Assembly: GCF_013030985.1 (NCBI RefSeq)
Contig: NZ_WPYP01000001.1
Location: forward strand, 992,001-1,056,000
Direction of reading: 5' to 3'
DNA: 64,000 nt
DNA from: Ruegeria arenilitoris
GTDB taxonomy: Bacteria > Pseudomonadota > Alphaproteobacteria > Rhodobacterales > Rhodobacteraceae
Within the stretch, counting starts at the first letter, position 1. Each line of letters starts with the position of its first letter. Below the pieces are notes generated by a model that saw only the letters and a list, made by a program, of their open reading frames with translations, did no database searches and was not told the origin of the DNA. Position numbers and translations under genes: made by a program. Positions 1 to 64,000 of this stretch are shown in pieces.

Positions 1-1
1 C

Positions 2-2218
<2,217 letters not shown>

Positions 2219-2244
2219 AGAAAAACAGCCACTTTTGAGCTGCG

Positions 2245-2280
2245 GCAAACCCTGTCAATAGCGGGGTTTGCTACTTTACT
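2245..2280 (+). terminator. Possible acnA terminator
   Basis: An 8-bp perfect stem, GCAAACCC (2245-2252) and GGGTTTGC (2264-2271), closes an 11-nt loop 27 bp after the acnA stop. It is followed only by a broken T tract (TACTTTACT), so termination may be weak. Confidence 0.45.
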
Positions 2281-2336
2281 GCATTCACCCTAAAGGCGAT
2301 ACCTGTCGCATAAAACAATTATATAGGGTATGTGAA

Positions 2337-2672
2337 ATGGCACTTTCGACAGAGCAGCAAATGTTGGTTGAACAACGCCTTAGCAATGAAAAGAAATCGA
2401 CAGCCGTCGCCTATTTGCTTTGGTTCTTTCTCGGTGGATTTGGGGCTCACCGCTTTTATCTCGGGCGCGTGGGCACTGCGGTTACGATGCTGATTCTGTT
2501 CATCGCAGGCTGGGCAACGGTTGCATTCATAGTGGGTTTGGCTCTGCTGATTCCGTTGGGAATCTGGATGCTGGTCGATGCGTTCCTGATCCCGGGAATG
2601 ATCAGCGAAGATGCCAACAACAAACGCACGGCAATTGCCAACGAAATCGCCGTGGTGTCCGGCGGCAACTAG
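2337..2672 (+). CDS. TM2 domain membrane protein
   Basis: Small inner-membrane protein of 111 residues with a TM2 domain. A soluble N-terminal segment ending in NEKKSTAVAYLLW precedes two hydrophobic helices separated by the conserved turn GGFGAHRFYLGR. The cellular role of bacterial TM2 proteins is not established. The ATG at 2337 is preferred over an upstream in-frame start at 2268 because the upstream extension lacks family character and a purine-rich stretch (TATAGGG) lies just before 2337. The gene is convergent with ccmG. Confidence 0.85.
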   Translation: MALSTEQQMLVEQRLSNEKKSTAVAYLLWFFLGGFGAHRFYLGRVGTAVTMLILFIAGWATVAFIVGLALLIPLGIWMLVDAFLIPGMISEDANNKRTAIANEIAVVSGGN

Positions 2673-2680
2673 TCGAGCTG

Positions 2681-2708
2681 AGCGGCGGGATCAGTTGCCC
2701 GCCGCTTT
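2681..2708. terminator. Stem-loop between TM2 gene and ccmG
   Basis: A 9-bp GC-rich inverted repeat, AGCGGCGGG (2681-2689) and CCCGCCGCT (2698-2706), lies between the convergent ends of the TM2 gene and ccmG, with the ccmG stop codon in the loop. The flanking T tracts are short, so it is only a candidate bidirectional terminator. Confidence 0.45.
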
Positions 2709-3230
2709 CTCAAGCGCGGGCCGGATGGTGCTTTCGATGACGCGTTGGGTGATTGGCCCGGCAAACCGCAGGATGATCGTGCCCTCGCCATCGATCACAT
2801 AGGTTTCAGGCACACCATACAGACCCCAGTCCAGCGCCATGCGTCCCTGTTCGTCCCGCCCGATGGCCTTGTAGGGGTCGCCCAGATCGGTCAGGAACGC
2901 TTCGGCGTTGTCCAGCTTGTCTTTATAGTTGATGCCATAGACCGGGATGCCCTCCTCGGACAGCGTCTCGAGGTTCGGGTGTTCGGCACGGCACGGCGCG
3001 CACCAGCTGGCCCAATAGTTGACCAACTTAACCTCGCCGTCGCGCAGGGTCGCATCGTCGAACAACGTCTTGCCCGGGAACTCGGTCAGAACGACCGGCG
3101 GCGCGGCTTGACCCTGCCGGGCCGACGGCAGCGTGTCGTCCGAGCCATCTTGCAATTGCACCAATGCGGCGACGGCAAAAAGGCCGAAAATCACCGGAGG
3201 CGCAATCATCAGGGGCGAAATCTTAGCCAT
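2691..3230 (-). CDS. ccmG: Cytochrome c maturation thioredoxin CcmG/DsbE
   Basis: Membrane-anchored periplasmic thiol-disulfide oxidoreductase of the System I cytochrome c maturation pathway, which keeps apocytochrome CXXCH cysteines reduced for haem attachment. The 179-residue protein has an N-terminal anchor (about residues 7-27) and a thioredoxin fold with the active site WASWCAPCRAEHP (Cys77 and Cys80) and the later GVPETYVIDGEG segment with the cis-proline region. Its start overlaps the end of ccmD by 8 bp, and it is the last gene of the ccmABCDG string. Confidence 0.95.
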   Translation of the reverse strand: MAKISPLMIAPPVIFGLFAVAALVQLQDGSDDTLPSARQGQAAPPVVLTEFPGKTLFDDATLRDGEVKLVNYWASWCAPCRAEHPNLETLSEEGIPVYGINYKDKLDNAEAFLTDLGDPYKAIGRDEQGRMALDWGLYGVPETYVIDGEGTIILRFAGPITQRVIESTIRPALEKAAGN

Positions 3231-3381
3231 TGCGCGTCATCCTTTGCTCGACTTTTTCCATCTCGGCCCGGACTTTGCGCCCGCGTGCAACGCTGAACAC
3301 AATCAGCAGCGCCAGCAGCCCGATCGAGGCCGCATAGGACCACAGGACAGTATCGGCATATTTTCCAAGATCAGGGATCAT
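3223..3381 (-). CDS. ccmD: Haem exporter protein CcmD
   Basis: Small 52-residue membrane protein that in System I helps release holo-CcmE from the CcmABC complex. It has a short N-terminus (IPDLGKYADTVLWSY), one hydrophobic helix (about residues 14-32) and a basic cytoplasmic tail (ARGRKVRAEMEK), as is typical of the family. The start was set at ATG 3381, which overlaps the ccmC stop as ATGA. The end overlaps ccmG by 8 bp, so translation is probably coupled on both sides. A longer frame reading into ccmC is a shadow. Confidence 0.9.
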   Translation of the reverse strand: MIPDLGKYADTVLWSYAASIGLLALLIVFSVARGRKVRAEMEKVEQRMTRNG

Positions 3382-4151
3382 CCGTTTACCCTTTCCCGCG
3401 CCAACAGCGCCTTGATCCGCCGCGCCCGGATTTCCGTGCCGGTGCGATACAGGACCAGTGCGATGAACAGCAACACGAACCCGATGATGCACAGCAGCAG
3501 CGGGTAGAAATAAATGTTGCTGACCTTCTCTTCGGTGTCCGCCCCGGTCACGGCTGCCGCGCGCATCACTGACGCGCCCTGATGCAGACCCTGGTTCCAG
3601 AAATTCACCGCATAGCGGCTGAGGATCGCAAAGACCGAGCCCACAAGGCAAAGGACCGAGGTCAGATCCGCCGCCGTATCAGGATCTTCGATGGCTTCCC
3701 ACAGAGCGACATAGCCCAGATAGAACAGGAACAGGATCAGGAATGACGTCAGGCGCGGGTCCCAGGCCCACCATGTGCCCCACATCGGCTGACCCCAGAT
3801 TGCCCCGGTCGCCAGTGCGATCAGCGTCATGACAATGCCAATGGGGGCCGCCGCACGGGCGGCCAGCGCGCTGACATGGTGACGCCGCACCAGCCAGACC
3901 AGCGAAGTTGCCAGCATCATCAGCCAGCAATTGATCGCCATCAGCGCCGCAGGGACATGCAGGTAGATGATCTTGACGGTAGACCCCTGCTTGTAGTCAT
4001 CCGGCGTGAAGAAGAACCCCCAGACCAGTCCGACCACGATGCACGCAAGCGAGGCCACCCAGAAAAACGGCATCACCCGTTCACTGGTGGCAAGGAACTT
4101 GCGCGGGTTGGCGTATTCCCAGAGGGCGTTGGCTTTGGCTGCGATAGACAT
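3378..4151 (-). CDS. ccmC: Haem handling protein CcmC
   Basis: Integral membrane protein of 257 residues that loads haem onto the chaperone CcmE. It has six hydrophobic helices and the tryptophan-rich WWD motif WGTWWAWDPRLT (about residues 124-135), with flanking periplasmic histidines (for example H65 in YLHVPAA) as expected for the CcmC/CcmF/CcsA superfamily. The length fits CcmC rather than CcmF. It is separated from ccmB by 61 bp and overlaps ccmD by 4 bp. Confidence 0.96.
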   Translation of the reverse strand: MSIAAKANALWEYANPRKFLATSERVMPFFWVASLACIVVGLVWGFFFTPDDYKQGSTVKIIYLHVPAALMAINCWLMMLATSLVWLVRRHHVSALAARAAAPIGIVMTLIALATGAIWGQPMWGTWWAWDPRLTSFLILFLFYLGYVALWEAIEDPDTAADLTSVLCLVGSVFAILSRYAVNFWNQGLHQGASVMRAAAVTGADTEEKVSNIYFYPLLLCIIGFVLLFIALVLYRTGTEIRARRIKALLARERVNG

Positions 4152-4212
4152 GGGCCTTATCTAGTCCGAGTCGGGTGCGTTCTCAATTGACATTGGTCAA
4201 AGTTTGAACGCG

Positions 4213-4869
4213 TCACCGAAGGTTGATGCGCAGAACGGCTGCGCTGGCAAAGGGTAACAGCGCAATCGTGGCCGCCGTGATCCCCGCCAGCATCAGCAGC
4301 GGCGTTTGTGTTTCCATCCCCGTAGCGCCACGACGCGCAACTTCGGCGCCGAAGATCAGGGTCGGCACGTAAAGCGGCAGGACCAGCAGCGACAGCAGCA
4401 AGCCACCGCGCTTCAAACCCACCGTCAGGGCCGCTCCGAAAGTGCCGATGACGCTCATGGCCGGGGTGCCGATCAGCAGCGAAATCACCAGCCAGAAGAA
4501 CCCCGGCACCGGCAGGTTCAGCAACACCCCCAAAAATGGCGCGGCCAAAACCAGCGGCAGACCGGTGGTCAGCCAGTGCGCCAGTGCCTTTATCGAGACC
4601 ACCGATTCCAGCGGCAGCGGCGCGGTGGCCAGCAGGTCCAGCGACCCGTCTTCCCAATCCAGCGCCAGCAGACGGTCCAGCGACAGCAAACAGGCCAATA
4701 GCGCACCCAGCCACAGGATACCGGGTGCAATGGTCGACAGCAGCGACGATTGCGGACCCACGGAAAACGGCACCAGCACGGTGACGATCAGAAAGAACGC
4801 CAGACCAAGGCCAAAACCTCCGCCTGCGCGGAAGGCCAGTTTCAGGTCACGCAGCAACAGGGCGATCAC
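4213..4869 (-). CDS. ccmB: Haem ABC exporter permease CcmB
   Basis: Membrane subunit of the CcmABCD complex in cytochrome c maturation. The protein has 218 residues, opens [18 protein letters not shown] as CcmB proteins do, and has six hydrophobic helices with the conserved WEDGSLDLL segment near residue 76. The start overlaps the ccmA stop by 4 bp (ATGA), pointing to coupled translation of the permease with its ATPase. Confidence 0.95.
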
Positions 4870-5480
4870 AGGAAGCCTCCGTCGAAATCGTCGATGGGTT
4901 TGGGTTTCGCCTTGTTGGGGCCCACGTCCAGAACCTCGCCATCCAGGCCGAGGTCGATATGGGTTGCGATCAGGGCCGAGCCGCCCTGCCCCAGATGCGC
5001 CCGCACGGCGTCAGCGAACATCTGCACGGCGTTTTTGTCCAGCGACACGGTGGGTTCATCCAGCATCCAGATCGGCCGCCCGGTGACCAGCATCCGCGCC
5101 AGACCCAAACGCCGTTTCTGCCCTGCGGACAGGTTGCCTGCGTGACGATCCGACAGCTCATTCAGCGCAAAGGCGTCTAAAGCAGGCTGGATGCCATTCG
5201 TGCCGAAAACCGAGGCCCAGAAGGTCAGGTTTTCCACGACAGTCAAAGTCGGCTTCAGCCCGTCGGAGTGCGAGGCATAGGCGATCTGATCCTCGGCCCC
5301 GTCAATCTGCCCGTTCAATGGCGGCTGCAACCCCGCCAGCGTGCGCAGCAGCGTCGTCTTGCCGATACCGTTCGGCCCGCGCAGGATCAGCGCCTTGCCG
5401 GGGTGCAACGCAAAACTCAGCCCCTCAAGGACAGGAACGCCACCACGGGCGATGGCCAGATCGGTCACAGTCAGTGTCAT
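4866..5480 (-). CDS. ccmA: Haem ABC exporter ATPase CcmA
   Basis: ATP-binding subunit of the CcmAB complex, which powers release of holo-CcmE. The 204-residue protein has a Walker A motif GPNGIGKTT (about residue 35), the ABC signature [16 protein letters not shown] (about residue 117) and Walker B with the catalytic glutamate in PIWMLDEP. The short length and the KRR after the signature are typical of CcmA. It lies 66 bp downstream of the Mth938-type gene and heads the ccm part of the string. Confidence 0.96.
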
Positions 5481-5546
5481 GGGTTCCGCTTATCTGATTG
5501 CTGACAGAGGCAAAAGGCAAGATTTGCCGCAGGCCCTGCGACCGGG

Positions 5547-5900
5547 TCAGACCGGCAATAACGCCAGCGCAACGCGACGGCCTTCTGACAACAACACATT
5601 GTAAGTGCGGCAGGCAGCTGGGGAGTTCATGATCTCCACCCCCATCCCTGCATCCTCAAGCGCCGTACGCAGATCGGATGGGATATGCGTCAGCGCCTCT
5701 CCGGTGCCGATGAACAGAACGTCCACCGCCTCGGACAACGCCAACAGCGGCGCATCATCCGTGTATCCGCCCCAGTCGGCAGTGCCGGTTGGCCCCGACA
5801 GAACGGCCCCGTTGTAAACCTGTCCGCCAATGCGGAAAAAGCCGGGGCCGTAGCCGTCAACCGGAACTGCGTTGTTGTAGGTAATCTCATTCAGGCGCAT
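5547..5900 (-). CDS. Mth938-like domain protein (DUF498)
   Basis: Protein of 117 residues of the Mth938/NDUFAF3-like family (older name DUF498). Visible landmarks are the N-terminal YGPGFFRIGGQVYNGAVL and the central VDVLFIGTGEALTHIP. The biochemical function is unsettled; relatives assist respiratory complex I assembly in mitochondria. The ATG at 5900 was chosen over a GTG at 5906 because the ribosome-binding GAAGG sits at the correct distance from the ATG and abuts the GTG. Its position between the sec and ccm genes matches the arrangement usual in this family of bacteria. Confidence 0.88.
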   Translation of the reverse strand: MRLNEITYNNAVPVDGYGPGFFRIGGQVYNGAVLSGPTGTADWGGYTDDAPLLALSEAVDVLFIGTGEALTHIPSDLRTALEDAGMGVEIMNSPAACRTYNVLLSEGRRVALALLPV

Positions 5901-5909
5901 GGGCACCTT

Positions 5910-6668
5910 CTAGCCCCAAAGCGGCAGCCCCGACAAGGCCGCAACCGCGATCGCCAGATACGCTGCGGCGCGGTAGACTCGTTCGTATTTGGGATGAAAA
6001 AGCCAGCCTCCCAACCAATTACCCAGCAAGTTTGGCACAGACAGCACCAATCCCAAGGCCACAGCGGGCCAAGTAACCCGTCCCATGCCGGTCAAATAGC
6101 CAAGGATGAGGAAGTCGAAGACAAACAGGAACAGCAGGATCGTCGCGCGGATCACCTCAACAGGTAACGGCCGCGACATGTAGAAAAGGATCACCGCTGG
6201 ACCGGGCAAGCCAGCCACACCGCCCAGAAACCCGGCGGCACCGCCGATACCCGCGACCATCGCGCGACCGACGCGACCATGATACCGCAGCCCGAGAATC
6301 AGAATGGCCAGCATGAAAAGTGCCAGAAAGCTGACCGCGTAACGAAACACTTCGGGCTCAACCCGCGTCAGCACCCATAGCCCAACCGGCAGCAATAGCG
6401 CGCATCCGAACGCCAGCCGAACAAGGTCACCCCTGTCCACAGCACGCCAGGCACGGCGCAGGTTCGGCAGCGGCCCGAAGATGTCCATGATGGTCAGGCC
6501 AATCAGGGCTCCGAACGGGCCGAGAAAAGGGGTGGAGATCGGGAGGAAGATCAGCGCGGTGCCAAAGCCGGAAAACCCGCGCACAATGCCGCCAAGAAAG
6601 GCGGCAAAAATGATAACGGCCAGCCCCGTTGGGGACTGGCCGAATATCTCAGGCGTCGATGTTGGCAA
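5910..6668 (-). CDS. TSUP family permease (sulfite exporter TauE/SafE)
   Basis: Membrane protein of 252 residues with about eight hydrophobic helices and the TSUP signature GGIVRGFSGFGTAL near the N-terminus, repeated in weaker form as GGAAGFLGGVAGLPGP. TSUP members move sulfite, sulfonates or other small anions; the substrate here is unknown. No ATG is available near the start: the frame appears to begin with TTG at 6668, inside the 3' end of secF (20-bp overlap), so the start is uncertain. It sits as an insert between secF and the Mth938-type gene. Confidence 0.85.
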   Translation of the reverse strand: MPTSTPEIFGQSPTGLAVIIFAAFLGGIVRGFSGFGTALIFLPISTPFLGPFGALIGLTIMDIFGPLPNLRRAWRAVDRGDLVRLAFGCALLLPVGLWVLTRVEPEVFRYAVSFLALFMLAILILGLRYHGRVGRAMVAGIGGAAGFLGGVAGLPGPAVILFYMSRPLPVEVIRATILLFLFVFDFLILGYLTGMGRVTWPAVALGLVLSVPNLLGNWLGGWLFHPKYERVYRAAAYLAIAVAALSGLPLWG

Positions 6669-7617
6669 ACTGATTGCCCGCCGTATTGGACGGTTTGGAC
6701 CAGTCGCGCTTGACCCCCAGCCACAGCAGGATGGTCGAGGCCACGAAGACCGACGAATAGGTCCCCACGATCACACCCCAAATCATCGCGAAGACAAAGC
6801 CGCGGATCACGTCGCCGCCCAGCACATAAAGCGAGATCAGCGCCAGCAGCGTGGTAACCGAGGTCATCACCGTCCGGCTGAGCGTTTCGTTGATCGAGAT
6901 GTTCAGAACTTCTTTGAGGTCCTTCTTCTTGTACTTCCGCAGGTTCTCACGCACCCGGTCGAACACGACCACGGTGTCATTCAGCGAATAACCCACGATG
7001 GTCAGAAGTGCCGCAATGATGGCCAGATCAAACCGGATTTGCAGTTCCGAGAAGATACCGATGGTCAGGATCACGTCATGCACCAGTGCGGCCACGGCCC
7101 CCAGCGCGAACTGCCATTCGAAGCGCAGCCAGATGTAGACCAGTACCGCTCCGATCGCCAGCATCACCGCGATCACGGCGGTCTGGATCAACTCGCCCGA
7201 AACTTTGGGACCAACAGATTCGACCGAGACAAATTCGATATCCGGCACGGTAACCTTCAACGCGTCTTCCACCGCGCTGACCGTAGCGGCCGAGACCGCT
7301 TCGGCATCGGCCTGCGCCTGAATGCGGATCATGGCGACGTTTTCGTCGTCTCCAAAAGTCGGATCGAAAATCTCGGTGATCGTCACATCGCCCAGCTCCA
7401 GCGGCGCGATGGCGTCACGGTAGGCGCCGATGTCGATCTCTTGCGTGGATTGGGTCCGGATCGTGGTCCCGCCGCGGAAGTCGATGCCAAAGTTCAGCCC
7501 CTGCAGCATAAAGGACGTGAAGGCCACGACCATCATCAGGGCCGAGATGCCCAGCCAAACCTTCCAGCGGCTGAAGAAATCGAACGAGGTGTTCTGGGGT
7601 ACGAGTTTCAGTCTCAT
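6649..7617 (-). CDS. secF: Protein translocase subunit SecF
   Basis: Component of the SecDF-YajC complex, which uses the proton gradient to help protein export through SecYEG. The protein has 322 residues: an N-terminal helix, a periplasmic domain that starts with the SecD/F signature LNFGIDFRGGT, and five C-terminal helices including YSLNDTVVVFDRVREN. It follows secD by a single base. Confidence 0.97.
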   Translation of the reverse strand: MRLKLVPQNTSFDFFSRWKVWLGISALMMVVAFTSFMLQGLNFGIDFRGGTTIRTQSTQEIDIGAYRDAIAPLELGDVTITEIFDPTFGDDENVAMIRIQAQADAEAVSAATVSAVEDALKVTVPDIEFVSVESVGPKVSGELIQTAVIAVMLAIGAVLVYIWLRFEWQFALGAVAALVHDVILTIGIFSELQIRFDLAIIAALLTIVGYSLNDTVVVFDRVRENLRKYKKKDLKEVLNISINETLSRTVMTSVTTLLALISLYVLGGDVIRGFVFAMIWGVIVGTYSSVFVASTILLWLGVKRDWSKPSNTAGNQFANIDA

Positions 7618-7618
7618 G

Positions 7619-9280
7619 TCAAACCTCGATCGTTTTCGGACGGCGGCGTTCGAACCACATCACAACAAACAAGCGCGTGACGAAGATCGCAGTGAAGGCC
7701 GAGGTTAGAATACCAAGACCCAGCGTAATCGCGAAACCGCGCACCGGTCCGCTGCCCATGGCAAACAGGATCACGGCGGTGATGAAGGTGGTCACGTTGG
7801 CGTCGACGATGGCCGACAGCGCCTTTTCATAGCCCAGCTCGATGGCACGCGCCGGGCCTCGGGCGGATTTCAGTTCCTCGCGGATACGTTCAAAGATCAG
7901 CACGTTGGCATCCACCGCCATACCCACCGTCAGAACGATGCCCGCAATACCCGGCAGGGTCAGCGTGGCCCCGATCAGCGACAGCAAGCCGAAAATCAGC
8001 CCGACGTTGATGATCAGCGCAATATTGGCGAACACGCCGAACAGACCATAGCTGAGCGCCATGAAGCTAAGTACCGCGACAAAGGCCACGATGGTTGCAG
8101 TTTTACCCGCGTCGATGCTGTCCTGACCCAGCTCGGGGCCGATAGTGCGTTCTTCCAGGAACTCCAACCCGGCGGGAAGTGCGCCAGCACGCAGCAGCAC
8201 AGCCAGATTGGTGCTTTCCTCGACGGTGAAGTTACCGGTGATGATACCGGACCCACCTGCAATATGCGCCTGAATCACCGGGGCCGAGATCACTTCGTCA
8301 TCCAGTACGATGGCAAAAGGCGCGCCGATGTTGTCGCGGGTGTAGTCGCCGAACTTGCGCGCGCCGGACGTGTTGAACCGGAAGCTGACCGCCGGGCGAC
8401 CGTTCTGATCGAACGAGGGCTGTGCGTCCACCAGTTCCTCACCGGTCACGACCGGAGCGGATTCGATGATGTAAAACACGCCGTTTTCGTCGATTGACGG
8501 AACAACCGTTTCCCCGACGCCTGGAACGGCATCCGGGTCGGTGCCCCTCCCCACAACCGGGTTGAAGGTCAGCTGCGCCGTGGTGCCAATGATCCCCTTC
8601 AATTCCCCCGCGCTGCCGATACCCGGCACCTGGATCAGGATACGATCCGCACCCTGGCGCTGAATGGTGGGCTCACGGGTGCCAACCTCATCGATCCGGC
8701 GGCGAATGATTTCCAGAGCCTGACGGACGGTACGATCGTCCGAGGCCAGCTTCTCGGCCTCTGACAGTTGCACGACAAGGGTGTCGCCTTCGGCGCGAAC
8801 CTCGATATCGGTGGCACCGACGCCGGTCAGCGTCTGCACCTGACGGGCCTGACCACGCACAACTTCCAGCGCACGTGACATCCCCTCGGGCTGGCTGATG
8901 CGAACACGAATCTCATCGGGGGCCGAATCCTGTTTGCGGATCGTGCCGACGGTTGCGCGCTCGTCCCGCAGGGCGTCGCGCACCTCGGGCCACATCGCTT
9001 CCATCCGGGATTCGTAGACATCTTCGACCTTCACTTCGGCCAGCAGATGCGCCCCGCCGCGCAGGTCGAGGCCAAGATTGACCAGCGACGACGGCAACCA
9101 GTTCGGCCACTGCGCCGCCTGCGCCTGCATTTCGGGGGTGTCGATGCCAAGCTCGATCGCGGCCTTGGCATCGTTGGATTGCTCGACGCGCGTGTAGAAC
9201 GCATTCGGCAGGGCCATCAGCAAGCCGGTCACACAGACCAACCAGATCAGAACCCGCTTCCAGGTATCAATTTGCAGCAT
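7619..9280 (-). CDS. secD: Protein translocase subunit SecD
   Basis: Large partner of SecF in the export motor. In the 553-residue protein the signature LGLDLRGGAHLL follows the first helix, the periplasmic P1 region extends to about residue 370, and the C-terminal helices carry GMAVDANVLIFERIREEL, the conserved TM4 motif with the proton-relay aspartate. It is co-oriented with yajC (33 bp upstream) and secF (1 bp downstream). Confidence 0.97.
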   Translation of the reverse strand: MLQIDTWKRVLIWLVCVTGLLMALPNAFYTRVEQSNDAKAAIELGIDTPEMQAQAAQWPNWLPSSLVNLGLDLRGGAHLLAEVKVEDVYESRMEAMWPEVRDALRDERATVGTIRKQDSAPDEIRVRISQPEGMSRALEVVRGQARQVQTLTGVGATDIEVRAEGDTLVVQLSEAEKLASDDRTVRQALEIIRRRIDEVGTREPTIQRQGADRILIQVPGIGSAGELKGIIGTTAQLTFNPVVGRGTDPDAVPGVGETVVPSIDENGVFYIIESAPVVTGEELVDAQPSFDQNGRPAVSFRFNTSGARKFGDYTRDNIGAPFAIVLDDEVISAPVIQAHIAGGSGIITGNFTVEESTNLAVLLRAGALPAGLEFLEERTIGPELGQDSIDAGKTATIVAFVAVLSFMALSYGLFGVFANIALIINVGLIFGLLSLIGATLTLPGIAGIVLTVGMAVDANVLIFERIREELKSARGPARAIELGYEKALSAIVDANVTTFITAVILFAMGSGPVRGFAITLGLGILTSAFTAIFVTRLFVVMWFERRRPKTIEV

Positions 9281-9313
9281 TACCCTGCCTTTTCAAGGAA
9301 TTATCGCGCGAAG

Positions 9314-9601
9314 TTACTTCGCCGGTTCGGTCTTGTTTAGAACCTGAGCGATGGTCGACTTGACCACACGAACCTTGACGTTCTCGGCCAGTTCGACCTC
9401 GATCTCGTTCTCGCCTTCCTTGACCTTCGACACCTTGCCGATCAGACCACCCTGAGTGACCACCTGATCGCCCCGGCGCACGGCTTCGACCATGGCCTGG
9501 TGTTGTTTCATCTTCTTCTGCTGCGGACGGATCAGCAGGAAATACATGATCGCGAAGATCAGGATCAGCGGGAGAAACTGGGCGATTGCGCCACCTTCCA
9601 T
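9314..9601 (-). CDS. yajC: Preprotein translocase subunit YajC
   Basis: Small 95-residue membrane protein of the SecDF-YajC complex. One N-terminal helix (about residues 5-23) runs into the family signature FLLIRPQQKKMKQHQ, followed by a cytoplasmic beta-rich tail with GDQVVTQGGLIGKV. It is the first gene of the long minus-strand string; the 200 bp before it, up to the mscS start, should hold promoters in both directions. Confidence 0.97.
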   Translation of the reverse strand: MEGGAIAQFLPLILIFAIMYFLLIRPQQKKMKQHQAMVEAVRRGDQVVTQGGLIGKVSKVKEGENEIEVELAENVKVRVVKSTIAQVLNKTEPAK

Positions 9602-9802
9602 GGGATATTCCTTTTGTTTTGATGATGCGGAGGGCTCCGCAAATTTGGCGAGAACCTATGCCTTGAGTTGCGCCTTTGCAAGCAAAGGCGGCGCTGTGAC
9701 CCATCTGAACCCGACCCGACCCTGCCAGGAACACACAAAGCGTTGCAGATATGCCCTATGAACATTGCCGAAACCGGGTATAGTTCGGGGCAAGGGGGAC
9801 AC

Positions 9803-11467
9803 ATGGTACGGTATTTCAAGCCCTTCCTTTTATTGTCTTATTTCTTGATCCCACTGGTGTTGAGCCTGTGGATTGCGGACCCTGTTTCGGCACAGGAAAC
9901 GCCCGTCGAAAATGTCACGTCCGAGGTCGACGAGTCGGATGCTTTCATGGCTCCTGTCATCGTGGATGGGGACGTATTGTTTCAGGTCCGGGGGTCCAGC
10001 GCCCTGCCCGCGCCAGAGCGCGCGGAAGGCGTGCAGGACAAGATCATAGCAATCGCCGAGGCCTCGGACGCGCCGTCGGTCGAGATCACCTTTGAAGAGA
10101 CCGAACTTGGCATATGGATTCTGGCCGATGGCGAGAGAATCTCGATCGTCACCACTGCCGATTCCGAGCTGGACCAGATGGAGCTGAGCGTCCTCAGCGT
10201 GCTGCACGGCAATGCGATCAAACAAGCCGTCGAAGCCTACCGCGCCAATCGTACCGAAAAGGCACGTGTATCCGGTGCCATCGAAGCTGCCGCCTGGACT
10301 TTCGGATTTGTTGCCTTTGTCGTGGCCATCCTATGGCTGCACCGGAGAATTCGGCGGCGAACGCTGAAATTCGTCAAACGCCACCTGAAGGACGTGGAAA
10401 CCGCCACCGCCAAAAGCGTTCAGGCCGAAGCGATAGCTGCACTGGTTCGGTACGGGCTGAATTTCGCCCTGTTGGTGATCTTCTTTCTGGGTTTCTACTA
10501 CTATCTGTCCTTCGTCCTGCTGGCCTTTGCCGAAACCCGCTACTTCGCGCAGCTGCTGCTCACCTATCTGACCGAACCGGTCCTGCTGATCTTCAAAGGT
10601 ATCCTCAGCTACATTCCGAATATGATCATGCTGGGCCTGATCGCCTGGGTGACGATGTACATCATCAAAGGGCTGCGTGTGTTTTTTGATGCGGTCGAGG
10701 CTGGCTCATTCGAAATGGGCGATTTTGAGAAACATTGGGTCAGCCCGACGTTCAACATCGCCCGCGTTGTTGTCATCCTGATCGCGCTGGTTTTTGCAGT
10801 GCCCTACATACCCGGCTCGGATTCCGCGGCATTTCAGGGCCTGACCATTCTGGTAGGCGCAATGCTGTCGCTGGGGGCGAACTCGGTCGTATCGAATATG
10901 CTGGCCGGACTATTCGTGATCTATCGCCGTTCAACCTCGATCGGGGACCGTATCCAGATCGGGGATCACATCGGCGATGTGGTGCAGATCAAGCTGATGG
11001 AGACGCATCTGAAATCGATCAAAAACGAACTGATCTCGATCCCGAATGCGCAATTGATGAACTCAGATGTGGTCAATTTCTCGAAGAAGACGGATGGCAG
11101 CGGGCTGCTGCTGCACACCACCGTCGGCATCGGTTATGAGGAGCCGCCCGAGAAGGTCGAGGCGATGCTGATTGAGGCCGCCCATCGGACCAAGGGGATC
11201 AAGGCCAAGCCGGATCCCTTTGTATTGTGGACCGCCCTGGCGGACTACGCGATCAACTACCAGATCAACGGCTATACCACGCGCGGTAGCATCATCCCGA
11301 AAATCCGCTCGGACTTGCATCGCAACATCGTGGCCGTGTTCAACGAGAATGGCGTGCAGATCATGACGCCCTCTTACATGGCCGATCCGCCCGAGCCAAA
11401 AATCCCGGCAGAAGACTGGGATGGCCATCTGGCACATGAATCGCACGAGGGCGCGGATATGTCGTAA
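9803..11467 (+). CDS. MscS-type mechanosensitive ion channel
   Basis: Predicted inner-membrane channel of 554 residues. Order: signal peptide ending at DPVSAQ/ETP; a periplasmic domain of about 170 residues; several hydrophobic helices (near residues 190-210, 250-285, 295-330 and 350-375); the pore helix region SLGANSVVSNMLAGLFVIYRR; and the MscS beta domain (IGDRIQIGDHIGDVVQIKLMETHL, then ISIPNAQLMNSDVVNFS). The start at ATG 9803 is chosen because GGGGGAC lies 5 bp upstream and a signal peptide begins there; the frame is open further upstream but has no family character. Substrate and gating are not shown by the sequence. Confidence 0.9.
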   Translation: MVRYFKPFLLLSYFLIPLVLSLWIADPVSAQETPVENVTSEVDESDAFMAPVIVDGDVLFQVRGSSALPAPERAEGVQDKIIAIAEASDAPSVEITFEETELGIWILADGERISIVTTADSELDQMELSVLSVLHGNAIKQAVEAYRANRTEKARVSGAIEAAAWTFGFVAFVVAILWLHRRIRRRTLKFVKRHLKDVETATAKSVQAEAIAALVRYGLNFALLVIFFLGFYYYLSFVLLAFAETRYFAQLLLTYLTEPVLLIFKGILSYIPNMIMLGLIAWVTMYIIKGLRVFFDAVEAGSFEMGDFEKHWVSPTFNIARVVVILIALVFAVPYIPGSDSAAFQGLTILVGAMLSLGANSVVSNMLAGLFVIYRRSTSIGDRIQIGDHIGDVVQIKLMETHLKSIKNELISIPNAQLMNSDVVNFSKKTDGSGLLLHTTVGIGYEEPPEKVEAMLIEAAHRTKGIKAKPDPFVLWTALADYAINYQINGYTTRGSIIPKIRSDLHRNIVAVFNENGVQIMTPSYMADPPEPKIPAEDWDGHLAHESHEGADMS

Positions 11468-11539
11468 CCGGTGCTACACCCTGCCTTTCAGATGGTGCAT
11501 AAGCGGTTTCAGTGATTCACGCATTTAAGGATCTGAACC

Positions 11540-12832
11540 ATGCACGACATCCGCGCCATTCGCGAAAACCCAGCCGCCTTCGACGCCGCTCTTGCGCGCC
11601 GTGGGGACGCGCCGGTGTCGTCAGATGTGCTGAGGCTGGACGAAAGCCGTCGCGCCAAGATTCTGGCCGCTGAAACCGCGCAGGCCGAACAGAACAAGGC
11701 CAGCAAAGAGGTCGGCGCTGCCAAGGGGCGCGGCGATGAGGCCGAGTTCGAACGTCTTCGCGCTCTGGTCGCCAAGAAAAAGGCCGAGGTCGCCCGGATG
11801 CAGACCGAAGCCAAGGATCTGGACGCCCTATTGGCGGACCAGCTGATCCGCATCGCCAACCTACCCGCCGAAGATGTGCCGGAAGGTGCGGATGAGAACG
11901 ACAATGTCGAGATCAACCGCTGGGGCACGCCGCGCGAACTGGACTTTGCGCCCAAGGAGCACTTCGAGATCGAAGCCGTTCAGAATGGCATGGACTTTGA
12001 GACCGCCGCCAAACTCTCCGGCTCGCGTTTTGTGCTGCTGTCCGGCGGTGTGGCCCGCATTCACCGCGCGCTGGCGCAGTTCATGCTGGACACGCACATC
12101 AACGAAAACGAACTGACCGAGGTGAACGGCCCGGTTCTGGTTCTGTCCGAGATGATGCAGGGCACCGGCCAGTTGCCGAAATTCGGAGAAGACAGCTATC
12201 AGACCCGCGAGGGCTGGTGGCTTATCCCGACCTCCGAGGTTTCGCTGACCAATATCGTCAACGATACGATGATCGATGAAAGCTACCTGCCGCGCCGCTA
12301 TACCGCGCATTCGCTGTGCTTCCGGTCCGAAGCCGGCAGCGCCGGTAAAGACACCCGTGGCATGCTGCGTCAGCACCAGTTCGAAAAGGTCGAGATGGTT
12401 TCGGTCACGCATCCGGACAAATCGGACGACGAACAAAAGCGCATGCTACTCTGCGCCGAAGGGATTCTTGAAACGCTGGGCATCCCCTATCGCACCGTGA
12501 TCCTTTGCACTGGCGACATGGGCTTTGGCGCGCGCCGTACCTACGACATCGAGGCTTGGCTGCCCGGCCAGGATACCTATCGCGAGATCAGCTCGGTCTC
12601 GACCTGCGGTGACTTTCAGGCCCGCCGTATGAACGCCCGTTTCCGCCCCGACGGCGGCGGCAAGCCGGAGTATGTCCACACCCTGAACGGGTCGGGTCTG
12701 GCCGTCGGGCGCTGCCTGATCGCCGTTTTGGAGAACGGCCAGAACGCAGATGGCACCGTGACCCTGCCCGAGGTTCTGGCCCCCTATCTGGGCGGCAAGT
12801 TGACCCTGCAACTGGACGGCACGCTGGCATAA
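11540..12832 (+). CDS. serS: Seryl-tRNA synthetase
   Basis: Class II aminoacyl-tRNA synthetase charging tRNA-Ser (and tRNA-Sec where present). The 430-residue protein has an N-terminal tRNA-binding coiled coil (about residues 25-105, rich in Glu/Lys/Ala), motif 2 in [21 protein letters not shown] and motif 3 in [17 protein letters not shown]. The length and motifs are canonical. Its TAA stop lies within the A-tract of the terminator that serves the convergent gene. Confidence 0.98.
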
Positions 12833-12863
12833 AAAAAAACCGGCGCCACACACGGCACCGGTT
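12831..12863 (-). terminator. Rho-independent terminator of HhH gene
   Basis: Read on the minus strand, a GC-rich stem of about ten positions with one mismatch (AACCGGTGCC and GGCGCCGGTT, 12863-12838) is followed directly by nine or more T residues (complement of 12831-12839). It lies 26 bp after the stop of the minus-strand HhH gene. Its T tract overlaps the serS stop codon on the other strand. Confidence 0.85.
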
Positions 12864-12888
12864 CGACAATCCGAAAGGCGGAGAAGGC

Positions 12889-13533
12889 TTACTTCTTCGC
12901 CTTTTTCTTACCTTTCTTCTTGTCTTTGCTTTTATCTTTCTTCTTGTCGTCTTTTTTCTTCTGATCTTTTTTCTTGTCGTTCTTCTTGGACTTTTTGTCC
13001 TTCTTGGCCTTGGCCTTCACCTTGTCCTTCGCCTTCGAGAACACGGCTTCCATCTCTTGCAGTTTTTTGGCGGCCTTTTCAGCCTTGGCTTTTGCCTTAG
13101 CCTTTTTGCGGGCTTTCGCTTCGGCCGCCGCGGCTGCGGCCTTTTCCTCGGCTGCCTTGCGTGCAGCGTCTTCGGCGCGCTTTTCGGCGGCTGCAGCGGC
13201 GACGGTTTTCCGGGCCGCGGGTCTGCGCGTCGCAGGTTTACGGGCCGGGGTACGGCGTGTTGCGGGCTTTGCGGCAGCGGGTTTTTTGGCCGCAGGTTTC
13301 GCTGCCGGTTTGGCCGCAGGTTTCGCTGCCGGTTTGGCCGCAGCTGGCTTTGCCGCAATCGCCTCTTTCGCCGCAGCGATCAGTAACGGCGCACGGGCAA
13401 TACCAATTCCGGAAACTTTGACCAGGTCGGCGGGGCGGGCTTTGGCGATGGCTTCGGCGGTCTTGAAACCATTGGCGGTCAGCGCCTGCCCCAGCGCCTC
13501 ACCTACACCCTTCACGTTGGTCACTGCGGTCAT
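12889..13533 (-). CDS. Helix-hairpin-helix protein with histone H1-like tail
   Basis: Protein of 214 residues in two parts. Residues 1-60 form a helix-hairpin-helix region with VKGVGEALGQAL and KVSGIGIARAPLL, of the kind that binds DNA non-specifically. The rest is low-complexity and very basic: AAKP repeats (about 61-85), an Arg/Pro/Thr section (RRTPARKPATRRP), an Ala/Glu/Lys helix (about 105-160) and a C-terminal tail almost entirely Lys and Asp. The composition resembles eukaryotic H1 and bacterial AlgP/HctB-like proteins. Nucleoid association is inference from composition. It has its own terminator. Confidence 0.85.
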   Translation of the reverse strand: MTAVTNVKGVGEALGQALTANGFKTAEAIAKARPADLVKVSGIGIARAPLLIAAAKEAIAAKPAAAKPAAKPAAKPAAKPAAKKPAAAKPATRRTPARKPATRRPAARKTVAAAAAEKRAEDAARKAAEEKAAAAAAEAKARKKAKAKAKAEKAAKKLQEMEAVFSKAKDKVKAKAKKDKKSKKNDKKKDQKKKDDKKKDKSKDKKKGKKKAKK

Positions 13534-13625
13534 TGAGAGTCCTTTCTTTTTCCCTGCGCCCTATCGTATATACACTGAATATACATAGCAACAAGCCAAT
13601 GAACGGCCAAAGCCGCCCCAAGTTG

Positions 13626-14612
13626 TCAACTGCTGTGCGCCAGCGTACCGGTTGAGTCCTTTTTCGGAAATGGCACGAGGCGTTTGGCATCCTCGTCCCA
13701 GAGTTTCAGGTTCAGCGCCGCCACGGCCTCGGGGAATTTGATCCGCCGGGGCGTGTATTCGGGCGGCAGGTTATAGTGGCACGCCCGCAACCGATAAGAC
13801 GGAATGCGCGCGTTGAAGTGATGGATGTCATGCAAGGTAATGCACGCCACCGCGTTGTCGAACCACCAGCCGAAATCCAACGCGGAGGAGCCCTGAAGCG
13901 CTGCCAGTTGCGGATCAAGGTCCGGGCGGCGGTCCCAATAGGTGTCCTCGAAATTGTGCTGCAGGTAGACAAGGAACACACCCAGCATCCCCCCCAGCAG
14001 AGAGAACACCAGCCAGACCAGAATCCCCGTCGACCCGGCGATCAGATAGAGCAGGCCCAGAAACACCACGATGGACAGGTTGTGCAACACCACGCCCTTG
14101 ACCCCGAAGCGCACCGTGTTCTTGGGCCAGCGGTAGCGAATGAAATAAGTAAACAGCGCGCCGACCGGAACCAGGATGAACGGGTTGCGGTAAAGGCGAT
14201 AGAACAAACGGGTTTTCCAGTCCGCTTTGTTCCACTCGCGCAGGGTCATGGTGTGGATTTCACCGGTTTCGCGGTGCTCCAGATTGCCGATCCCTGCATG
14301 GTGGAGATTGTGGTTCTGCTTCATCACCTCGAACGGAGCAAAGGTAAACGGCGACAACCCGTGCCCGGCCCATTCATTCTGCTCGCGGGTTTCGAACAGA
14401 GAATGGTGACCGCAATCATGCTGCAACACGTAAAGCCGCACAGCGGAGAAGGCGAAGACAATCCCCGCAGGGATCATGATGTACCAGCGGTCGACATATG
14501 CAATGGCCAGCGCCAGCGATGTGAAATAAACCGCAAATGTTCCAAAATAGCTTAAGGCGGCCAGCCGATTGTCCTGCACCGCATATTGTCGTGTGTATTC
14601 CCGCAAATTCAT
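13626..14612 (-). CDS. Membrane fatty acid desaturase
   Basis: Di-iron integral membrane desaturase of 328 residues. The three histidine boxes are present: HDCGHH (65-70), HNLHH (101-105) and HDIHH (261-265), interleaved with hydrophobic pairs of helices as in the FA_desaturase superfamily. The exact substrate (acyl lipid, carotenoid or other) cannot be told; the size and the third box HDIHHFNARIPSYRL favour an acyl-lipid type. It stands alone, with 164 bp of non-coding DNA upstream before der. Confidence 0.9.
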   Translation of the reverse strand: MNLREYTRQYAVQDNRLAALSYFGTFAVYFTSLALAIAYVDRWYIMIPAGIVFAFSAVRLYVLQHDCGHHSLFETREQNEWAGHGLSPFTFAPFEVMKQNHNLHHAGIGNLEHRETGEIHTMTLREWNKADWKTRLFYRLYRNPFILVPVGALFTYFIRYRWPKNTVRFGVKGVVLHNLSIVVFLGLLYLIAGSTGILVWLVFSLLGGMLGVFLVYLQHNFEDTYWDRRPDLDPQLAALQGSSALDFGWWFDNAVACITLHDIHHFNARIPSYRLRACHYNLPPEYTPRRIKFPEAVAALNLKLWDEDAKRLVPFPKKDSTGTLAHSS

Positions 14613-14776
14613 TCAGCCTGTCCCCACGGTTGGCCAAGTTAATATCACAACGAAACTATTTGCATCTTCCTGTTATTCAAGTCGCGCGCACAGAAACACA
14701 TGCGCACAGGCGAATGCTAGCCTGCGGCAGCCGGGCTGTCACGCCCTTCAGCCAAAAATGCTGAAAATTGGCGCAG

Positions 14777-16240
14777 TTACGCGCGACCTTTGAGATGTTT
14801 GGCCAGCGCGCCCGCGTTTTTCTTGCGCCGCCCCTTATAGGGGTTCTTGTCGCCCTGCCCGCGCAACGTCAGGCGGATTGGCGTTCCCGGCATGTCGAAA
14901 TCCTCGCGCAGACCGTTGACCAGATAGCGGGTATAGCTATCGGGCATCTTGTCGGGATGCGAGCACATGACCACAAACCCGGGGGGACGGGTCTTGGCCT
15001 GTGTCATGTAGCGCAGCTTGATTCGGCGGCCTTGCGGGGCTGGCGGCGGATGCTGTTCCAGCATCGCGGTCAGCCAGCGGTTCAGCGCCGCGGTGGGGAC
15101 TCGGCGATTCCAGACGTCATGAGCACGCAGGATAGCGGCGCGCAGACGCTCCAGCCCGCGGCCGGTCTTGGCCGACACGGTGATCAGTGGTGCGCCGCGC
15201 AATTGCGGCAGAAGGCGCTCGAAGGACTCTTTCAGATCGCGCAGCTTTTCCTGCTTGTCCTCTTCGATATCCCATTTGTTGACGGCGACAACAACGGCAC
15301 GGCCTTCGCGCTCGGCCAGATCAGCGATGCGCAGGTCCTGTTGTTCGAACGGAATCGCGGCGTCCAGCAGAACCACCACAACTTCGGCGAATTTCACGGC
15401 ACGCAAGCCATCAGACACCGAGAGCTTTTCCAGCTTTTCCTGCACTTTGGCCTTTTTGCGCATCCCCGCCGTGTCGAAAATCCGCATCGGGGTGCTGTCT
15501 CCATCCGGGTCGGCCCAGTCGAACCGCAGGCTGATCGCGTCGCGCGTGATCCCGGCCTCGGGGCCGGTCAGCAGACGATCTTCGCCAACGATCTTGTTGA
15601 TCAGGGTCGATTTTCCAGCGTTCGGACGCCCCACGACCGCCACCTGCAGTGGTTTGGCCGCAGTGATCAGAGGTGTTTCACCCTCTCCATCCTCATCCAG
15701 TTCGATATCTGTTTCCGGAGCGTTATCCTCGGCCTTCTCCGCCGCTGCATCGGCCAGAGGCATCAGCTGTGCATAGAGGTCGGTCATCCCCTCGCCATGC
15801 TCGCCCGACAGGCGAACCGGCTCACCAAGACCTAGATTGTATGCCTCGAGCACACCGGCATCCGCTGCATTGCCCTCAGCCTTGTTCGCCGCAAGGATTA
15901 CGTGTTTCGAGCGTTTCCGCAGAATCTCGGCGAACATCTCATCTGTCGGGGTCAGGCCCACACGCGCGTCGATCATGAACAGGCAGACATCAGCCATATC
16001 CACCGCGCGTTCGGTCAGGCGGCGCATCCGGCCCTGCAGGCTGTCATCGGTCGCGTCCTCAAGACCCGCCGTGTCGATCACCGTAAAACGCAGATCGCCC
16101 AGACGCCCTTCGCCTTCGCGCAGGTCGCGCGTCACGCCGGGCTGATCGTCGACCAAAGCCAGACGTTTGCCCACAAGGCGGTTGAACAGTGTGGATTTGC
16201 CCACATTGGGGCGCCCCACGATGGCGAGGGTCAGCGACAT
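14777..16240 (-). CDS. der: Ribosome biogenesis GTPase Der (EngA)
   Basis: Double-GTPase needed for 50S subunit assembly. The protein has 487 residues with G domain 1 ([12 protein letters not shown] near the N-terminus, NKAEG), an acidic linker (about residues 165-180), G domain 2 ([24 protein letters not shown]) and a C-terminal KH-like domain ending in [14 protein letters not shown] 16240 is chosen rather than an alternative TTG three codons upstream. It is preceded by the BamB-like gene on the same strand, the order common in proteobacteria. Confidence 0.97.
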
Positions 16241-16288
16241 GATACTCAACTTTCAAGACTCAGACGCGCCCTTTAACGCATCTTGTCG

Positions 16289-17611
16289 TCAACGGAAAGC
16301 GTGCAGTTCACCTTTGGTCGATACGACGTACAACGTCTGCCCCGCCACAACGGGGGCGGTGGTGGCACCACCGGGCACCTCGACCCTGTTCACCAGTGTC
16401 CCGTCTACAGGGTTGAAGAACCGCAAGTAACCGTCATTCGAGGCGACGACGATGCGCCCACCAGCAAGGATCGGGCCATAATGGGCAAAGATCGGACCGC
16501 GACGTTTCGGCTTGTCCTTGACGAAGCCCGGCAGGTCCTGCGCCCAGACGATCGAGCCGTCCGCGATATTCAAACGGATCAACTGGCTGCGGTCACTGAT
16601 CAGGAACAGGCTGTTACCTGCAGGCCAGACCGTATCAACCGCGCCTTCACCCGCTGTCCAGATCCGCTCGCCCGAGCCCGAGTCAAATGCCACGGTCCGA
16701 CCCGAGTGATTGCCGATATAAATCTTGTCGCCAACGACCATAGGGCCGCCGGTCACGTCCACGATCTGCGCCGCAGCACGCCCTCGGCGCCCGCCCGCGA
16801 CTGACGCGTTCCAGCGCCGGATGCCGCCCTTGCGGAAGGTCGCAGCCACGTCGCCCGAGCCGAAAGCAAACACCGCAAATTCGGACGCAATGACCGGAGC
16901 CGGAGCACCAAGCACATTGCCAACGCTCGGTGTACCCTGAACCTGCCAGGCGATGCGGCCGTCCTTGGTGTTCACGGCCCAGCCGGTTTCATCGCCCGCA
17001 ACCAAGTACAACAGGCCGTCATTGACCAGCGGCGCACCGCTGCCGGTCGCATTCAGGCGTTTCTGCCACTTGATCGCGCCGGATTTCGCATCCAGTGCCG
17101 TAAGCCGTCCAAAGCCGGACGACACGTAGAGAACCCCATTGGCATAAGCCAGTCCACCACCCGTCGCATCCGAATCCCCGTCGTTTACGGGAATGAGGTT
17201 CGTGTTCCACGCCACCTGCCCCTGCGGGGTGACCGCCGAGACAGTCGCACCGGAATCCAGCGTATAGATCAGGCCGCCAGCAACGACGGGTTCGGCAGTG
17301 ATACGCCGCTTGCGCGAATCTCCGTCGCCGATCGAGGTGGACCAGATACGCTGGGGCGTGGCACGCAGGGCCGCATTGGTGGTGCGGTAAGCCGGCGTCC
17401 CGGCGCTTTGCGACCAGTTGGCATTCGCCTTTTGCGCCGGCAGGCTGATCGGCTTCGAACCTCGGGTTTCGGTGATCCCGGACTCCGAGGCCGGACGAAT
17501 ATCCTCGCGCTCGCCGGGCAGGATGACCTCGGGCTCTTCACAGGCAGCAAGCGCCGTCAGCGATAGTGCCGCGACCGACAATCCAATGCGGGAGAAAAGA
17601 CTTGTCACCAT
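16289..17611 (-). CDS. bamB: BamB-like PQQ beta-propeller lipoprotein
   Basis: Predicted outer-membrane-assembly lipoprotein of 440 residues. The signal peptide has a lipobox, LTALAAC (Cys about residue 24). It is followed by a Trp-rich eight-bladed propeller with repeated segments such as GGLIYTLDSGATVSAVTPQG, NGVLYVSSGFGRLTALDAKSG and GDKIYIGNHSGRTVAFDSGSG. The role as a BAM complex accessory is inferred from the fold and from the conserved neighbourhood with a TPR protein upstream and der downstream (yfgM-bamB-der in E. coli). Confidence 0.88.
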   Translation of the reverse strand: MVTSLFSRIGLSVAALSLTALAACEEPEVILPGEREDIRPASESGITETRGSKPISLPAQKANANWSQSAGTPAYRTTNAALRATPQRIWSTSIGDGDSRKRRITAEPVVAGGLIYTLDSGATVSAVTPQGQVAWNTNLIPVNDGDSDATGGGLAYANGVLYVSSGFGRLTALDAKSGAIKWQKRLNATGSGAPLVNDGLLYLVAGDETGWAVNTKDGRIAWQVQGTPSVGNVLGAPAPVIASEFAVFAFGSGDVAATFRKGGIRRWNASVAGGRRGRAAAQIVDVTGGPMVVGDKIYIGNHSGRTVAFDSGSGERIWTAGEGAVDTVWPAGNSLFLISDRSQLIRLNIADGSIVWAQDLPGFVKDKPKRRGPIFAHYGPILAGGRIVVASNDGYLRFFNPVDGTLVNRVEVPGGATTAPVVAGQTLYVVSTKGELHAFR

Positions 17612-17650
17612 GATACTCCGAACTCGCCTGTCATTCTTTTTGCCGCCAGA

Positions 17651-18322
17651 TCAGCCCTGCTGGGCCACCAACGGTTCCGGTTCGCCGCCAAGTGCGACAA
17701 TCAACTGTGCTGCACGTTGCTGAAGGTCCACGCCGATCTCGGCATCCTGACGCATCGCCTGCAACCGCTCAATCGCCGCATCGGTGTTACCCTCGGAAAT
17801 GTCGATCAGCGCCAGCTGTTCTTCGGCCAGCAACCGCAAGGGTGCGCCCGGTGCGGCCAAGGCTTCGAACTGCTGGCGGCGGTCGGCGACCGGCAAGGTG
17901 TCACTTTGCAGCAGCAGCGCCTTGAAGGCGGCAATGGCACGGTAAATCTCGGGCAGGTCACCCTGAACGGCCACGGCATTCAGGCTGATCACAGCGTCTT
18001 CGCGAGATCCGGCTTCGATCTGCGACGAGGACAGAAGCAGGTTCAGAACGGCATCGCCACCGGGCGTGGCCGCATCGATGCTGGCCAGGCTGGCGGCACG
18101 TTCCGCCGAGTCATTCTGCGTCAGCGCGCTCAGAATCTCATCCCCCAGCTTTTCCGCCGCGCTGGTGGTCCGGGCTTTGCGAATCTCGTTGAAGGCGGCA
18201 CCGCCTACAATCAGGATCACGGCCAGAACACCGACCCAGCCCCAGCGGCGCAGCAGCAGGAACAGACGGTCGCGGCGGACCTCTTCGGTCACCTCATCAA
18301 TAAAACTGTCGGTGTCGCTCAT
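17651..18322 (-). CDS. YfgM-like TPR membrane protein
   Basis: Membrane-anchored periplasmic protein of 223 residues: a cytoplasmic N-terminus (SDTDSFIDEVTEEVRRDRLF), one helix (about residues 34-52, VGVLAVILIVGGAAF) and an alpha-helical TPR-type domain matching the TPR_21/YfgM family. E. coli YfgM is an ancillary SecYEG/periplasmic chaperone interactor. ATG 18322 is preferred over the 28-residue longer frame, since family members begin with this acidic segment. It lies 39 bp before the bamB-like gene. Confidence 0.83.
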   Translation of the reverse strand: MSDTDSFIDEVTEEVRRDRLFLLLRRWGWVGVLAVILIVGGAAFNEIRKARTTSAAEKLGDEILSALTQNDSAERAASLASIDAATPGGDAVLNLLLSSSQIEAGSREDAVISLNAVAVQGDLPEIYRAIAAFKALLLQSDTLPVADRRQQFEALAAPGAPLRLLAEEQLALIDISEGNTDAAIERLQAMRQDAEIGVDLQQRAAQLIVALGGEPEPLVAQQG

Positions 18323-18547
18323 CCCTGCTCCCCGGGCTGTAACCTGTTCATATGGCGCCATGTCATACCCCGCCGCCTTTGCCAAGCCAAGGGCCGGAAT
18401 TCGCACATTTTCACCGCGACACGCCGACCTTGCAGAAAAAAGTGAACCGAACTATCCAGTTTAGTGTAGAAATGGTGCGTGCCTGACCCCATTTTCAGGC
18501 ATACACGCCGAAGGACAATCGGCGACGAATTCTGGGAGAGTCTCTGT

Positions 18548-19780
18548 ATGCGTTTGATTTCATTCGTGAATGCGCTTTTGGTGATTGCAGCATTGTTCTT
18601 TTTGGTCTTCGAACGGGACACGCTATTTGCTTTCGCCGGTCGTGGCGACTCTGAGGCTGATACCGCATCCAACGCGGAATCTGCAGCCAACGCGACGTCA
18701 GACCAGGATGCCATTGGCGTTGTTGTCCTGCGGTCCGCGGCACGAGAAATTGATAGCGCCGTGTTGTTGCGCGGGCAAACCAAGGCCAACCGTCAGGTTG
18801 AAGTTCTGGCCGAAACCACCTCGACCGTGATTTCGGAACCCAAGCGCAGAGGCACCTTTGTTGAGGCCGGTGACCTGCTGTGCGAACTGGACCCCGGCAC
18901 CCGCCCTGCCAGCCTGGCCGAGGCCGAAGCCGCCCGGCTTGAGGCCGAAAGCCGTGTTCCCGAGGCCGAGGCGCGTCTGGAAGAAGCGCACGCGCTGGTT
19001 GCCGAGGCACAGATCAATCTGACGGCAGCTCAGAAACTGTCGGAAACCGGGTTCGGCTCGGAAACCCGCCGGATTTCAAGCGAGGCCGCGATGCGTTCGG
19101 CCGAAGCCGGTGTAAAAACCGCCGAGGCCGGTCTGGAGGCCACCCGCGCCGGGATCGAAGCCGCCACTGCCGAGGTCAAAGCCGCCCAGCGCGAGATCGA
19201 CCGCCAGACCATCGAAGCACCATTCAAGGGCCTGCTGGAAAGCGACACCGCCGAATTGGGCAGCCTGATGCAGCCCGGCTCGCTGTGTGCGACCGTTATT
19301 CAGTTGGACCCGATCAAGCTGGTCGGTTTTGTGCCCGAGGTCGATGTGAACAAGATCCTTGTTGGCTCGGAAGCCTCGGCGCGGTTGGTTACCGGACTTC
19401 AGGTTGCAGGCCGTGTCACGTTCCTGAGCCGGTCAGCGGATGAAACCACTCGCACATTCGAGGTTGAGATCACCGTCCCCAACCCGGACCTGACCATCCG
19501 CGATGGTCAGACCGCAGATATCCGCATTTCGGCCGAAGGGGCAAAGGCGCATCTGCTGCCGCAATCTGCCCTGACACTGAACAACGAAGGTCAGGTCGGC
19601 GTCCGCACCGTGGGCGCTGAAAACATCGTCGGGTTCATGCCGATCCGCCTGTTGCGTGACACGGCCGAGGGCGTCTGGGTCGACGGATTGCCGGAAACCG
19701 CGGATGTCATCGTCGTGGGGCAGGAATTCGTAACCCAGGGCGTCACCGTCAAGCCCACCTATCGGGAAGCTGCACAATGA
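18548..19780 (+). CDS. RND efflux periplasmic adaptor (HlyD/MFP family)
   Basis: Membrane fusion protein of 410 residues linking an RND pump to an outer-membrane channel. It has an N-terminal helix (about residues 3-23), a lipoyl half near LAETTSTVISEPKRRGTFVEAGDLLCELD, a long Ala/Glu coiled-coil hairpin (about residues 125-220), the second lipoyl half (IEAPFKGLLESDTAELGSLM) and a beta-barrel/MP domain. ATG 18548 has GGGAGAG upstream. The end overlaps the RND gene by ATGA. No outer-membrane factor gene is adjacent, so TolC must be supplied from elsewhere. Confidence 0.93.
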   Translation: MRLISFVNALLVIAALFFLVFERDTLFAFAGRGDSEADTASNAESAANATSDQDAIGVVVLRSAAREIDSAVLLRGQTKANRQVEVLAETTSTVISEPKRRGTFVEAGDLLCELDPGTRPASLAEAEAARLEAESRVPEAEARLEEAHALVAEAQINLTAAQKLSETGFGSETRRISSEAAMRSAEAGVKTAEAGLEATRAGIEAATAEVKAAQREIDRQTIEAPFKGLLESDTAELGSLMQPGSLCATVIQLDPIKLVGFVPEVDVNKILVGSEASARLVTGLQVAGRVTFLSRSADETTRTFEVEITVPNPDLTIRDGQTADIRISAEGAKAHLLPQSALTLNNEGQVGVRTVGAENIVGFMPIRLLRDTAEGVWVDGLPETADVIVVGQEFVTQGVTVKPTYREAAQ

Positions 19781-22700
19781 CAGGTTTGGTAGGATGGGCC
19801 GCCGACAGGGCCCGCATGGTTCTGGCCTTCATCGCGATCTCGCTGGTTGTCGGCGGGTTCGCCTATGTCAGCCTGCCCAAGGAAGGCGAGCCGGATATCG
19901 AAATCCCGGCCCTGTTCGTCTCGGTCCAGTTTCCCGGCATCTCTGCCGAGGATTCGGAGAATCTGCTGATCAAGCCAATGGAAACCGAGTTGGCGGATCT
20001 GGACGGCCTGAAGGAGATGACTGCCACTGCCGCCGAAGGCTATGCCGGTATCGCGCTCGAGTTTGACTTCGGCTGGGACAAGACGGCGATCATGGCGGAC
20101 GTGCGCGATGCGATGAACAGCGCGCAGGCCGATTTCCCGGACGGGGCCGAGCAGTATTCCCTGTTCGAAATCAATTTCTCCGAATTTCCCATCGTCATCG
20201 TCAATCTGACGGGCGCCGTGCCCGAACGCACGATGGCGCGCATTGCCAAAGACCTGCAGGACGATCTGGAAGCCCTGGATTCGGTGCTTGAGGCCGGGAT
20301 CGCGGGCAACCGCGATGAACTGCTCGAAGTCATCATCGACCCGCTGCGGCTTGAGGCTTACGACGTGTCGGCGGATGAGTTGATCAGCGTCGTACAAAAC
20401 AACAACCAGCTGATCGCCGCGGGTGAGGTCGACACCGCGCAGGGCACATTCTCGGTCAAGATTCCGTCCTCGTTCAAAACCGCCGAGGATGTCTACAGCC
20501 TGCCCGTCAAGGTCAATGGCGACCGCGTCGTGACCATGGGTGAGCTGGCGCAGATCAACTACACCTTCGAAGACCGCGAAGGCACCGCCCGGTTCGACGG
20601 CGAATCCACCGTGGCGCTGCAGGTGGTCAAACGCAAAGGCTTTAACCTGATCGACACCGTGGCGCAGGTGAAGCAGGCACTGGCCGCGGCACAGGAAAAA
20701 TGGCCAACTGAGCTGCGCGCTGCCGTCGATGTCGGTACCTCGAACGACCAGAGCCGTATCGTCGACTCGATGGTGCGTCAGCTTGAGGGCTCGGTCCTGA
20801 CCGCCATCGCTCTGGTGATGATCGTGGTTCTGGCTTCGCTGGGCACCCGCGCTGCGCTGCTGGTGGGCTTTGCGATCCCGACCTCGTTCCTGCTGAGCTT
20901 TGCGTTTCTTGCCATCATGGGGGTCAGCATCTCGAACATGGTGATGTTCGGGCTGATCCTGGCCGTGGGGATGCTAGTCGACGGGGCAATCGTGGTGGTG
21001 GAATACGCCGACAAACGCATCAAGGAAGGCATCGGCCCGATGCACGCCTATGTCGAGGCGGCACAGCGGATGTTCTGGCCCATCGTGTCGTCCACCGCGA
21101 CGACACTCTGTGCCTTCCTTCCGATGCTGTTCTGGCCGGGTGTTCCCGGGGAATTCATGAAGATGCTGCCGATCACGCTGATCTTCGTGCTGTCCTCGTC
21201 GCTGATCGTTGCGCTGATATACCTGCCCGTCGTGGGTGGCGTCTCAGGCCGCCTCAGCCGGACCTTCGACCACACCTCAAACTGGCTACGGAGTGTGGCC
21301 CCGTGGTGGGTGCGCGCGATCTTGGTTCCTCCGTCGCTCTATATGATCTTCCTGGGCGCGATGCAGATGCTGAACCCGGACTACCTGTTGCCCGGGGGCG
21401 TGGTGGCGGGTGCGCTGCTGTTCATCGCAGGCGGCTTCGCCGGTTCCGTGACCCTGAGCGCCGCCAGGATCGAACGCCATCACGAAGAACGCGTCCATAC
21501 CGCGCGCGAGCACACTCCGTTCGGATACGTGGTCAAATTCCTGGTCGGAAACCCGATTATGCCTGTGGTTTCGATTGCTGTCGTGGCGCTCAGCGTCATG
21601 GGGGTGATGACCTATTTCATGAACAACAATCGCGGCGTCGAGTTCTTCGTTGAAACCGAACCGGAACAGGCCACCGCCTATGTCCGCGCGCGGGGCAACC
21701 TGTCACTGCAGGAAAAAGACGCGATGGTTCTGGCCGCTGAAGAGGTAATCAGCACGCACCCGGCCGTGACCAATGTGTTCGCCTTTGCCGGCGAAGGCGG
21801 TCTGAACCAGAACAACGGCGGCGCGCAGGCACCTGCCGATACCGTGGGCCGTGTGCAGTTCGAAATCACCCCGTGGGAAGACCGGCCCAAGCAGACCGAG
21901 CCCGTCCTGTTCGGACTGTTCGACCGCGAATTCATTGCTCCGGAATATGACGGTGATTTCGTTCTGGACGAGTTGAACGCGGAACTGGCCAAACTGCCCG
22001 GTTTCATCGTGGAAATCCTGCCGCTGGAACAGGGTCCGGCGGCAGCCAAGCCGGTGCATCTGCGCATCAAGGGTGACGGTTGGGAGGAACTGACCACAGC
22101 CGCCCAATCGGCGCGCGCGGTGTTCGACGAGACGCCGGGCCTGATCAAGGTCGAAGACACCATGCCCCTGCCCGGCATCGACTGGCAGATCGACGTGGAC
22201 GTCGCCAAGGCTGGCCGGTTCGGAGCCGACGTCGCCACCGTCGGCGCAATGGTGCAACTGGTCACACGCGGTATCCTGCTGGGCGAGATGCGTCCCGACA
22301 GCACCGATGAAGAGGTCGAAATCCGCGTCCGCCTGCCCGAGGAAGACAGGGTATTGTCCACGCTGGACACGCTCAAGGTGCGTACCCCCGACGGGTTGGT
22401 GCCACTGTCCAACTTCGTGACCCGCCAGCCGGTCGCCAAACTGGCCGAGATCAACCGGATCGATCAGCAGCGGTATTACGACGTCAAGGCGGATGTCGAA
22501 CCGGGGCTGTCCAAAGTGGTTACCGATGGTCCGGACGGATCCGAGCAACGTCTGGCCATTGTGCGCGCGGTCGAAGAAGGTACCGAACCCAACGGAACAA
22601 CCGTCACCAAACCGGATGGCACAGTATACGAGCTGTTCCAGCTGACCGGAGCCAACAGCATCGACGACCTGCGCGCCGCGATCGAAAACGGCGACGCGCG

Positions 22701-23550
22701 GTTTGCGCTGGTCAACCCGAACGAGCGGATTGCGGTGCTGACCGAATGGCTGAACACCGACCCGTTCTCGAACGCGATCAGCTGGGAATGGACCGGCGAT
22801 CAGGAGGACCAGGAGGAATCCGGTGCCTTCCTGCAAAGCGCATTCCTGGGCGCGTTGGGGCTGATGTTCGTGATCCTGCTGGCGCAGTTCAACTCGCTGT
22901 ATAACTCGGTTCTGGTGCTGCTGGCGGTTGTGCTGTCGACCACCGGGGTTTTGATCGGGATGATCGTGATGCAGCAACCGTTCTCGATCATCATGACCGG
23001 TACAGGCATCGTGGCGCTGGCGGGGATCGTGGTGAACAACAACATCGTTCTTATCGACACCTATCAGGAATACAGCCGCTACATGCCCCGGATCGAGGCG
23101 ATCGTGCGCACGGCTGAGGCGCGTATCCGCCCGGTTCTGCTGACCACCCTGACGACAATGGCCGGTCTGACGCCAATGATGTTCGGCCTGTCGCTGGACT
23201 TCATCAATGGTGGTTATTCGATTAACAGCCCGACGGCGCTGTGGTGGAAACAGCTGGCCACCGCCGTGGTGTTCGGACTGGGTATCGCCACCGTTCTGAC
23301 GCTGATCGTGACTCCCTCGTTCCTGGCGCTGCGGGTGTGGGTTTCGACCTATCTGGTGTGGCTGGGCAGGGTTCTGGCCCGGCTCACGTCGGGACGTTCC
23401 AGCCAGGTGGCGCAGGACATGGCCATCGGCAAGGCTGCCCGTCAGGCGCAGGCGACCGAGGTTGTTTGGGGCGATGAAACTGAACCTGCGTCCACGGATG
23501 CCAAAAAACCGGAAGATCCGCCGGGGACGCCACTGAAAGCCGCAGAATAA
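19777..23550 (+). CDS. RND family efflux transporter permease, enlarged
   Basis: Inner-membrane proton-driven pump of 1257 residues, about 200 longer than AcrB. RND hallmarks are YVSLPKEGEPDIEIP after TM1, VGMLVDGAIVVVEYADK in TM4 and GIVVNNNIVLIDTYQEY in TM10. Three oddities are visible. Two extra hydrophobic segments (about residues 510-533 and 540-565) lie between TM6 and TM7. The canonical Asp-Asp is D402-G403, and the TM10 lysine position is N1087. A roughly 60-residue insert and a long hydrophilic C-terminal tail account for the remaining length. Drug, metal or lipid substrate is unknown. Confidence 0.93.
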   Translation: MTGLVGWAADRARMVLAFIAISLVVGGFAYVSLPKEGEPDIEIPALFVSVQFPGISAEDSENLLIKPMETELADLDGLKEMTATAAEGYAGIALEFDFGWDKTAIMADVRDAMNSAQADFPDGAEQYSLFEINFSEFPIVIVNLTGAVPERTMARIAKDLQDDLEALDSVLEAGIAGNRDELLEVIIDPLRLEAYDVSADELISVVQNNNQLIAAGEVDTAQGTFSVKIPSSFKTAEDVYSLPVKVNGDRVVTMGELAQINYTFEDREGTARFDGESTVALQVVKRKGFNLIDTVAQVKQALAAAQEKWPTELRAAVDVGTSNDQSRIVDSMVRQLEGSVLTAIALVMIVVLASLGTRAALLVGFAIPTSFLLSFAFLAIMGVSISNMVMFGLILAVGMLVDGAIVVVEYADKRIKEGIGPMHAYVEAAQRMFWPIVSSTATTLCAFLPMLFWPGVPGEFMKMLPITLIFVLSSSLIVALIYLPVVGGVSGRLSRTFDHTSNWLRSVAPWWVRAILVPPSLYMIFLGAMQMLNPDYLLPGGVVAGALLFIAGGFAGSVTLSAARIERHHEERVHTAREHTPFGYVVKFLVGNPIMPVVSIAVVALSVMGVMTYFMNNNRGVEFFVETEPEQATAYVRARGNLSLQEKDAMVLAAEEVISTHPAVTNVFAFAGEGGLNQNNGGAQAPADTVGRVQFEITPWEDRPKQTEPVLFGLFDREFIAPEYDGDFVLDELNAELAKLPGFIVEILPLEQGPAAAKPVHLRIKGDGWEELTTAAQSARAVFDETPGLIKVEDTMPLPGIDWQIDVDVAKAGRFGADVATVGAMVQLVTRGILLGEMRPDSTDEEVEIRVRLPEEDRVLSTLDTLKVRTPDGLVPLSNFVTRQPVAKLAEINRIDQQRYYDVKADVEPGLSKVVTDGPDGSEQRLAIVRAVEEGTEPNGTTVTKPDGTVYELFQLTGANSIDDLRAAIENGDARFALVNPNERIAVLTEWLNTDPFSNAISWEWTGDQEDQEESGAFLQSAFLGALGLMFVILLAQFNSLYNSVLVLLAVVLSTTGVLIGMIVMQQPFSIIMTGTGIVALAGIVVNNNIVLIDTYQEYSRYMPRIEAIVRTAEARIRPVLLTTLTTMAGLTPMMFGLSLDFINGGYSINSPTALWWKQLATAVVFGLGIATVLTLIVTPSFLALRVWVSTYLVWLGRVLARLTSGRSSQVAQDMAIGKAARQAQATEVVWGDETEPASTDAKKPEDPPGTPLKAAE

Positions 23551-23580
23551 AAAATGGCGAGCCCAGGGCTCGCCATTTTT
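23551..23580. terminator. Bidirectional rho-independent terminator
   Basis: A perfect 11-bp stem, ATGGCGAGCCC and GGGCTCGCCAT, around a one-base centre, has A residues on the left and T residues on the right. It sits immediately after the RND stop and 15 bp from the stop of the convergent small exported gene, so it can serve both. Confidence 0.9.
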
Positions 23581-23594
23581 CGTTTTAACCTGTC

Positions 23595-23918
23595 TTAGTC
23601 GGTGAAAACGTATTCGCCCAGCTCGCATAGATCCAAGCCAAAATCTTCGGCAGAGGACCCATCGGAAAACCCGCCGCGAATGTCGTAGACGCAAGTTTGC
23701 AATCCGTCAGCTATCAGAACGTCCGCCTCGTAACCCGGTGCAATGTAATCACCACCGAGCAAGTTCGATTCCCAATTGTCCGACGAGCTTGCAGAGACGT
23801 TGAATTCAACCAGATCGACGCTGCTTTCATTGGCCAGCAGAAATACAAGATCCTCGGCAGATGCGGTCGACGCAAAAAGCGACGCCAGAACAAACGGCGC
23901 AGCAAACAATTTCTTCAT
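23595..23918 (-). CDS. Small exported protein, function unknown
   Basis: Exported protein of 107 residues: signal peptide of about 22 residues ending in STASA, then a beta-rich domain with LLANESSVDLVEFNVS, SDNWESNLLGG, GADVLIADG-like ADVLIADG, and two cysteines (CVYDIRGGF and DLCELGEY). Proteins with this pattern are widespread in Rhodobacteraceae and are often mislabelled argininosuccinate lyase, which this cannot be. ATG 23918 is chosen because GGGAAA lies upstream and the signal peptide starts there. Confidence 0.8.
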   Translation of the reverse strand: MKKLFAAPFVLASLFASTASAEDLVFLLANESSVDLVEFNVSASSSDNWESNLLGGDYIAPGYEADVLIADGLQTCVYDIRGGFSDGSSAEDFGLDLCELGEYVFTD

Positions 23919-24062
23919 TTGGTGTTTCCCTGATTTGTTTTCCAACACGAAACGGTTGATGCCACCGGTCATAACCGGAAGACGCCATTGGGCAAACGAC
24001 AATCGTCTGCGATCAAGCTGGTCACTGAAAGAATTCACAATCCAGCAACCGCGTCCTTACTT

Positions 24063-24467
24063 TTACTTGGACAAACGGGTCCAGGTCTGGTGCCCGCATA
24101 TGGCGTGGTCACAACCGCGTACGCTCAGGGTATCTCCGTTCAGCGTCATTTGCGGCGCGACATCCACGTTGACCATCGGAATCCAGAAATCCCCGCCGCC
24201 ATACTTTCCGCCGCCTTCGCTGGCCACATCCCAAAACAGCTTCTTGCCGATATTCGGGGTCTGCACCTCTTTGCCGGATGTGTCATAGGCCGACTGGATC
24301 TGACCACAGAATTTGTCTCCGCAGGCCGATATCTTGATATGAGAGATCAGCTTCTTCCGGTCCGGCTCGGTTTTCCAGACGCCGACGATGGGATCAGCAG
24401 CCGCAAAGGCTGGCGTCAAAAGGGCGAGCGCGGTTGCTATAGCTACAAATCGAACGAGTCTTCGCAT
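24063..24467 (-). CDS. DUF2147 family exported protein
   Basis: Periplasmic protein of 134 residues with a signal peptide ending near AFAAA and a DUF2147 domain: DPIVGVWKTEP, CGDKFCGQI with two cysteines, and late WIPMVNVDVAPQMTLNGDTLSVRGCDHAICG. Function is unknown; the fold resembles lipocalin-like small beta-barrels. ATG 24467 has GAGGAG upstream and begins the signal peptide. It ends 4 bp before the next open frame upstream on the same strand is out of range, so it is probably a single gene. Confidence 0.85.
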   Translation of the reverse strand: MRRLVRFVAIATALALLTPAFAAADPIVGVWKTEPDRKKLISHIKISACGDKFCGQIQSAYDTSGKEVQTPNIGKKLFWDVASEGGGKYGGGDFWIPMVNVDVAPQMTLNGDTLSVRGCDHAICGHQTWTRLSK

Positions 24468-24520
24468 CACACCACTCCTCCTATACGCGGTTAACATAGC
24501 ACATCTCCGCGCAGCGCAGG

Positions 24521-26344
24521 TCACGCGGCCTGAGCGTCCGATTGCTGGCGGCTCCACAACTGCGCATAGCGGCCTTCGCGGCTCAGCAGTTCGTCATGGG
24601 TGCCCTGTTCAAGGATTTCGCCCTGTTCCAGCACGACAATGCGATCAGCCTCGGCGATGGTGCTGAGACGGTGCGCAATAGTCAGCACGGTGCGCCCTTC
24701 CCCGGCCCGCGCCAGTGCGTCCTTGATGTCCTGTTCTGTGTCGGTATCCAGCGCCGAGGTCGCCTCGTCCAGCAACAGGATCGGCGGGTTCTTGAGCAGC
24801 GTGCGGGCGATGCCGACCCGCTGTTTTTCACCACCCGACAGTTTCAACCCACGTTCGCCCACCTTGGTGTCATACCCTTCGGGCAGCGTTACGATGAAAT
24901 CGTGGATCTGGGCGGCTTTGGCGGCGGCCTCGACCTCTTGCTGCGAGGCACCGTCGCGGCCGTAGGCGATGTTATAGCGGATGGTGTCGTTAAACAGCAC
25001 CGTGTCCTGCGGCACCACGCCGATGGCGGAATGCAGGCTGTTCTGCGTCACATCGCGCACGTCCTGGCCGTCGATCTTCAGCGCGCCGCCAGTCACATCG
25101 TAGAACCTGAACAGCAGCCGCCCGATGGTGGACTTGCCCGAGCCCGTCGCCCCGACGATAGCCACCGTCTGACCCGCCGGTACCGTCAGCGAGATGCCCT
25201 TGAGAATTTCCCGATCTGCGTCATAGCCGAAATGGACATTGTCCAGCGTGACCTCTCCGCCTTTGACCACAAGGTCCGACGCGTCGGGTTTGTCGGTAAC
25301 CTCGGCGGGTTGTTCCAACAGGTCGAACATCTGCCCCATATCCACCAGCGACTGGCGGATTTCCCGGTACACCGTGCCCAGAAAGTTCAGCGGCACGGTG
25401 ATCTGGATCATGTAGGCGTTGACCATAACGAAGTCGCCCACGGTCAGCGAACCGTTCTGCACCCCAACTGCCGCCAGAACCATCACCCCGATCAGCCCGC
25501 AAGTGATCAGGAAAGACTGACCAAAGTTCAGGAAGGCCAACGAATAGGCCGTTTTCAGCGCCGCGCCCGCATAGGCCTTCATCGACACGTCATAGCGTGC
25601 AGCTTCGCGTTGTTCGGCATTGAAATACTTGACGGTTTCAAAGTTCAGCAGGCTGTCGATGGCGCGTTGATTGGCCTCGGTATCCTGATCGTTCATCTCG
25701 CGCCGCAGCTTCACACGCCATTCGGTGACGGCGAAGGTGAACCAGATATAGAAGCCGATGGTCACGGCCACGACGACCAGATACCAGACATCGAACAGCC
25801 ACATCAGGATGATCGCCACCAGCAGCAGTTCCAGGATCAATGGCCCGATCGAAAACAGCAGGAAGCGCAGCAGGAACTCCACGCCTTTCACGCCGCGTTC
25901 GATGATCCGGCTGAGACCCCCGGTGCGGCGCGTCACATGATAACGCATCGAGAGTTGGTGGATGTGCTGAAACGTCTCGAGCGCCAACGCCCGCAGGGCG
26001 CGCTGCCCCACCGGGGCAAAGGCCGCATCGCGCAACTGTTGAAAACCAACGGTCATCATCCGCGCCACGCCATAGGCGACAGTCAGCCCCACGGCCCCCA
26101 ATGCCAGCGGTGGCACGCCCTCTCCGGCCAGAGCGTCAACCGCGCCTTTGTACAGGATCGGCGTAGAGACCGCGATCAGCTTGGCCAGCACCAGCATACC
26201 AAGCGCCAGAACTACGCGTCGTTTGACCCAGGGCTCATCCTCGGGCCAGAGATATGGCGCAACCTTGCGGATCGTGCGCCAGCCAGAGCGGCGTTCGTCT
26301 GTTTTGGGCATGTCGTCGGAGTGCATAGGGGCTGTTCGTCTCAT
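24521..26344 (-). CDS. ATM1-type ABC exporter (fused TM and ATPase)
   Basis: Half-size ABC exporter of 607 residues that works as a homodimer. Six hydrophobic helices (about residues 40-330) precede the ATPase with Walker A GATGSGKSTIGRLL, signature KLSGGEKQRVGIARTLL, Walker B ILLLDEATSALD and switch IAHRLSTI. The N-terminal region (PYLWPEDEPWVKRRVVLAL) and TRRTGGLSRIIERG match the ATM1/HMT1 class, whose members export glutathione-linked sulfur or metal compounds; the substrate here is inferred only. ATG 26344 is favoured for the upstream AGG, but ATG 26326 is possible. Confidence 0.92.
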   Translation of the reverse strand: MRRTAPMHSDDMPKTDERRSGWRTIRKVAPYLWPEDEPWVKRRVVLALGMLVLAKLIAVSTPILYKGAVDALAGEGVPPLALGAVGLTVAYGVARMMTVGFQQLRDAAFAPVGQRALRALALETFQHIHQLSMRYHVTRRTGGLSRIIERGVKGVEFLLRFLLFSIGPLILELLLVAIILMWLFDVWYLVVVAVTIGFYIWFTFAVTEWRVKLRREMNDQDTEANQRAIDSLLNFETVKYFNAEQREAARYDVSMKAYAGAALKTAYSLAFLNFGQSFLITCGLIGVMVLAAVGVQNGSLTVGDFVMVNAYMIQITVPLNFLGTVYREIRQSLVDMGQMFDLLEQPAEVTDKPDASDLVVKGGEVTLDNVHFGYDADREILKGISLTVPAGQTVAIVGATGSGKSTIGRLLFRFYDVTGGALKIDGQDVRDVTQNSLHSAIGVVPQDTVLFNDTIRYNIAYGRDGASQQEVEAAAKAAQIHDFIVTLPEGYDTKVGERGLKLSGGEKQRVGIARTLLKNPPILLLDEATSALDTDTEQDIKDALARAGEGRTVLTIAHRLSTIAEADRIVVLEQGEILEQGTHDELLSREGRYAQLWSRQQSDAQAA

Positions 26345-26405
26345 CACGTACCTGATCTGCGGTCAGAGATAGCCCCTAGCCCGGAAAGGGCCAGAGGCAA
26401 AAGGT

Positions 26406-27686
26406 TTATTCAGGGATCGTGAAGATCTGACCGGGATAAATCAGGTCAGGATCGCGGATCGAATCCCGGTTGGCCTCGAACAACCGCACATACAAAACAC
26501 CGTCACCGAACCGTTCGCGGGAAATGGCCCAGAGCGTGTCGCCCTCCTGCACGGTCACCGAACGGATCGGAGGCGTATCGGGATCCAACTCCGGCTCGTC
26601 AGTTGCCTCAGCTGCGCGCAGGACCTCTTGCGGTTCGCGTTTGAACGGGGTTTCAAGGCGGCTGACCACTGTGCCATCCGCGCCGACCTCATCCACGCGC
26701 AGGGTGTAGACGCCAGGTTCGATACCATCCAGCTCACTGCGCCATTTGCCGTCTTCTGCGGGGGTCAGGTCATCCACCAGCCGGTTGTCCAGATACAGAC
26801 GTACAACCGATCCATCCGGCACCCGGCCCGTCAGCTCGACATCGCCGGTATCGGAATAGCCGATCGTGTCCAGAGCAACCTGGTCGGGCCCCTGCGATTG
26901 CGCGGTGGGCGCTTGCACCAGTTCGACGCCGTCCTCACCCGACCGCAGGATGGCGACACCTTGGGCCTGAGCATCTTCACCCGTCGCTTGCGCCGATTGT
27001 TCAGTCTCAGCTTCCGGTTCGGACACGTCCGCTGTTTCAATCGGTTCAGCCGCGTCAGTTGTTTCGGCTGACGCCACGTCTTCCGCTTCCGTACTCTCCG
27101 GCTGGGCGGCTGCATTTTCCGCCGTTGCGTCGGGCGCGGCGGGCTCTGCCACTGGTTCCGGCTCAGGCAGAGCAGCGATAACATAGTCGTCCGAGCGCAC
27201 CGGCTCATCGCCCTGCGTTTGCAGCGTCAGACCACGGGCGGTGTCAGCAAACGGGATCGACAGGAATTCGGCGAACTGGCCGCTGGGGTCGACCGTGAAA
27301 CTGTGGACCGGCTCACCATCCAACAACACATTCACCTCGGCGCCGGGTTCTGCTGTGCCGGACAGAACCGCGTTGCCGTCCGGCTCGACAAATATCTGAT
27401 CCAGAGACGGGGTGACAGGCGGTGCGGCCTCTGCCGCGTCCTCCTGTTCAGCGGTGGACGCTTCCGCAGTAGGCGCTTCGGCCTCGGGTTCTTGTTCGGC
27501 TGGCTGATCCGGGGTGCTGTCTTCGGTGCTTTGAACCGCAACCTCGACCTGCGGCGCTGGCTCTTCGGGCGCGTCTCCCCCCATACGGGACAAGAATAAC
27601 CCGCCCGCTCCGACTACAACCACGATACCGGCGATCACCCCCCAGACGACGCTACCAGAGCTTCCGTTTCCCGACTCGGCGTTCAT
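26406..27686 (-). CDS. LysM domain membrane-anchored protein
   Basis: Protein of 426 residues: an N-terminal membrane anchor (about residues 12-33, VVWGVIAGIVVVVGAGGLFL), a long acidic Pro/Ala/Glu-rich section broken by two beta-domains (VEPDGNAVLSGTAEPGAEVNVLLDGEPV and its like), and a C-terminal LysM domain (VQEGDTLWAISRERFGDGVLYVRLFEAN...PGQIFTIPE) that should bind peptidoglycan. The beta modules resemble Ig-like folds. ATG 27686 has GAAGGGAA upstream. The role is probably envelope structure; no enzyme domain is seen. Confidence 0.88.
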   Translation of the reverse strand: MNAESGNGSSGSVVWGVIAGIVVVVGAGGLFLSRMGGDAPEEPAPQVEVAVQSTEDSTPDQPAEQEPEAEAPTAEASTAEQEDAAEAAPPVTPSLDQIFVEPDGNAVLSGTAEPGAEVNVLLDGEPVHSFTVDPSGQFAEFLSIPFADTARGLTLQTQGDEPVRSDDYVIAALPEPEPVAEPAAPDATAENAAAQPESTEAEDVASAETTDAAEPIETADVSEPEAETEQSAQATGEDAQAQGVAILRSGEDGVELVQAPTAQSQGPDQVALDTIGYSDTGDVELTGRVPDGSVVRLYLDNRLVDDLTPAEDGKWRSELDGIEPGVYTLRVDEVGADGTVVSRLETPFKREPQEVLRAAEATDEPELDPDTPPIRSVTVQEGDTLWAISRERFGDGVLYVRLFEANRDSIRDPDLIYPGQIFTIPE

Positions 27687-27812
27687 TCTTTTCCCTTCAC
27701 TCCGCAGTGCAAGTGCTTTGACTATAACACATTCTGCCTGACGGTTGAGCCAATCTATCAATCCCGCTATCAGGGGTCAAAACCCACGGCACAACCCCGG
27801 AGAGCGTTCACG

Positions 27813-28364
27813 ATGACTCAGAAATCTGTTTGTGTGTATTGCGGGTCACGCAATGGCGCCAATTCCACCTATTCCGAGGCCGCCAAAACCTTCGGCACCC
27901 TGCTGGCACAGGAAGGCTGGCGGCTGGTCTATGGCGCCGGGGATGTGGGACTGATGGGCGAGGTCGCGCGCGCCGCCCAATCCGCGGGGGGCGACACGTT
28001 CGGCGTGATTCCTGTTCACTTGCTGCGGCGCGAGGTCGGCAAGACCGATCTTACCCGTTTCGTGATCACCGAGACGATGCACGAACGGAAAAAGGTCATG
28101 ATCATGAACGCGGATGCGGTGGTGGTCCTGCCTGGCGGCCCGGGATCGTTGGACGAACTGTTCGAGGCCCTGACATGGCGCCAGCTGGGCCTGCACGATA
28201 AGCCCATCCTGGTGATGAATGTGGATGGCTACTGGAATGCGCTGCACGATCTGTTGCAGCAGGTCATCGGTCAGGGATTTGCCGACGGATCGCTGGCGGA
28301 ATTCATCACCTGGGTCGATGATCCGGCAGACGCAATGTCCACCTTGCGTGGTTTCCTGACCTGA
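27813..28364 (+). CDS. LOG family protein (putative N-glycosidase)
   Basis: Rossmann-fold protein of 183 residues of the LOG/lysine-decarboxylase-like family, which hydrolyses nucleoside monophosphates such as AMP or cytokinin ribotides to free base. Landmarks are VYCGSRNG near the N-terminus, YGAGDVGLMGEVA, the basic segment MHERKKVM and the active-site signature PGGPGSLDELFE. The annotation lysine decarboxylase found for such proteins is wrong. It is a monocistronic gene with a strong terminator. Confidence 0.9.
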   Translation: MTQKSVCVYCGSRNGANSTYSEAAKTFGTLLAQEGWRLVYGAGDVGLMGEVARAAQSAGGDTFGVIPVHLLRREVGKTDLTRFVITETMHERKKVMIMNADAVVVLPGGPGSLDELFEALTWRQLGLHDKPILVMNVDGYWNALHDLLQQVIGQGFADGSLAEFITWVDDPADAMSTLRGFLT

Positions 28365-28370
28365 CAGGGG

Positions 28371-28400
28371 AACGGGCGGCGTTGGACCGCCCGTTTTTTT
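28371..28400 (+). terminator. Rho-independent terminator of LOG gene
   Basis: Stem AACGGGCGG (28371-28379) and CCGCCCGTT (28387-28395), loop of 7, then a run of seven T residues. It begins 6 bp after the LOG stop. Confidence 0.9.
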
Positions 28401-28408
28401 GATATCAC

Positions 28409-28858
28409 CTAGGTGGCCGGGCTAAGGCGGCTGGTCAGCAGCTTTTCAACCTTGTGAATGGGGTGGTTGGTCAAGGTCTTGTCGACCTCGGCCACGACCT
28501 TGGCCAAAACCTCGCTGTGAAGGCGGCGGCGCAGCAGGCCCAGAACATGCGGGCTAGCGACCAGAACCAGACGGTTGAATGCCCCCTTCAGCCCCTTGCG
28601 GTTCAGCAGATTGGCAACATCCTGAACAAACAGGGACTTCGCGTGGGTTTTCCAGTTTGGCTCTTCAACCGCCGATTTCTGGTTCGGCCCACCATCGAAG
28701 CGCCGCCCTGCCCGGTCGGTCGGGCGCGCGGATGCGTCCTGTTCCTCAACCGAGACAACGACCAGATTGGGGTCTTCGGCATCGGTGATGTTCTCGACAA
28801 ACAGCGCCTTTTCCCCATCGGCAATGACAACCCAAGTTCCCTGCTCAAGTGCGACCAT
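28409..28858 (-). CDS. Host attachment (AtsE/baeRF-like) family protein
   Basis: Cytoplasmic protein of 149 residues matching the host-attachment-protein family: WVVIADGEKALFVEN near the start, DRAGRRFDGG, and a C-terminal half (FNRLVLVASPHVLGLLRRRL...VAEVDKTLTNHP) that resembles the archaeal/bacterial eRF1-like (baeRF) fold. The family name comes from an Agrobacterium attachment gene; true function is unclear. It has 329 bp of non-coding DNA upstream toward sodB. Confidence 0.82.
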   Translation of the reverse strand: MVALEQGTWVVIADGEKALFVENITDAEDPNLVVVSVEEQDASARPTDRAGRRFDGGPNQKSAVEEPNWKTHAKSLFVQDVANLLNRKGLKGAFNRLVLVASPHVLGLLRRRLHSEVLAKVVAEVDKTLTNHPIHKVEKLLTSRLSPAT

Positions 28859-29127
28859 CGTGCTCTCCTTATAGTGGCTATATCAGCCATCTCTTTTCCA
28901 TCAGGCAAAGGGTTACCGTGACGCGACCAGAGTGATCCGGTGCGTTGCCTGATTATGTTTCAATTGGTTAGCGGTCTCTCCCTCCGCCTCACCTAAGGTA
29001 AGCACTGTCGGGCGGGGTGCAATCCCGTCTCAGGATGAAACTTTCTTCATCGGCGGGTTTTCTCCTGTCAGACCGACACCCGTTCCGAGATTTCGAACTG
29101 CGATCTGATGCACTTGTGTACGGCAGC
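28859..29127. other. Non-coding gap between host-attachment gene and sodB terminator
   Basis: No convincing gene is visible here. On the minus strand there is a tiny frame (29050-29030, MKKVSS) behind an AGGAGA stretch, and a GC-rich segment, CGGGCGGGGTGCAATCCCG near 29009-29027, that could fold. The region should hold the promoter of the host-attachment gene. No known RNA family could be recognised. Confidence 0.4.
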
Positions 29128-29168
29128 AAAAAGGCCTGCCAGCGTCGCCGCCAGCAGGCCCTTTTTGA
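29126..29168 (-). terminator. Rho-independent terminator of sodB
   Basis: Read on the minus strand, AGGGCCTGCTGG pairs with the downstream GCCAGCAGG-like arm GGCAGGCCTT around a GC-rich loop, followed by TTTTTG. It starts about 20 bp after the sodB stop. Confidence 0.8.
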
Positions 29169-29187
29169 ACCCTTATTGGGTCAAAGC

Positions 29188-29787
29188 TCACATCCGTGAA
29201 GCGACGTTTTCCCAGTTCACCAGGTTGTCGAGGAAGTTCGACAGGTAAGCCGGACGCTTGTTGCGGAAATCGATGTAATAGGAGTGCTCCCATACATCAC
29301 AGCCCAGCAGAGCGGTCTGGTTGAAGCACAGCGGGTTCACGCCGTTTTCGGTCTTGGTGACAGCCAGCGAGCCGTCCGCGTTTTTGACCAGCCACGCCCA
29401 GCCCGAGCCGAACTGACCGGCACCAGCGGCGCTGAACTGCGATTTGAATTCGTCGACCGAGCCGAAGCTTTCGACCAGAGCTTTTTCCAGCTCGCCGGGC
29501 ATTGCGTTGCCGCCAGGGCCCATCATTTCCCAGAACTGGTTGTGGTTCCACAGCTGGCTGATGTTGTTGAAAATGCCGTTCTGCGCGACGGCATTTGCGT
29601 CATAGGTGCCAACAATGATCTCTTCCAGCGACTTGCCGTCCCACTCGGTGCCGGCGATCAGCTTGTTGCCGTTGTCGACATAGGCCTTGTGGTGCAGGTC
29701 GTGGTGATATTCCAGCGTTTCCGCGGACATACCCTTGGCTGCCAGCGCGTCATGTGCATAAGGAAGATCAGGAAGTTCAAAAGCCAT
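29188..29787 (-). CDS. sodB: Superoxide dismutase, Fe/Mn type
   Basis: Enzyme of 199 residues converting superoxide to hydrogen peroxide and oxygen. Metal ligands by alignment with E. coli SodB are His28 (EYHHDLHH), His82 (LWNHNQFW), Asp164 and His168 (CDVWEHSYYID). The FNQTAL/LGCDVWEH region and the short length favour the iron or cambialistic type rather than strict MnSOD. ATG 29787 (MAFELPDLPY) is chosen over a frame 12 codons longer, as all SodB begin this way. Confidence 0.96.
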   Translation of the reverse strand: MAFELPDLPYAHDALAAKGMSAETLEYHHDLHHKAYVDNGNKLIAGTEWDGKSLEEIIVGTYDANAVAQNGIFNNISQLWNHNQFWEMMGPGGNAMPGELEKALVESFGSVDEFKSQFSAAGAGQFGSGWAWLVKNADGSLAVTKTENGVNPLCFNQTALLGCDVWEHSYYIDFRNKRPAYLSNFLDNLVNWENVASRM

Positions 29788-29887
29788 CTCGGCCCCCTGT
29801 AAAATAAAAGTTGCGGTTCCCAAGGGTTAAATGCTTTGGCAAGCGCCGCAGGTCAAGGGCAGAGATCACAAAACCCGGAGGCAGGCG

Positions 29888-30649
29888 ATGCTGACACAGG
29901 CGCGCAAAATGTTCTACCGCGCCCGCGGATACTATGCGGGCAATCTGAACAATGAGCCGTTTCGTCTGGACCCTTATCACTCGAAATTCTGGCGCAAGGC
30001 CTCTGCCGGTGCCTGGGAGCCGGAAACCTTCTCGGTGCTGGACAAATATCTGTCACCGGACAGTGATTATCTGGACATCGGTGCCTGGATTGGTCCCACA
30101 GTCTTGTACGGCGCCCGCAAGGCCCGGCATGTCTGGTGTTTCGAACCCGACCCCACCGCGTTCCGGCATCTGGCGTGGAATCTGGAGTTGAACGACATCC
30201 ACAATGTCTCGGCCTTTGGGGTGGCGCTGTCGGATCAGTTCGGCGTGGCCCGCATGGCTTCGGTGCGCGGCGAACCGGGCGATTCCACCAGCTCGCTGCT
30301 GCATGACGGCGCGCATGGTTCCGATGCGTTGACAATTGCTTGGGATCAGTTCGAAGCCACAAACGATCTGTCGGGCGTTTCACTGGTCAAGATGGATATC
30401 GAAGGGGCGGAATTCCTTGTTCTGCCTACGCTTGTTCCGTTTTTACAGAAGCACCGACCTGCGCTGCTTCTGTCAACGCATGCGCCTCTTCTGCCGGATA
30501 CCGAGCGCAAAGACAGAATGTCAGAAATTTGGGACTTGTTGTCCCTCTACCAGTCCTGCCACCAAGGTGACGGAACTGGTAGAAAAGTAGAAGGCTTAAC
30601 CGAACCTACAGCGCTAGCCGGGTTTCAAACCTATTTGTTTACCAACTGA
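29888..30649 (+). CDS. FkbM family methyltransferase
   Basis: SAM-dependent methyltransferase of 253 residues. Motif I is DIGAWIGPTVLYGA (about residue 59), followed by the acidic end of beta-2 in CFEPDPTAFRHL and the FkbM-specific KMDIEGAEFLVLP. The acceptor (sugar, lipid or small molecule) is unknown. ATG 29888 has GGAGG at ideal distance; the open frame extends 19 codons further without support. It is divergent from sodB and shows no operon partner. Confidence 0.88.
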   Translation: MLTQARKMFYRARGYYAGNLNNEPFRLDPYHSKFWRKASAGAWEPETFSVLDKYLSPDSDYLDIGAWIGPTVLYGARKARHVWCFEPDPTAFRHLAWNLELNDIHNVSAFGVALSDQFGVARMASVRGEPGDSTSSLLHDGAHGSDALTIAWDQFEATNDLSGVSLVKMDIEGAEFLVLPTLVPFLQKHRPALLLSTHAPLLPDTERKDRMSEIWDLLSLYQSCHQGDGTGRKVEGLTEPTALAGFQTYLFTN

Positions 30650-30683
30650 CGGGATCAGAGTTTCCACCCAGTTTGTCTTAGTT

Positions 30684-31127
30684 TCAAAACAGGTTCGGAG
30701 ACGAAACGACTTTGCAGGACCCAACTCCGCTTGGACGGTTCAAGGTGTTGGCCTGTGGAAAGCTAGCCAACATTTTGAAAGCGTTTGTTTTGGGATCAAT
30801 CGTCGCCGTATAAGCCACGCGAAGCTGTCCAGAACTGGAAGCCATCAGATTAATGCGCCAGGACATCCGGTATTCACCCTTACGCGTTACCTTCAGCTTT
30901 GCCTTGGCAGGCGTTTCATCCGGCACGTTCGCCAGTTCATTGGACGACCGGATTGCACCATCATACACACGGGCCTGCTTGGCGTCGGCGTCAACGCTCA
31001 CCAGAACCCTGCCGGGAATCCATCCGCGGGCTTCCATGCTGTGCAATTTGCAGTCATAATTTTGAACTTCGGCATGGGCTGCTCCGGCAGCGCAAGCCAA
31101 TGTAAGTGCAGCAAGTAGCGCTTTCAT
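30684..31127 (-). CDS. Small exported protein, function unknown
   Basis: Exported protein of 147 residues: a signal peptide of 19 residues ending AAHA, then a mixed domain with an early cysteine (YDCKLHSMEARGW), a basic beta-strand region (KLKVTRKGEYRMSWRINLMA) and a terminal GSCKVVSS. Two cysteines may form a disulfide. No family is recognised. It follows the related-looking gene at 31146-31625 by 18 bp on the same strand. Confidence 0.75.
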   Translation of the reverse strand: MKALLAALTLACAAGAAHAEVQNYDCKLHSMEARGWIPGRVLVSVDADAKQARVYDGAIRSSNELANVPDETPAKAKLKVTRKGEYRMSWRINLMASSSGQLRVAYTATIDPKTNAFKMLASFPQANTLNRPSGVGSCKVVSSPNLF

Positions 31128-31145
31128 TTACTTGATCCTATCGGG

Positions 31146-31625
31146 TTATTTTGGTGCTGAGATTGCCTTGCAGCGACCGTTTGCAAAGCCGTCGCGGGGA
31201 AGGTACGTGCCGAACGTGCGCGATTTCGCAATGGCTTTCATTGTATTGCGGTTCAGCATGACCGAGAACTCGAGGTCGATCAGATCGATCGCATCGTATC
31301 TGCTTTCGTTTGTTGCGTAGGTACGCCCGGATTCCGTGTAGACGTAATTGGAGCCGACCCAAGCAATAAACAGCACCTTCGGAGTGTCTCTTCCGACTCG
31401 TCCAGATCCGGGTTGGGTGGTTATTTTCGGTATCTCAACATCATGCAAGAGGGCAGAGCGACCGAATTCATCTAAAGAAAACACCAAGCGCTCTGGAGTT
31501 GGGCGGTTCGCAATTCCGGGTTCAAATTCACATTCAAAGCTTTCCTTGTAGTTTTCTGCCACAGCTACTACCGGAAAAGCCGACAAAGCTGCCCAAACAA
31601 GGGCCAACGCCTTAAAACGACTCAT
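31146..31625 (-). CDS. Small exported protein, function unknown
   Basis: Exported protein of 159 residues with a signal peptide (about 22 residues, ending VVAVA), an early cysteine in ESFECEFEPG, YVYTESGRTY in the middle, a late SVMLNRNTMKAIAKS beta-hairpin and a terminal NGRCKAISAPK. The layout (Cys near the start of the mature chain, Cys-Lys close to the end) parallels the downstream gene, suggesting a divergent duplicate pair. ATG 31625 is preferred because the 34-codon longer frame has no export signal at its start. Confidence 0.75.
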   Translation of the reverse strand: MSRFKALALVWAALSAFPVVAVAENYKESFECEFEPGIANRPTPERLVFSLDEFGRSALLHDVEIPKITTQPGSGRVGRDTPKVLFIAWVGSNYVYTESGRTYATNESRYDAIDLIDLEFSVMLNRNTMKAIAKSRTFGTYLPRDGFANGRCKAISAPK

Positions 31626-31807
31626 TACTTCTTTCTTTCTCCTACAATTCCTGCCCAGGCTTATGGTGCCCAGATCGCGATTTGTTTTCGCGCAAAACGA
31701 AAGTCTTGGCAGCGAAACACATACCAAAAGTGTAAGGGGGCGCCACCGAATAACAGGCGTCTGGCAGACCTCAGAGAATTTCTCTCAACCTGGGACATTT
31801 GGGTCAC

Positions 31808-31836
31808 AAAAAAACCGCCCGTATGCACGGGCGGTC
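31808..31836 (-). terminator. Rho-independent terminator of soxBDAG
   Basis: On the minus strand, stem CCGCCCGT and ACGGGCGG around a 4-base loop (31834-31815) is followed by seven T residues. It lies about 30 bp after the soxG stop. Confidence 0.9.
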
Positions 31837-31863
31837 CAATTTTAATCAGGGTTTTGAGCAGGC

Positions 31864-32430
31864 TTAGTAAACCCCAACCTCACTGCCCGGTTGCGCTGCA
31901 ACCTTCAGAAGTTTGAACGCGTAGTCGGCGGCCGAGCGGAAACAGACGACGCGGAAGGTTTCGGCATCGTCCATCCAGAACGCACCTGCCACCTGCGCCA
32001 GACGCGACCGGCGGATCTGGCCGGGCTGGAACGCTTCGACTGACAGCTCAACCGGCGCGACCTTGCCCATCACCTCGCGCGCGCTTGCGCCTGAGATACG
32101 GAACACGGCGCGCGCGTCCGAGACGTTGACGGCCAGCGCATGTGTGCCGCTAAGCGCGTTGTTCATCGCAGCCAGCTTGGCCTCGACCTCGGCATAAGGC
32201 ACCAGCACCAGCAGCTCGTCGGTGGACATCCAGCAGACGCCGGTATCGCCATTGACCAGAGCTTCGCGCTGACCGGGCACTTTCTGCCCGGTTGCGTCCT
32301 TGACCGCCTTGGCCAGCACCTTGTCCGACAGGTCGCCGCGCAGGGTGATCATCCCCTGCAGGCCGCATTCCTCGACCTTGACGATGCCTTCATAGCTGGC
32401 GTGGTTCAGTGCGCTGATGGGTTCAGACAT
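31864..32430 (-). CDS. soxG: Sarcosine oxidase gamma subunit
   Basis: Smallest-but-one subunit of heterotetrameric sarcosine oxidase, 188 residues. It resembles a degenerate aminomethyltransferase (GcvT) fold: VKVEECGLQGMITLRGDL, DELLVLVPYAEVEAKLAAM, and LSVEAFQPGQIRRSRLAQV. ATG 32430 overlaps the soxA end by 8 bp, so its translation is probably coupled to soxA. It is the last gene before the operon terminator. Confidence 0.93.
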   Translation of the reverse strand: MSEPISALNHASYEGIVKVEECGLQGMITLRGDLSDKVLAKAVKDATGQKVPGQREALVNGDTGVCWMSTDELLVLVPYAEVEAKLAAMNNALSGTHALAVNVSDARAVFRISGASAREVMGKVAPVELSVEAFQPGQIRRSRLAQVAGAFWMDDAETFRVVCFRSAADYAFKLLKVAAQPGSEVGVY

Positions 32431-35400
32431 TCTGCTTCTCCCCGTCTTTGTCGAAGAAGATCGGGTCAACGATCTTGGCTTTGTAGGTTTTACCGTCGGT
32501 GCCCGGGAACTCGACGATCTCGCCCATACGGTCTGGACCGTGCTTGATCAGCCCCATGGCGATGCCTTTGTCCAGGTTCGCCGAATAGTAGGTCGAGGTC
32601 ACCCGCCCGATCATGTTGCGCTGACCGTTGGCGTTGACGCCGTCGCTCACTGCGTAAGCGCCGTCCGGCAGGACAGAACCATCCACAGTCTCGAGACCCA
32701 CCAGTTTCCAGCGCTCAGGATCGGCCATGTGGGTGCGCGAATGAGCGCGTTTACCGAGGTAGTCCTCTTTCTTTTTCGAAAGAGCCCAGTGCAGCCCCAG
32801 ATCCTGTGGGATCACGGTGCCGTCGGTCTCGTCCCCGATCATGATAAAGCCCTTCTCGGCCCGCAGGATGTGCAGACATTCAGTGCCGTAAGGCATGACA
32901 CCAAACTCTTGCCCTGCCGCGATCAGCGCATCCCAGAACGCCTGACCCTGAGACGCGGGAACCGCGATTTCATAGGACAGCTCGCCCGAGAACGAGATGC
33001 GGTAGGCCCGCGCGTCGAACTCACCGATCTTGCCGTCACGCCATTCCATGAAGGGCAGTGCCTCTTTCGATAGGTCCATGCCGCCGCCCACTTGTGCGTT
33101 CAGCTTCTCCAGCACCTTGCGGGCGTTGGGGCCGACCACAGCGACCTGAGCGTATTGCTCGGTCACGTTGGCGACATAGACTTTCCAGTCCCACCACTCA
33201 GTCTGCAGCCATTCTTCCATGTGACCATGGATACGCTCGGCTCCGCCGGTGGTTGTGTGGCACAGCCAGGTGTCCTCATCGATGCGGGCAACAACACCGT
33301 CGTCGATCAGGAAGCCGTTTTCCGAGCACATCAGGCCATAGCGGCATTTGCCGACCTTCAGCGTGGACATCATGTTGGTGTACAGCATGTCCAGGAACTT
33401 GCCGGCATCCGGGCCTTTGACAATCAGTTTGCCCAGCGTCGAGGCGTCCAGCAAGCCGAGGTTTTCGCGGGTGTTCTTCACTTCGCGATTCACGGCGTCA
33501 TGCACGGATTCACCGGGACGGACATAGGCATAGGTCCGGCGCCAGTGGCCGACCGGCTCCCAATCGGCGCCGTTCTTGTCGTGCCAGTCATGCATCGGCG
33601 TGCGGCGGATCGGCTGGAACACATCACCACGCGCTTCGCCACCGATAGACGCCAACGAGATGGGCGTATAAGGCGGACGGAAGGTGGTTGTGCCCACCTT
33701 CGGAATTTCCGCATCCAGCGCATCAGCAAGGATCGCCAAGCCGTTGATGTTGCTCAGTTTACCCTGATCGGTCGCCATACCAAGCGTGGTATAACGCTTG
33801 GTGTGTTCGACACTCTCATAACCTTCGCGCGCAGCCAGTTGGACGTCGGACACTTTGACGTCGTTCTGGAAATCCAACCAGGACTTCATGCGCAGGCTGA
33901 TTTCGGCATTGGACGGCATCAGCCAGACAGGCTCCATCGCGGCCTCAGCCGTGGTTTCCCCTTTCGGAGCGTCAGCCGTCTTGGGCGTGAAACCCGCGCC
34001 GTTGGCGGCAGCTTCACCTGCGGTTTGCGCGTCTGCCAGCACCTCACCCAGCGCCAGCGGGCCGTTGGCTGAACCGGCGGCGACCACAAAGCCTTCGCCA
34101 TTCGCGCCCAGCGGCGGACGTTCGGGATCAGGGCGGAAATGGGCGTTCGCCTCATCCCAGATCAGTTTGCCGCCGCAATGCGACCACATGTGAACGACCG
34201 GAGACCAGCCGCCCGACATGGCAACTGCATCGCATTCAACTTCTTCGCGAGCGCCACCGATGCCTTCCTGATTACACAGCGCGACCTTCTTGACGCGCTT
34301 GCCACCCTTGACCTTGGCGATGGCTTTGCCCGGATCGACCTGAATGCCAAGCTGGCGCGCCTCTTCGGCCAGAGGACCAGCCGCGGCCCGTGCGTCAACG
34401 ATGCGCAGAACGTCTACGCCAGCCTGTTTCAGGGTGATCGCGGTACGGTAGGCGTCGTCGTTGTTGGTGGCGACGATCACGCGCTCACCCGGGGTCACAC
34501 CCCAGTTCACCACGTAGTCACGCATGGCTGCGGCCAGCATCACGCCGGGCACATCGTTGCCTGCGAAGGACAACGGACGTTCGATTGCACCTGTGGCGGT
34601 TACAATCTGCTTGGCGCGGATGCGCCACAGGCGGTGACGCGGGCCCTGAACGCCAGGGGTGTGATCGGTCAGACGCTCGTACCCCAGCACATAGCCGTGG
34701 TCATAGACCCCTGCCCCCATGCAGCGGATGCGCATGGTGACGTTGTCCATTGCTTCAAGCTCGGAAACCAATTGCTCCACGAACTTATCCACAGGCTCGC
34801 CATCAACGGTTCCGCCATCAACCGGAGCACGGCCACCCCAATGGGCGGTCTGCTCGATCAGCATGACCTTGGCACCGGATTGCGCGGCAACTTTCGCGGC
34901 CTGCAAACCAGCCACACCACCGCCGATCACCAGAACATCGGTGAAGGCATAGAAGTGCTCATAGGTGTCCGCGTCACGGCTGTCCTTGTCGGGCGCTTTG
35001 CCCAGACCGGCGGACTGACGGATGAACGGCTCGTAGACATGTTTCCAGAACGGTTTCGGATGGATGAACGTCTTGTAATAGAAACCGGCCGGCAGGAAGC
35101 GCGCAAAGGCGGTGTTCACCGCACCGATGTCGAACTCAAGGTTCGGCCAGTGGTTCTGCGAGACCGCGGTCAGGCCATTGAACAGCTCGGTCGTGGTGGT
35201 GCGCTGGTTCGGCTCGAACCGGTTGCCCTGCCCCAGACCGACCAGAGCGTTCGGCTCTTCGGCGCCGCTGGCGACAACGCCGCGCGGACGGTGGTACTTG
35301 AACGACCGACCGACCATCATCTGATCGTTGGCCAGCAGGGCCGAGGCGAGCGTGTCGCCCTCGTACCCCTGCATCGAGGTGCCGTTGAAGGTAAAAGTGA

Positions 35401-35452
35401 CCTGTTTCGACCGGTCAATCAGCCGGCCCTGTTTTGCGAGACGGGTGCTCAT
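32423..35452 (-). CDS. soxA: Sarcosine oxidase alpha subunit
   Basis: Large subunit (1009 residues) of the enzyme that oxidises sarcosine to glycine, passing the methyl group to tetrahydrofolate as methylene-THF and making hydrogen peroxide. Order: an N-terminal domain (FTFNGTSMQGYEGDTLASALLAN, Fer2-like fold, lacking Cys ligands); dinucleotide-binding domain with VLVIGGGVAGLQAAKVAAQ (about residues 173-192); and a GcvT-like folate domain (from about residue 615, with MYTNMMSTLKVGKCRYGLM). ATG 35452 (MSTRLAKQGR) is chosen; a longer frame runs into the gap and soxD without homology. Confidence 0.96.
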   Translation of the reverse strand: MSTRLAKQGRLIDRSKQVTFTFNGTSMQGYEGDTLASALLANDQMMVGRSFKYHRPRGVVASGAEEPNALVGLGQGNRFEPNQRTTTTELFNGLTAVSQNHWPNLEFDIGAVNTAFARFLPAGFYYKTFIHPKPFWKHVYEPFIRQSAGLGKAPDKDSRDADTYEHFYAFTDVLVIGGGVAGLQAAKVAAQSGAKVMLIEQTAHWGGRAPVDGGTVDGEPVDKFVEQLVSELEAMDNVTMRIRCMGAGVYDHGYVLGYERLTDHTPGVQGPRHRLWRIRAKQIVTATGAIERPLSFAGNDVPGVMLAAAMRDYVVNWGVTPGERVIVATNNDDAYRTAITLKQAGVDVLRIVDARAAAGPLAEEARQLGIQVDPGKAIAKVKGGKRVKKVALCNQEGIGGAREEVECDAVAMSGGWSPVVHMWSHCGGKLIWDEANAHFRPDPERPPLGANGEGFVVAAGSANGPLALGEVLADAQTAGEAAANGAGFTPKTADAPKGETTAEAAMEPVWLMPSNAEISLRMKSWLDFQNDVKVSDVQLAAREGYESVEHTKRYTTLGMATDQGKLSNINGLAILADALDAEIPKVGTTTFRPPYTPISLASIGGEARGDVFQPIRRTPMHDWHDKNGADWEPVGHWRRTYAYVRPGESVHDAVNREVKNTRENLGLLDASTLGKLIVKGPDAGKFLDMLYTNMMSTLKVGKCRYGLMCSENGFLIDDGVVARIDEDTWLCHTTTGGAERIHGHMEEWLQTEWWDWKVYVANVTEQYAQVAVVGPNARKVLEKLNAQVGGGMDLSKEALPFMEWRDGKIGEFDARAYRISFSGELSYEIAVPASQGQAFWDALIAAGQEFGVMPYGTECLHILRAEKGFIMIGDETDGTVIPQDLGLHWALSKKKEDYLGKRAHSRTHMADPERWKLVGLETVDGSVLPDGAYAVSDGVNANGQRNMIGRVTSTYYSANLDKGIAMGLIKHGPDRMGEIVEFPGTDGKTYKAKIVDPIFFDKDGEKQNV

Positions 35453-35467
35453 TTTGCGGACCTTTCG

Positions 35468-35518
35468 CAGGTGGAGGCACCAAGGCCTCCGGCGGGAGTA
35501 TTTTTGAAAAGACGAAGC
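35468..35518. repeat. Rhodobacteraceae-type intergenic hairpin repeat
   Basis: On the plus strand GGAGGC (35473-35478) pairs with GCCTCC (35485-35490), followed by GGCGGGAGTATTTTTGAAAA and GACGAAG. From memory, elements of this form (GC hairpin, GAGTATTTTT or GAGGATATTTTT, then AAGAnGAAG) recur between genes in many Rhodobacteraceae. Only one copy was found in this window. It sits between soxD and soxA, inside the operon. Confidence 0.5.
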
Positions 35519-35519
35519 A

Positions 35520-35849
35520 TCAGGAGAACTCTCTCCATGTCCATCCCGGACGTTTGGCGGTGATGGCGTCCTTGATCTCTTGCGGCGGTTCGGTGGTTTG
35601 GGCCGAGTACGTGCCGAACACTTCCAGCGTGTTCGTGCAGCGGGCGGCGTGGAACCACTTGCCGCAGCCATTCGCATGGCGCCAGCGTTCAAAGTGAACA
35701 CCTTTGGGGTTTTCACGCATGAACAGGTAGTCGTGGAACTCGTCATCCGATGAGCCTGGGCCGAAACGCTTCAGATGCGCCTCGCCACCAGCGGCCAGTT
35801 CGGTTTCTTCGGCGTCAACGCCGCAATACGGGCAATTCAGGATCAGCAT
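35520..35849 (-). CDS. soxD: Sarcosine oxidase delta subunit
   Basis: Zinc-binding small subunit of 109 residues. It begins MLILNCPYCGVDAEETEL, with Cys6 and Cys9, and carries the second ligand pair in HFERWRHANGCGKWFHAARC, matching the structural zinc site of SoxD. ATG 35849 was selected as the family start. It lies 75 bp after soxB and 67 bp before soxA. Confidence 0.95.
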   Translation of the reverse strand: MLILNCPYCGVDAEETELAAGGEAHLKRFGPGSSDDEFHDYLFMRENPKGVHFERWRHANGCGKWFHAARCTNTLEVFGTYSAQTTEPPQEIKDAITAKRPGWTWREFS

Positions 35850-35924
35850 ATGGTCATCCTTTTGGCGGTCGGTCGGCACTTGGCCGACCTGAATTCTGTT
35901 AGTGGGCAACTTTGGGCAACGCCC

Positions 35925-37169
35925 TTAGTGCGCCACCCCGGCGGCGACGCTTTCGTCGATGAAACGGCCCTCTTTGAAGCGGTCCAGCGAGAAGGCTTCG
36001 GTCAGCGGTGAATGGCCTGTGGCCATCAGCTGTGCCATGCCCCAACCGGACCCCGGGATCGCCTTGAAGCCACCGGTGCCCCAGCCGCCGTTGATAAAGC
36101 AGCCCTGCAGCGGTGTTTTCGACAGGATGGGCGAGCGGTCGCCGGTCATGTCAACGATACCACCCCACTGGCGCAGCATCTTCAGGCGCGAGATCATCGG
36201 GAAGGTCTCGACCAGCGCGCGGACGGTTTCCTCGATGTGGTGGAAGCTGCCGCGCTGGGTGAAGTTGTTAAACCCGTCCGTCCCGCCGCCGATCACCATC
36301 TCGCCCTTGTCGGACTGAGACATGTAGCCGTGCACGGTGTTGGCCATCACGACCACGTCCATGCAAGGTTTGATCGGCTCGGACACCAGCGCCTGCAGCG
36401 CGATGGCTTCCAGCGGCAGGCGGAAGCCAGCCATCTCGGCCAGCTGACCGGAATGACCCGCGACCACGATGCCCAGCTTGTCGCAGTCGATGGCACCTTT
36501 GGTGGTGTCAACGCCGACGACCCGGCCGTTATCCGAACGGATACCTTTAACTTCGCATTGCTGGATGATGTCCATGCCCATGGCCGAACATGCGCGTGCA
36601 TAGCCCCAGGCCACAGCGTCGTGACGGGCGGTGCCACCGCGTTCCTGCCACAGCGCACCCAGAACCGGATAGCGCGGGCCGTCGAGGTTGATGATCGGCA
36701 CCAGCTGTTTCACGCGCTCGGGCGTGATCCATTCGGTCTTCACACCCTGCAGCGCGTTGGCGTGCGCCGTGCGCTGATAACCGCGGATTTCGTGCTGGGT
36801 CTGGGCCAGCATCATGACGCCGCGCGGGCTGAACATGACGTTATAGTTCAGGTCCTGGCTCAGATCTTCATAAAGGCTGCGTGCCTTTTCATAGATTGCT
36901 GCCGACGGGTCCTGCAGATAGTTCGACCGGATGATGGTCGTGTTCCGTCCGGTGTTACCGCCGCCCAGCCAGCCCTTTTCGATGACGGCGACGTTCTGGA
37001 TGCCGTAATTCTTGCCAAGGTAATAGGCGGTCGCCAGACCATGTCCGCCAGCGCCAACAATGATGACGTCATAGCGTTTCTTGGGTTCGGGCGAGCGCCA
37101 CGCGCGCTCCCACCCGGTGTGATAGCGCAGGGCCTCCCGCGCCACAGCAAAGGCTGAGTAGTGTTTCAT
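35925..37169 (-). CDS. soxB: Sarcosine oxidase beta subunit
   Basis: Flavin subunit of 414 residues. The FAD-binding motif YDVIIVGAGGHGLATAYYL is near residue 33. The segment GGTARHDAVAWGYA holds the histidine expected to bind FMN covalently. The C-terminus GCFINGGWGTGGFKAIPGSGWGMAQLM is highly typical of SoxB. ATG 37169 (MKHYSAFAVAREA) is preferred; an in-frame ATG lies three codons upstream. It is the promoter-proximal gene, divergent from ccmI. Confidence 0.96.
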   Translation of the reverse strand: MKHYSAFAVAREALRYHTGWERAWRSPEPKKRYDVIIVGAGGHGLATAYYLGKNYGIQNVAVIEKGWLGGGNTGRNTTIIRSNYLQDPSAAIYEKARSLYEDLSQDLNYNVMFSPRGVMMLAQTQHEIRGYQRTAHANALQGVKTEWITPERVKQLVPIINLDGPRYPVLGALWQERGGTARHDAVAWGYARACSAMGMDIIQQCEVKGIRSDNGRVVGVDTTKGAIDCDKLGIVVAGHSGQLAEMAGFRLPLEAIALQALVSEPIKPCMDVVVMANTVHGYMSQSDKGEMVIGGGTDGFNNFTQRGSFHHIEETVRALVETFPMISRLKMLRQWGGIVDMTGDRSPILSKTPLQGCFINGGWGTGGFKAIPGSGWGMAQLMATGHSPLTEAFSLDRFKEGRFIDESVAAGVAH

Positions 37170-37255
37170 GAGCGAATCCATCCGGTTCGGTGATTGGCGC
37201 AGATATGCCGTGTGCCGACAGTTTAGCCCTGCCACGCAACGCCACAATATCGAAC

Positions 37256-37286
37256 TATTGCGACATCCGGCCTATTATTGCGACAT
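37256..37286. promoter_or_regulatory. Direct repeat upstream of soxB
   Basis: TATTGCGACAT occurs twice, at 37256-37266 and 37276-37286, exactly 20 bp apart, in the divergent soxB/ccmI gap about 90-120 bp before the soxB start. Two-turn phasing of identical half-sites is typical for AraC-type activators. Regulator identity is inference. Confidence 0.55.
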
Positions 37287-37364
37287 GAAGTCCTCGCGCG
37301 GCCATTTGCCCCTTTTGTCGCCCCGCCGAGAGGTCTAAGTCAGGGCAGCCAAATCGGAGAAACC

Positions 37365-38591
37365 ATGTCGTTCCTGGTCATGACAATTCTAACCGCGCTG
37401 CTGACGGCGCTGATCCTGGGCCTATCCTTGCTGCGTGGTCGCAAAACGCGCGAGCCAGCCGCAGCCTATGACCTGCGTGTTTACCGCGAGCAGCTGGCCA
37501 GCGTAGATCGGGATCTGGCCCGGGGCGTGATCGGCGAGGCCGACGCCGAGCGGGTGCGGACGGAGATATCACGTCGCATTCTGGCCGCCGACGCGCAGAT
37601 GCAGGCCGGAACCAAACAGGCCGGGGCACCGCTGTGGGCCACTTTTGCAGCCTTTGTCGTTATTGCTGCGGTCGTGATTGGCGGTGGTATTGAAATGTAC
37701 CGCCAGATGGGTGCCGCCGGGCTGCCGGATCAGCCTCTGTCCCTGCGTAAGGAGCAGGCCGAAGCTTTGCGCGCCGACCGCCCCAGCCAGGCCGAGGCCG
37801 AAGCTGCCGCGCAACCCGCCGAGTTGCCGCAGCTGGATGAAAGTTATGCCAATCTTTTGGAGCAGTTGCGCGACACTGTTGCAGAACGCCCGGACGATCT
37901 GCAGGGCCATATTCTGCTGGCGCAGCACGAAGCAAATGCAGGCAACTTTCCGGCCGCTTACAAAGCTCAGAAACGTGTGATCGAACTGTCCGGCGATGCT
38001 GCCCCGGCCGATGCCTTTTCGCACTTGGCCGAGATGCTGATCCTGTCCGCGGGTGGTTATGTTTCACCCGAGGCGGAGGAAGCGCTGAAACAGGCCCTGC
38101 AACGCGACCCCCGCCATGGTCCTGCGCAGTATTACCTGGGGCAGATGATGGTTCAGATCGGACGCCCCGACGTCGGATACCGCATCTGGGTGGATGCCCT
38201 GCGCGATGCACCGGCAGGTGCGCCGTGGGCAGATGCCATCCACGCGCAACTGGACGAGTTGGCCTTCCGCGCCGGTGTGTTCAACGCACCTGACATCCCC
38301 GCCCCTGACGCTTCCGGCCCAAGTCAGGAAGAAATGGATGCCGCCGCTGCGCTGACTCCGGAAGAGCGGCAAGAGATGATTAAGGGCATGGTCAACCAAC
38401 TGTCTGAACGCCTCGCCAGCGAAGGTGGCTCGCCCGAAGAATGGGCCCGCCTGATCGCAGCCCTTGGCGTTTTGGGCGAGGGGCAACGTGCCATCGAAAT
38501 AAAAAATGAGGCGATGGAAGTCTTTGCAGGTAATGCCGAGGCTATTGAACTGATCGACGCCGCCGCATTGCAGGCCGGGATCGCACAATGA
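37365..38591 (+). CDS. ccmI: Cytochrome c biogenesis protein CcmI
   Basis: Membrane protein of 408 residues that chaperones apocytochromes to the haem ligation complex. Two N-terminal helices (about residues 2-22 and 88-110) flank the cytoplasmic leucine-zipper-like loop LRVYREQLASVDRDLARGVIGEADAERVRTEI split here by family consensus, and TPR motifs fill the periplasmic C-terminal part (HILLAQHEANAGNFPAAYKAQ, AQYYLGQMMVQIGR). ATG 37365 follows CGGAGAA. Its stop overlaps the ruvX start as ATGA. The ccmABCDG genes are some 34 kb away in this window. Confidence 0.93.
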   Translation: MSFLVMTILTALLTALILGLSLLRGRKTREPAAAYDLRVYREQLASVDRDLARGVIGEADAERVRTEISRRILAADAQMQAGTKQAGAPLWATFAAFVVIAAVVIGGGIEMYRQMGAAGLPDQPLSLRKEQAEALRADRPSQAEAEAAAQPAELPQLDESYANLLEQLRDTVAERPDDLQGHILLAQHEANAGNFPAAYKAQKRVIELSGDAAPADAFSHLAEMLILSAGGYVSPEAEEALKQALQRDPRHGPAQYYLGQMMVQIGRPDVGYRIWVDALRDAPAGAPWADAIHAQLDELAFRAGVFNAPDIPAPDASGPSQEEMDAAAALTPEERQEMIKGMVNQLSERLASEGGSPEEWARLIAALGVLGEGQRAIEIKNEAMEVFAGNAEAIELIDAAALQAGIAQ

Positions 38592-39052
38592 TCCACGACG
38601 CGTTCGAGGACTTCGCGACTTCTCTGCCGACGATGACCGCGCTGATGGGACTGGATCTGGGCGAGAAAACCATTGGCGTGGCGGTTTCGGACCGGATGCG
38701 CGGCGTGGCCAGCCCTCTGGAAACCGTGCGGCGCAAGAAATTCACGCTGGATTCCGCCCGCCTGCTTGAGATCATCGCCGACCGCGAGATCGGAGGCATC
38801 ATCCTCGGCCTGCCGAAAAATATGGACGGAACCGAAGGCCCGCGCTGCCAGTCAACCCGCGCCTTTGCCCGCAACCTGGCCCGCCTGACCGAGGTTTCGA
38901 TCGGCTTCTGGGACGAGCGACTCAGCACGGTTGCGGCCGAAAAGGCACTTTTAGAGGCGGATACGACACGAAAACGTCGCGGACAGGTTATCGACCACGT
39001 TGCCGCAGGCTATATCCTGCAAGGAGCGCTGGACAGGCTGCGCTTTCTGTAA
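38588..39052 (+). CDS. ruvX: Putative Holliday junction resolvase RuvX (YqgF)
   Basis: RNase-H-fold protein of 154 residues, involved in pre-16S rRNA processing and named as a resolvase. Motifs: LMGLDLGEKTIGVAVSDRM (catalytic Asp), IILGLPKNMDGTEGPRCQ, FWDERLSTVAAEKAL, and IDHVAAGYILQGALDRL at the end. An internal start near codon 16 (MTALMGLDLG) is possible, but the ATGA overlap with ccmI supports the longer form. Confidence 0.93.
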   Translation: MIHDAFEDFATSLPTMTALMGLDLGEKTIGVAVSDRMRGVASPLETVRRKKFTLDSARLLEIIADREIGGIILGLPKNMDGTEGPRCQSTRAFARNLARLTEVSIGFWDERLSTVAAEKALLEADTTRKRRGQVIDHVAAGYILQGALDRLRFL

Positions 39053-39068
39053 CGGACGGAGTACGCCG

Positions 39069-39302
39069 ATGACAGACATGGTTTGGAAAAGGAACGAGGT
39101 CGAAAGCCCTTGCGTCCAGATCTGTGTCGTGCACCCGACGGAACGCATCTGCACGGGTTGCTACCGTACGATCGATGAGATTTCGCGCTGGTCCAAAATG
39201 GACGCCACCGAACGTGCGGGGATCATGGACGAACTGCCCTCGCGCAAACCCCGCCTGGCCAAGCGCCGCGGCGGCCGTTCTGCGCGTGTGAGTAACGCGT
39301 AA
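39069..39302 (+). CDS. DUF1289 family protein
   Basis: Small 77-residue protein with the DUF1289 cysteine signature ESPCVQICVVHPTERICTGCYRTIDEISRW (four Cys, probably metal-binding) and a basic Arg-rich C-terminus. Function is unknown. ATG 39069 has GGAG upstream and lies 16 bp after ruvX, so it probably belongs to the same transcript. Confidence 0.88.
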   Translation: MTDMVWKRNEVESPCVQICVVHPTERICTGCYRTIDEISRWSKMDATERAGIMDELPSRKPRLAKRRGGRSARVSNA

Positions 39303-39553
39303 ATCGTTCTACGAAAATCGACGTGATCTGAACCTGCGCCGCTGCAGGCTGGTGTGAACTTCGAGGGGGTCAAGTTCTGACACTTGTGGTGAGTGAGTGG
39401 CAACCCACAGCGGCGCACTTCAGAATTTGTGCTCTTCCGAAGTGGTACAGCGGAAGAACACGACCTGTGTAACCGTTTCTTGACCAATCAATCAAGAATA
39501 ACAGAGCTTACCCTGACGTCAACTTCATGCGCCCCTTGCTGCCTCGCCCTGCT

Positions 39554-40282
39554 TCACCCGGCAGCAAGCCAGGATTTCGCGTTCTCGACCTCTTCCGATG
39601 GGAAGAACTGGGTACGTGTTCCCAGAATATGACTGGCCGCTTTTTGCGCGATATGCTGCCAGGTTTTGTCCCCCACGATGGCCGCGCGATTCAGCAACCC
39701 TGCATGTTTGCGCACCAGTTGGAAATGCGACGCCAGCGCCGTAAGCCCCTGCCAGCCATCAAACTCGCGCAGATCAACCAATAGTCGGAACCCGCTTTTG
39801 CCCGCCAACAGGTTATCCAGGTCCACTTCTGCCCGCGCGTATTCCTCGGGGTCCAGCTTTCCCAGCAGGCTGACCTGAACACAAGGGCTGCCCAGATCGA
39901 TCACATGGATGGCCCCCAAGGATTCCCGTATCCAACGACGAGCAGCCTCCAGTTCGGACAATTCGAATACCTGAACAGGGCACGGCAGGATCGGTGAGGC
40001 CAGACGGATACCAGTCTGCACCCAGCCCTGATCCGCCGCCACGGCAATGCGGTCGAACCCGCGCCAATGGCTGAGGCCCAGCTTGGTGTCGGCCCAGGCC
40101 GCGCCCAGATCGTAGCCCTTGAACTCGGGCTGCACCACGGCCAGCAGACGCACCGTGTCGTTGTCGGCCAGCGCAGCCTCAATCGCGGGGACCAGAACCT
40201 CACTATAGTCTTTGCTGGTCACCTCGCCGGACAGCTCAACTTCGAGCAGCGCTCCGTCGGAATTCCTGTGGACCGTAATCAT
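39554..40282 (-). CDS. Tandem SpoIIAA-like (STAS fold) protein
   Basis: Cytoplasmic protein of 242 residues made of two SpoIIAA-like domains. The first (about residues 5-120) has GEVTSKDYSEVLVPAIEAAL, HWRGFDRIAVAADQGWVQ and VQVFELSELEAARRWI. The second (about 125-242) has GKLDPEEYARAEVDLDNLL, NRAAIVGDKTWQHIAQKAA and TQFFPSEEVENAKSWL. Equivalent positions align along both halves, pointing to internal duplication. The family is thought to bind lipids or other small ligands; role unknown. Confidence 0.85.
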   Translation of the reverse strand: MITVHRNSDGALLEVELSGEVTSKDYSEVLVPAIEAALADNDTVRLLAVVQPEFKGYDLGAAWADTKLGLSHWRGFDRIAVAADQGWVQTGIRLASPILPCPVQVFELSELEAARRWIRESLGAIHVIDLGSPCVQVSLLGKLDPEEYARAEVDLDNLLAGKSGFRLLVDLREFDGWQGLTALASHFQLVRKHAGLLNRAAIVGDKTWQHIAQKAASHILGTRTQFFPSEEVENAKSWLAAG

Positions 40283-40318
40283 CTGACTAAACCTCCAAAC
40301 CTTAATAATGGCAGGACG

Positions 40319-41101
40319 TTAGGCGGATTCGATCCATTCGGCTACTCCCCCCGCGCATTCGGGGCGAAAATAGGCGATCATCCGTCCATCCGGCCCGGCC
40401 GAGGCGCTCTCGCCCCACGGCGCGACGCCATGCAGGCAGTGGCGGTGCAGCAGATAGGCCTCGCCCGGTTTGGCGGGCAGTTCGATGCGCGGGCAGGTGT
40501 CAAACACTTCGCGACGAGCGGCCTGATAGATATCGGTTATGTCCACCAGATGCAGGGCATCGCGAGGATGACCGTCCAACGCGCGTTCGAATGCGGCGCG
40601 CAGGATCTTGTGGCTGCCCTCCCACAATACCATCGGGGCAGCATCCGCACTGGCGTCCGTCAGGGGGATACCCAATATCCAGACATGAGGCTCATCCACC
40701 CGCCGCCTACGGTCCGGCCCCATCGGTCGCAACCCGTCCACATGCGCCGCGTCCCGTTTCGACCGATACCGCGCGGCACTGTCGCCTTCGCCCCGCCGAG
40801 GCCGCGGATAGCCGGGATAGATCACCGAAACCTGCCCTTTGTGCAGCGGATGCTCTCCGAACTGTTGGGAGATGAAGTCCACGGCCTGCCCAGACAAAGC
40901 ATCTGACTGCCCGACCCGGCCTTGCGGGTCGTTGTCCAACGCGTCCACACCGATGAACCACGTGCCTTCGCAATCCAGCCACTCGGCGTGGGCCGGGTCG
41001 GTGACCGACGCCCGAGCCGCAGGCAAGGCATGCCCCACCCAGTCCGCCAGCACCGGATCATAGGGAAACTTGATCCAGCCCTTTTCGTGAAAACCACTCA
41101 C
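40319..41101 (-). CDS. Phytanoyl-CoA dioxygenase (PhyH) family protein
   Basis: Predicted Fe(II)/2-oxoglutarate oxygenase of 260 residues. The HxD pair is in DAAHVDGL, the distal histidine in LLHRHCLHGVAPWG, and an arginine for 2-oxoglutarate follows in GRMIAYFRPE. Substrate unknown. The start appears to be GTG at 41101, overlapping the stop of the upstream TSUP gene as GTGA, so the two are likely translated together. Confidence 0.87.
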   Translation of the reverse strand: MSGFHEKGWIKFPYDPVLADWVGHALPAARASVTDPAHAEWLDCEGTWFIGVDALDNDPQGRVGQSDALSGQAVDFISQQFGEHPLHKGQVSVIYPGYPRPRRGEGDSAARYRSKRDAAHVDGLRPMGPDRRRRVDEPHVWILGIPLTDASADAAPMVLWEGSHKILRAAFERALDGHPRDALHLVDITDIYQAARREVFDTCPRIELPAKPGEAYLLHRHCLHGVAPWGESASAGPDGRMIAYFRPECAGGVAEWIESA

Positions 41102-41925
41102 AGGCCCAGCGCCTTACGCAGCATGTTCAGGGCGACCAATGTCAGGAACACCGCAAAGACGCGTTTGAGCGGCTTGGGGTCCATCGCATGGGCCAGCTTC
41201 ACGCCCCAGGGAGCGGTGATCATGGTCATGGCGACGACGATGGCAAAGGCAACCAGATTGACTGCGCCGATGGTCAGCGGCGGGCGGTGTTCCGGAGCGA
41301 TATCCAGAAACAGAAAGCCAAGAACGGAAGGAACCGCGATGATCACTCCGAACCCCGCCGCCGTGGCGACGGCGCGGTGGATTGGCGTGTTGAACAGGCT
41401 CATCAGCGGCACACCGAAACTGCCACCTCCGATCCCCATCAGGACCGACAGAAATCCAACGGATGGGGACAGCACCGCGCGGCGGATTCCCTTGGGCATT
41501 GCATCCCCCAGCCGCCATTCGGACTTGCCCAACCCAAGATAGGCCCCGATGACCATCCCCAGCATGCCAAACAGCGCCTGCAATGCTTCGGTCCGCAATG
41601 CCGAGGCGACCAGTACGCCGACAATCGCGCCCACGGCAATACCCGGCCCCCAGCTGCGCAGAATATCCCAGTCCACCGCACCCTTCTTGTTATGCGCCAG
41701 AACGGATCGCATCGAGGTCACGATGATCGTCGCCAGAGAGGTTGCCAGACACAGCTGCATCAGCTGCGGGCCGCCATAGCCAAGGGTCTGGAACGCATAG
41801 AAAAACGCGGGCACCAGCACGATGCCGCCACCAACGCCCAGCAATCCGGCCAGCACTCCGGCCAGCGCCCCGATCACAAGCAAAAGGCCCAGCATCTGGG
41901 CCAGCAACAACGTCTCGGGCATCAT
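41098..41925 (-). CDS. TSUP family permease (TauE/SafE)
   Basis: Membrane protein of 275 residues with about eight helices and the two TSUP motifs GVLAGLLGVGGGIVLVP (about residue 22) and GFLSVLMGIGGGSFGVPLM (about residue 160). This is a more canonical member than the copy at 5910-6668. The anion moved is unknown; coupling to the PhyH gene may hint at a sulfonate or organic acid route, but that is inference. Confidence 0.9.
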   Translation of the reverse strand: MMPETLLLAQMLGLLLVIGALAGVLAGLLGVGGGIVLVPAFFYAFQTLGYGGPQLMQLCLATSLATIIVTSMRSVLAHNKKGAVDWDILRSWGPGIAVGAIVGVLVASALRTEALQALFGMLGMVIGAYLGLGKSEWRLGDAMPKGIRRAVLSPSVGFLSVLMGIGGGSFGVPLMSLFNTPIHRAVATAAGFGVIIAVPSVLGFLFLDIAPEHRPPLTIGAVNLVAFAIVVAMTMITAPWGVKLAHAMDPKPLKRVFAVFLTLVALNMLRKALGL

Positions 41926-41949
41926 CCCCCCTTACCGATCTTTGTTCAT

Positions 41950-42975
41950 TCAGACCTCGGCCAGAGGCGCCACGCGCTCCAGCGCCTGCTGCATTACCTC
42001 GGGGCCTGCGCCCTCATGTACCGCACCTTCGGACAAGGCCCGCCGCCACGCCCGCGCACCAGGGCGTCCGGCGAACAGGCCCAGCATATGACGGGTGATC
42101 TGGTGCAAGCGCCCGCCATCGGCAAGGTGACGTTCGACATAGGGCACCATTTTTTGAACAACTTCAATCGGGTCGGTCACCTGCCCGGTTCCGAATATCA
42201 CCGGGTCAGCCGCGGCCAGAATATCGGTCGGCTGGTGATAGGCCGCACGCCCGATCATGACGCCGTCCAGCCCGGCCTCAAGATGCGTGCGCGCCTCATC
42301 CAGCGAAGCGATGCCACCATTGATCGAGATGTGCAGATCGGGAAACGCCGCTTTCATCCTGTGCACCAGATCATAGTCCAGAGGCGGAATATCCCGGTTC
42401 TCTTTCGGGCTGAGCCCTTGCAGCCATGCCTTGCGCGCGTGGATCGTCACCCGTTGGCAACCCGCAGCCCGGATCTGTTCCAGAAACGCGGGCAGCACCT
42501 CTTCGGGGTCCTGCTCATCCACGCCGATGCGGCATTTAACAGTGACCTCAACATCCACCACTTCGCGCATTGCAGAGACACATTCGGCCACCCGCCCCGG
42601 GTCTTTCATCAACACCGCCCCGAACGTGCCGGATTGCACCCGATCCGAAGGGCAACCACAGTTCAGGTTGATTTCATCATAGCCCGCGTCAGCCCCGAAC
42701 CGCGCTGCCTGTGCCAACTCCACCGGATCGGAACCACCCAACTGCAGCGCAACCGGGTGCTCTTGCGGGTTGTAATCCAACAGGTGCATCGCCCCGCCCC
42801 GCACCAGTGCCGGAGCCGTCACCATTTCGGTATAGAGCAAGGTTTCCCCGCTCAGCAGCCTGTGCACATAGCGGCAGTGGCGGTCGGTCCAGTCCATCAT
42901 AGGCGCAACGGAGAGCCGTGCAGAGCGCTGCACATCGGAAAACCTTGATTTTTCGTGGTTTTTCGAATCCACCAT
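41950..42975 (-). CDS. dusA: tRNA-dihydrouridine synthase DusA
   Basis: FMN enzyme reducing uridines in the D-loop of tRNA. The 341-residue form has the DusA N-terminus RLSVAPMMDWTDRHCRYVHRL, the catalytic cysteine in NLNCGCPSDRV, KCRIGVDEQD, IHARKAWLQGLSPKENR and INGGIASLDEA. The NCGCPSD and QGLSPKENR motifs mark DusA rather than DusB or DusC. The start is uncertain: ATG 42975 gives a family-like length; ATG 43056 gives 27 extra residues. Confidence 0.95.
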   Translation of the reverse strand: MVDSKNHEKSRFSDVQRSARLSVAPMMDWTDRHCRYVHRLLSGETLLYTEMVTAPALVRGGAMHLLDYNPQEHPVALQLGGSDPVELAQAARFGADAGYDEINLNCGCPSDRVQSGTFGAVLMKDPGRVAECVSAMREVVDVEVTVKCRIGVDEQDPEEVLPAFLEQIRAAGCQRVTIHARKAWLQGLSPKENRDIPPLDYDLVHRMKAAFPDLHISINGGIASLDEARTHLEAGLDGVMIGRAAYHQPTDILAAADPVIFGTGQVTDPIEVVQKMVPYVERHLADGGRLHQITRHMLGLFAGRPGARAWRRALSEGAVHEGAGPEVMQQALERVAPLAEV

Positions 42976-43159
42976 ATTCACCGCATTCCTCGCTTCGGCC
43001 AGATCTAGGCGTGTTTTTGGTTGCGTTGCATCACAATGTGGCACCGCATCCGCCATGTAGCACTTATCCCCACCCAAATTCCAGCGCCCCCCGACCAGCC
43101 ATTTCAAAAAGGGCGGAGCAAACGCCCCGCCCGACAGATCTATGGATCGAGGTTTCCGA

Positions 43160-43636
43160 TCATGCTGCCTTGTAGTGACTGAACACTTCTGTGGTGCCGT
43201 CCTTGCGGATCAGGAAAACCGAATAGGCCTCCCGCTCGCTCTCCGGTCCCATGCCGGGTGAGCCGAAGGGCATGCCCGGTACGGTCAGCCCGATCGCATC
43301 GGGGCGTTCGGCCAGAAGGCGCCGGATATCGGTTGGTGGCACATGGCCTTCGATGACGTAACCCTCGACCAGGCCGGTATGGCAGGACGTCATCTCCTCC
43401 GGGACACCCTTTGTGGCTTTGAATTGCGACAAGGTCTCCCAAGAGGCGTTCTGCACCGCCATCTCGAACCCTTCACGCTGCATGATGTCAATCCAGGCAC
43501 CGCAGCACCCGCAGTTGGGGTCCTTGAGGACCTCTACCAGAGGTCCGGCAGAAGCAAGGGCCGGTGCGGCCAGAGCGACGCCAGAGGCACCAAGGCCGGC
43601 CAAAAAGATGCGGCGGTCGAGTTTCGGGTTGGTCAT
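43160..43636 (-). CDS. DUF411 family metal-binding protein, Tat-like signal
   Basis: Exported protein of 158 residues. The N-terminus DRRIFLAGLGASGVALAAPALASA resembles a twin-arginine signal. The mature part is DUF411, with LKDPNCGCCGAWIDIM (Cys42, Cys44, Cys45), SCHTGLVEGYVIEGHVP and VPGMPFGSPGM. DUF411 genes are frequently found with copper tolerance genes, and the clustered thiols and methionines would suit Cu(I). It is last in a minus-strand set with three cytochromes. Confidence 0.9.
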   Translation of the reverse strand: MTNPKLDRRIFLAGLGASGVALAAPALASAGPLVEVLKDPNCGCCGAWIDIMQREGFEMAVQNASWETLSQFKATKGVPEEMTSCHTGLVEGYVIEGHVPPTDIRRLLAERPDAIGLTVPGMPFGSPGMGPESEREAYSVFLIRKDGTTEVFSHYKAA

Positions 43637-43732
43637 GTCATTTCCTTTCCGTTTTAGCGCCCGCGGTACGACGACGCGTTTTGTAATCGAGGCCGCAGGC
43701 AAGTGTCATGATTTGTGTCAAGCGGGCGGTCC

Positions 43733-44221
43733 TTAACCGCCCTGCATCTGTTCGCTTTCGGTGCGCACCGCCTGCATCTCGCGGATGCGCTTGGGCCAGG
43801 TGGATTTGACATAGGCCAGAATGTCCCAGATCTGCTGATCGCTCAGGCTGTCGCCAAATCCCGGCATACCGCTGGCGAAGTCGGACACGCCGCGCGCCTC
43901 AAGCACCGCCGCACCGCCCTGTTTGGTATAGTCAAACAGCAGCGCATCGCCGTGGTGCCATGTATGGCCGGTCTCATCATGAGGTGGGGCTGGGAGCGTT
44001 CCATCCTCATTCGGGGCTCGCCAGTTGGGTTGCCCCTCAAGATTGGCGCCGTGGCAGGACGCGCAGAACTCGGCATAGAGCACCGCCCCCTTTAAGGCAT
44101 CGGACTCTGTCGGCTGCAGCGGTGGTCCCGCCTGTGTGCTTGATGACGCAAGCCATGCGACCGCAGCGCCGATCGCAACTATCCCGGTCAGGACTAATGC
44201 AAGGATTGTTCGGGATTTCAT
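43733..44221 (-). CDS. Class I cytochrome c
   Basis: Membrane-anchored or secreted monohaem cytochrome of 162 residues: an N-terminal helix (about residues 5-26), haem site CASCHGANLEGQ (about residue 52) and the distal axial Met in GMPGFGDSLSDQQIWDILAYVKSTWP. ATG 44221 follows the stop of the diheme gene by 4 bp and has GGTGAAG upstream. It is likely an electron acceptor for the adjacent diheme protein. Confidence 0.92.
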   Translation of the reverse strand: MKSRTILALVLTGIVAIGAAVAWLASSSTQAGPPLQPTESDALKGAVLYAEFCASCHGANLEGQPNWRAPNEDGTLPAPPHDETGHTWHHGDALLFDYTKQGGAAVLEARGVSDFASGMPGFGDSLSDQQIWDILAYVKSTWPKRIREMQAVRTESEQMQGG

Positions 44222-44225
44222 TGCT

Positions 44226-45125
44226 TCACCCCCCTTCATGTTCGTCCATCAGATAGGTCGCGATGGCTGTCCGGTCGGCCTCGGTCAGGAAACTGGTGCC
44301 GTAAAGAACGACCTCGCCCATGGACCCGCCAAAGGTGTCCCCATCGGGGGTGATACCGGTGCGCAGGGCATAGGCCAGACTGGCTACATCCCATCCCTTG
44401 GCCGCCAAGGTCAGGTGATCGATGGCTGGCGCTTTCTCACCCTCTGGCAGCGCTTCATTGCCCCGAAAACGTTCCGTGTCGGACTTGCGCGCACCAACGA
44501 AGTTGCGCGGCGTATGGCAAGCTGCGCAATGGTTGGCCCCTTCGACCAGTTCGCGCCCCCTATTCCACACCTCTCCCTTGCCCGCCACAGGCTCTGTCAT
44601 TGGAGGTTCCAGAAAGGCCGCGCGCCAGAGTTTCAGCCCCCAGCGCTGGTTGAATGGAAAGTTCATTTGGGGCGAACGCGATGGTTTGGCGACCGGTGGC
44701 ACAGTCTGGAAGGCGGCCCAGAGATCGGCAATCTCCTGATCCGAGAAATTGGCATAGAAAGGATAGGGGAAGGCCGGGTAATAGGCATGCCCGTCAGGCG
44801 AGACCCCTTCGCGGATGGCACGGGTGAACTGCGCCTGGCTCCAACCTCCGATCCCGTGGTCAGGGTCGGTGGTGAGGTTCGGCGAATACAACGTGCCAAA
44901 CGGGGTTTCCAACGCCACTCCGCCCGCCAGTGGCGCTCCGCCTTTCGCGAAATCGGTGTGGCACGCGATACAGCCGGAGGCACGGGCCAGATAAGCGCCG
45001 CGGTCGACATCCCCCTTCAGTGTGATGGGCGCGAGAGGCTGGCCGATCGGCCAGGCCATCAGGCCGGCAAGGCTAACGGCGGCGATAACAGCGCCAGCCA
45101 GCCCCAGACGATAGAACATACGCAT
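44226..45125 (-). CDS. Diheme cytochrome c
   Basis: Periplasmic cytochrome of 299 residues with two haem sites, CIACHTDFAKGG (about residue 52) and CAACHTPRNFVGA (about residue 200), preceded by an N-terminal helix. The segments LYSPNLTTDPDHGIGGWS and FPYPFYANFSDQEIADLWAAF are typical of cytochrome subunits of alcohol/aldehyde dehydrogenases and related oxidoreductases, but no dehydrogenase partner lies next to it. Confidence 0.92.
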   Translation of the reverse strand: MRMFYRLGLAGAVIAAVSLAGLMAWPIGQPLAPITLKGDVDRGAYLARASGCIACHTDFAKGGAPLAGGVALETPFGTLYSPNLTTDPDHGIGGWSQAQFTRAIREGVSPDGHAYYPAFPYPFYANFSDQEIADLWAAFQTVPPVAKPSRSPQMNFPFNQRWGLKLWRAAFLEPPMTEPVAGKGEVWNRGRELVEGANHCAACHTPRNFVGARKSDTERFRGNEALPEGEKAPAIDHLTLAAKGWDVASLAYALRTGITPDGDTFGGSMGEVVLYGTSFLTEADRTAIATYLMDEHEGG

Positions 45126-45134
45126 CGTCCTGGC

Positions 45135-45710
45135 CTATTTCTCGACCCGAAAGCGGGTATGGCAGGCCGAGCAGACCTGTCCCATCATGGTGAAAACGCC
45201 ATCGGCCGGCATCTGGGAGTAATCCATCATGCTGCCACTCACCATTGAGCCGCCTTGTTGTCCCATCATGGTGCCGCCCTGACCGCCCATCATGCCGCCG
45301 ACAGCTGGCGTTTCGCCTGCCATCATCAACCCGTTTTCGGAAGCGTCCGCCAATCCGTCCGCCATTACCCGAAGCTGATCGGCCAGAGCCGAAAACGCAG
45401 CCCAGTCCTGCCAAATCTCTGGCTTCGCCTCGGATGGCGCATCAAGGCTGCCTTCGGGGAACAGTCTGGTCAGGGCTTCACCGGCATGGTGGCTGATATC
45501 CTCAGCGTGTTCGCGCACAACGGCGGCGTCGTACTCGACCTGCCCCCGCATCATCGGCGTCAGCACTTTCATCGCGTCTTTCATCACGCCCATGCCATCC
45601 ATGCAGTCTTTGACAACGCCGGTAGCCCCGCCATGCGCAAACACCGATTGGCTTGCCACAACCAGAACGGACGCAACGACTGCGCCCAACAATAGATTTT
45701 CAGTTTTCAT
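45135..45710 (-). CDS. Cytochrome c' with Met/Gly-rich insert
   Basis: Exported protein of 191 residues: signal peptide to about residue 25 (SVFAHGG), four-helix-bundle region typical of class II cytochromes (VKDCMDGMGVMKDAMKVL, REHAEDISHHAGEAL), and the C-terminal haem site CSACHTRFR (180-188). A 35-40 residue insert rich in Met, Gly and Gln (about 129-170) precedes the last helix and is unusual for the family. Cytochromes c' bind NO or CO at five-coordinate haem; the Met-rich loop suggests metal binding. Confidence 0.9.
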   Translation of the reverse strand: MKTENLLLGAVVASVLVVASQSVFAHGGATGVVKDCMDGMGVMKDAMKVLTPMMRGQVEYDAAVVREHAEDISHHAGEALTRLFPEGSLDAPSEAKPEIWQDWAAFSALADQLRVMADGLADASENGLMMAGETPAVGGMMGGQGGTMMGQQGGSMVSGSMMDYSQMPADGVFTMMGQVCSACHTRFRVEK

Positions 45711-45765
45711 TAGATTTCCCAGCCTGAGTTATCTCATCACGCCAAAGGACGTGTGCGGATACGGA

Positions 45766-46107
45766 TCAGATCAGGATTTTGGGTGGTGGCGGATCAAAAT
45801 TCGAGACCACCGGGATGGCCTTCGTCGCGCGCGGCAGGCCATACCGTTCGCTGCACCGAAACAACCCCGTTGTCAGTGTCGATTGCTGAATGATCGCAGG
45901 GCCGCTGCAAAACGCACCGCTGTGGCAATGACCCTGATGGACTTTTGCCGCGGCATGTTCACCGTGCGCTTGAACCTCGGCAGAAACTATGGCGGGCTCA
46001 TGTTTTCCATGTGCCTGAGCCGCACCGCCGGACAAAAGCAGAGCAGCGGCAAACATGCCAACCGTGACAAGCATCAGCCTGATCCATCTGCGACCGTCCA
46101 AGGGCAC
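45766..46107 (-). CDS. His-rich small exported protein
   Basis: Protein of 113 residues with a signal peptide (about 32 residues ending AAQA), a histidine-rich stretch (HGKHEP, AHGEHAAAKVHQGHCHSG, residues 33-63), two or three cysteines (CHSGAFCSG, FRCSERYG) and the terminal NFDPPPPKILI. No enzyme domain. Small His-rich exported proteins ending in a PPP-containing tail are found beside copper-handling genes, which matches DUF411 and the Met-rich cytochrome nearby. Function is inference. Confidence 0.75.
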   Translation of the reverse strand: MPLDGRRWIRLMLVTVGMFAAALLLSGGAAQAHGKHEPAIVSAEVQAHGEHAAAKVHQGHCHSGAFCSGPAIIQQSTLTTGLFRCSERYGLPRATKAIPVVSNFDPPPPKILI

Positions 46108-46255
46108 CGTTCAGTTTTCCCGTTTTCTCATTGCAACTCTCCAACCGAGGCGATGATGTTCTCAACGTACACGAGCGTCAAGCCTTCATCAGGCGGCATT
46201 TTGCCGTACGGACACCAAAGTCTCTTATCCGCCTGCCGTCGGCTATGATTCATCC

Positions 46256-47229
46256 ATGTCAAACGTCTCTGAACGAAGGCTGGTTGATTTTCCCAGCGTG
46301 GTCAGTGGCATCAAATGCGCAATGGCTGTCCAAAACACACTGACCGACAACCCAAGGATCGCTTTAAAGATGGGATTACACTGTGGCGATGTCAGCTTTG
46401 CCGATGAAGACGTTTTTGGCGACGGGGTCAACGTGGCCGCACGTCTTCAGGATCTGGCCGAACCCGGATCGCTCGTGATTTCCGAAACTGCGCGGCGCAG
46501 CCTTGATGCCAAGCATTCGGATCACTTCACCTGTCTTGGTTCCCAGAATCTCAAGAACATCGCAGAGCCTTTGGTCGCTTATGGTTGGGGATTGTCAGCA
46601 TCCGCCATCCAGAGGCACCTTTTCGAGTTGCCGGAGCGACCTTCAATTGCGGTTTTGGCCTTCGACAATTTGTCGGACGATGCAGATCAAACCTTTTTTG
46701 CCGAAGGTATGGCCGAAGATATCATTTCTGCACTGTCCAAGTTTCACTGGTTCTTCGTAATCTCTCGGGACTCGAGTTTTTCGTACCCAAATCGCGCCAT
46801 CGGAACGGAGCAAATCGCCCGGGATTTAGGCGTGCAATACGTTCTGGAGGGCAGCGTTCGAAGGGTCGGCAACAGGGTGCGCGTCTCAGCAAAACTGATC
46901 GACGCCGTCGCAAACTACTACGTTTGGACCGAGCGGTTTGACGGTGTAATTGAAGACATCTTCGACCTGCAGGCCGACACGAAGAAGCCATCGAGTGGGC
47001 CGAAGCGTCAATCCGCATCCAGCCAAACCGCAGCAGATCTTATCTGGATATTGCTGTCAACAATGCCATTTGCGGCAAGTTAGATAAGGCGCAGCATGCC
47101 GTTTTGGACCTAAAGCGTCTGAACCCTGACGCCTCGCTTCACCTGGCAGAACGCACGCATCCCTTTGCACGATCGAAAGATCACAAGCGCTATCAACAGG
47201 GCTTGCGCGCGGCGGGTTTGAACAGGTGA
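46256..47229 (+). pseudogene. Truncated class III adenylate cyclase/TolB-like/TPR gene
   Basis: Remnant of a cyclase-TolB-TPR regulator. The 5' part starts inside the catalytic domain (LVDFPSVVSGIKCAMAVQ, then DGVNVAARLQDLAEPG), so the first half of the cyclase, with its metal-binding residues, is missing. A FlgO/TolB-like domain follows (RPSIAVLAFDNLSDDADQTFFAEGMAEDI). After FDLQADTK the sequence jumps, in another frame (from 46984), to a C-terminal TPR tail (EAIEWAEASIRIQPNRS ... to stop 47227-47229). The middle TPR repeats are deleted. Three lesions make activity very unlikely. Confidence 0.85.
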
Positions 47230-47558
47230 AGGACCCAAAGCAACCTGTCAGTGTGTTTGAACCTTGATGCCCTATAACCCGTCTAATCGGTCATTCGCCA
47301 CGCTTGAAGACCCCGGGCGCCGTGTCGGTAGAAACCATCGTCCGTCATCGGAAACGACATTCGGCACCCCTAGACACGCGCATTCGGTTTGTGCGCAAGG
47401 CATTGGGCGACATCACGGCAAGCTCGGACTACATCAAAGCCTTTTCCCTAGCGTGGGTGCCAATTTGTGGCCCGGGTTACATCAGATGACGCACCTCTTG
47501 GGCGCATTGCAAAGGCGCCGAAATGCGGCGTCTTGCTTGGCGGCTGTGTTGCCTTTGA
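47230..47558. other. Non-coding gap between two pseudogenes
   Basis: No recognisable gene on either strand. Short open frames (for example 47304-47489 plus) have no family features. It is probably further eroded DNA in the decayed strip. Confidence 0.5.
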
Positions 47559-48064
47559 TCAGTTCCCGCCGCTTGCCCGCTGAGCCGCCAGAGTGACCAG
47601 ATCGCGAGAGCCGGTTTCCCACAATGCCGTCATTGTCAGCCCCGAAACCTTCCAGCCCTCGGTATCGCAGATCAATGTGTAGTCATACCGCCGACCAAGG
47701 ACCCAGAAGTCCTGGCCGATCCTTTGCGTCGCGGTGAGTTCGCCTGTGCGGTAGCCAAATCTCCCTCGATCGAGACAATGGTCTCGTTCGTGGCCATATG
47801 GTGCGTCACCTCGAACTACGGCAGGAAACCGGACCATTGCGCAATGACGTCATCCACAGTCAACATGGCGGGCTCACCGCCCCACAGGCTGGTGTAGTCC
47901 AGCGTGACCTCATCGGCGAAAGCGCCGCGCGCACGGTCCCAGTCATGCCGGTCCGCACCGGCTGCGATGCTGGTGATTGCAGTATCTATCTGGGCCGTAT
48001 CATCCGCAAAGGACGGTGAAGCCATACCAGCGGTGGCGACTGCCAAAATCGGCAAGAGTTTCAT
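47559..48064 (-). pseudogene. Decayed exported SnoaL/NTF2-like gene
   Basis: The 5' part encodes a signal peptide (MKLLPILAVATAGMASPSFA) and the start of a SnoaL-like domain (IDTAITSIAAGADRHDWDRARGAFADEVTLDYTS). It is broken by an in-frame TAG after QWSGFLP, although the same frame continues FEVTHHMATNETIVSIEGDLATAQ. A frameshift near 47740-47750 then moves it to the frame encoding DFWVLGRRYDYTLICDTEGWKVSGLTMTALW, the expected C-terminus. A single-copy SnoaL gene of about 165 codons is the probable ancestor. Confidence 0.85.
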
Positions 48065-48067
48065 TGC

Positions 48068-49180
48068 TCATCTCAGACAAGTCTTGGGGAGCAAGATCGT
48101 CGCGCCCTTCGGGATGGCGGCCGATTCCGAATGCACAACGGCCAGAGGTTGCGTCAGACGACCGGGGTTGTCTGCCGGGTAATAGGTCAACCACCCTTCC
48201 CAACCCGCGTTGTTCCACTGGTTATCACATTCCAGGATCGCGCCGCGCTCGGGCTCATAATAGTAACCACCGACCGGCATCAGCACGCCCTCGGCCCCTT
48301 CGGGTCCGCCGCAAACGGTCTCGACAATGTCAGCATTCTGCATCCAGAGGGCGACCAGACCGATCAGCTGCACTAGTTCGTTACCGACCACTGCGTCCAC
48401 CATGTACTCGGCCGAGGCGCAGTTACCCAGACCGTTGATATGCGACGCGTCGACTTCCGGCAGCGTGGCGACGAATTCAAACGCGGCACGGAACTCTTTG
48501 GGGGTCTGCCCCGTGATCTTCTTAAAACTGCGCGAGAAATGCGCCTGATCGGCGAACCCACGGGCGGCTGAAATCTCGGCAAAGTTCTGGTCTGACTTGG
48601 ACAGCATACGGACCACCTGCTCGATCCAATTAGCAGTGACATATAGCGTTGGGGTGGTGCCCAGTGTCTCTTTGAACACCCGGTCGAAGTGGGATTTGCT
48701 CATCGCCTCGAACATCACGGCCGAGGACATGACATTACTTTCAAGCGCAACACTCAGGATCACCCTGGCGGCGCAAGGATCGGGGTCCGAGAATTGCGGC
48801 AGGTCTTCGAACTGCTTCGGCACCAACAGCATCCCATGCTCGGATTACGCGAATATCCCGACCTCTTGCGGGTCGAGCGTGATGACGATGACATTCGATT
48901 TCGCAAACCAGAGCCAGCCCGACCGTGTGCCCGCCGGGGTGACGAGATGTCATGCAGGTTGAAGGTGAAATCCCGCAGCCCTCCGTTGCCCATATTCTGC
49001 ACCCGATGCGGCACGGGCTGCAGGTTCAGCAGGATGTGATGCTCGTCAAACTCATCCTCGGGCATATTGCCGGCTCGGCCTGAAATAGCGGACCGACATC
49101 AACGCGGCCACCGACATATGCGCGGCGCCTTCGCTGTTCAGCAGCGGGGCGGACGGGTAGATCTCATCCTAAAATTGCGG
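48068..49180 (-). pseudogene. AraC-type regulator remnant fused to alpha/beta hydrolase tail
   Basis: Read on the minus strand. From about 49180 an AraC sensor domain (SAPLLNSEGAAHMSVAALMSVRYF) shifts frame near 49065 to MPEDEFDEHHILLNLQPVPHRV, shifts again near 48945 to VTPAGTRSGWLWFAKSNVIVIT, meets an in-frame TAA near 48848, then continues to a good AraC helix-turn-helix (MLSKSDQNFAEISAARGFADQAHFSRSFKK as two helices; FRAAFEFVATLP). There it joins an alpha/beta-hydrolase C-terminal part (LPEVDASHINGLGNCASAEY ... YYYEPERGAI ... LAVVHSESAAIPKG). The join is in frame, giving a chimera of two gene remnants. Confidence 0.8.
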
Positions 49181-49254
49181 CAAAGCTACACGCCCTCCGG
49201 TTTAGAAACGGATCGCTATCGCAACATGAAAGGCCCGGACGGACGATCCGGCAC

Positions 49255-49869
49255 CTAATCTGATGCCCGTGTGCCATAGCGGCTGAGGATCAGGTCGATG
49301 CTGCTGTCAATTGTGGCGGTCATGTCCTCTTGGCTCAGCACATCACCGGTGAATATCATCGGCCAGAACGCTTTGGCCTTGATCAGGCCGATGAACTCCT
49401 GCCCGGCCCGCTCAGGGTCTTCGATCTGCAACTGCCCGTCATCTGCGGCATCTTTCAGCATGGTGACAAAGATCGACGTCTTATCCAGCTTGCCCTGCGC
49501 CGCCGCTGCCATCTCGGGGTTGCGCAAGGTTTCGCTGATCACCATCCGCGCCATTGCGATGACCTCGGGCATCATCAGAATCCGCCCTTCTGCCCAGGCA
49601 AGCTCGGTCAATTGCTCGCGGATATCGCGGCCCGGCTGATACCTGATATCCCGCACGGCGGCGAATCGATTGGACAGCTCCATCACAATCGAACGAAACA
49701 GGTTTTCCTTGCTTTCGAAATACTTGTACAGCGTGCGCTTGGAAACTTCGGCACGGGTGGAAATGCGGTCCATGCTGGCAGAGGCGAACCCCTTTTCTTG
49801 GAATTCGGCTACGGCGGCTTCGATGATCTGGGCCTGTTTGGACGCATTCGGTGCGCAGCAATCGCTCAT
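49255..49869 (-). CDS. TetR/AcrR family transcriptional regulator
   Basis: Repressor-type protein of 204 residues. The N-terminal helix-turn-helix is IIEAAVAEFQEKGFASASMDRISTRAEVSKRTLYKYFESKENLF split at family positions (about residues 14-60); a C-terminal ligand domain of the AcrR TetR_C type follows. It starts MSDCCAPNASK, with two adjacent cysteines that are unusual. It is divergent from iorAB and the 142-bp gap holds two matching palindromes, so it probably represses iorAB and itself. Confidence 0.93.
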   Translation of the reverse strand: MSDCCAPNASKQAQIIEAAVAEFQEKGFASASMDRISTRAEVSKRTLYKYFESKENLFRSIVMELSNRFAAVRDIRYQPGRDIREQLTELAWAEGRILMMPEVIAMARMVISETLRNPEMAAAAQGKLDKTSIFVTMLKDAADDGQLQIEDPERAGQEFIGLIKAKAFWPMIFTGDVLSQEDMTATIDSSIDLILSRYGTRASD

Positions 49870-49913
49870 GATTCAAAGCTATAGACCTATTGACAGAGCA
49901 AGGTCAAACACCA

Positions 49914-49933
49914 GGTAAACCCACGGGTTTACA
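49914..49933. promoter_or_regulatory. Palindromic operator 1 (TetR-type)
   Basis: GGTAAAC-N6-GTTTACA, with an inner perfect 8+8 palindrome GTAAACCC-AC-GGGTTTAC at 49915-49932. It lies 45-64 bp before the TetR start. It shares its half-sites with the second site at 49954-49973. Confidence 0.8.
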
Positions 49934-49953
49934 AGGGCGAAACCGCCGCATAT

Positions 49954-49973
49954 GGTAAACCCGCCAGTTTACC
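49954..49973. promoter_or_regulatory. Palindromic operator 2 (TetR-type)
   Basis: GGTAAAC-CCGCCA-GTTTACC, a perfect 7+7 inverted repeat with 6-bp spacer, the same architecture as site 1 and 40 bp away centre to centre. It lies about 40-58 bp before iorA, where it would cover the promoter. Confidence 0.8.
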
Positions 49974-50011
49974 GATTCAGGTAACCAGCCCAACATGGAG
50001 AGTCCCCCCTC

Positions 50012-50476
50012 ATGGCCTTGACCTTGAAACTGAATGGCGAGACCCACACGGTCGACGCCGAACCCGGCACCCCCCTGCTGTGGGTGATCCGGGATGAGCT
50101 TAAGCTGACCGGAACCAAATTCGGCTGCGGTGTTGCATCCTGCGGCGCCTGCACGGTGCACCTGAACGGTGAGCCCGTGCGCTCGTGCCAGACCTTTATC
50201 GAAGACGTCGAAGATGCCGAGATCACCACGATCGAAGCGGTGGGTGACGACAAGATCGGCGCGGCCGTCCAGCAAGCCTGGGTCGAGCTGGACGTGGTCC
50301 AGTGCGGCTACTGCCAGTCGGGTCAGGTGATGTCGGCCGTTGGCCTGTTGTCCGAAAACCCGAAACCCAGCGTCGAGGAAATCGACAGCTACATGTCCGG
50401 CAACGCCTGCCGTTGCGCCACCTATCAACGCATCCGCGCCGGTATCCAGCGCGCTTCTGAGATTCTGGAGGCCTGA
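50012..50476 (+). CDS. iorA: Isoquinoline 1-oxidoreductase-type 2Fe-2S subunit
   Basis: Small iron-sulfur subunit of a xanthine-dehydrogenase-family molybdenum hydroxylase, 154 residues. Plant-type 2Fe-2S ligands are Cys39, 44, 47 and 59 (FGCGVASCGACTVH, RSCQ); the second cluster ligands are Cys98 and 101 (VQCGYCQSGQ) and Cys133 and 135 (GNACRC). It is separated by 3 bp from the large subunit. Substrate is not shown; the two-subunit Tat-exported form resembles IorAB/aldehyde oxidoreductases that pass electrons to cytochromes. Confidence 0.93.
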   Translation: MALTLKLNGETHTVDAEPGTPLLWVIRDELKLTGTKFGCGVASCGACTVHLNGEPVRSCQTFIEDVEDAEITTIEAVGDDKIGAAVQQAWVELDVVQCGYCQSGQVMSAVGLLSENPKPSVEEIDSYMSGNACRCATYQRIRAGIQRASEILEA

Positions 50477-50479
50477 TCC

Positions 50480-52666
50480 ATGACCATCAACACCTCTCGC
50501 CGTGGGTTTTTGAAAGGTGCCGCTGCTGCCGGTGCCGTCTTGTTGGTTGGCGCACGCCCCGATGGCGTGCTGGCTGCCGGATCGACCGAGACCGCTCAGT
50601 TCAACCCATTCGTGAAGATCGATGCCGATGGCACCGTGACCGCCATCGTCAAGCATTTCGAAAAGGGTCAGGGGCCTGCAACCGGTCTGCCGACTCTGAT
50701 CGCCGAGGAAATCGGCCTGACCATGGATCTGATCGAATACGAATTCGCGCCTTCGGATCCGAACGTCTATAACAACTTGCTATTTGGCCCCTTCCAGGGC
50801 ACGGGCGGGTCGACCGCGATGGCGAATTCGTGGCTGCAATACCGCCAGGCCGGTGCCGCTGCGCGCGAGATGCTGATCAACGCCGCCGCCCAAAGTTGGG
50901 GCGTGGATGCGTCCGGCATCACCATCGAAGAGGGCATCGTCAAGGCAGGCGACAAGTCGGCCCCGATTGCCGAATTCGTGGCCGCTGCGTCTCAGTTGGA
51001 AGCCCCGGCCGAGCCGCGCCTGAAGGACCCGTCCGAATTCCACCTGATCGGCAACGAAGCGGTGCGCCGTAAGGACTCGGTGATCAAAGGCAACGGTCAG
51101 GCGATGTACGCCATGGACGTTCACCTGCCGAACCAAATGGTCGCCATGATCAAGCGCCCGGAATCGAAAGGAGGCATCGCCAAGGGCTTTGACGACAACG
51201 CGTCGAAAGAGGTCAAAGGCTATATCAACGCCGCCGTTCTGCCCAATCAGGCGGGCGTCGCGGTCTATGCCGAAAACACCTGGGCTGCGATCCAGGCGCG
51301 CGACGCGCTTGAGGTCGAATGGGACATGTCCGGCGCGGAAACCCGCGACTCGGACCAGATCAAGGCCGAGATCATGGCCGCGTTGGAGGCCGAACCAGCG
51401 TATAACGTGAACCAAGCAGATACCGCAGTGGTGTCGGCGGCGATCGACGCGGCGGACAAGGTTGTCGAAAAGACCTTCTACTTCCCGCTACTGGCCCATG
51501 CGCCGATGGAGCCGCTGAACTGCACCATCGAGCAGACCGCCGAAGGTGATATCGTGCTACATGATGGCGCACAGATGCCCACCGGCCCACATATGGCCTA
51601 TCAGCAGATCTTCCAGCTGCCGCCTGAGAAGATTCACATCAAGACTATGCTGGCCGGTGGCTCGTTCGGTCGTCGTGCGACCCCCGACGCGGATTACCAG
51701 GTCGAGGCCGCGCTGGCTTTTGTGGTCACCGACCGGTCCCGCCCGGTCAAGTTGGTGTGGACGCGCGAGGATGACATCCGCAGCGGGTACTACCGCCCGG
51801 CGTTCGGCCACAAGGTCCGCGTTGGTCTGGATGCCGACGGCAATATCGTCGGATGGCAGCATCGGGTCGCCGGGCAGTCAGTCATCAAAGGCACACCGTT
51901 CGAAGCGGTTCTGGTGCATGACGGAATCGACCACAGCTCGGTCGAAGGGATCGCCGACAGCCCGTATAAAATCCCCGGAATGGCGGTGGGCCTGACCGAC
52001 ACACCCAAGGCCACAACGGTTCTTTGGTGGCGCTCGGTGGGTCATACCCATACCGGCTATACGATGGAAACCATGATGGATTTGGTCGCCGAGGCCGCAG
52101 GCCGCGACCCGGTCGAGTTCCGTCTGGCGCATCTGACCGACGCCAGTGACGCGGATCAGCAACGCAAAGCAGGCGTGCTGAAACTGGTCGCTGAAAAGGC
52201 AGGATGGGGCAACGCACCGGCAGGTCGGGCGCAGGGCATTGCCGTGCATAAGTCCTTTGGATCCTATGCCGCGCAGGTTGTCGAGGTTTCGGGCGATCCG
52301 GAAAACGGCGTAAAGATCGAAAAGGTCACCTGCGCCGTGGATTGCGGCATCGCCGTGAACCCCGACGTGGTGCGCGCGCAGATGGAGGGCGGCATCGGTT
52401 ACGGCATCGGCCATGTCATGCGCGACCAGATCACCCTGACCGGAGGGGCCGTGGACCAGTTCAACTTCCCGGACTACGAGCCACTGCGCATTGGTGATAT
52501 CGCGGCGATTGACGTGCATATCGTGCCGTCCGCCGAAGCACCAACCGGAGTTGGTGAGCCCGGCACGCCCCCGTCTGCGCCAGCTCTTGCCAACGCGATC
52601 CGGGCACTTTCGGGCGTCAAGGTAACCGCGCTGCCGATGGCGGAAAACGGCGTCAACTTCGTCTGA
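50480..52666 (+). CDS. iorB: Molybdopterin-binding aldehyde/isoquinoline oxidoreductase large subunit
   Basis: Large subunit (728 residues) binding the molybdenum cofactor. It starts with a twin-arginine signal (SRRGFLKGAAAAGAVLLVG), so the dimer is probably exported with the cofactor in place. Family landmarks include FVKIDADGTVTAIVKHFEKGQG, FGRRATPDADYQVEAA near residue 400, WWRSVGHTHTGYTMETMMD and the C-terminal GVGEPGTPPSAPALANAI with the catalytic Glu (GEPG). Lack of a FAD subunit suggests electrons go to a cytochrome c. Confidence 0.93.
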   Translation: MTINTSRRGFLKGAAAAGAVLLVGARPDGVLAAGSTETAQFNPFVKIDADGTVTAIVKHFEKGQGPATGLPTLIAEEIGLTMDLIEYEFAPSDPNVYNNLLFGPFQGTGGSTAMANSWLQYRQAGAAAREMLINAAAQSWGVDASGITIEEGIVKAGDKSAPIAEFVAAASQLEAPAEPRLKDPSEFHLIGNEAVRRKDSVIKGNGQAMYAMDVHLPNQMVAMIKRPESKGGIAKGFDDNASKEVKGYINAAVLPNQAGVAVYAENTWAAIQARDALEVEWDMSGAETRDSDQIKAEIMAALEAEPAYNVNQADTAVVSAAIDAADKVVEKTFYFPLLAHAPMEPLNCTIEQTAEGDIVLHDGAQMPTGPHMAYQQIFQLPPEKIHIKTMLAGGSFGRRATPDADYQVEAALAFVVTDRSRPVKLVWTREDDIRSGYYRPAFGHKVRVGLDADGNIVGWQHRVAGQSVIKGTPFEAVLVHDGIDHSSVEGIADSPYKIPGMAVGLTDTPKATTVLWWRSVGHTHTGYTMETMMDLVAEAAGRDPVEFRLAHLTDASDADQQRKAGVLKLVAEKAGWGNAPAGRAQGIAVHKSFGSYAAQVVEVSGDPENGVKIEKVTCAVDCGIAVNPDVVRAQMEGGIGYGIGHVMRDQITLTGGAVDQFNFPDYEPLRIGDIAAIDVHIVPSAEAPTGVGEPGTPPSAPALANAIRALSGVKVTALPMAENGVNFV

Positions 52667-52730
52667 CACGCTCTCGCTCCGCGCCATCACCCTTTGGCGC
52701 AGAGCACCACGCCTGCATCAGGCAGATAAA

Positions 52731-52746
52731 TAATTTGATCAAATTT
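52731..52746. promoter_or_regulatory. GATC-centred palindrome before first GS-like gene
   Basis: TAATTTGATCAAATTT at 52731-52746, with a perfect inverted repeat AATTTGATCAAATT, followed by CGTGAC, 60 bp before the first GS-like gene. A near-identical site lies before the amidotransferase gene, so both probably bind the same regulator. Confidence 0.75.
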
Positions 52747-52805
52747 CGTGACAAGACGCTCAGTCTCGATTACATCTCGGACATCCCGAGTGATGGAGAC
52801 CCCAA

Positions 52806-54125
52806 ATGGACCTGAGCGCCCTGCACAGTTTTCGCGTCGCCGCCTGTGACCTGAACGGTCAGATGCGCGGCAAGCGTGTGCCGCCCTCTTATGCCGACAA
52901 ACTGAACAAAGGGACGGTGCGGATGCCGTTCTCTGCGCTGAACGTAGACCTGTGGGGCGCGGATATCGACGGCAGCCCTCTGGTCTTCGAATCCGGCGAT
53001 GCGGATGGGATGCTCTTGCCGACGGATCGCGGCCCGGTGCCAATGCCGTGGCTGGCGGCAGACACGGCGTTGGTTCCGATGTGCCTGCACGATGACGCGG
53101 GCGCACCCTTTGCAGGCGACCCCCGACACGCTCTGGCCGCGGTAATGCAGCGGTACGCCCAGCGCGGCTGGTCCGTCATCGCAGCGACCGAGTTGGAATT
53201 CACCCTGCTGGATGCATCAGGCACCCAACCGCAACCCCCAATCAACCCGGTGACTGGGCGCAGGCTGGCGGATGAATCCGTTCTGTCCATGGCGGAGATG
53301 GACGCGTTCGATGCCTTCTTCACCGAGCTTTATGACGGCTGCGCCGCGATGGGCATCCCCGCGCAGACGGCAATCTCGGAAAGCGGTATCGGCCAGTTCG
53401 AGATCAACCTGAATCATCAGGACGCGATGCGCTGTGCCGATGATACGTGGCTTTTCAAGACCTTGACGCGCGGCCTTGCCCGCAAGCACGGGTTCACCGC
53501 CACGTTCATGTCCAAGCCTTACGCAGACGATGCGGGCAACGGAATGCATGTGCATTTCTCGGTCGTGGATGATCAGGGGCAAAACGTGTTCGACAATGGT
53601 GGCCCCGAGGGGACCGATCTGCTGCGTTGGGCGGTTGCCGGATGTCTGGCCGCGATGCCCGGATGTACGTTGATCTTCGCACCGCACGGAAACTCATACA
53701 CACGCCTCGTGCCCGGCGCGCACGCCCCGACCGGTGCAAGCTGGGCTTATGAAAACCGCACTGCCGCGATCCGCATCCCCGGCGGTGCGCCCGCCGCGCG
53801 GCGGATCGAACATCGCGTTGCGGGCGGTGATATCAACCCCTACCTGATGCTGGCCGCCGTCTTGGGTGCCGCGATGAACGGGATCGAGGACGAGACCGAA
53901 CCGCCCGCCCCGATCTCGGGCAACGCTTATGAAATCGACGGCCTGCCGCAACTGGCCGGTGACTGGGCCTCGGCGATCGCCGCCTTTGAAACCGACCCGT
54001 TTGTCGCGCGCATCTTTCCCGCCGACTTGATCCGCTTTTTCGCCATGACCAAGCGGCAGGAAATCCTGCGCTTTGGTGAACGCCCGCCGGATGAGCACTG
54101 GCTCAGCTATCTCGAAGCGGTTTGA
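52806..54125 (+). CDS. Glutamine synthetase-like amine gamma-glutamyl ligase
   Basis: GS-fold ligase of 439 residues, one of two in the cluster. Catalytic-domain landmarks: ATELEFTLLD (metal-binding Glu), ESGIGQFEINL, NGMHVHFSV (metal-binding His), YTRLVPGAHAPTGASWAYENRTAAIRIPG and RIEHRVAGGDINPYL. The size and the segments resemble PuuA/gamma-glutamylpolyamine ligases rather than ammonia-assimilating GlnA. It opens the cluster of ligase, amidotransferase, ligase and FAD oxidase, a gamma-glutamylation route for amines; which amine is inference. Confidence 0.85.
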   Translation: MDLSALHSFRVAACDLNGQMRGKRVPPSYADKLNKGTVRMPFSALNVDLWGADIDGSPLVFESGDADGMLLPTDRGPVPMPWLAADTALVPMCLHDDAGAPFAGDPRHALAAVMQRYAQRGWSVIAATELEFTLLDASGTQPQPPINPVTGRRLADESVLSMAEMDAFDAFFTELYDGCAAMGIPAQTAISESGIGQFEINLNHQDAMRCADDTWLFKTLTRGLARKHGFTATFMSKPYADDAGNGMHVHFSVVDDQGQNVFDNGGPEGTDLLRWAVAGCLAAMPGCTLIFAPHGNSYTRLVPGAHAPTGASWAYENRTAAIRIPGGAPAARRIEHRVAGGDINPYLMLAAVLGAAMNGIEDETEPPAPISGNAYEIDGLPQLAGDWASAIAAFETDPFVARIFPADLIRFFAMTKRQEILRFGERPPDEHWLSYLEAV

Positions 54126-54158
54126 CCCCTTGCCCGACCGGATTCGGTGGGCTAGAAT

Positions 54159-54174
54159 AAATTTGATCAAATTT
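54159..54174. promoter_or_regulatory. GATC-centred palindrome before amidotransferase gene
   Basis: AAATTTGATCAAATTT is a perfect 16-bp palindrome followed by GGTGAC, 9 bp before the amidotransferase ATG. It repeats the site at 52731-52746 including the following xGTGAC. Its position beside the ribosome binding site fits a repressor. Confidence 0.75.
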
Positions 54175-54182
54175 GGTGACCC

Positions 54183-54863
54183 ATGAAAATCGGCATCCTA
54201 GTAACCGGCCACCCTCCCGACGAATTGCGCGACCAATTCGGTGCCTATGACGCGATGTTTCGCACCCTGTTGGATGGAAACGGCTTCGAGTTCGAAAGCT
54301 ATGCAGTCGTGGACAATCAATTCCCCGACAGCGCGGATCAGGGCGATGGCTGGATCATCACCGGCTCGCGACACGGAGCGTATGAGGACCACGCGTGGAT
54401 TCCCCCCTTGGAGAACCTCATTCGTGCGATCTGGAAAAGCGGCCAACCCTTGATCGGGGTCTGCTTCGGCCACCAGATCATCGCACAGGCACTTGGTGGC
54501 AAAGTCGAAAAGTTCAAAGGCGGCTGGGCCGTTGGGCGGACCGATTATGACTATGACGGGCAATCAGTGACCCTGAACGCCTGGCATCAGGATCAGGTTG
54601 TCGAATTGCCCCAAGGTGCCAAGGTGACCGGCTCGAACGCCTTCTGCCGCAACGCCATGGTCGCCTACGGAGACACGATCTGGACCGTTCAGGCGCATCC
54701 GGAATACGGTGACAGCTTTATCAATGGTCTGATGGAGACACGCGGCAAGGGCGTGGTGCCCGATGAACTGATGCAGGCTGCAGCCAATCGCCTGCCCGCC
54801 AAAGATGACAATCCGAAGATCGCGCAGCACATGGCCGATTTTCTGAAGAAAGAGAGGGCCTGA
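54183..54863 (+). CDS. Type 1 glutamine amidotransferase
   Basis: GATase1-family enzyme of 226 residues. The nucleophile is Cys94 in LIGVCFGHQIIAQALGG and the His-Glu pair is His172/Glu174 in TVQAHPEYGDSF. The motif is GMP-synthase-like (GVCFGHQ) rather than the GICRGxQ of PuuD, but placement between two GS-like ligases suggests it hydrolyses gamma-glutamyl intermediates. The stop shares one base with the start of the next gene (TGATG), so translation is coupled. Confidence 0.87.
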   Translation: MKIGILVTGHPPDELRDQFGAYDAMFRTLLDGNGFEFESYAVVDNQFPDSADQGDGWIITGSRHGAYEDHAWIPPLENLIRAIWKSGQPLIGVCFGHQIIAQALGGKVEKFKGGWAVGRTDYDYDGQSVTLNAWHQDQVVELPQGAKVTGSNAFCRNAMVAYGDTIWTVQAHPEYGDSFINGLMETRGKGVVPDELMQAAANRLPAKDDNPKIAQHMADFLKKERA

Positions 54864-56221
54864 TGGCCGACTGGAAAGATCAGCTGCCTCAGGCAGCACG
54901 GACCTATATCGAAGGCCAGCGACTGGATGAGGTCGAATGCATCATCTCGGACCTGCCCGGCATCGCCCGGGGCAAAGCTGTGCCTGCTTCGAAATTTGCC
55001 AAGCAGTCCTATTTTCACCTGCCCGACAGCATCTTTTACCAGACCATCACCGGTGATTGGGGCGAGGCAGCGGGCGAGGACGGGTTCATCGAACGGGACA
55101 TGATCCTGAAGCCTGACTTCACCACAGCGTCGGCTGCGCCATGGACCGGCGACTGGACGCTGCAGGTGATCCATGACGCCTATGACCGGGACGACAACCC
55201 GATCCCGTTCAGCCCGCGCAACGTACTGAAACGCGTGGTGAAACTGTATCACGACAAAGGCTGGAAGCCGGTCGTCGCGCCCGAGATGGAGTTCTTTCTG
55301 GTCGCCCCGAACGTGGACCCGGCGCAGGGGATCACACCGATGATGGGCCGTTCAGGCCGTCCGGCTGCGGCGCGTCAGGCCTATTCGATGACTGCGGTGG
55401 ACGAATTCGGTCCGGTGATCGACGACATCTATGATTTCGCCGAGCACCAGGGGTTCGAGATCGACGGCATCACGCAGGAAGGCGGCGCGGGCCAGTTGGA
55501 GATCAATCTGCGCCACGGCAACCCAGTCAAACTGGCCGATGAGGTGTTCTATTTCAAACGCCTGATCCGCGAGGCCGCCCTGCGTCACAACTGCTTTGCC
55601 ACCTTCATGGCGAAGCCGATTGAGGATGAGCCGGGCTCGGCCATGCACATCCACCACTCGATTATCGATATCGAGACGGGGCAGAACATCTTCTCGGGCC
55701 CGCAAGGCGGTGAGACGGACGCGTTCTATCACTTCATCGCCGGGCTGCAGAACCACCTGCCCGCAGGTCTTGCGGTGATGGCGCCCTATGTTAACTCGTA
55801 CCGCCGCTATGTGAAAGACCACGCCGCCCCGATCAATCTGGAATGGGCACGCGACAACCGTACCACCGGCATCCGCGTGCCTCTGTCAGGCCCCGAGGCC
55901 CGCCGTGTGGAAAACCGCATCGCGGGAATGGACTGCAACCCCTATCTGGGCATCGCACTGTCGCTGGCCTGCGGTTATCTGGGTCTGACCCAGCAGGAGC
56001 GCCCCCGCCGTCAGTTCTATGGCGACGCCTATGAAGGAGACGGCGATATCCCGCAGGTCATGGGCAACGCACTGGACCTGTTCGACGAGGCCACCGCCCT
56101 GCACGAAGTCCTCGGTCCCGAATTCGCCCGCGTCTATGGCATCGTCAAACGCGCCGAGTATGAGGAATTCCTGCAGGTCATCTCTCCGTGGGAGCGTGAG
56201 CATCTGCTGATGAACGTCTGA
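54863..56221 (+). CDS. puuA: Glutamine synthetase-like amine gamma-glutamyl ligase (PuuA-type)
   Basis: Second GS-like ligase, 452 residues, with VAPEMEFFLVAP, QEGGAGQLEINLRHG, GSAMHIHHSI, NSYRRYVKDHAAPINLEWARDNR and RVENRIAGMDCNPYL. It opens with ARTYIEGQRLDEVECIISDLPGIARGKAVPASKF, the pattern of gamma-glutamylputrescine synthetases broken here in two for space. It is co-translated with the amidotransferase and followed after 8 bp by an FAD oxidase, as in polyamine degradation clusters. Confidence 0.88.
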   Translation: MADWKDQLPQAARTYIEGQRLDEVECIISDLPGIARGKAVPASKFAKQSYFHLPDSIFYQTITGDWGEAAGEDGFIERDMILKPDFTTASAAPWTGDWTLQVIHDAYDRDDNPIPFSPRNVLKRVVKLYHDKGWKPVVAPEMEFFLVAPNVDPAQGITPMMGRSGRPAAARQAYSMTAVDEFGPVIDDIYDFAEHQGFEIDGITQEGGAGQLEINLRHGNPVKLADEVFYFKRLIREAALRHNCFATFMAKPIEDEPGSAMHIHHSIIDIETGQNIFSGPQGGETDAFYHFIAGLQNHLPAGLAVMAPYVNSYRRYVKDHAAPINLEWARDNRTTGIRVPLSGPEARRVENRIAGMDCNPYLGIALSLACGYLGLTQQERPRRQFYGDAYEGDGDIPQVMGNALDLFDEATALHEVLGPEFARVYGIVKRAEYEEFLQVISPWEREHLLMNV

Positions 56222-56229
56222 GGCGCACG

Positions 56230-57534
56230 ATGAACCTGCTTTATTCCAACGACCGCAAAGCCGAGTATCCGGCCAGTTGGTATGCCGCGACGGCCAATCC
56301 GGTCGACCGGTATCCCGCGCTGACGGAGAAAGTGAAAGCAGATGTCTGCGTGGTGGGCGGAGGCTATACCGGCCTCTCCGCCGCGCTGCATCTGGCCGAA
56401 GCCGGGTTCGACGTGGTGCTGCTTGAGGCGCACCGGGTGGGGTTCGGCGCGTCAGGCCGCAATGGCGGTCAACTGGGCAGCGCGCAACGGATGGATCAGG
56501 AAGACCTTGAGCGACTGGTCGGGAATGACGACGCAGCGAAGCTCTGGGATCTGGCCGAGGATGCCAAAGATCTGGTCAAATCACTGATCGCCAAGCATCA
56601 GATCGATTGTGACCTGAAACCCGGCGTGGCGGTTCTGGGCCTAAGCAGTGGCGAGCAACAAGAACTACATGACCATGCGGCGCATCTGTCTGACCGGTAC
56701 GGCTATGACCAGATGGAATTACTGGACGAAGGCGCGGGCCACGCTCTGTGCCCGTCACCCGCCTATCGCGGCGGCTATCTGGACATGGGGGCCGCGCATC
56801 TGCATCCGTTGAATTTCACACTGGGGCTGGCGCAAGCCGCCGTGAAAGCCGGTGTACGCATCCACGAATGCACCGAGGTCACAGGTATTGAAGAAGGCAC
56901 TCCGGCCATCGTGCACTCCGCGAAGGGCAAAGTGACCGCCGACCACGTCATTCTGGCCTGTAACGGCTATCTTGGCGATCTGAACGGCAAGGTGGCCTCA
57001 CGCGTCATGCCGATCAACAACTTCGTTGCGGCGACCGAGCCTCTGGGCGAAGACGCCGCCCGCGTCCTGACCCGCGACGTGGCCGTCGCCGACACAAAAT
57101 TCGTGGTGAATTACTTCCGCCTCAGCGCTGACAACCGCCTGCTGTTCGGCGGCGGCGAAAGCTATGGCTATCGCTTCCCCGCTGACATCGCCGCCAAGGT
57201 TCGCAAACCTATGGTCGAGATTTTCCCGCATCTGCGCGACGTCAAGATCGACTATGCCTGGGGCGGCACTTTGGCCATCACCATGCGGCGGATGCCCTAT
57301 CTGGCGCGGGTTGCACCAAACATCCTGTCCGCTTCGGGCTATTCTGGTCACGGGGTTGGCACCGCGACCCATGCCGGGCAACTGATGGCGCTGGCCATTC
57401 AGGGGCAGGCCGAAGGGTTCGACACCATGGCCCGCGTGCCCGCCCTGCCCTTCCCCGGCGGCCCCGCCCTGCGCAGCCCCCTGCTGGTGCTGGCAATGAC
57501 GTGGTTCGCCTTGCGGGATCGTCTCGGGGTCTGA
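56230..57534 (+). CDS. puuB: FAD-dependent amine oxidase (PuuB-type)
   Basis: Flavoprotein of 434 residues of the DAO/PuuB family, which would oxidise the gamma-glutamyl amine to an aldehyde. It has an FAD-binding motif DVCVVGGGYTGLSAALHLAEAG (about residue 38), GFGASGRNGGQLGS, and the C-terminal GYSGHGVGTATHAGQLMA typical of the family. It completes the amine cluster; the aldehyde dehydrogenase and peptidase steps are not adjacent. Confidence 0.9.
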   Translation: MNLLYSNDRKAEYPASWYAATANPVDRYPALTEKVKADVCVVGGGYTGLSAALHLAEAGFDVVLLEAHRVGFGASGRNGGQLGSAQRMDQEDLERLVGNDDAAKLWDLAEDAKDLVKSLIAKHQIDCDLKPGVAVLGLSSGEQQELHDHAAHLSDRYGYDQMELLDEGAGHALCPSPAYRGGYLDMGAAHLHPLNFTLGLAQAAVKAGVRIHECTEVTGIEEGTPAIVHSAKGKVTADHVILACNGYLGDLNGKVASRVMPINNFVAATEPLGEDAARVLTRDVAVADTKFVVNYFRLSADNRLLFGGGESYGYRFPADIAAKVRKPMVEIFPHLRDVKIDYAWGGTLAITMRRMPYLARVAPNILSASGYSGHGVGTATHAGQLMALAIQGQAEGFDTMARVPALPFPGGPALRSPLLVLAMTWFALRDRLGV

Positions 57535-57647
57535 CCTTAAGAAATTGCGACTGATTGGTGAAATTTCGCCCATAAGGCGATTGAGGGGTTTTATTGCTCG
57601 ATAATTAGCTTTATCTTTCCCAAAGATAGAATTCGGGAAAACCAAAT

Positions 57648-58862
57648 ATGACGCTTCCTCCAAACGTTCATGACGCCGAACCCATCCCCGCAGCTGCCCG
57701 CGAAGCAATCGACGCCCTGATGCAGTCGGGCGACCTGTTCCGCTATACCGCGCCGCAGGATGCACCGGTTGCCTTGCTCGAGGCTGAATTCGCCGCATTG
57801 CTGGGCACGAAATACGCGCTGGCGGTTTCTTCCTGCTCGGCCGCATTGTTCCTGTCGCTGAAAGCGTTGGGCCTGCCGCGGGACGCACGGGTTCTGATCC
57901 CCGGCTTTACCTTCGCCGCCGTGCCGTCGTCGATCGTGCACGCGGATTGCGTTCCGGTGCTGTGCGAAGTGGGTGAAAACTATCGCATCGACATGGACGA
58001 CTTTGCCGCCAAGCTGGACGACGCGCAGGCGGTGATCATCAGCCACATGCGCGGCCATACCTCCGACATGGACGCGATCATGGCCCTATGCAACGAGCAC
58101 GACATCCCGGTGATCGAGGACGCGGCCCATTCGCTGGGCACCACCTGGCACGGGCAGAACATTGGCACCATCGGTAAGGTCGGCTGTTTCTCGTTCCAGT
58201 CCTACAAGATGATCAACGCAGGCGAAGGTGGCATTCTGATCACTGACGACGCCGATCTGGTGGCCCGCGCCGTGATCATGTCGGGCGCTTATGAGCATAA
58301 CTGGAAGAAGCACAAAGGCCCGCATGGTGACAACTCGTCCGAGCTGGAACAGGCCTTCGCCCGCTGGCAGAACCAATTGCCGCTGTATAACCTGCGCATG
58401 AGCAACCTGAGCGCCGCAGTGATCCGTCCGCAGATTCCAGAACTGGCACGCCGCGTGCAGGACGGGTTGGCGAACCACGACTATGTGGCGGATCGCCTGA
58501 ACACGTCGGATTACATCGACGTCCCTGCCCCACTGGCGCCGGAACGTCGCGCACCGGACTCGATCCAGTTCAACCTGGTTGGAATGGACGAGACCGAGAT
58601 CCGCGCCTTTGCTGCCGCCTCTGAATCGCGCGGCGTCAAGGTTCAGGTCTTCGGGTTGAGCGACGACAATGCCCGCGCCTTCTGGAACTGGCAATTCCTG
58701 CCCGAGACCTTCGAGCTGCCGCAGACGCGTGACATGCTGATGAAAGCCTGTGACGTCCGCCTGCCAGTCCGTCTGACGCGCGAAGAGCTGGATATCATCG
58801 CCGATATCCTGCTGGCCTCGGTCGGCGAAGTGACCGGCCCGGTTCCGGTCTACGGCACCTGA
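57648..58862 (+). CDS. DegT/DnrJ/EryC1/StrS family aminotransferase
   Basis: PLP enzyme of 404 residues. The Schiff-base lysine is Lys187 in FSFQSYKMINAGEGG; Asp158 (IEDAAHSLG) contacts the pyridinium. N-terminal GTKYALAVSSCSAALFLSLKALG holds the phosphate-binding loop. Such enzymes usually make amino sugars, but here no sugar genes surround it, so the substrate is open. It lies 113 bp after the puuB-like gene and may have its own promoter. Confidence 0.88.
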   Translation: MTLPPNVHDAEPIPAAAREAIDALMQSGDLFRYTAPQDAPVALLEAEFAALLGTKYALAVSSCSAALFLSLKALGLPRDARVLIPGFTFAAVPSSIVHADCVPVLCEVGENYRIDMDDFAAKLDDAQAVIISHMRGHTSDMDAIMALCNEHDIPVIEDAAHSLGTTWHGQNIGTIGKVGCFSFQSYKMINAGEGGILITDDADLVARAVIMSGAYEHNWKKHKGPHGDNSSELEQAFARWQNQLPLYNLRMSNLSAAVIRPQIPELARRVQDGLANHDYVADRLNTSDYIDVPAPLAPERRAPDSIQFNLVGMDETEIRAFAAASESRGVKVQVFGLSDDNARAFWNWQFLPETFELPQTRDMLMKACDVRLPVRLTREELDIIADILLASVGEVTGPVPVYGT

Positions 58863-58865
58863 CGG

Positions 58866-59627
58866 CTATTGCGGACCGAGGTCGAACAACTCGGTCGATA
58901 GAAACAGCGCCGTGACCCCCTCGGGGGTTGCGGCAACGCCGGACAGGATTGCAGCCACTTGCAGTCCGGCGGGCGTTTCCACCAACAGTGGCGCACCGGA
59001 ATCCCCCATCATCACAGGGCAAATCGCCAACAGAATCCCGCCCTGATACCGACGCGGAGGACAGGTTTCGGTTCGGCTGAGAATATGTGGCCGCACTCCA
59101 GGATACCCTGCAACAAAAGCCGACGCATCCTCGGCATTTGCAAGCGGCAGATAGCCGACCTGCTGACCAATCGGCTCGCTGAGTTCCAGAACCGCCCAAT
59201 CCAGATCGGCACGATCATCAAACGTCCCGTCTTTGCCCTGGTCGGAATGCAACTGATACCCCGCTACGTCGGACACAGCAGCAGTTGATCCACGCTGATA
59301 CCCGGCAGCAAACCGGATGCTGGAGGGCGGAATCCATCGTTGCCGTGGTGCGTTGTACAGGCAATGCGCAGCGGTCAGGACGAGCCGATCCGACACCAGA
59401 ACACCGGTGCAGTGGGACCTCTGATCCCGGCTGGCAAAGTTGATCCGACCAATGGCACGCCACGGGGGCTGGCCCGCATCCAAAATTTCGCGGTTGCGAA
59501 TAGCATCACACCCTGACCCGGACTGTGTCCCCAGCCGGCAGACCGGAGACCAGTTTTCCGAATAAACACCCTGCGACAGTGCGGGCTGCATCCAAAGCAG
59601 TGCGATACTCAGGACCAGCCAGCGCAT
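58866..59627 (-). CDS. Exported trypsin-like serine protease
   Basis: S1-family protease of 253 residues with a signal peptide (about 18 residues, ending ALSQ). The catalytic triad is His88 (VLTAAHCL), Asp143 (DLDWAVLEL) and Ser210 (MMGDSGAPLL). Cysteines flank the triad as in secreted trypsins. It is convergent with the aminotransferase gene (3 bp apart) and lies 11 bp after the phaR stop on the same strand, so may be read through from phaR. Confidence 0.9.
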   Translation of the reverse strand: MRWLVLSIALLWMQPALSQGVYSENWSPVCRLGTQSGSGCDAIRNREILDAGQPPWRAIGRINFASRDQRSHCTGVLVSDRLVLTAAHCLYNAPRQRWIPPSSIRFAAGYQRGSTAAVSDVAGYQLHSDQGKDGTFDDRADLDWAVLELSEPIGQQVGYLPLANAEDASAFVAGYPGVRPHILSRTETCPPRRYQGGILLAICPVMMGDSGAPLLVETPAGLQVAAILSGVAATPEGVTALFLSTELFDLGPQ

Positions 59628-59638
59628 TCTTGGCGCGG

Positions 59639-60193
59639 TCAGTTCAGCTTGGAGAGTTTCTGCTGCAGCTCGGCAAGCTGCTTCTTGATGTCATCCAGGT
59701 CTTCTTTGGATTCCGGTTTTTCTTCGTCATCCTTGCCCGGACCGGACCAGTTCCCCGACAGGCCACCCGTCATAGCCTTCAGAAATGCCTTTTGCTGCGC
59801 CTGCATCGCCTCAAACCCCGGCATCTGCGCCATCGGGTTCATGGCGTTCATGTTTTCCATCATCTTGCTTTGGCTCTCGCGCAGCATCTCGAACGAGCTT
59901 TGCAGGAATTGCGGCATCATCCCACCGCCCGGGATCATGTAGCTGCGGACCAGATCATTCAGCACATTCACTGGCAAAACATTCTCGCCGCGGCTTTCGT
60001 GCTCGGCAATGATTTGCAGCAGGTATTGCCGGGTCAGATCGTCCCCGGTTTTCAGATCGATGATCTGCACCTCACGCCCGTCGCGGATGAAGGTCGCTAT
60101 ATCTTCCAGCGTGACATAGTCGCTGGTCTCGGTGTTATACAGCCGGCGGCTTGCATAGCGTTTGATCAACAGCGGTTTTTCTTGTTCTGACAC
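59639..60193 (-). CDS. phaR: PHA synthesis repressor PhaR
   Basis: Regulator of polyhydroxyalkanoate (PHA) granule genes, 184 residues. The N-terminal DNA-binding domain is KPLLIKRYASRRLYNTETSDYVTLEDIA; a PHB accumulation domain follows (about residues 70-115, GENVLPVNVLNDLVRSYMIPG) and a C-terminal acidic coiled coil. Family members bind nascent PHA and then release the phasin promoter. It lies downstream of phaP with its own short promoter region. Confidence 0.95.
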   Translation of the reverse strand: MSEQEKPLLIKRYASRRLYNTETSDYVTLEDIATFIRDGREVQIIDLKTGDDLTRQYLLQIIAEHESRGENVLPVNVLNDLVRSYMIPGGGMMPQFLQSSFEMLRESQSKMMENMNAMNPMAQMPGFEAMQAQQKAFLKAMTGGLSGNWSGPGKDDEEKPESKEDLDDIKKQLAELQQKLSKLN

Positions 60194-60247
60194 CGTTTAC
60201 CCTCCCCAAGGATGATGCGTTGCAGCAGAGATTATGCGAGCGCAGAA

Positions 60248-60279
60248 CAAAAAGAAAGGGCAGGCCAAAAGACCTGCCC
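60248..60279 (-). terminator. Rho-independent terminator of phaP
   Basis: On the minus strand GGGCAGGTC (60279-60271) pairs with GGCCTGCCC (60266-60258) around TTTT, then TTTCTTTTTG. It lies about 48 bp after the phaP stop. Confidence 0.88.
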
Positions 60280-60327
60280 AACGCGATTGCACCAGATGGG
60301 AGGAACGGGTGCGCCTCGCGGCCTTAA

Positions 60328-60774
60328 TTATTTTGCAGTTGCAGCTTTCTTGGCAGCAGCTGTGACGTCGTTGGTTGCTTTCTTGACGGCAGCGGTTGCG
60401 TCTTCAGCAGCTTCTTTGCCTGCAGCCATCAGCAGCTCGACGGTTTCGGTCTGCAGTTTTTTCGCGATTTCGGCGAAAGCAGCCATGTTTTCAGCAGCAA
60501 CTTCAGCCGAAGCGCTTGCGAAATCGGTCGCGGCTTTTGCGTAGTCAGCCGGCTCGGCCTTTGCTTTCGACATCTCGTTCAGTTTGGACAGGGTGTCCTT
60601 GGTCCATTTGTTCGAGATTTCAGCCGATTTTTCTGCGGCTTCCAGCGCAACGCCCGACAGTTTTTCATTCAGGGTTGCGGTCGATTTGAAAGCACCTTCC
60701 AGAGCAGTGGTGTCAACAGGGAACGCGCCCATCATTTCTTTCAGGGTCGCGGTAAAGTCTTGAGTCTTTGCCAT
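60328..60774 (-). CDS. phaP: Phasin
   Basis: PHA-granule surface protein of 148 residues, all helical and Ala/Lys-rich: MAKTQDFTATLKEMMGAFP, then amphipathic helices, ending in AAVKKATNDVTAAAKKAATAK. It matches Rhodobacteraceae phasins in size and composition. Two CTGC-N3-GCAG sites lie 64-108 bp upstream, consistent with PhaR control. Confidence 0.9.
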   Translation of the reverse strand: MAKTQDFTATLKEMMGAFPVDTTALEGAFKSTATLNEKLSGVALEAAEKSAEISNKWTKDTLSKLNEMSKAKAEPADYAKAATDFASASAEVAAENMAAFAEIAKKLQTETVELLMAAGKEAAEDATAAVKKATNDVTAAAKKAATAK

Positions 60775-60837
60775 TGTCCTAATCCTTTTTGCCGAACCGG
60801 GCCCACCCCGGCTTTCATCAGCTTGAGGATAATATGA

Positions 60838-60881
60838 ATGCTGCGTCGCAGCATTTCAAGTTTTTTCTCGCTGCGACGCAG
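60838..60881. promoter_or_regulatory. Two PhaR-type boxes upstream of phaP
   Basis: CTGCGTCGCAG (60841-60851, within the 17-bp palindrome 60838-60854) and CTGCGACGCAG (60871-60881), centres 30 bp apart. They fit the CTGC-N3-GCAG consensus described for PhaR of Paracoccus denitrificans. The two arms are also complementary (12 bp, GCTGCGACGCAG) and could form a hairpin after phaC. Confidence 0.85.
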
Positions 60882-60904
60882 AATTTTCTAGTTTCAAAAT
60901 GAAA

Positions 60905-62707
60905 TCAGCCGTTTGGGTGGGCCACGACATAGGTGCCAGGTGCCGGGGCCAGCCGCGGGTGATCCGAATCACCGGTTTCGCGGGCGGGAACTTGCTTGCC
61001 TGAACGCTTCTTCAGCCACGCCTCCCACAGGGGCCACCACGAGCCTTCGTGGAATTCTGCCTGTTTCAACCAGGTATCGGCATCCGCCTTCAGATCCGGG
61101 TTGGTGTAATGTCCGTATTTCTTTTTGCTGGGCGGGTTGATGATGCCCGCGATATGGCCGGATTCGGACACTACGAAAGTCTTGCTTCGCGACGCCATCT
61201 TCTGAACACCGCGATAACAGTCTTTCCACGCCGCAATATGATCCGTCTCGCAGGTGATTGCCATCAACGGCACATCGACATCGCTGAGTTTCAGCTTGTG
61301 GCCGAACAGCTCAAACCCGTCGGTGGCGAATTCGTTGCGCTGGCACAGGCCCCGCAGATACTCGACCGTCATCTTGGCCGGAAGGTTGGCCCCGTCGCCA
61401 TTCCAGAACAACAGATCAAAGGCCGGAGGCACCTCACCCAGCATATAGCTGCGGATTGCCGGACCATAAACCAGATCGCGCGAGCGTAGAAAGGACATGG
61501 TGCGCGCCATGATCCACGACCGCAGCACGCCCTCTTTGTTCACCTCTTCCTCGATCCCATCGATGAAGTCGTTCTGCAGGAAAGGCGTAAACTCACCCTG
61601 TTCGGAAAAATCCGTCAGCGCGGTGAATAGAGTAGCCGACTTGACGGATTTGTCGCCGCGTTGCTTCAGCAGCGCCAGCGTCAGACTCAGCGTGGTGCCT
61701 GCGATGCAATAGCCGATCGCGTTCACTTGCTTGACCTTGCAGATCTTCTTGACCTCTTCGATCGCGGTCAGGAAGCCGTCCTGAATGTAATCCTCCATTC
61801 CGGTTTCGGCATAGCTTTCATCCGGATTGACCCAGCTGACGACAAACAGGGTATAGCCTTGCTCGGTCACCCATTTGATCAAGCTGTTCTGCGCCTTGAG
61901 GTCGAGAATGTAGAATTTGTTGATCCAGGGCGGGAACAGGACGATTGGCGTTTCGTGAACCGTCTCGGTCGCGGGCTTGTACTGGATCAGCTCCATCATG
62001 CGGTTGCGATACACCACGTCACCGGGCGTCGTCGCCAGGTTGCCGCCAACCTCAAAGGCACTTTCGTCGGCCAGTTTCACAACCAGTTCGCCGTCGTTGG
62101 CTTCAAGGTCCGAGACGAGGTTCTCAAGTCCCTTGATCAGCGACTGGCCCTCGGTTTCAACAGCCTTTTCCAACGCGTCCGGGTTTGTCGCCAGAAAATT
62201 CGTGGGTGCCATCATGTCGACAATCTGCTGCGAGAAATACCGCAGGCGCCGTTTGTCCTTTGCATCCAGATCCTCGACCGAGGCAACGGCCTGGGCGATG
62301 GCTTCGGAATTGGTCTGATATTGCTGGCGGATCAGGCGAAAGTAAGGGTTGGTTTCCCAAAGGGGGTTGGAAAACCGTTTATCGCTGGGCTTGGGGTCGT
62401 CGTCATCAACGTCTCCCGAGGTCAGCGCCTGCTGCGCTTCGGCAAAGTTCAGAACCGATTTGCCCCAGTATTCAATCTGTTGTTCCAACAACTTGGCGGG
62501 ATTCTGCCAAGCTTCGGCCCAATATGCAGTTGCTGCTCGTGCGAAAAGCTCCTGATTCGGGGCGTCCAAAGCAGGGGTATGCGACTTTTTCGAAGACATG
62601 ACTTCGATCAGACGTTTGGAGAGCTCCTCGACCTTCTCCATGTTTTCCTTAAGGCGTTCAATGTTTTCTTCTGTCAATTCTGGCATCTGGTCTTCACTTG
62701 TTGTCAT
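60905..62707 (-). CDS. phaC: Class I poly(3-hydroxyalkanoate) synthase
   Basis: Polymerises hydroxyacyl-CoA into PHA on granules. The 600-residue protein has the catalytic Cys334 in NAIGYCIAGTT, Asp489 in ITCETDHIAAW and His518 in SESGHIAGIINPP. The size fits single-subunit class I enzymes. It is divergent from phaZ over a 115-bp gap containing a further PhaR-type box 25 bp before its start codon. Confidence 0.97.
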   Translation of the reverse strand: MTTSEDQMPELTEENIERLKENMEKVEELSKRLIEVMSSKKSHTPALDAPNQELFARAATAYWAEAWQNPAKLLEQQIEYWGKSVLNFAEAQQALTSGDVDDDDPKPSDKRFSNPLWETNPYFRLIRQQYQTNSEAIAQAVASVEDLDAKDKRRLRYFSQQIVDMMAPTNFLATNPDALEKAVETEGQSLIKGLENLVSDLEANDGELVVKLADESAFEVGGNLATTPGDVVYRNRMMELIQYKPATETVHETPIVLFPPWINKFYILDLKAQNSLIKWVTEQGYTLFVVSWVNPDESYAETGMEDYIQDGFLTAIEEVKKICKVKQVNAIGYCIAGTTLSLTLALLKQRGDKSVKSATLFTALTDFSEQGEFTPFLQNDFIDGIEEEVNKEGVLRSWIMARTMSFLRSRDLVYGPAIRSYMLGEVPPAFDLLFWNGDGANLPAKMTVEYLRGLCQRNEFATDGFELFGHKLKLSDVDVPLMAITCETDHIAAWKDCYRGVQKMASRSKTFVVSESGHIAGIINPPSKKKYGHYTNPDLKADADTWLKQAEFHEGSWWPLWEAWLKKRSGKQVPARETGDSDHPRLAPAPGTYVVAHPNG

Positions 62708-62731
62708 TTTAACAATTCCCCCCTAACCTCG

Positions 62732-62742
62732 CTGCTATGCAG
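62732..62742. promoter_or_regulatory. Possible PhaR box in phaC/phaZ gap
   Basis: CTGCTATGCAG fits CTGC-N3-GCAG. It lies 25 bp before phaC and 80 bp before phaZ. A single 8-base match can occur by chance in a window this size; position is the main support. Confidence 0.5.
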
Positions 62743-62822
62743 AATAACGTCGTGGGTCTTGGGGGGCAAAGCGGCGAATGGTCCGAACTAAAACAGGCTG
62801 ACACGCAGGAGGCCCCTTTTTC

Positions 62823-64000
62823 ATGCGCTACATGATGACTTACGACCTGATGGAAACGATGCGCAACACCAACCAGTGGATGGGCGCAACTGCCAGCGCC
62901 ATTGCATCTTATCCCATGTTCTCGATGGTTCCCAACCCCGCCTTCAGCATGATGGCCGCCTGGGGTGAGGTGACCGAGCGGACATTTCAACGCATGGTCG
63001 TCAAACCCGACTGGGGCATTCGCACCTTTACCTGCGAGGACGGCAAGGACCATCTGGTCGATGTCACAACCGTCGTTGAACGCCCCTTTGGTGATCTGGT
63101 CCATTTTCGGGTGAACGGTCGCGAGGAACAGCCCCGCAAGGTTTTGCTGGTTGCGCCGATGTCGGGGCACTACGCCACGCTGCTGCGATCGACGGTGAAA
63201 AGTCTGCTGGTCAACTGCGAAGTATACATTACCGATTGGCATAATGCGCGCGACATCCCCGTGTCCGAAGGCAAGTTCGATGTTGAGGACTATACTCTCT
63301 ATCTTGTCGATTTTATGAAAGAGCTTGGCCCGGACACCCATGTCGTGGCCGTTTGCCAACCGGTTCCGCTGACGCTGGCCGCGACCGCCTATCTGGCCGA
63401 GGTCGAACCCAAGGCGCAGCCCAGCACCCTGACCCTGATCGGTGGCCCGGTCGATCCCGACGCCACTCCGACCGACGTGACCGACTTTGGCCGCCGTGTC
63501 ACAATGGGCCAGTTGGAAGAAACCATGATCCAGCGCGTCGGCTTCAAGTACAAGGGCGTAGGCCGCATGGTCTATCCCGGCCTGCTGCAGCTGGCGTCGT
63601 TCATGTCGATGAACGCAGACCGCCACTCCAAGGCATTCTCAGACCAGATCCAGCGCGTGATGCGCGATGAAGCGTCAGATCACGATGCCCATAACCGGTT
63701 CTACGACGAATATCTGGCCGTCATGGACATGACGGCCGAGTTCTACCTGTCCACGGTCGAGCGCATTTTCAAAAACCGTGAAATCGCGAAGAATGAATTT
63801 GTGGTCGCCGGTCACAAGGTCGATATCGGCAAGATCACCGATGTTGCGGTCAAGACCGTCGAAGGCGCCAATGATGACATCTCAGCCCCCGGTCAGTGTA
63901 TTGCGGCGCTGGACCTGTGCACCGGTTTGCCGGATTCGAAAAAGGCCAGCCATGTTGAACCCGGAGCCGGTCACTATGGCATCTTTGCCGGACGCAGCTG
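62823..64000 (+). CDS. phaZ: Intracellular PHA depolymerase, 3' end cut by window
   Basis: Mobilises stored PHA. The visible 392 residues (start ATG 62823, MRYMMTYDLMETM) include the catalytic Cys178 in VVAVCQPVPLTLA, Asp352 in DDISAPGQ and His384 in GAGHYGIFAGRS, the pattern of intracellular PhaZ. The family is usually 400-430 residues, so only a short C-terminus is missing off the right edge. GGAGG lies upstream of the start. Confidence 0.93.
   Translation, partial: MRYMMTYDLMETMRNTNQWMGATASAIASYPMFSMVPNPAFSMMAAWGEVTERTFQRMVVKPDWGIRTFTCEDGKDHLVDVTTVVERPFGDLVHFRVNGREEQPRKVLLVAPMSGHYATLLRSTVKSLLVNCEVYITDWHNARDIPVSEGKFDVEDYTLYLVDFMKELGPDTHVVAVCQPVPLTLAATAYLAEVEPKAQPSTLTLIGGPVDPDATPTDVTDFGRRVTMGQLEETMIQRVGFKYKGVGRMVYPGLLQLASFMSMNADRHSKAFSDQIQRVMRDEASDHDAHNRFYDEYLAVMDMTAEFYLSTVERIFKNREIAKNEFVVAGHKVDIGKITDVAVKTVEGANDDISAPGQCIAALDLCTGLPDSKKASHVEPGAGHYGIFAGRS

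Follow-up and report, generated by a model that had tools for sequence, protein, structure and literature searches.

Two palindromes of the form CTGC-N3-GCAG lie between phaC and phaP in Ruegeria arenilitoris, and a sequence-only reading of this DNA proposed that they are at once the PhaR operator of phaP and a stem-loop at the 3′ end of the phaC mRNA. Can one DNA element carry both roles? Based on a comparison with relatives, we consider it probable (about 0.6) that it does. The comparative support is strong, with covariation of the two box spacers seen only where phaC lies directly upstream; against the dual role stands a stem that lacks a U-tract. The window referred to below is the whole stretch of DNA analysed, 64,000 nucleotides in length.

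The phaC-phaP intergenic region

The locus contains the following features.

60905..62707, minus strand: phaC, class I PHA synthase (TIGR01838, over the curated cut-off)
60328..60774, minus strand: phaP, phasin of 148 aa (open reading frame, named by position and relatives)
59639..60193, minus strand: phaR, PHA synthesis repressor (TIGR01848, over the curated cut-off)
60831..60859, minus strand: predicted phaP promoter TTGAAA-17-CATATT (consensus scan, 9/12 matches; kept in relatives)
60871..60881, minus strand: distal PhaR-type box (box 1, the earlier of the two in the phaC transcript), exact CTGC-N3-GCAG, 23 nt past the phaC stop codon
60841..60851, minus strand: proximal PhaR-type box (box 2), exact CTGC-N3-GCAG, inside the −35/−10 spacer of the phaP promoter
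60841..60881, minus strand: predicted stem-loop of phaC read-through RNA, 12-bp stem (60870-60881 with 60841-60852) and 17-nt loop
62732..62742, minus strand: single PhaR-type box, the third at this locus, between the divergent genes phaC and phaZ, at about −35 relative to the phaC start codon

The genes phaC, phaP and phaR are all encoded on the minus strand, with phaZ divergent from phaC. PhaZ scored over its curated cut-off (TIGR01849), and the nearest relatives of the PhaR of this locus belong to Ruegeria. As the phasin returned zero NCBIfam matches, the name phaP rests on its position and on its relatives. The phaC stop is at 60905 and the phaP start at 60774, both on the minus strand, and the boxes lie in between. 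TTGAAA-17-CATATT, on the phaP strand, is the sole promoter-like site predicted in 60700-61000; relatives conserve its −35 and −10 together with the box that separates them, and box 2 occupies its 17-bp spacer. Since both boxes are upstream of the expected phaP transcription start, the hairpin would be possible only in RNA coming from phaC.

Twin PhaR-type boxes as a probable operator

Read on the plus strand, box 2 is CTGCGTCGCAG (60841-60851) and box 1 is CTGCGACGCAG (60871-60881). The starts of the two boxes are exactly 30 bp apart, and the reverse complement of 60870-60881 is identical to 60841-60852, leaving a loop of 17 nt; the spacing and the perfect 12-bp complementarity described in the sequence-only reading are thus both borne out.

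An operator role of the twin boxes, likewise put forward in that reading, is well supported by the sequence and by analogy. The boxes fit the consensus, are conserved, sit at the predicted phasin promoter and adjoin phaR, so that palindromes, promoter position and an encoded PhaR occur together in this genome, and twin boxes are bound in other alphaproteobacteria. According to the available excerpts of two papers, PhaR binding and phaP repression have been demonstrated in other species (PMC6201568, PMC12542648): footprints in Bradyrhizobium yield TGCRNYGCASMA, with two sites in phaP1 (PMC6201568), and gel shifts placed two copies flanking the −35 of both phaP1 and phaP2 in Sinorhizobium (PMC12542648). 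As twin PhaR boxes at phasin promoters are already known, this part of the proposal is ordinary. As to the attribution of the consensus to Paracoccus denitrificans, in the excerpts available CTGCNNNGCAG is credited to R. sphaeroides (PMC12542648) and the P. denitrificans site is described as TGC-rich (PMC10888616).

A single box at the phaC promoter, the third box of this locus, is present in 62 of the 66 loci with a placeable phaC start (the start could not be placed in 11 of 77 rows). Its spacer is R-Y-R in 60/62, against R-N-Y in the twin boxes; in a table read by eye, it is unrelated to the twin spacers, and it changes slowly. Because of this unrelated spacer, the twin spacers do not simply follow a species-wide PhaR preference, and that explanation was rejected.

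Conservation of the box pair

Single boxes are frequent enough to arise by chance in a stretch of this size: the window contains 4 (1.75 expected), and at least 4 occurred in 10 of 100 shuffles. Genome-wide we counted 177, compared with 68 for a reversed control. The oriented pair was matched in 241 of 394 genomes of the family (mostly one genome per genus) versus 3 reversed-control hits in all, which rules out a chance origin. Allowing one transition per half-site, the pair is found in 77/77 phaC-phaP intergenic regions, namely those of the 76 of 80 relatives that could be delimited by script, plus the window. A class-wide pattern search matched 11 of 385 genomes, five of them from the same family; by eye, the six outside the family and one inside it resemble chance hits in coding sequence. 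Genus-level searches for further second copies matched 1 to 4 genomes each, and a search for plasmid-borne phaP gave two records. Because the search pattern demands TTG between the boxes and a CTGC or CCGC start, these counts describe well-kept pairs, with strongly decayed ones unsampled.

We also observed variants of this arrangement. Four loci with longer phaC-phaP gaps (L143, L260, L280, L055) have, between phaC and box 1, a further CTGC-N3-GCAG palindrome that is exact. In one genome (G102, locus L300), degenerate and G+C-richer twin boxes precede two phaP-like genes, and phaC was not found within the fetched stretch. Twin-box phasin promoters of rhizobia are, as a rule, not located behind phaC.

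Covariation of the box spacers

Any two palindromic boxes pair at 8 of 11 positions by construction. As they always form an inverted repeat, only the N3 spacers and the flanks are informative on a hairpin. For each pair we set the three spacer bases of box 1, free only within R-N-Y, against those of box 2 read as the reverse complement, and obtained expected values by permuting spacer partners. Among the 77 intergenic regions, 28 had exactly complementary spacers (5.4 ± 2.2 expected), and spacer identity in direct orientation occurred in 6 (4.9 expected). In a broader set of 147 pairs, mostly one per genus, 45 were exact (11.2 ± 3.2 expected). In the genus-level pair and half-site tables, 3/150, 4/85 and 9/37 rows were discarded on visual inspection as resembling coding sequence or being misaligned.

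For a comparison by genomic context we scanned 316 of 324 loci, leaving out 8 from the class-wide search, among them the window's own (L226), so the pair in the window belongs to neither class below. Sites were found in 311 of the 316 loci (330 raw sites); 10 with no pha gene beside them were dropped and 33 duplicates collapsed. Of the resulting 287 distinct sites, three of unknown context were set aside (two close to the end of a contig, one with a short upstream stretch) and 284 were counted. About 46 true-looking pairs, plus one and two from other listings, had unfetched surroundings and fall outside the classes. In class A (n = 245), box 1 follows the phaC stop within 100 bp, with 23-25 bp the commonest distance (110/245). 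Class B (n = 39) has the same twin boxes and phaP promoter not directly behind phaC: phaC is 102-262 bp away (17), over 300 bp distant with a further phaP intervening (13), or not found upstream (9).

In class A, 75/245 sites have exactly complementary spacers (18.4 ± 4.1 expected) and 466/735 spacer positions form Watson-Crick pairs (318.8 ± 12.5 expected). In class B the numbers are at expectation, with 4/39 exact (2.8 ± 1.6 expected) and 52/117 Watson-Crick pairs (52.0 ± 4.9 expected), divided by kind into 18/51 (phaC 102-262 bp away), 20/39 (another phaP between) and 14/27 (phaC not found). The difference between classes is significant by label permutation (P = 0.00035; P = 0.002 for loci L081 and up), and P was ≤ 0.0174 with cut-offs of 45-150 bp, with GC matching and with perfect half-sites only, the cut-offs having been varied after the initial contrast. 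The idea of the contrast arose from nine non-adjacent cases, all in class B; without these, class B has 42/90 pairs and 4/30 exact sites, and the difference from class A remains (P = 0.004).

Shared ancestry does not readily produce this signal. We exchanged box 2 between nearest relatives, using disjoint pairs by PhaC distance (median 0.21; 237 of the 245 class A sites), a design that retains much of the phylogeny. Among 75 informative pairs (118 in total), pairing went down in 63 and up in 12; the closest-relative subset (7 pairs, 3 informative) gave 2 versus 1, which is not significant. Fourteen different spacer types are represented among the exact pairs of class A. A similar association was seen in the half-sites (the three rows of G102 left out): CCGC in box 1 is accompanied by GCGG in box 2 in 6/23 cases versus 15/221 (P = 0.008). 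The mirror combination, GCGG in box 1 with CCGC in box 2, showed no association (1/14 versus 33/230), nor did non-partner half-site controls.

These results bear on the simplest account of the locus, by which the boxes serve as operator only, arm complementarity being a by-product of two palindromic copies and the perfect 12 bp seen here a matter of luck. The pairing of 8/11 positions by construction agrees with it, as does the lack of full spacer complementarity at 170 of the 245 class A sites. Class A covariation is nevertheless far above permutation and persists against the exchange of box 2 between nearest relatives; for the family this account is already disfavoured, and we consider it improbable. 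The same 170 sites count in part against the sequence-only reading, which held that relatives keeping the boxes while losing arm complementarity would count against it: most phaC-adjacent relatives are incomplete, and their mean pairing is far above chance.

Some observations fit the class contrast poorly. Where a locus has a copy of each class (10 loci), the A copy pairs more in 5, equally in 2 and less in 3. Spacer identity in direct orientation is in excess in class B (7/39, 2.7 expected, P = 0.012), possibly by chance, as one of many measures. Half-site changes per site are more numerous in class B (0.74) than in class A (0.34); the contrast survives with perfect half-sites.

If the two spacers covary, the cause could lie in protein, DNA or RNA. 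At the protein level, a PhaR tetramer on both boxes might need like spacers in two inverted elements (TGCTGC-N3-GCAG), where complementarity in inverted orientation equals identity of the elements. PhaR indeed forms tetramers in both B. diazoefficiens and P. denitrificans, according to excerpts of PMC10888616. The single phaC-promoter box in the same genomes, however, has an unrelated spacer, and class B promoters, served by a PhaR of the same family, have no covariation; we regard this explanation as highly improbable.

At the DNA level, template switching in the quasi-palindromic boxes could copy one spacer onto the other in inverted form, perhaps aided by phaC transcription exposing single strands. 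The fast change of the spacers is in keeping with such a process. The gain in folding energy over exchanged spacers does not differ between strands (−2.19 ± 0.22 and −2.08 ± 0.21 kcal/mol), as suits a DNA-level process, and the middle spacer position within class A does not clearly favour G-T over A-C (log-odds 0.48 ± 0.30 and 0.15 ± 0.32). A missing wobble bias at first pointed to a cause in DNA; the contrast between classes A and B shifted the balance to RNA. Plain template switching would be expected to operate in class B too, and the absence of covariation there rules it out as a process common to every twin box, so that only the transcription-dependent version survives. Furthermore, G-T exceeds A-C mismatches by 138:63 in class A and 24:23 in class B (stratified OR 2.1, P = 0.025), an excess of A over B that a mutational origin does not lead one to expect. 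Overall we judge a mutational origin unlikely. The strand-specific evidence for an RNA stem is modest, and the simplest cause of the covariation would be selection on an RNA stem behind phaC.

Predicted fold and candidate role of the stem

The transcript strand folds with a predicted energy of −24 kcal/mol (z = −3.55, 200 shuffles). No Rho-independent terminator was called on the phaC strand. There is no U run past the stem, the T fraction of the 14 nt after box 2 being 0.39 in class A versus 0.36 in class B. With a stem but no U-tract, an intrinsic terminator is ruled out, and we propose a 3′-end stem after Rho-dependent termination or trimming instead. An Rfam scan of 59500-63000 gave three matches, each scoring well under its gathering threshold and located away from the twin boxes.

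Class B includes 17 sites with a gap of 102-262 bp. In six of them a hairpin in the gap beats shuffles (z ≤ −1.9), as if phaC had its own end structure there; in the other 11 none does. Individual sites depart from this pattern: L320, one of the six and with a strong gap hairpin, has exact spacers, as do the class A sites L190 and L135 despite another strong hairpin between phaC and box 1.

Separately, the phaP leader contains a short G+C stem ahead of the start codon (CCGGG-GTGGG-CCCGG, 60797-60811, minus strand). Leader stems of 5 bp or longer, including 3 or more G-C pairs, are present in 198 of 287 relatives' leaders, versus 72 after shuffling. They comprise 107 different sequences, end at a median of 24 nt before the ATG and occur in both classes. 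This looks like a covarying leader hairpin of the phaP mRNA.

Discussion

We propose that the 41 bp form a single DNA element under two constraints. In DNA, it would be a double PhaR operator with one box in the −35/−10 spacer and the other 30 bp upstream, at which PhaR, by analogy with its homologues, would repress phaP until PHB granules titrate PhaR away. In RNA, transcripts leaving phaC are predicted to pair the boxes into a 12-bp stem 23 nt past the stop codon, and selection on this stem would keep the otherwise free N3 spacers complementary. The likeliest role of the stem would be to mark or protect the 3′ end left on phaC mRNA by Rho-dependent termination or trimming, and to limit read-through into phaP, which must remain off until granules exist.

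More tentatively, an operator pair drafted throughout the family as the 3′ hairpin of the upstream gene might allow PhaR to couple the DNA and RNA roles, although we think such coupling doubtful. While bound, PhaR would obstruct the phaP promoter as well as polymerase leaving phaC; once granules remove PhaR, the phaC 3′ end would depend on the RNA stem alone, which would keep synthase and phasin output separable.

In the portions of the open-licence literature available, we found no prior account of an element with both roles or of operator spacer covariation, and those on Rhodobacter 3′ ends make no mention of pha genes. If the dual role is true, nature offers here a clear example of a single short sequence used both as double repressor operator and as mRNA 3′ hairpin, with phaP promoters away from phaC, which have no covariation, as a natural control. 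Operator-spacer covariation would then be a simple statistic for finding other dual-use operators, and the arrangement would bear on the separation of PHB synthase and phasin expression in bioplastic-making bacteria.

Comparison with known systems

As in the phasin operators of R. sphaeroides, P. denitrificans, B. diazoefficiens and S. meliloti, the boxes here are of the CTGCNNNGCAG or TGCRNYGCA type, and two copies are placed around the phasin −35, as excerpts of PMC6201568 and PMC12542648 describe for alphaproteobacteria. Unlike in those operators, the −35/−10 spacer here is filled by the proximal box, phaC immediately precedes the pair, and there is covariation between the two spacers. The element shares with mRNA 3′-end stem-loops and Rho-independent terminators a stable predicted stem soon after a stop codon and covariation of its variable positions. 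It differs from them in its 17-nt loop, its absent U-tract and a stem mostly dictated by a DNA-binding consensus.
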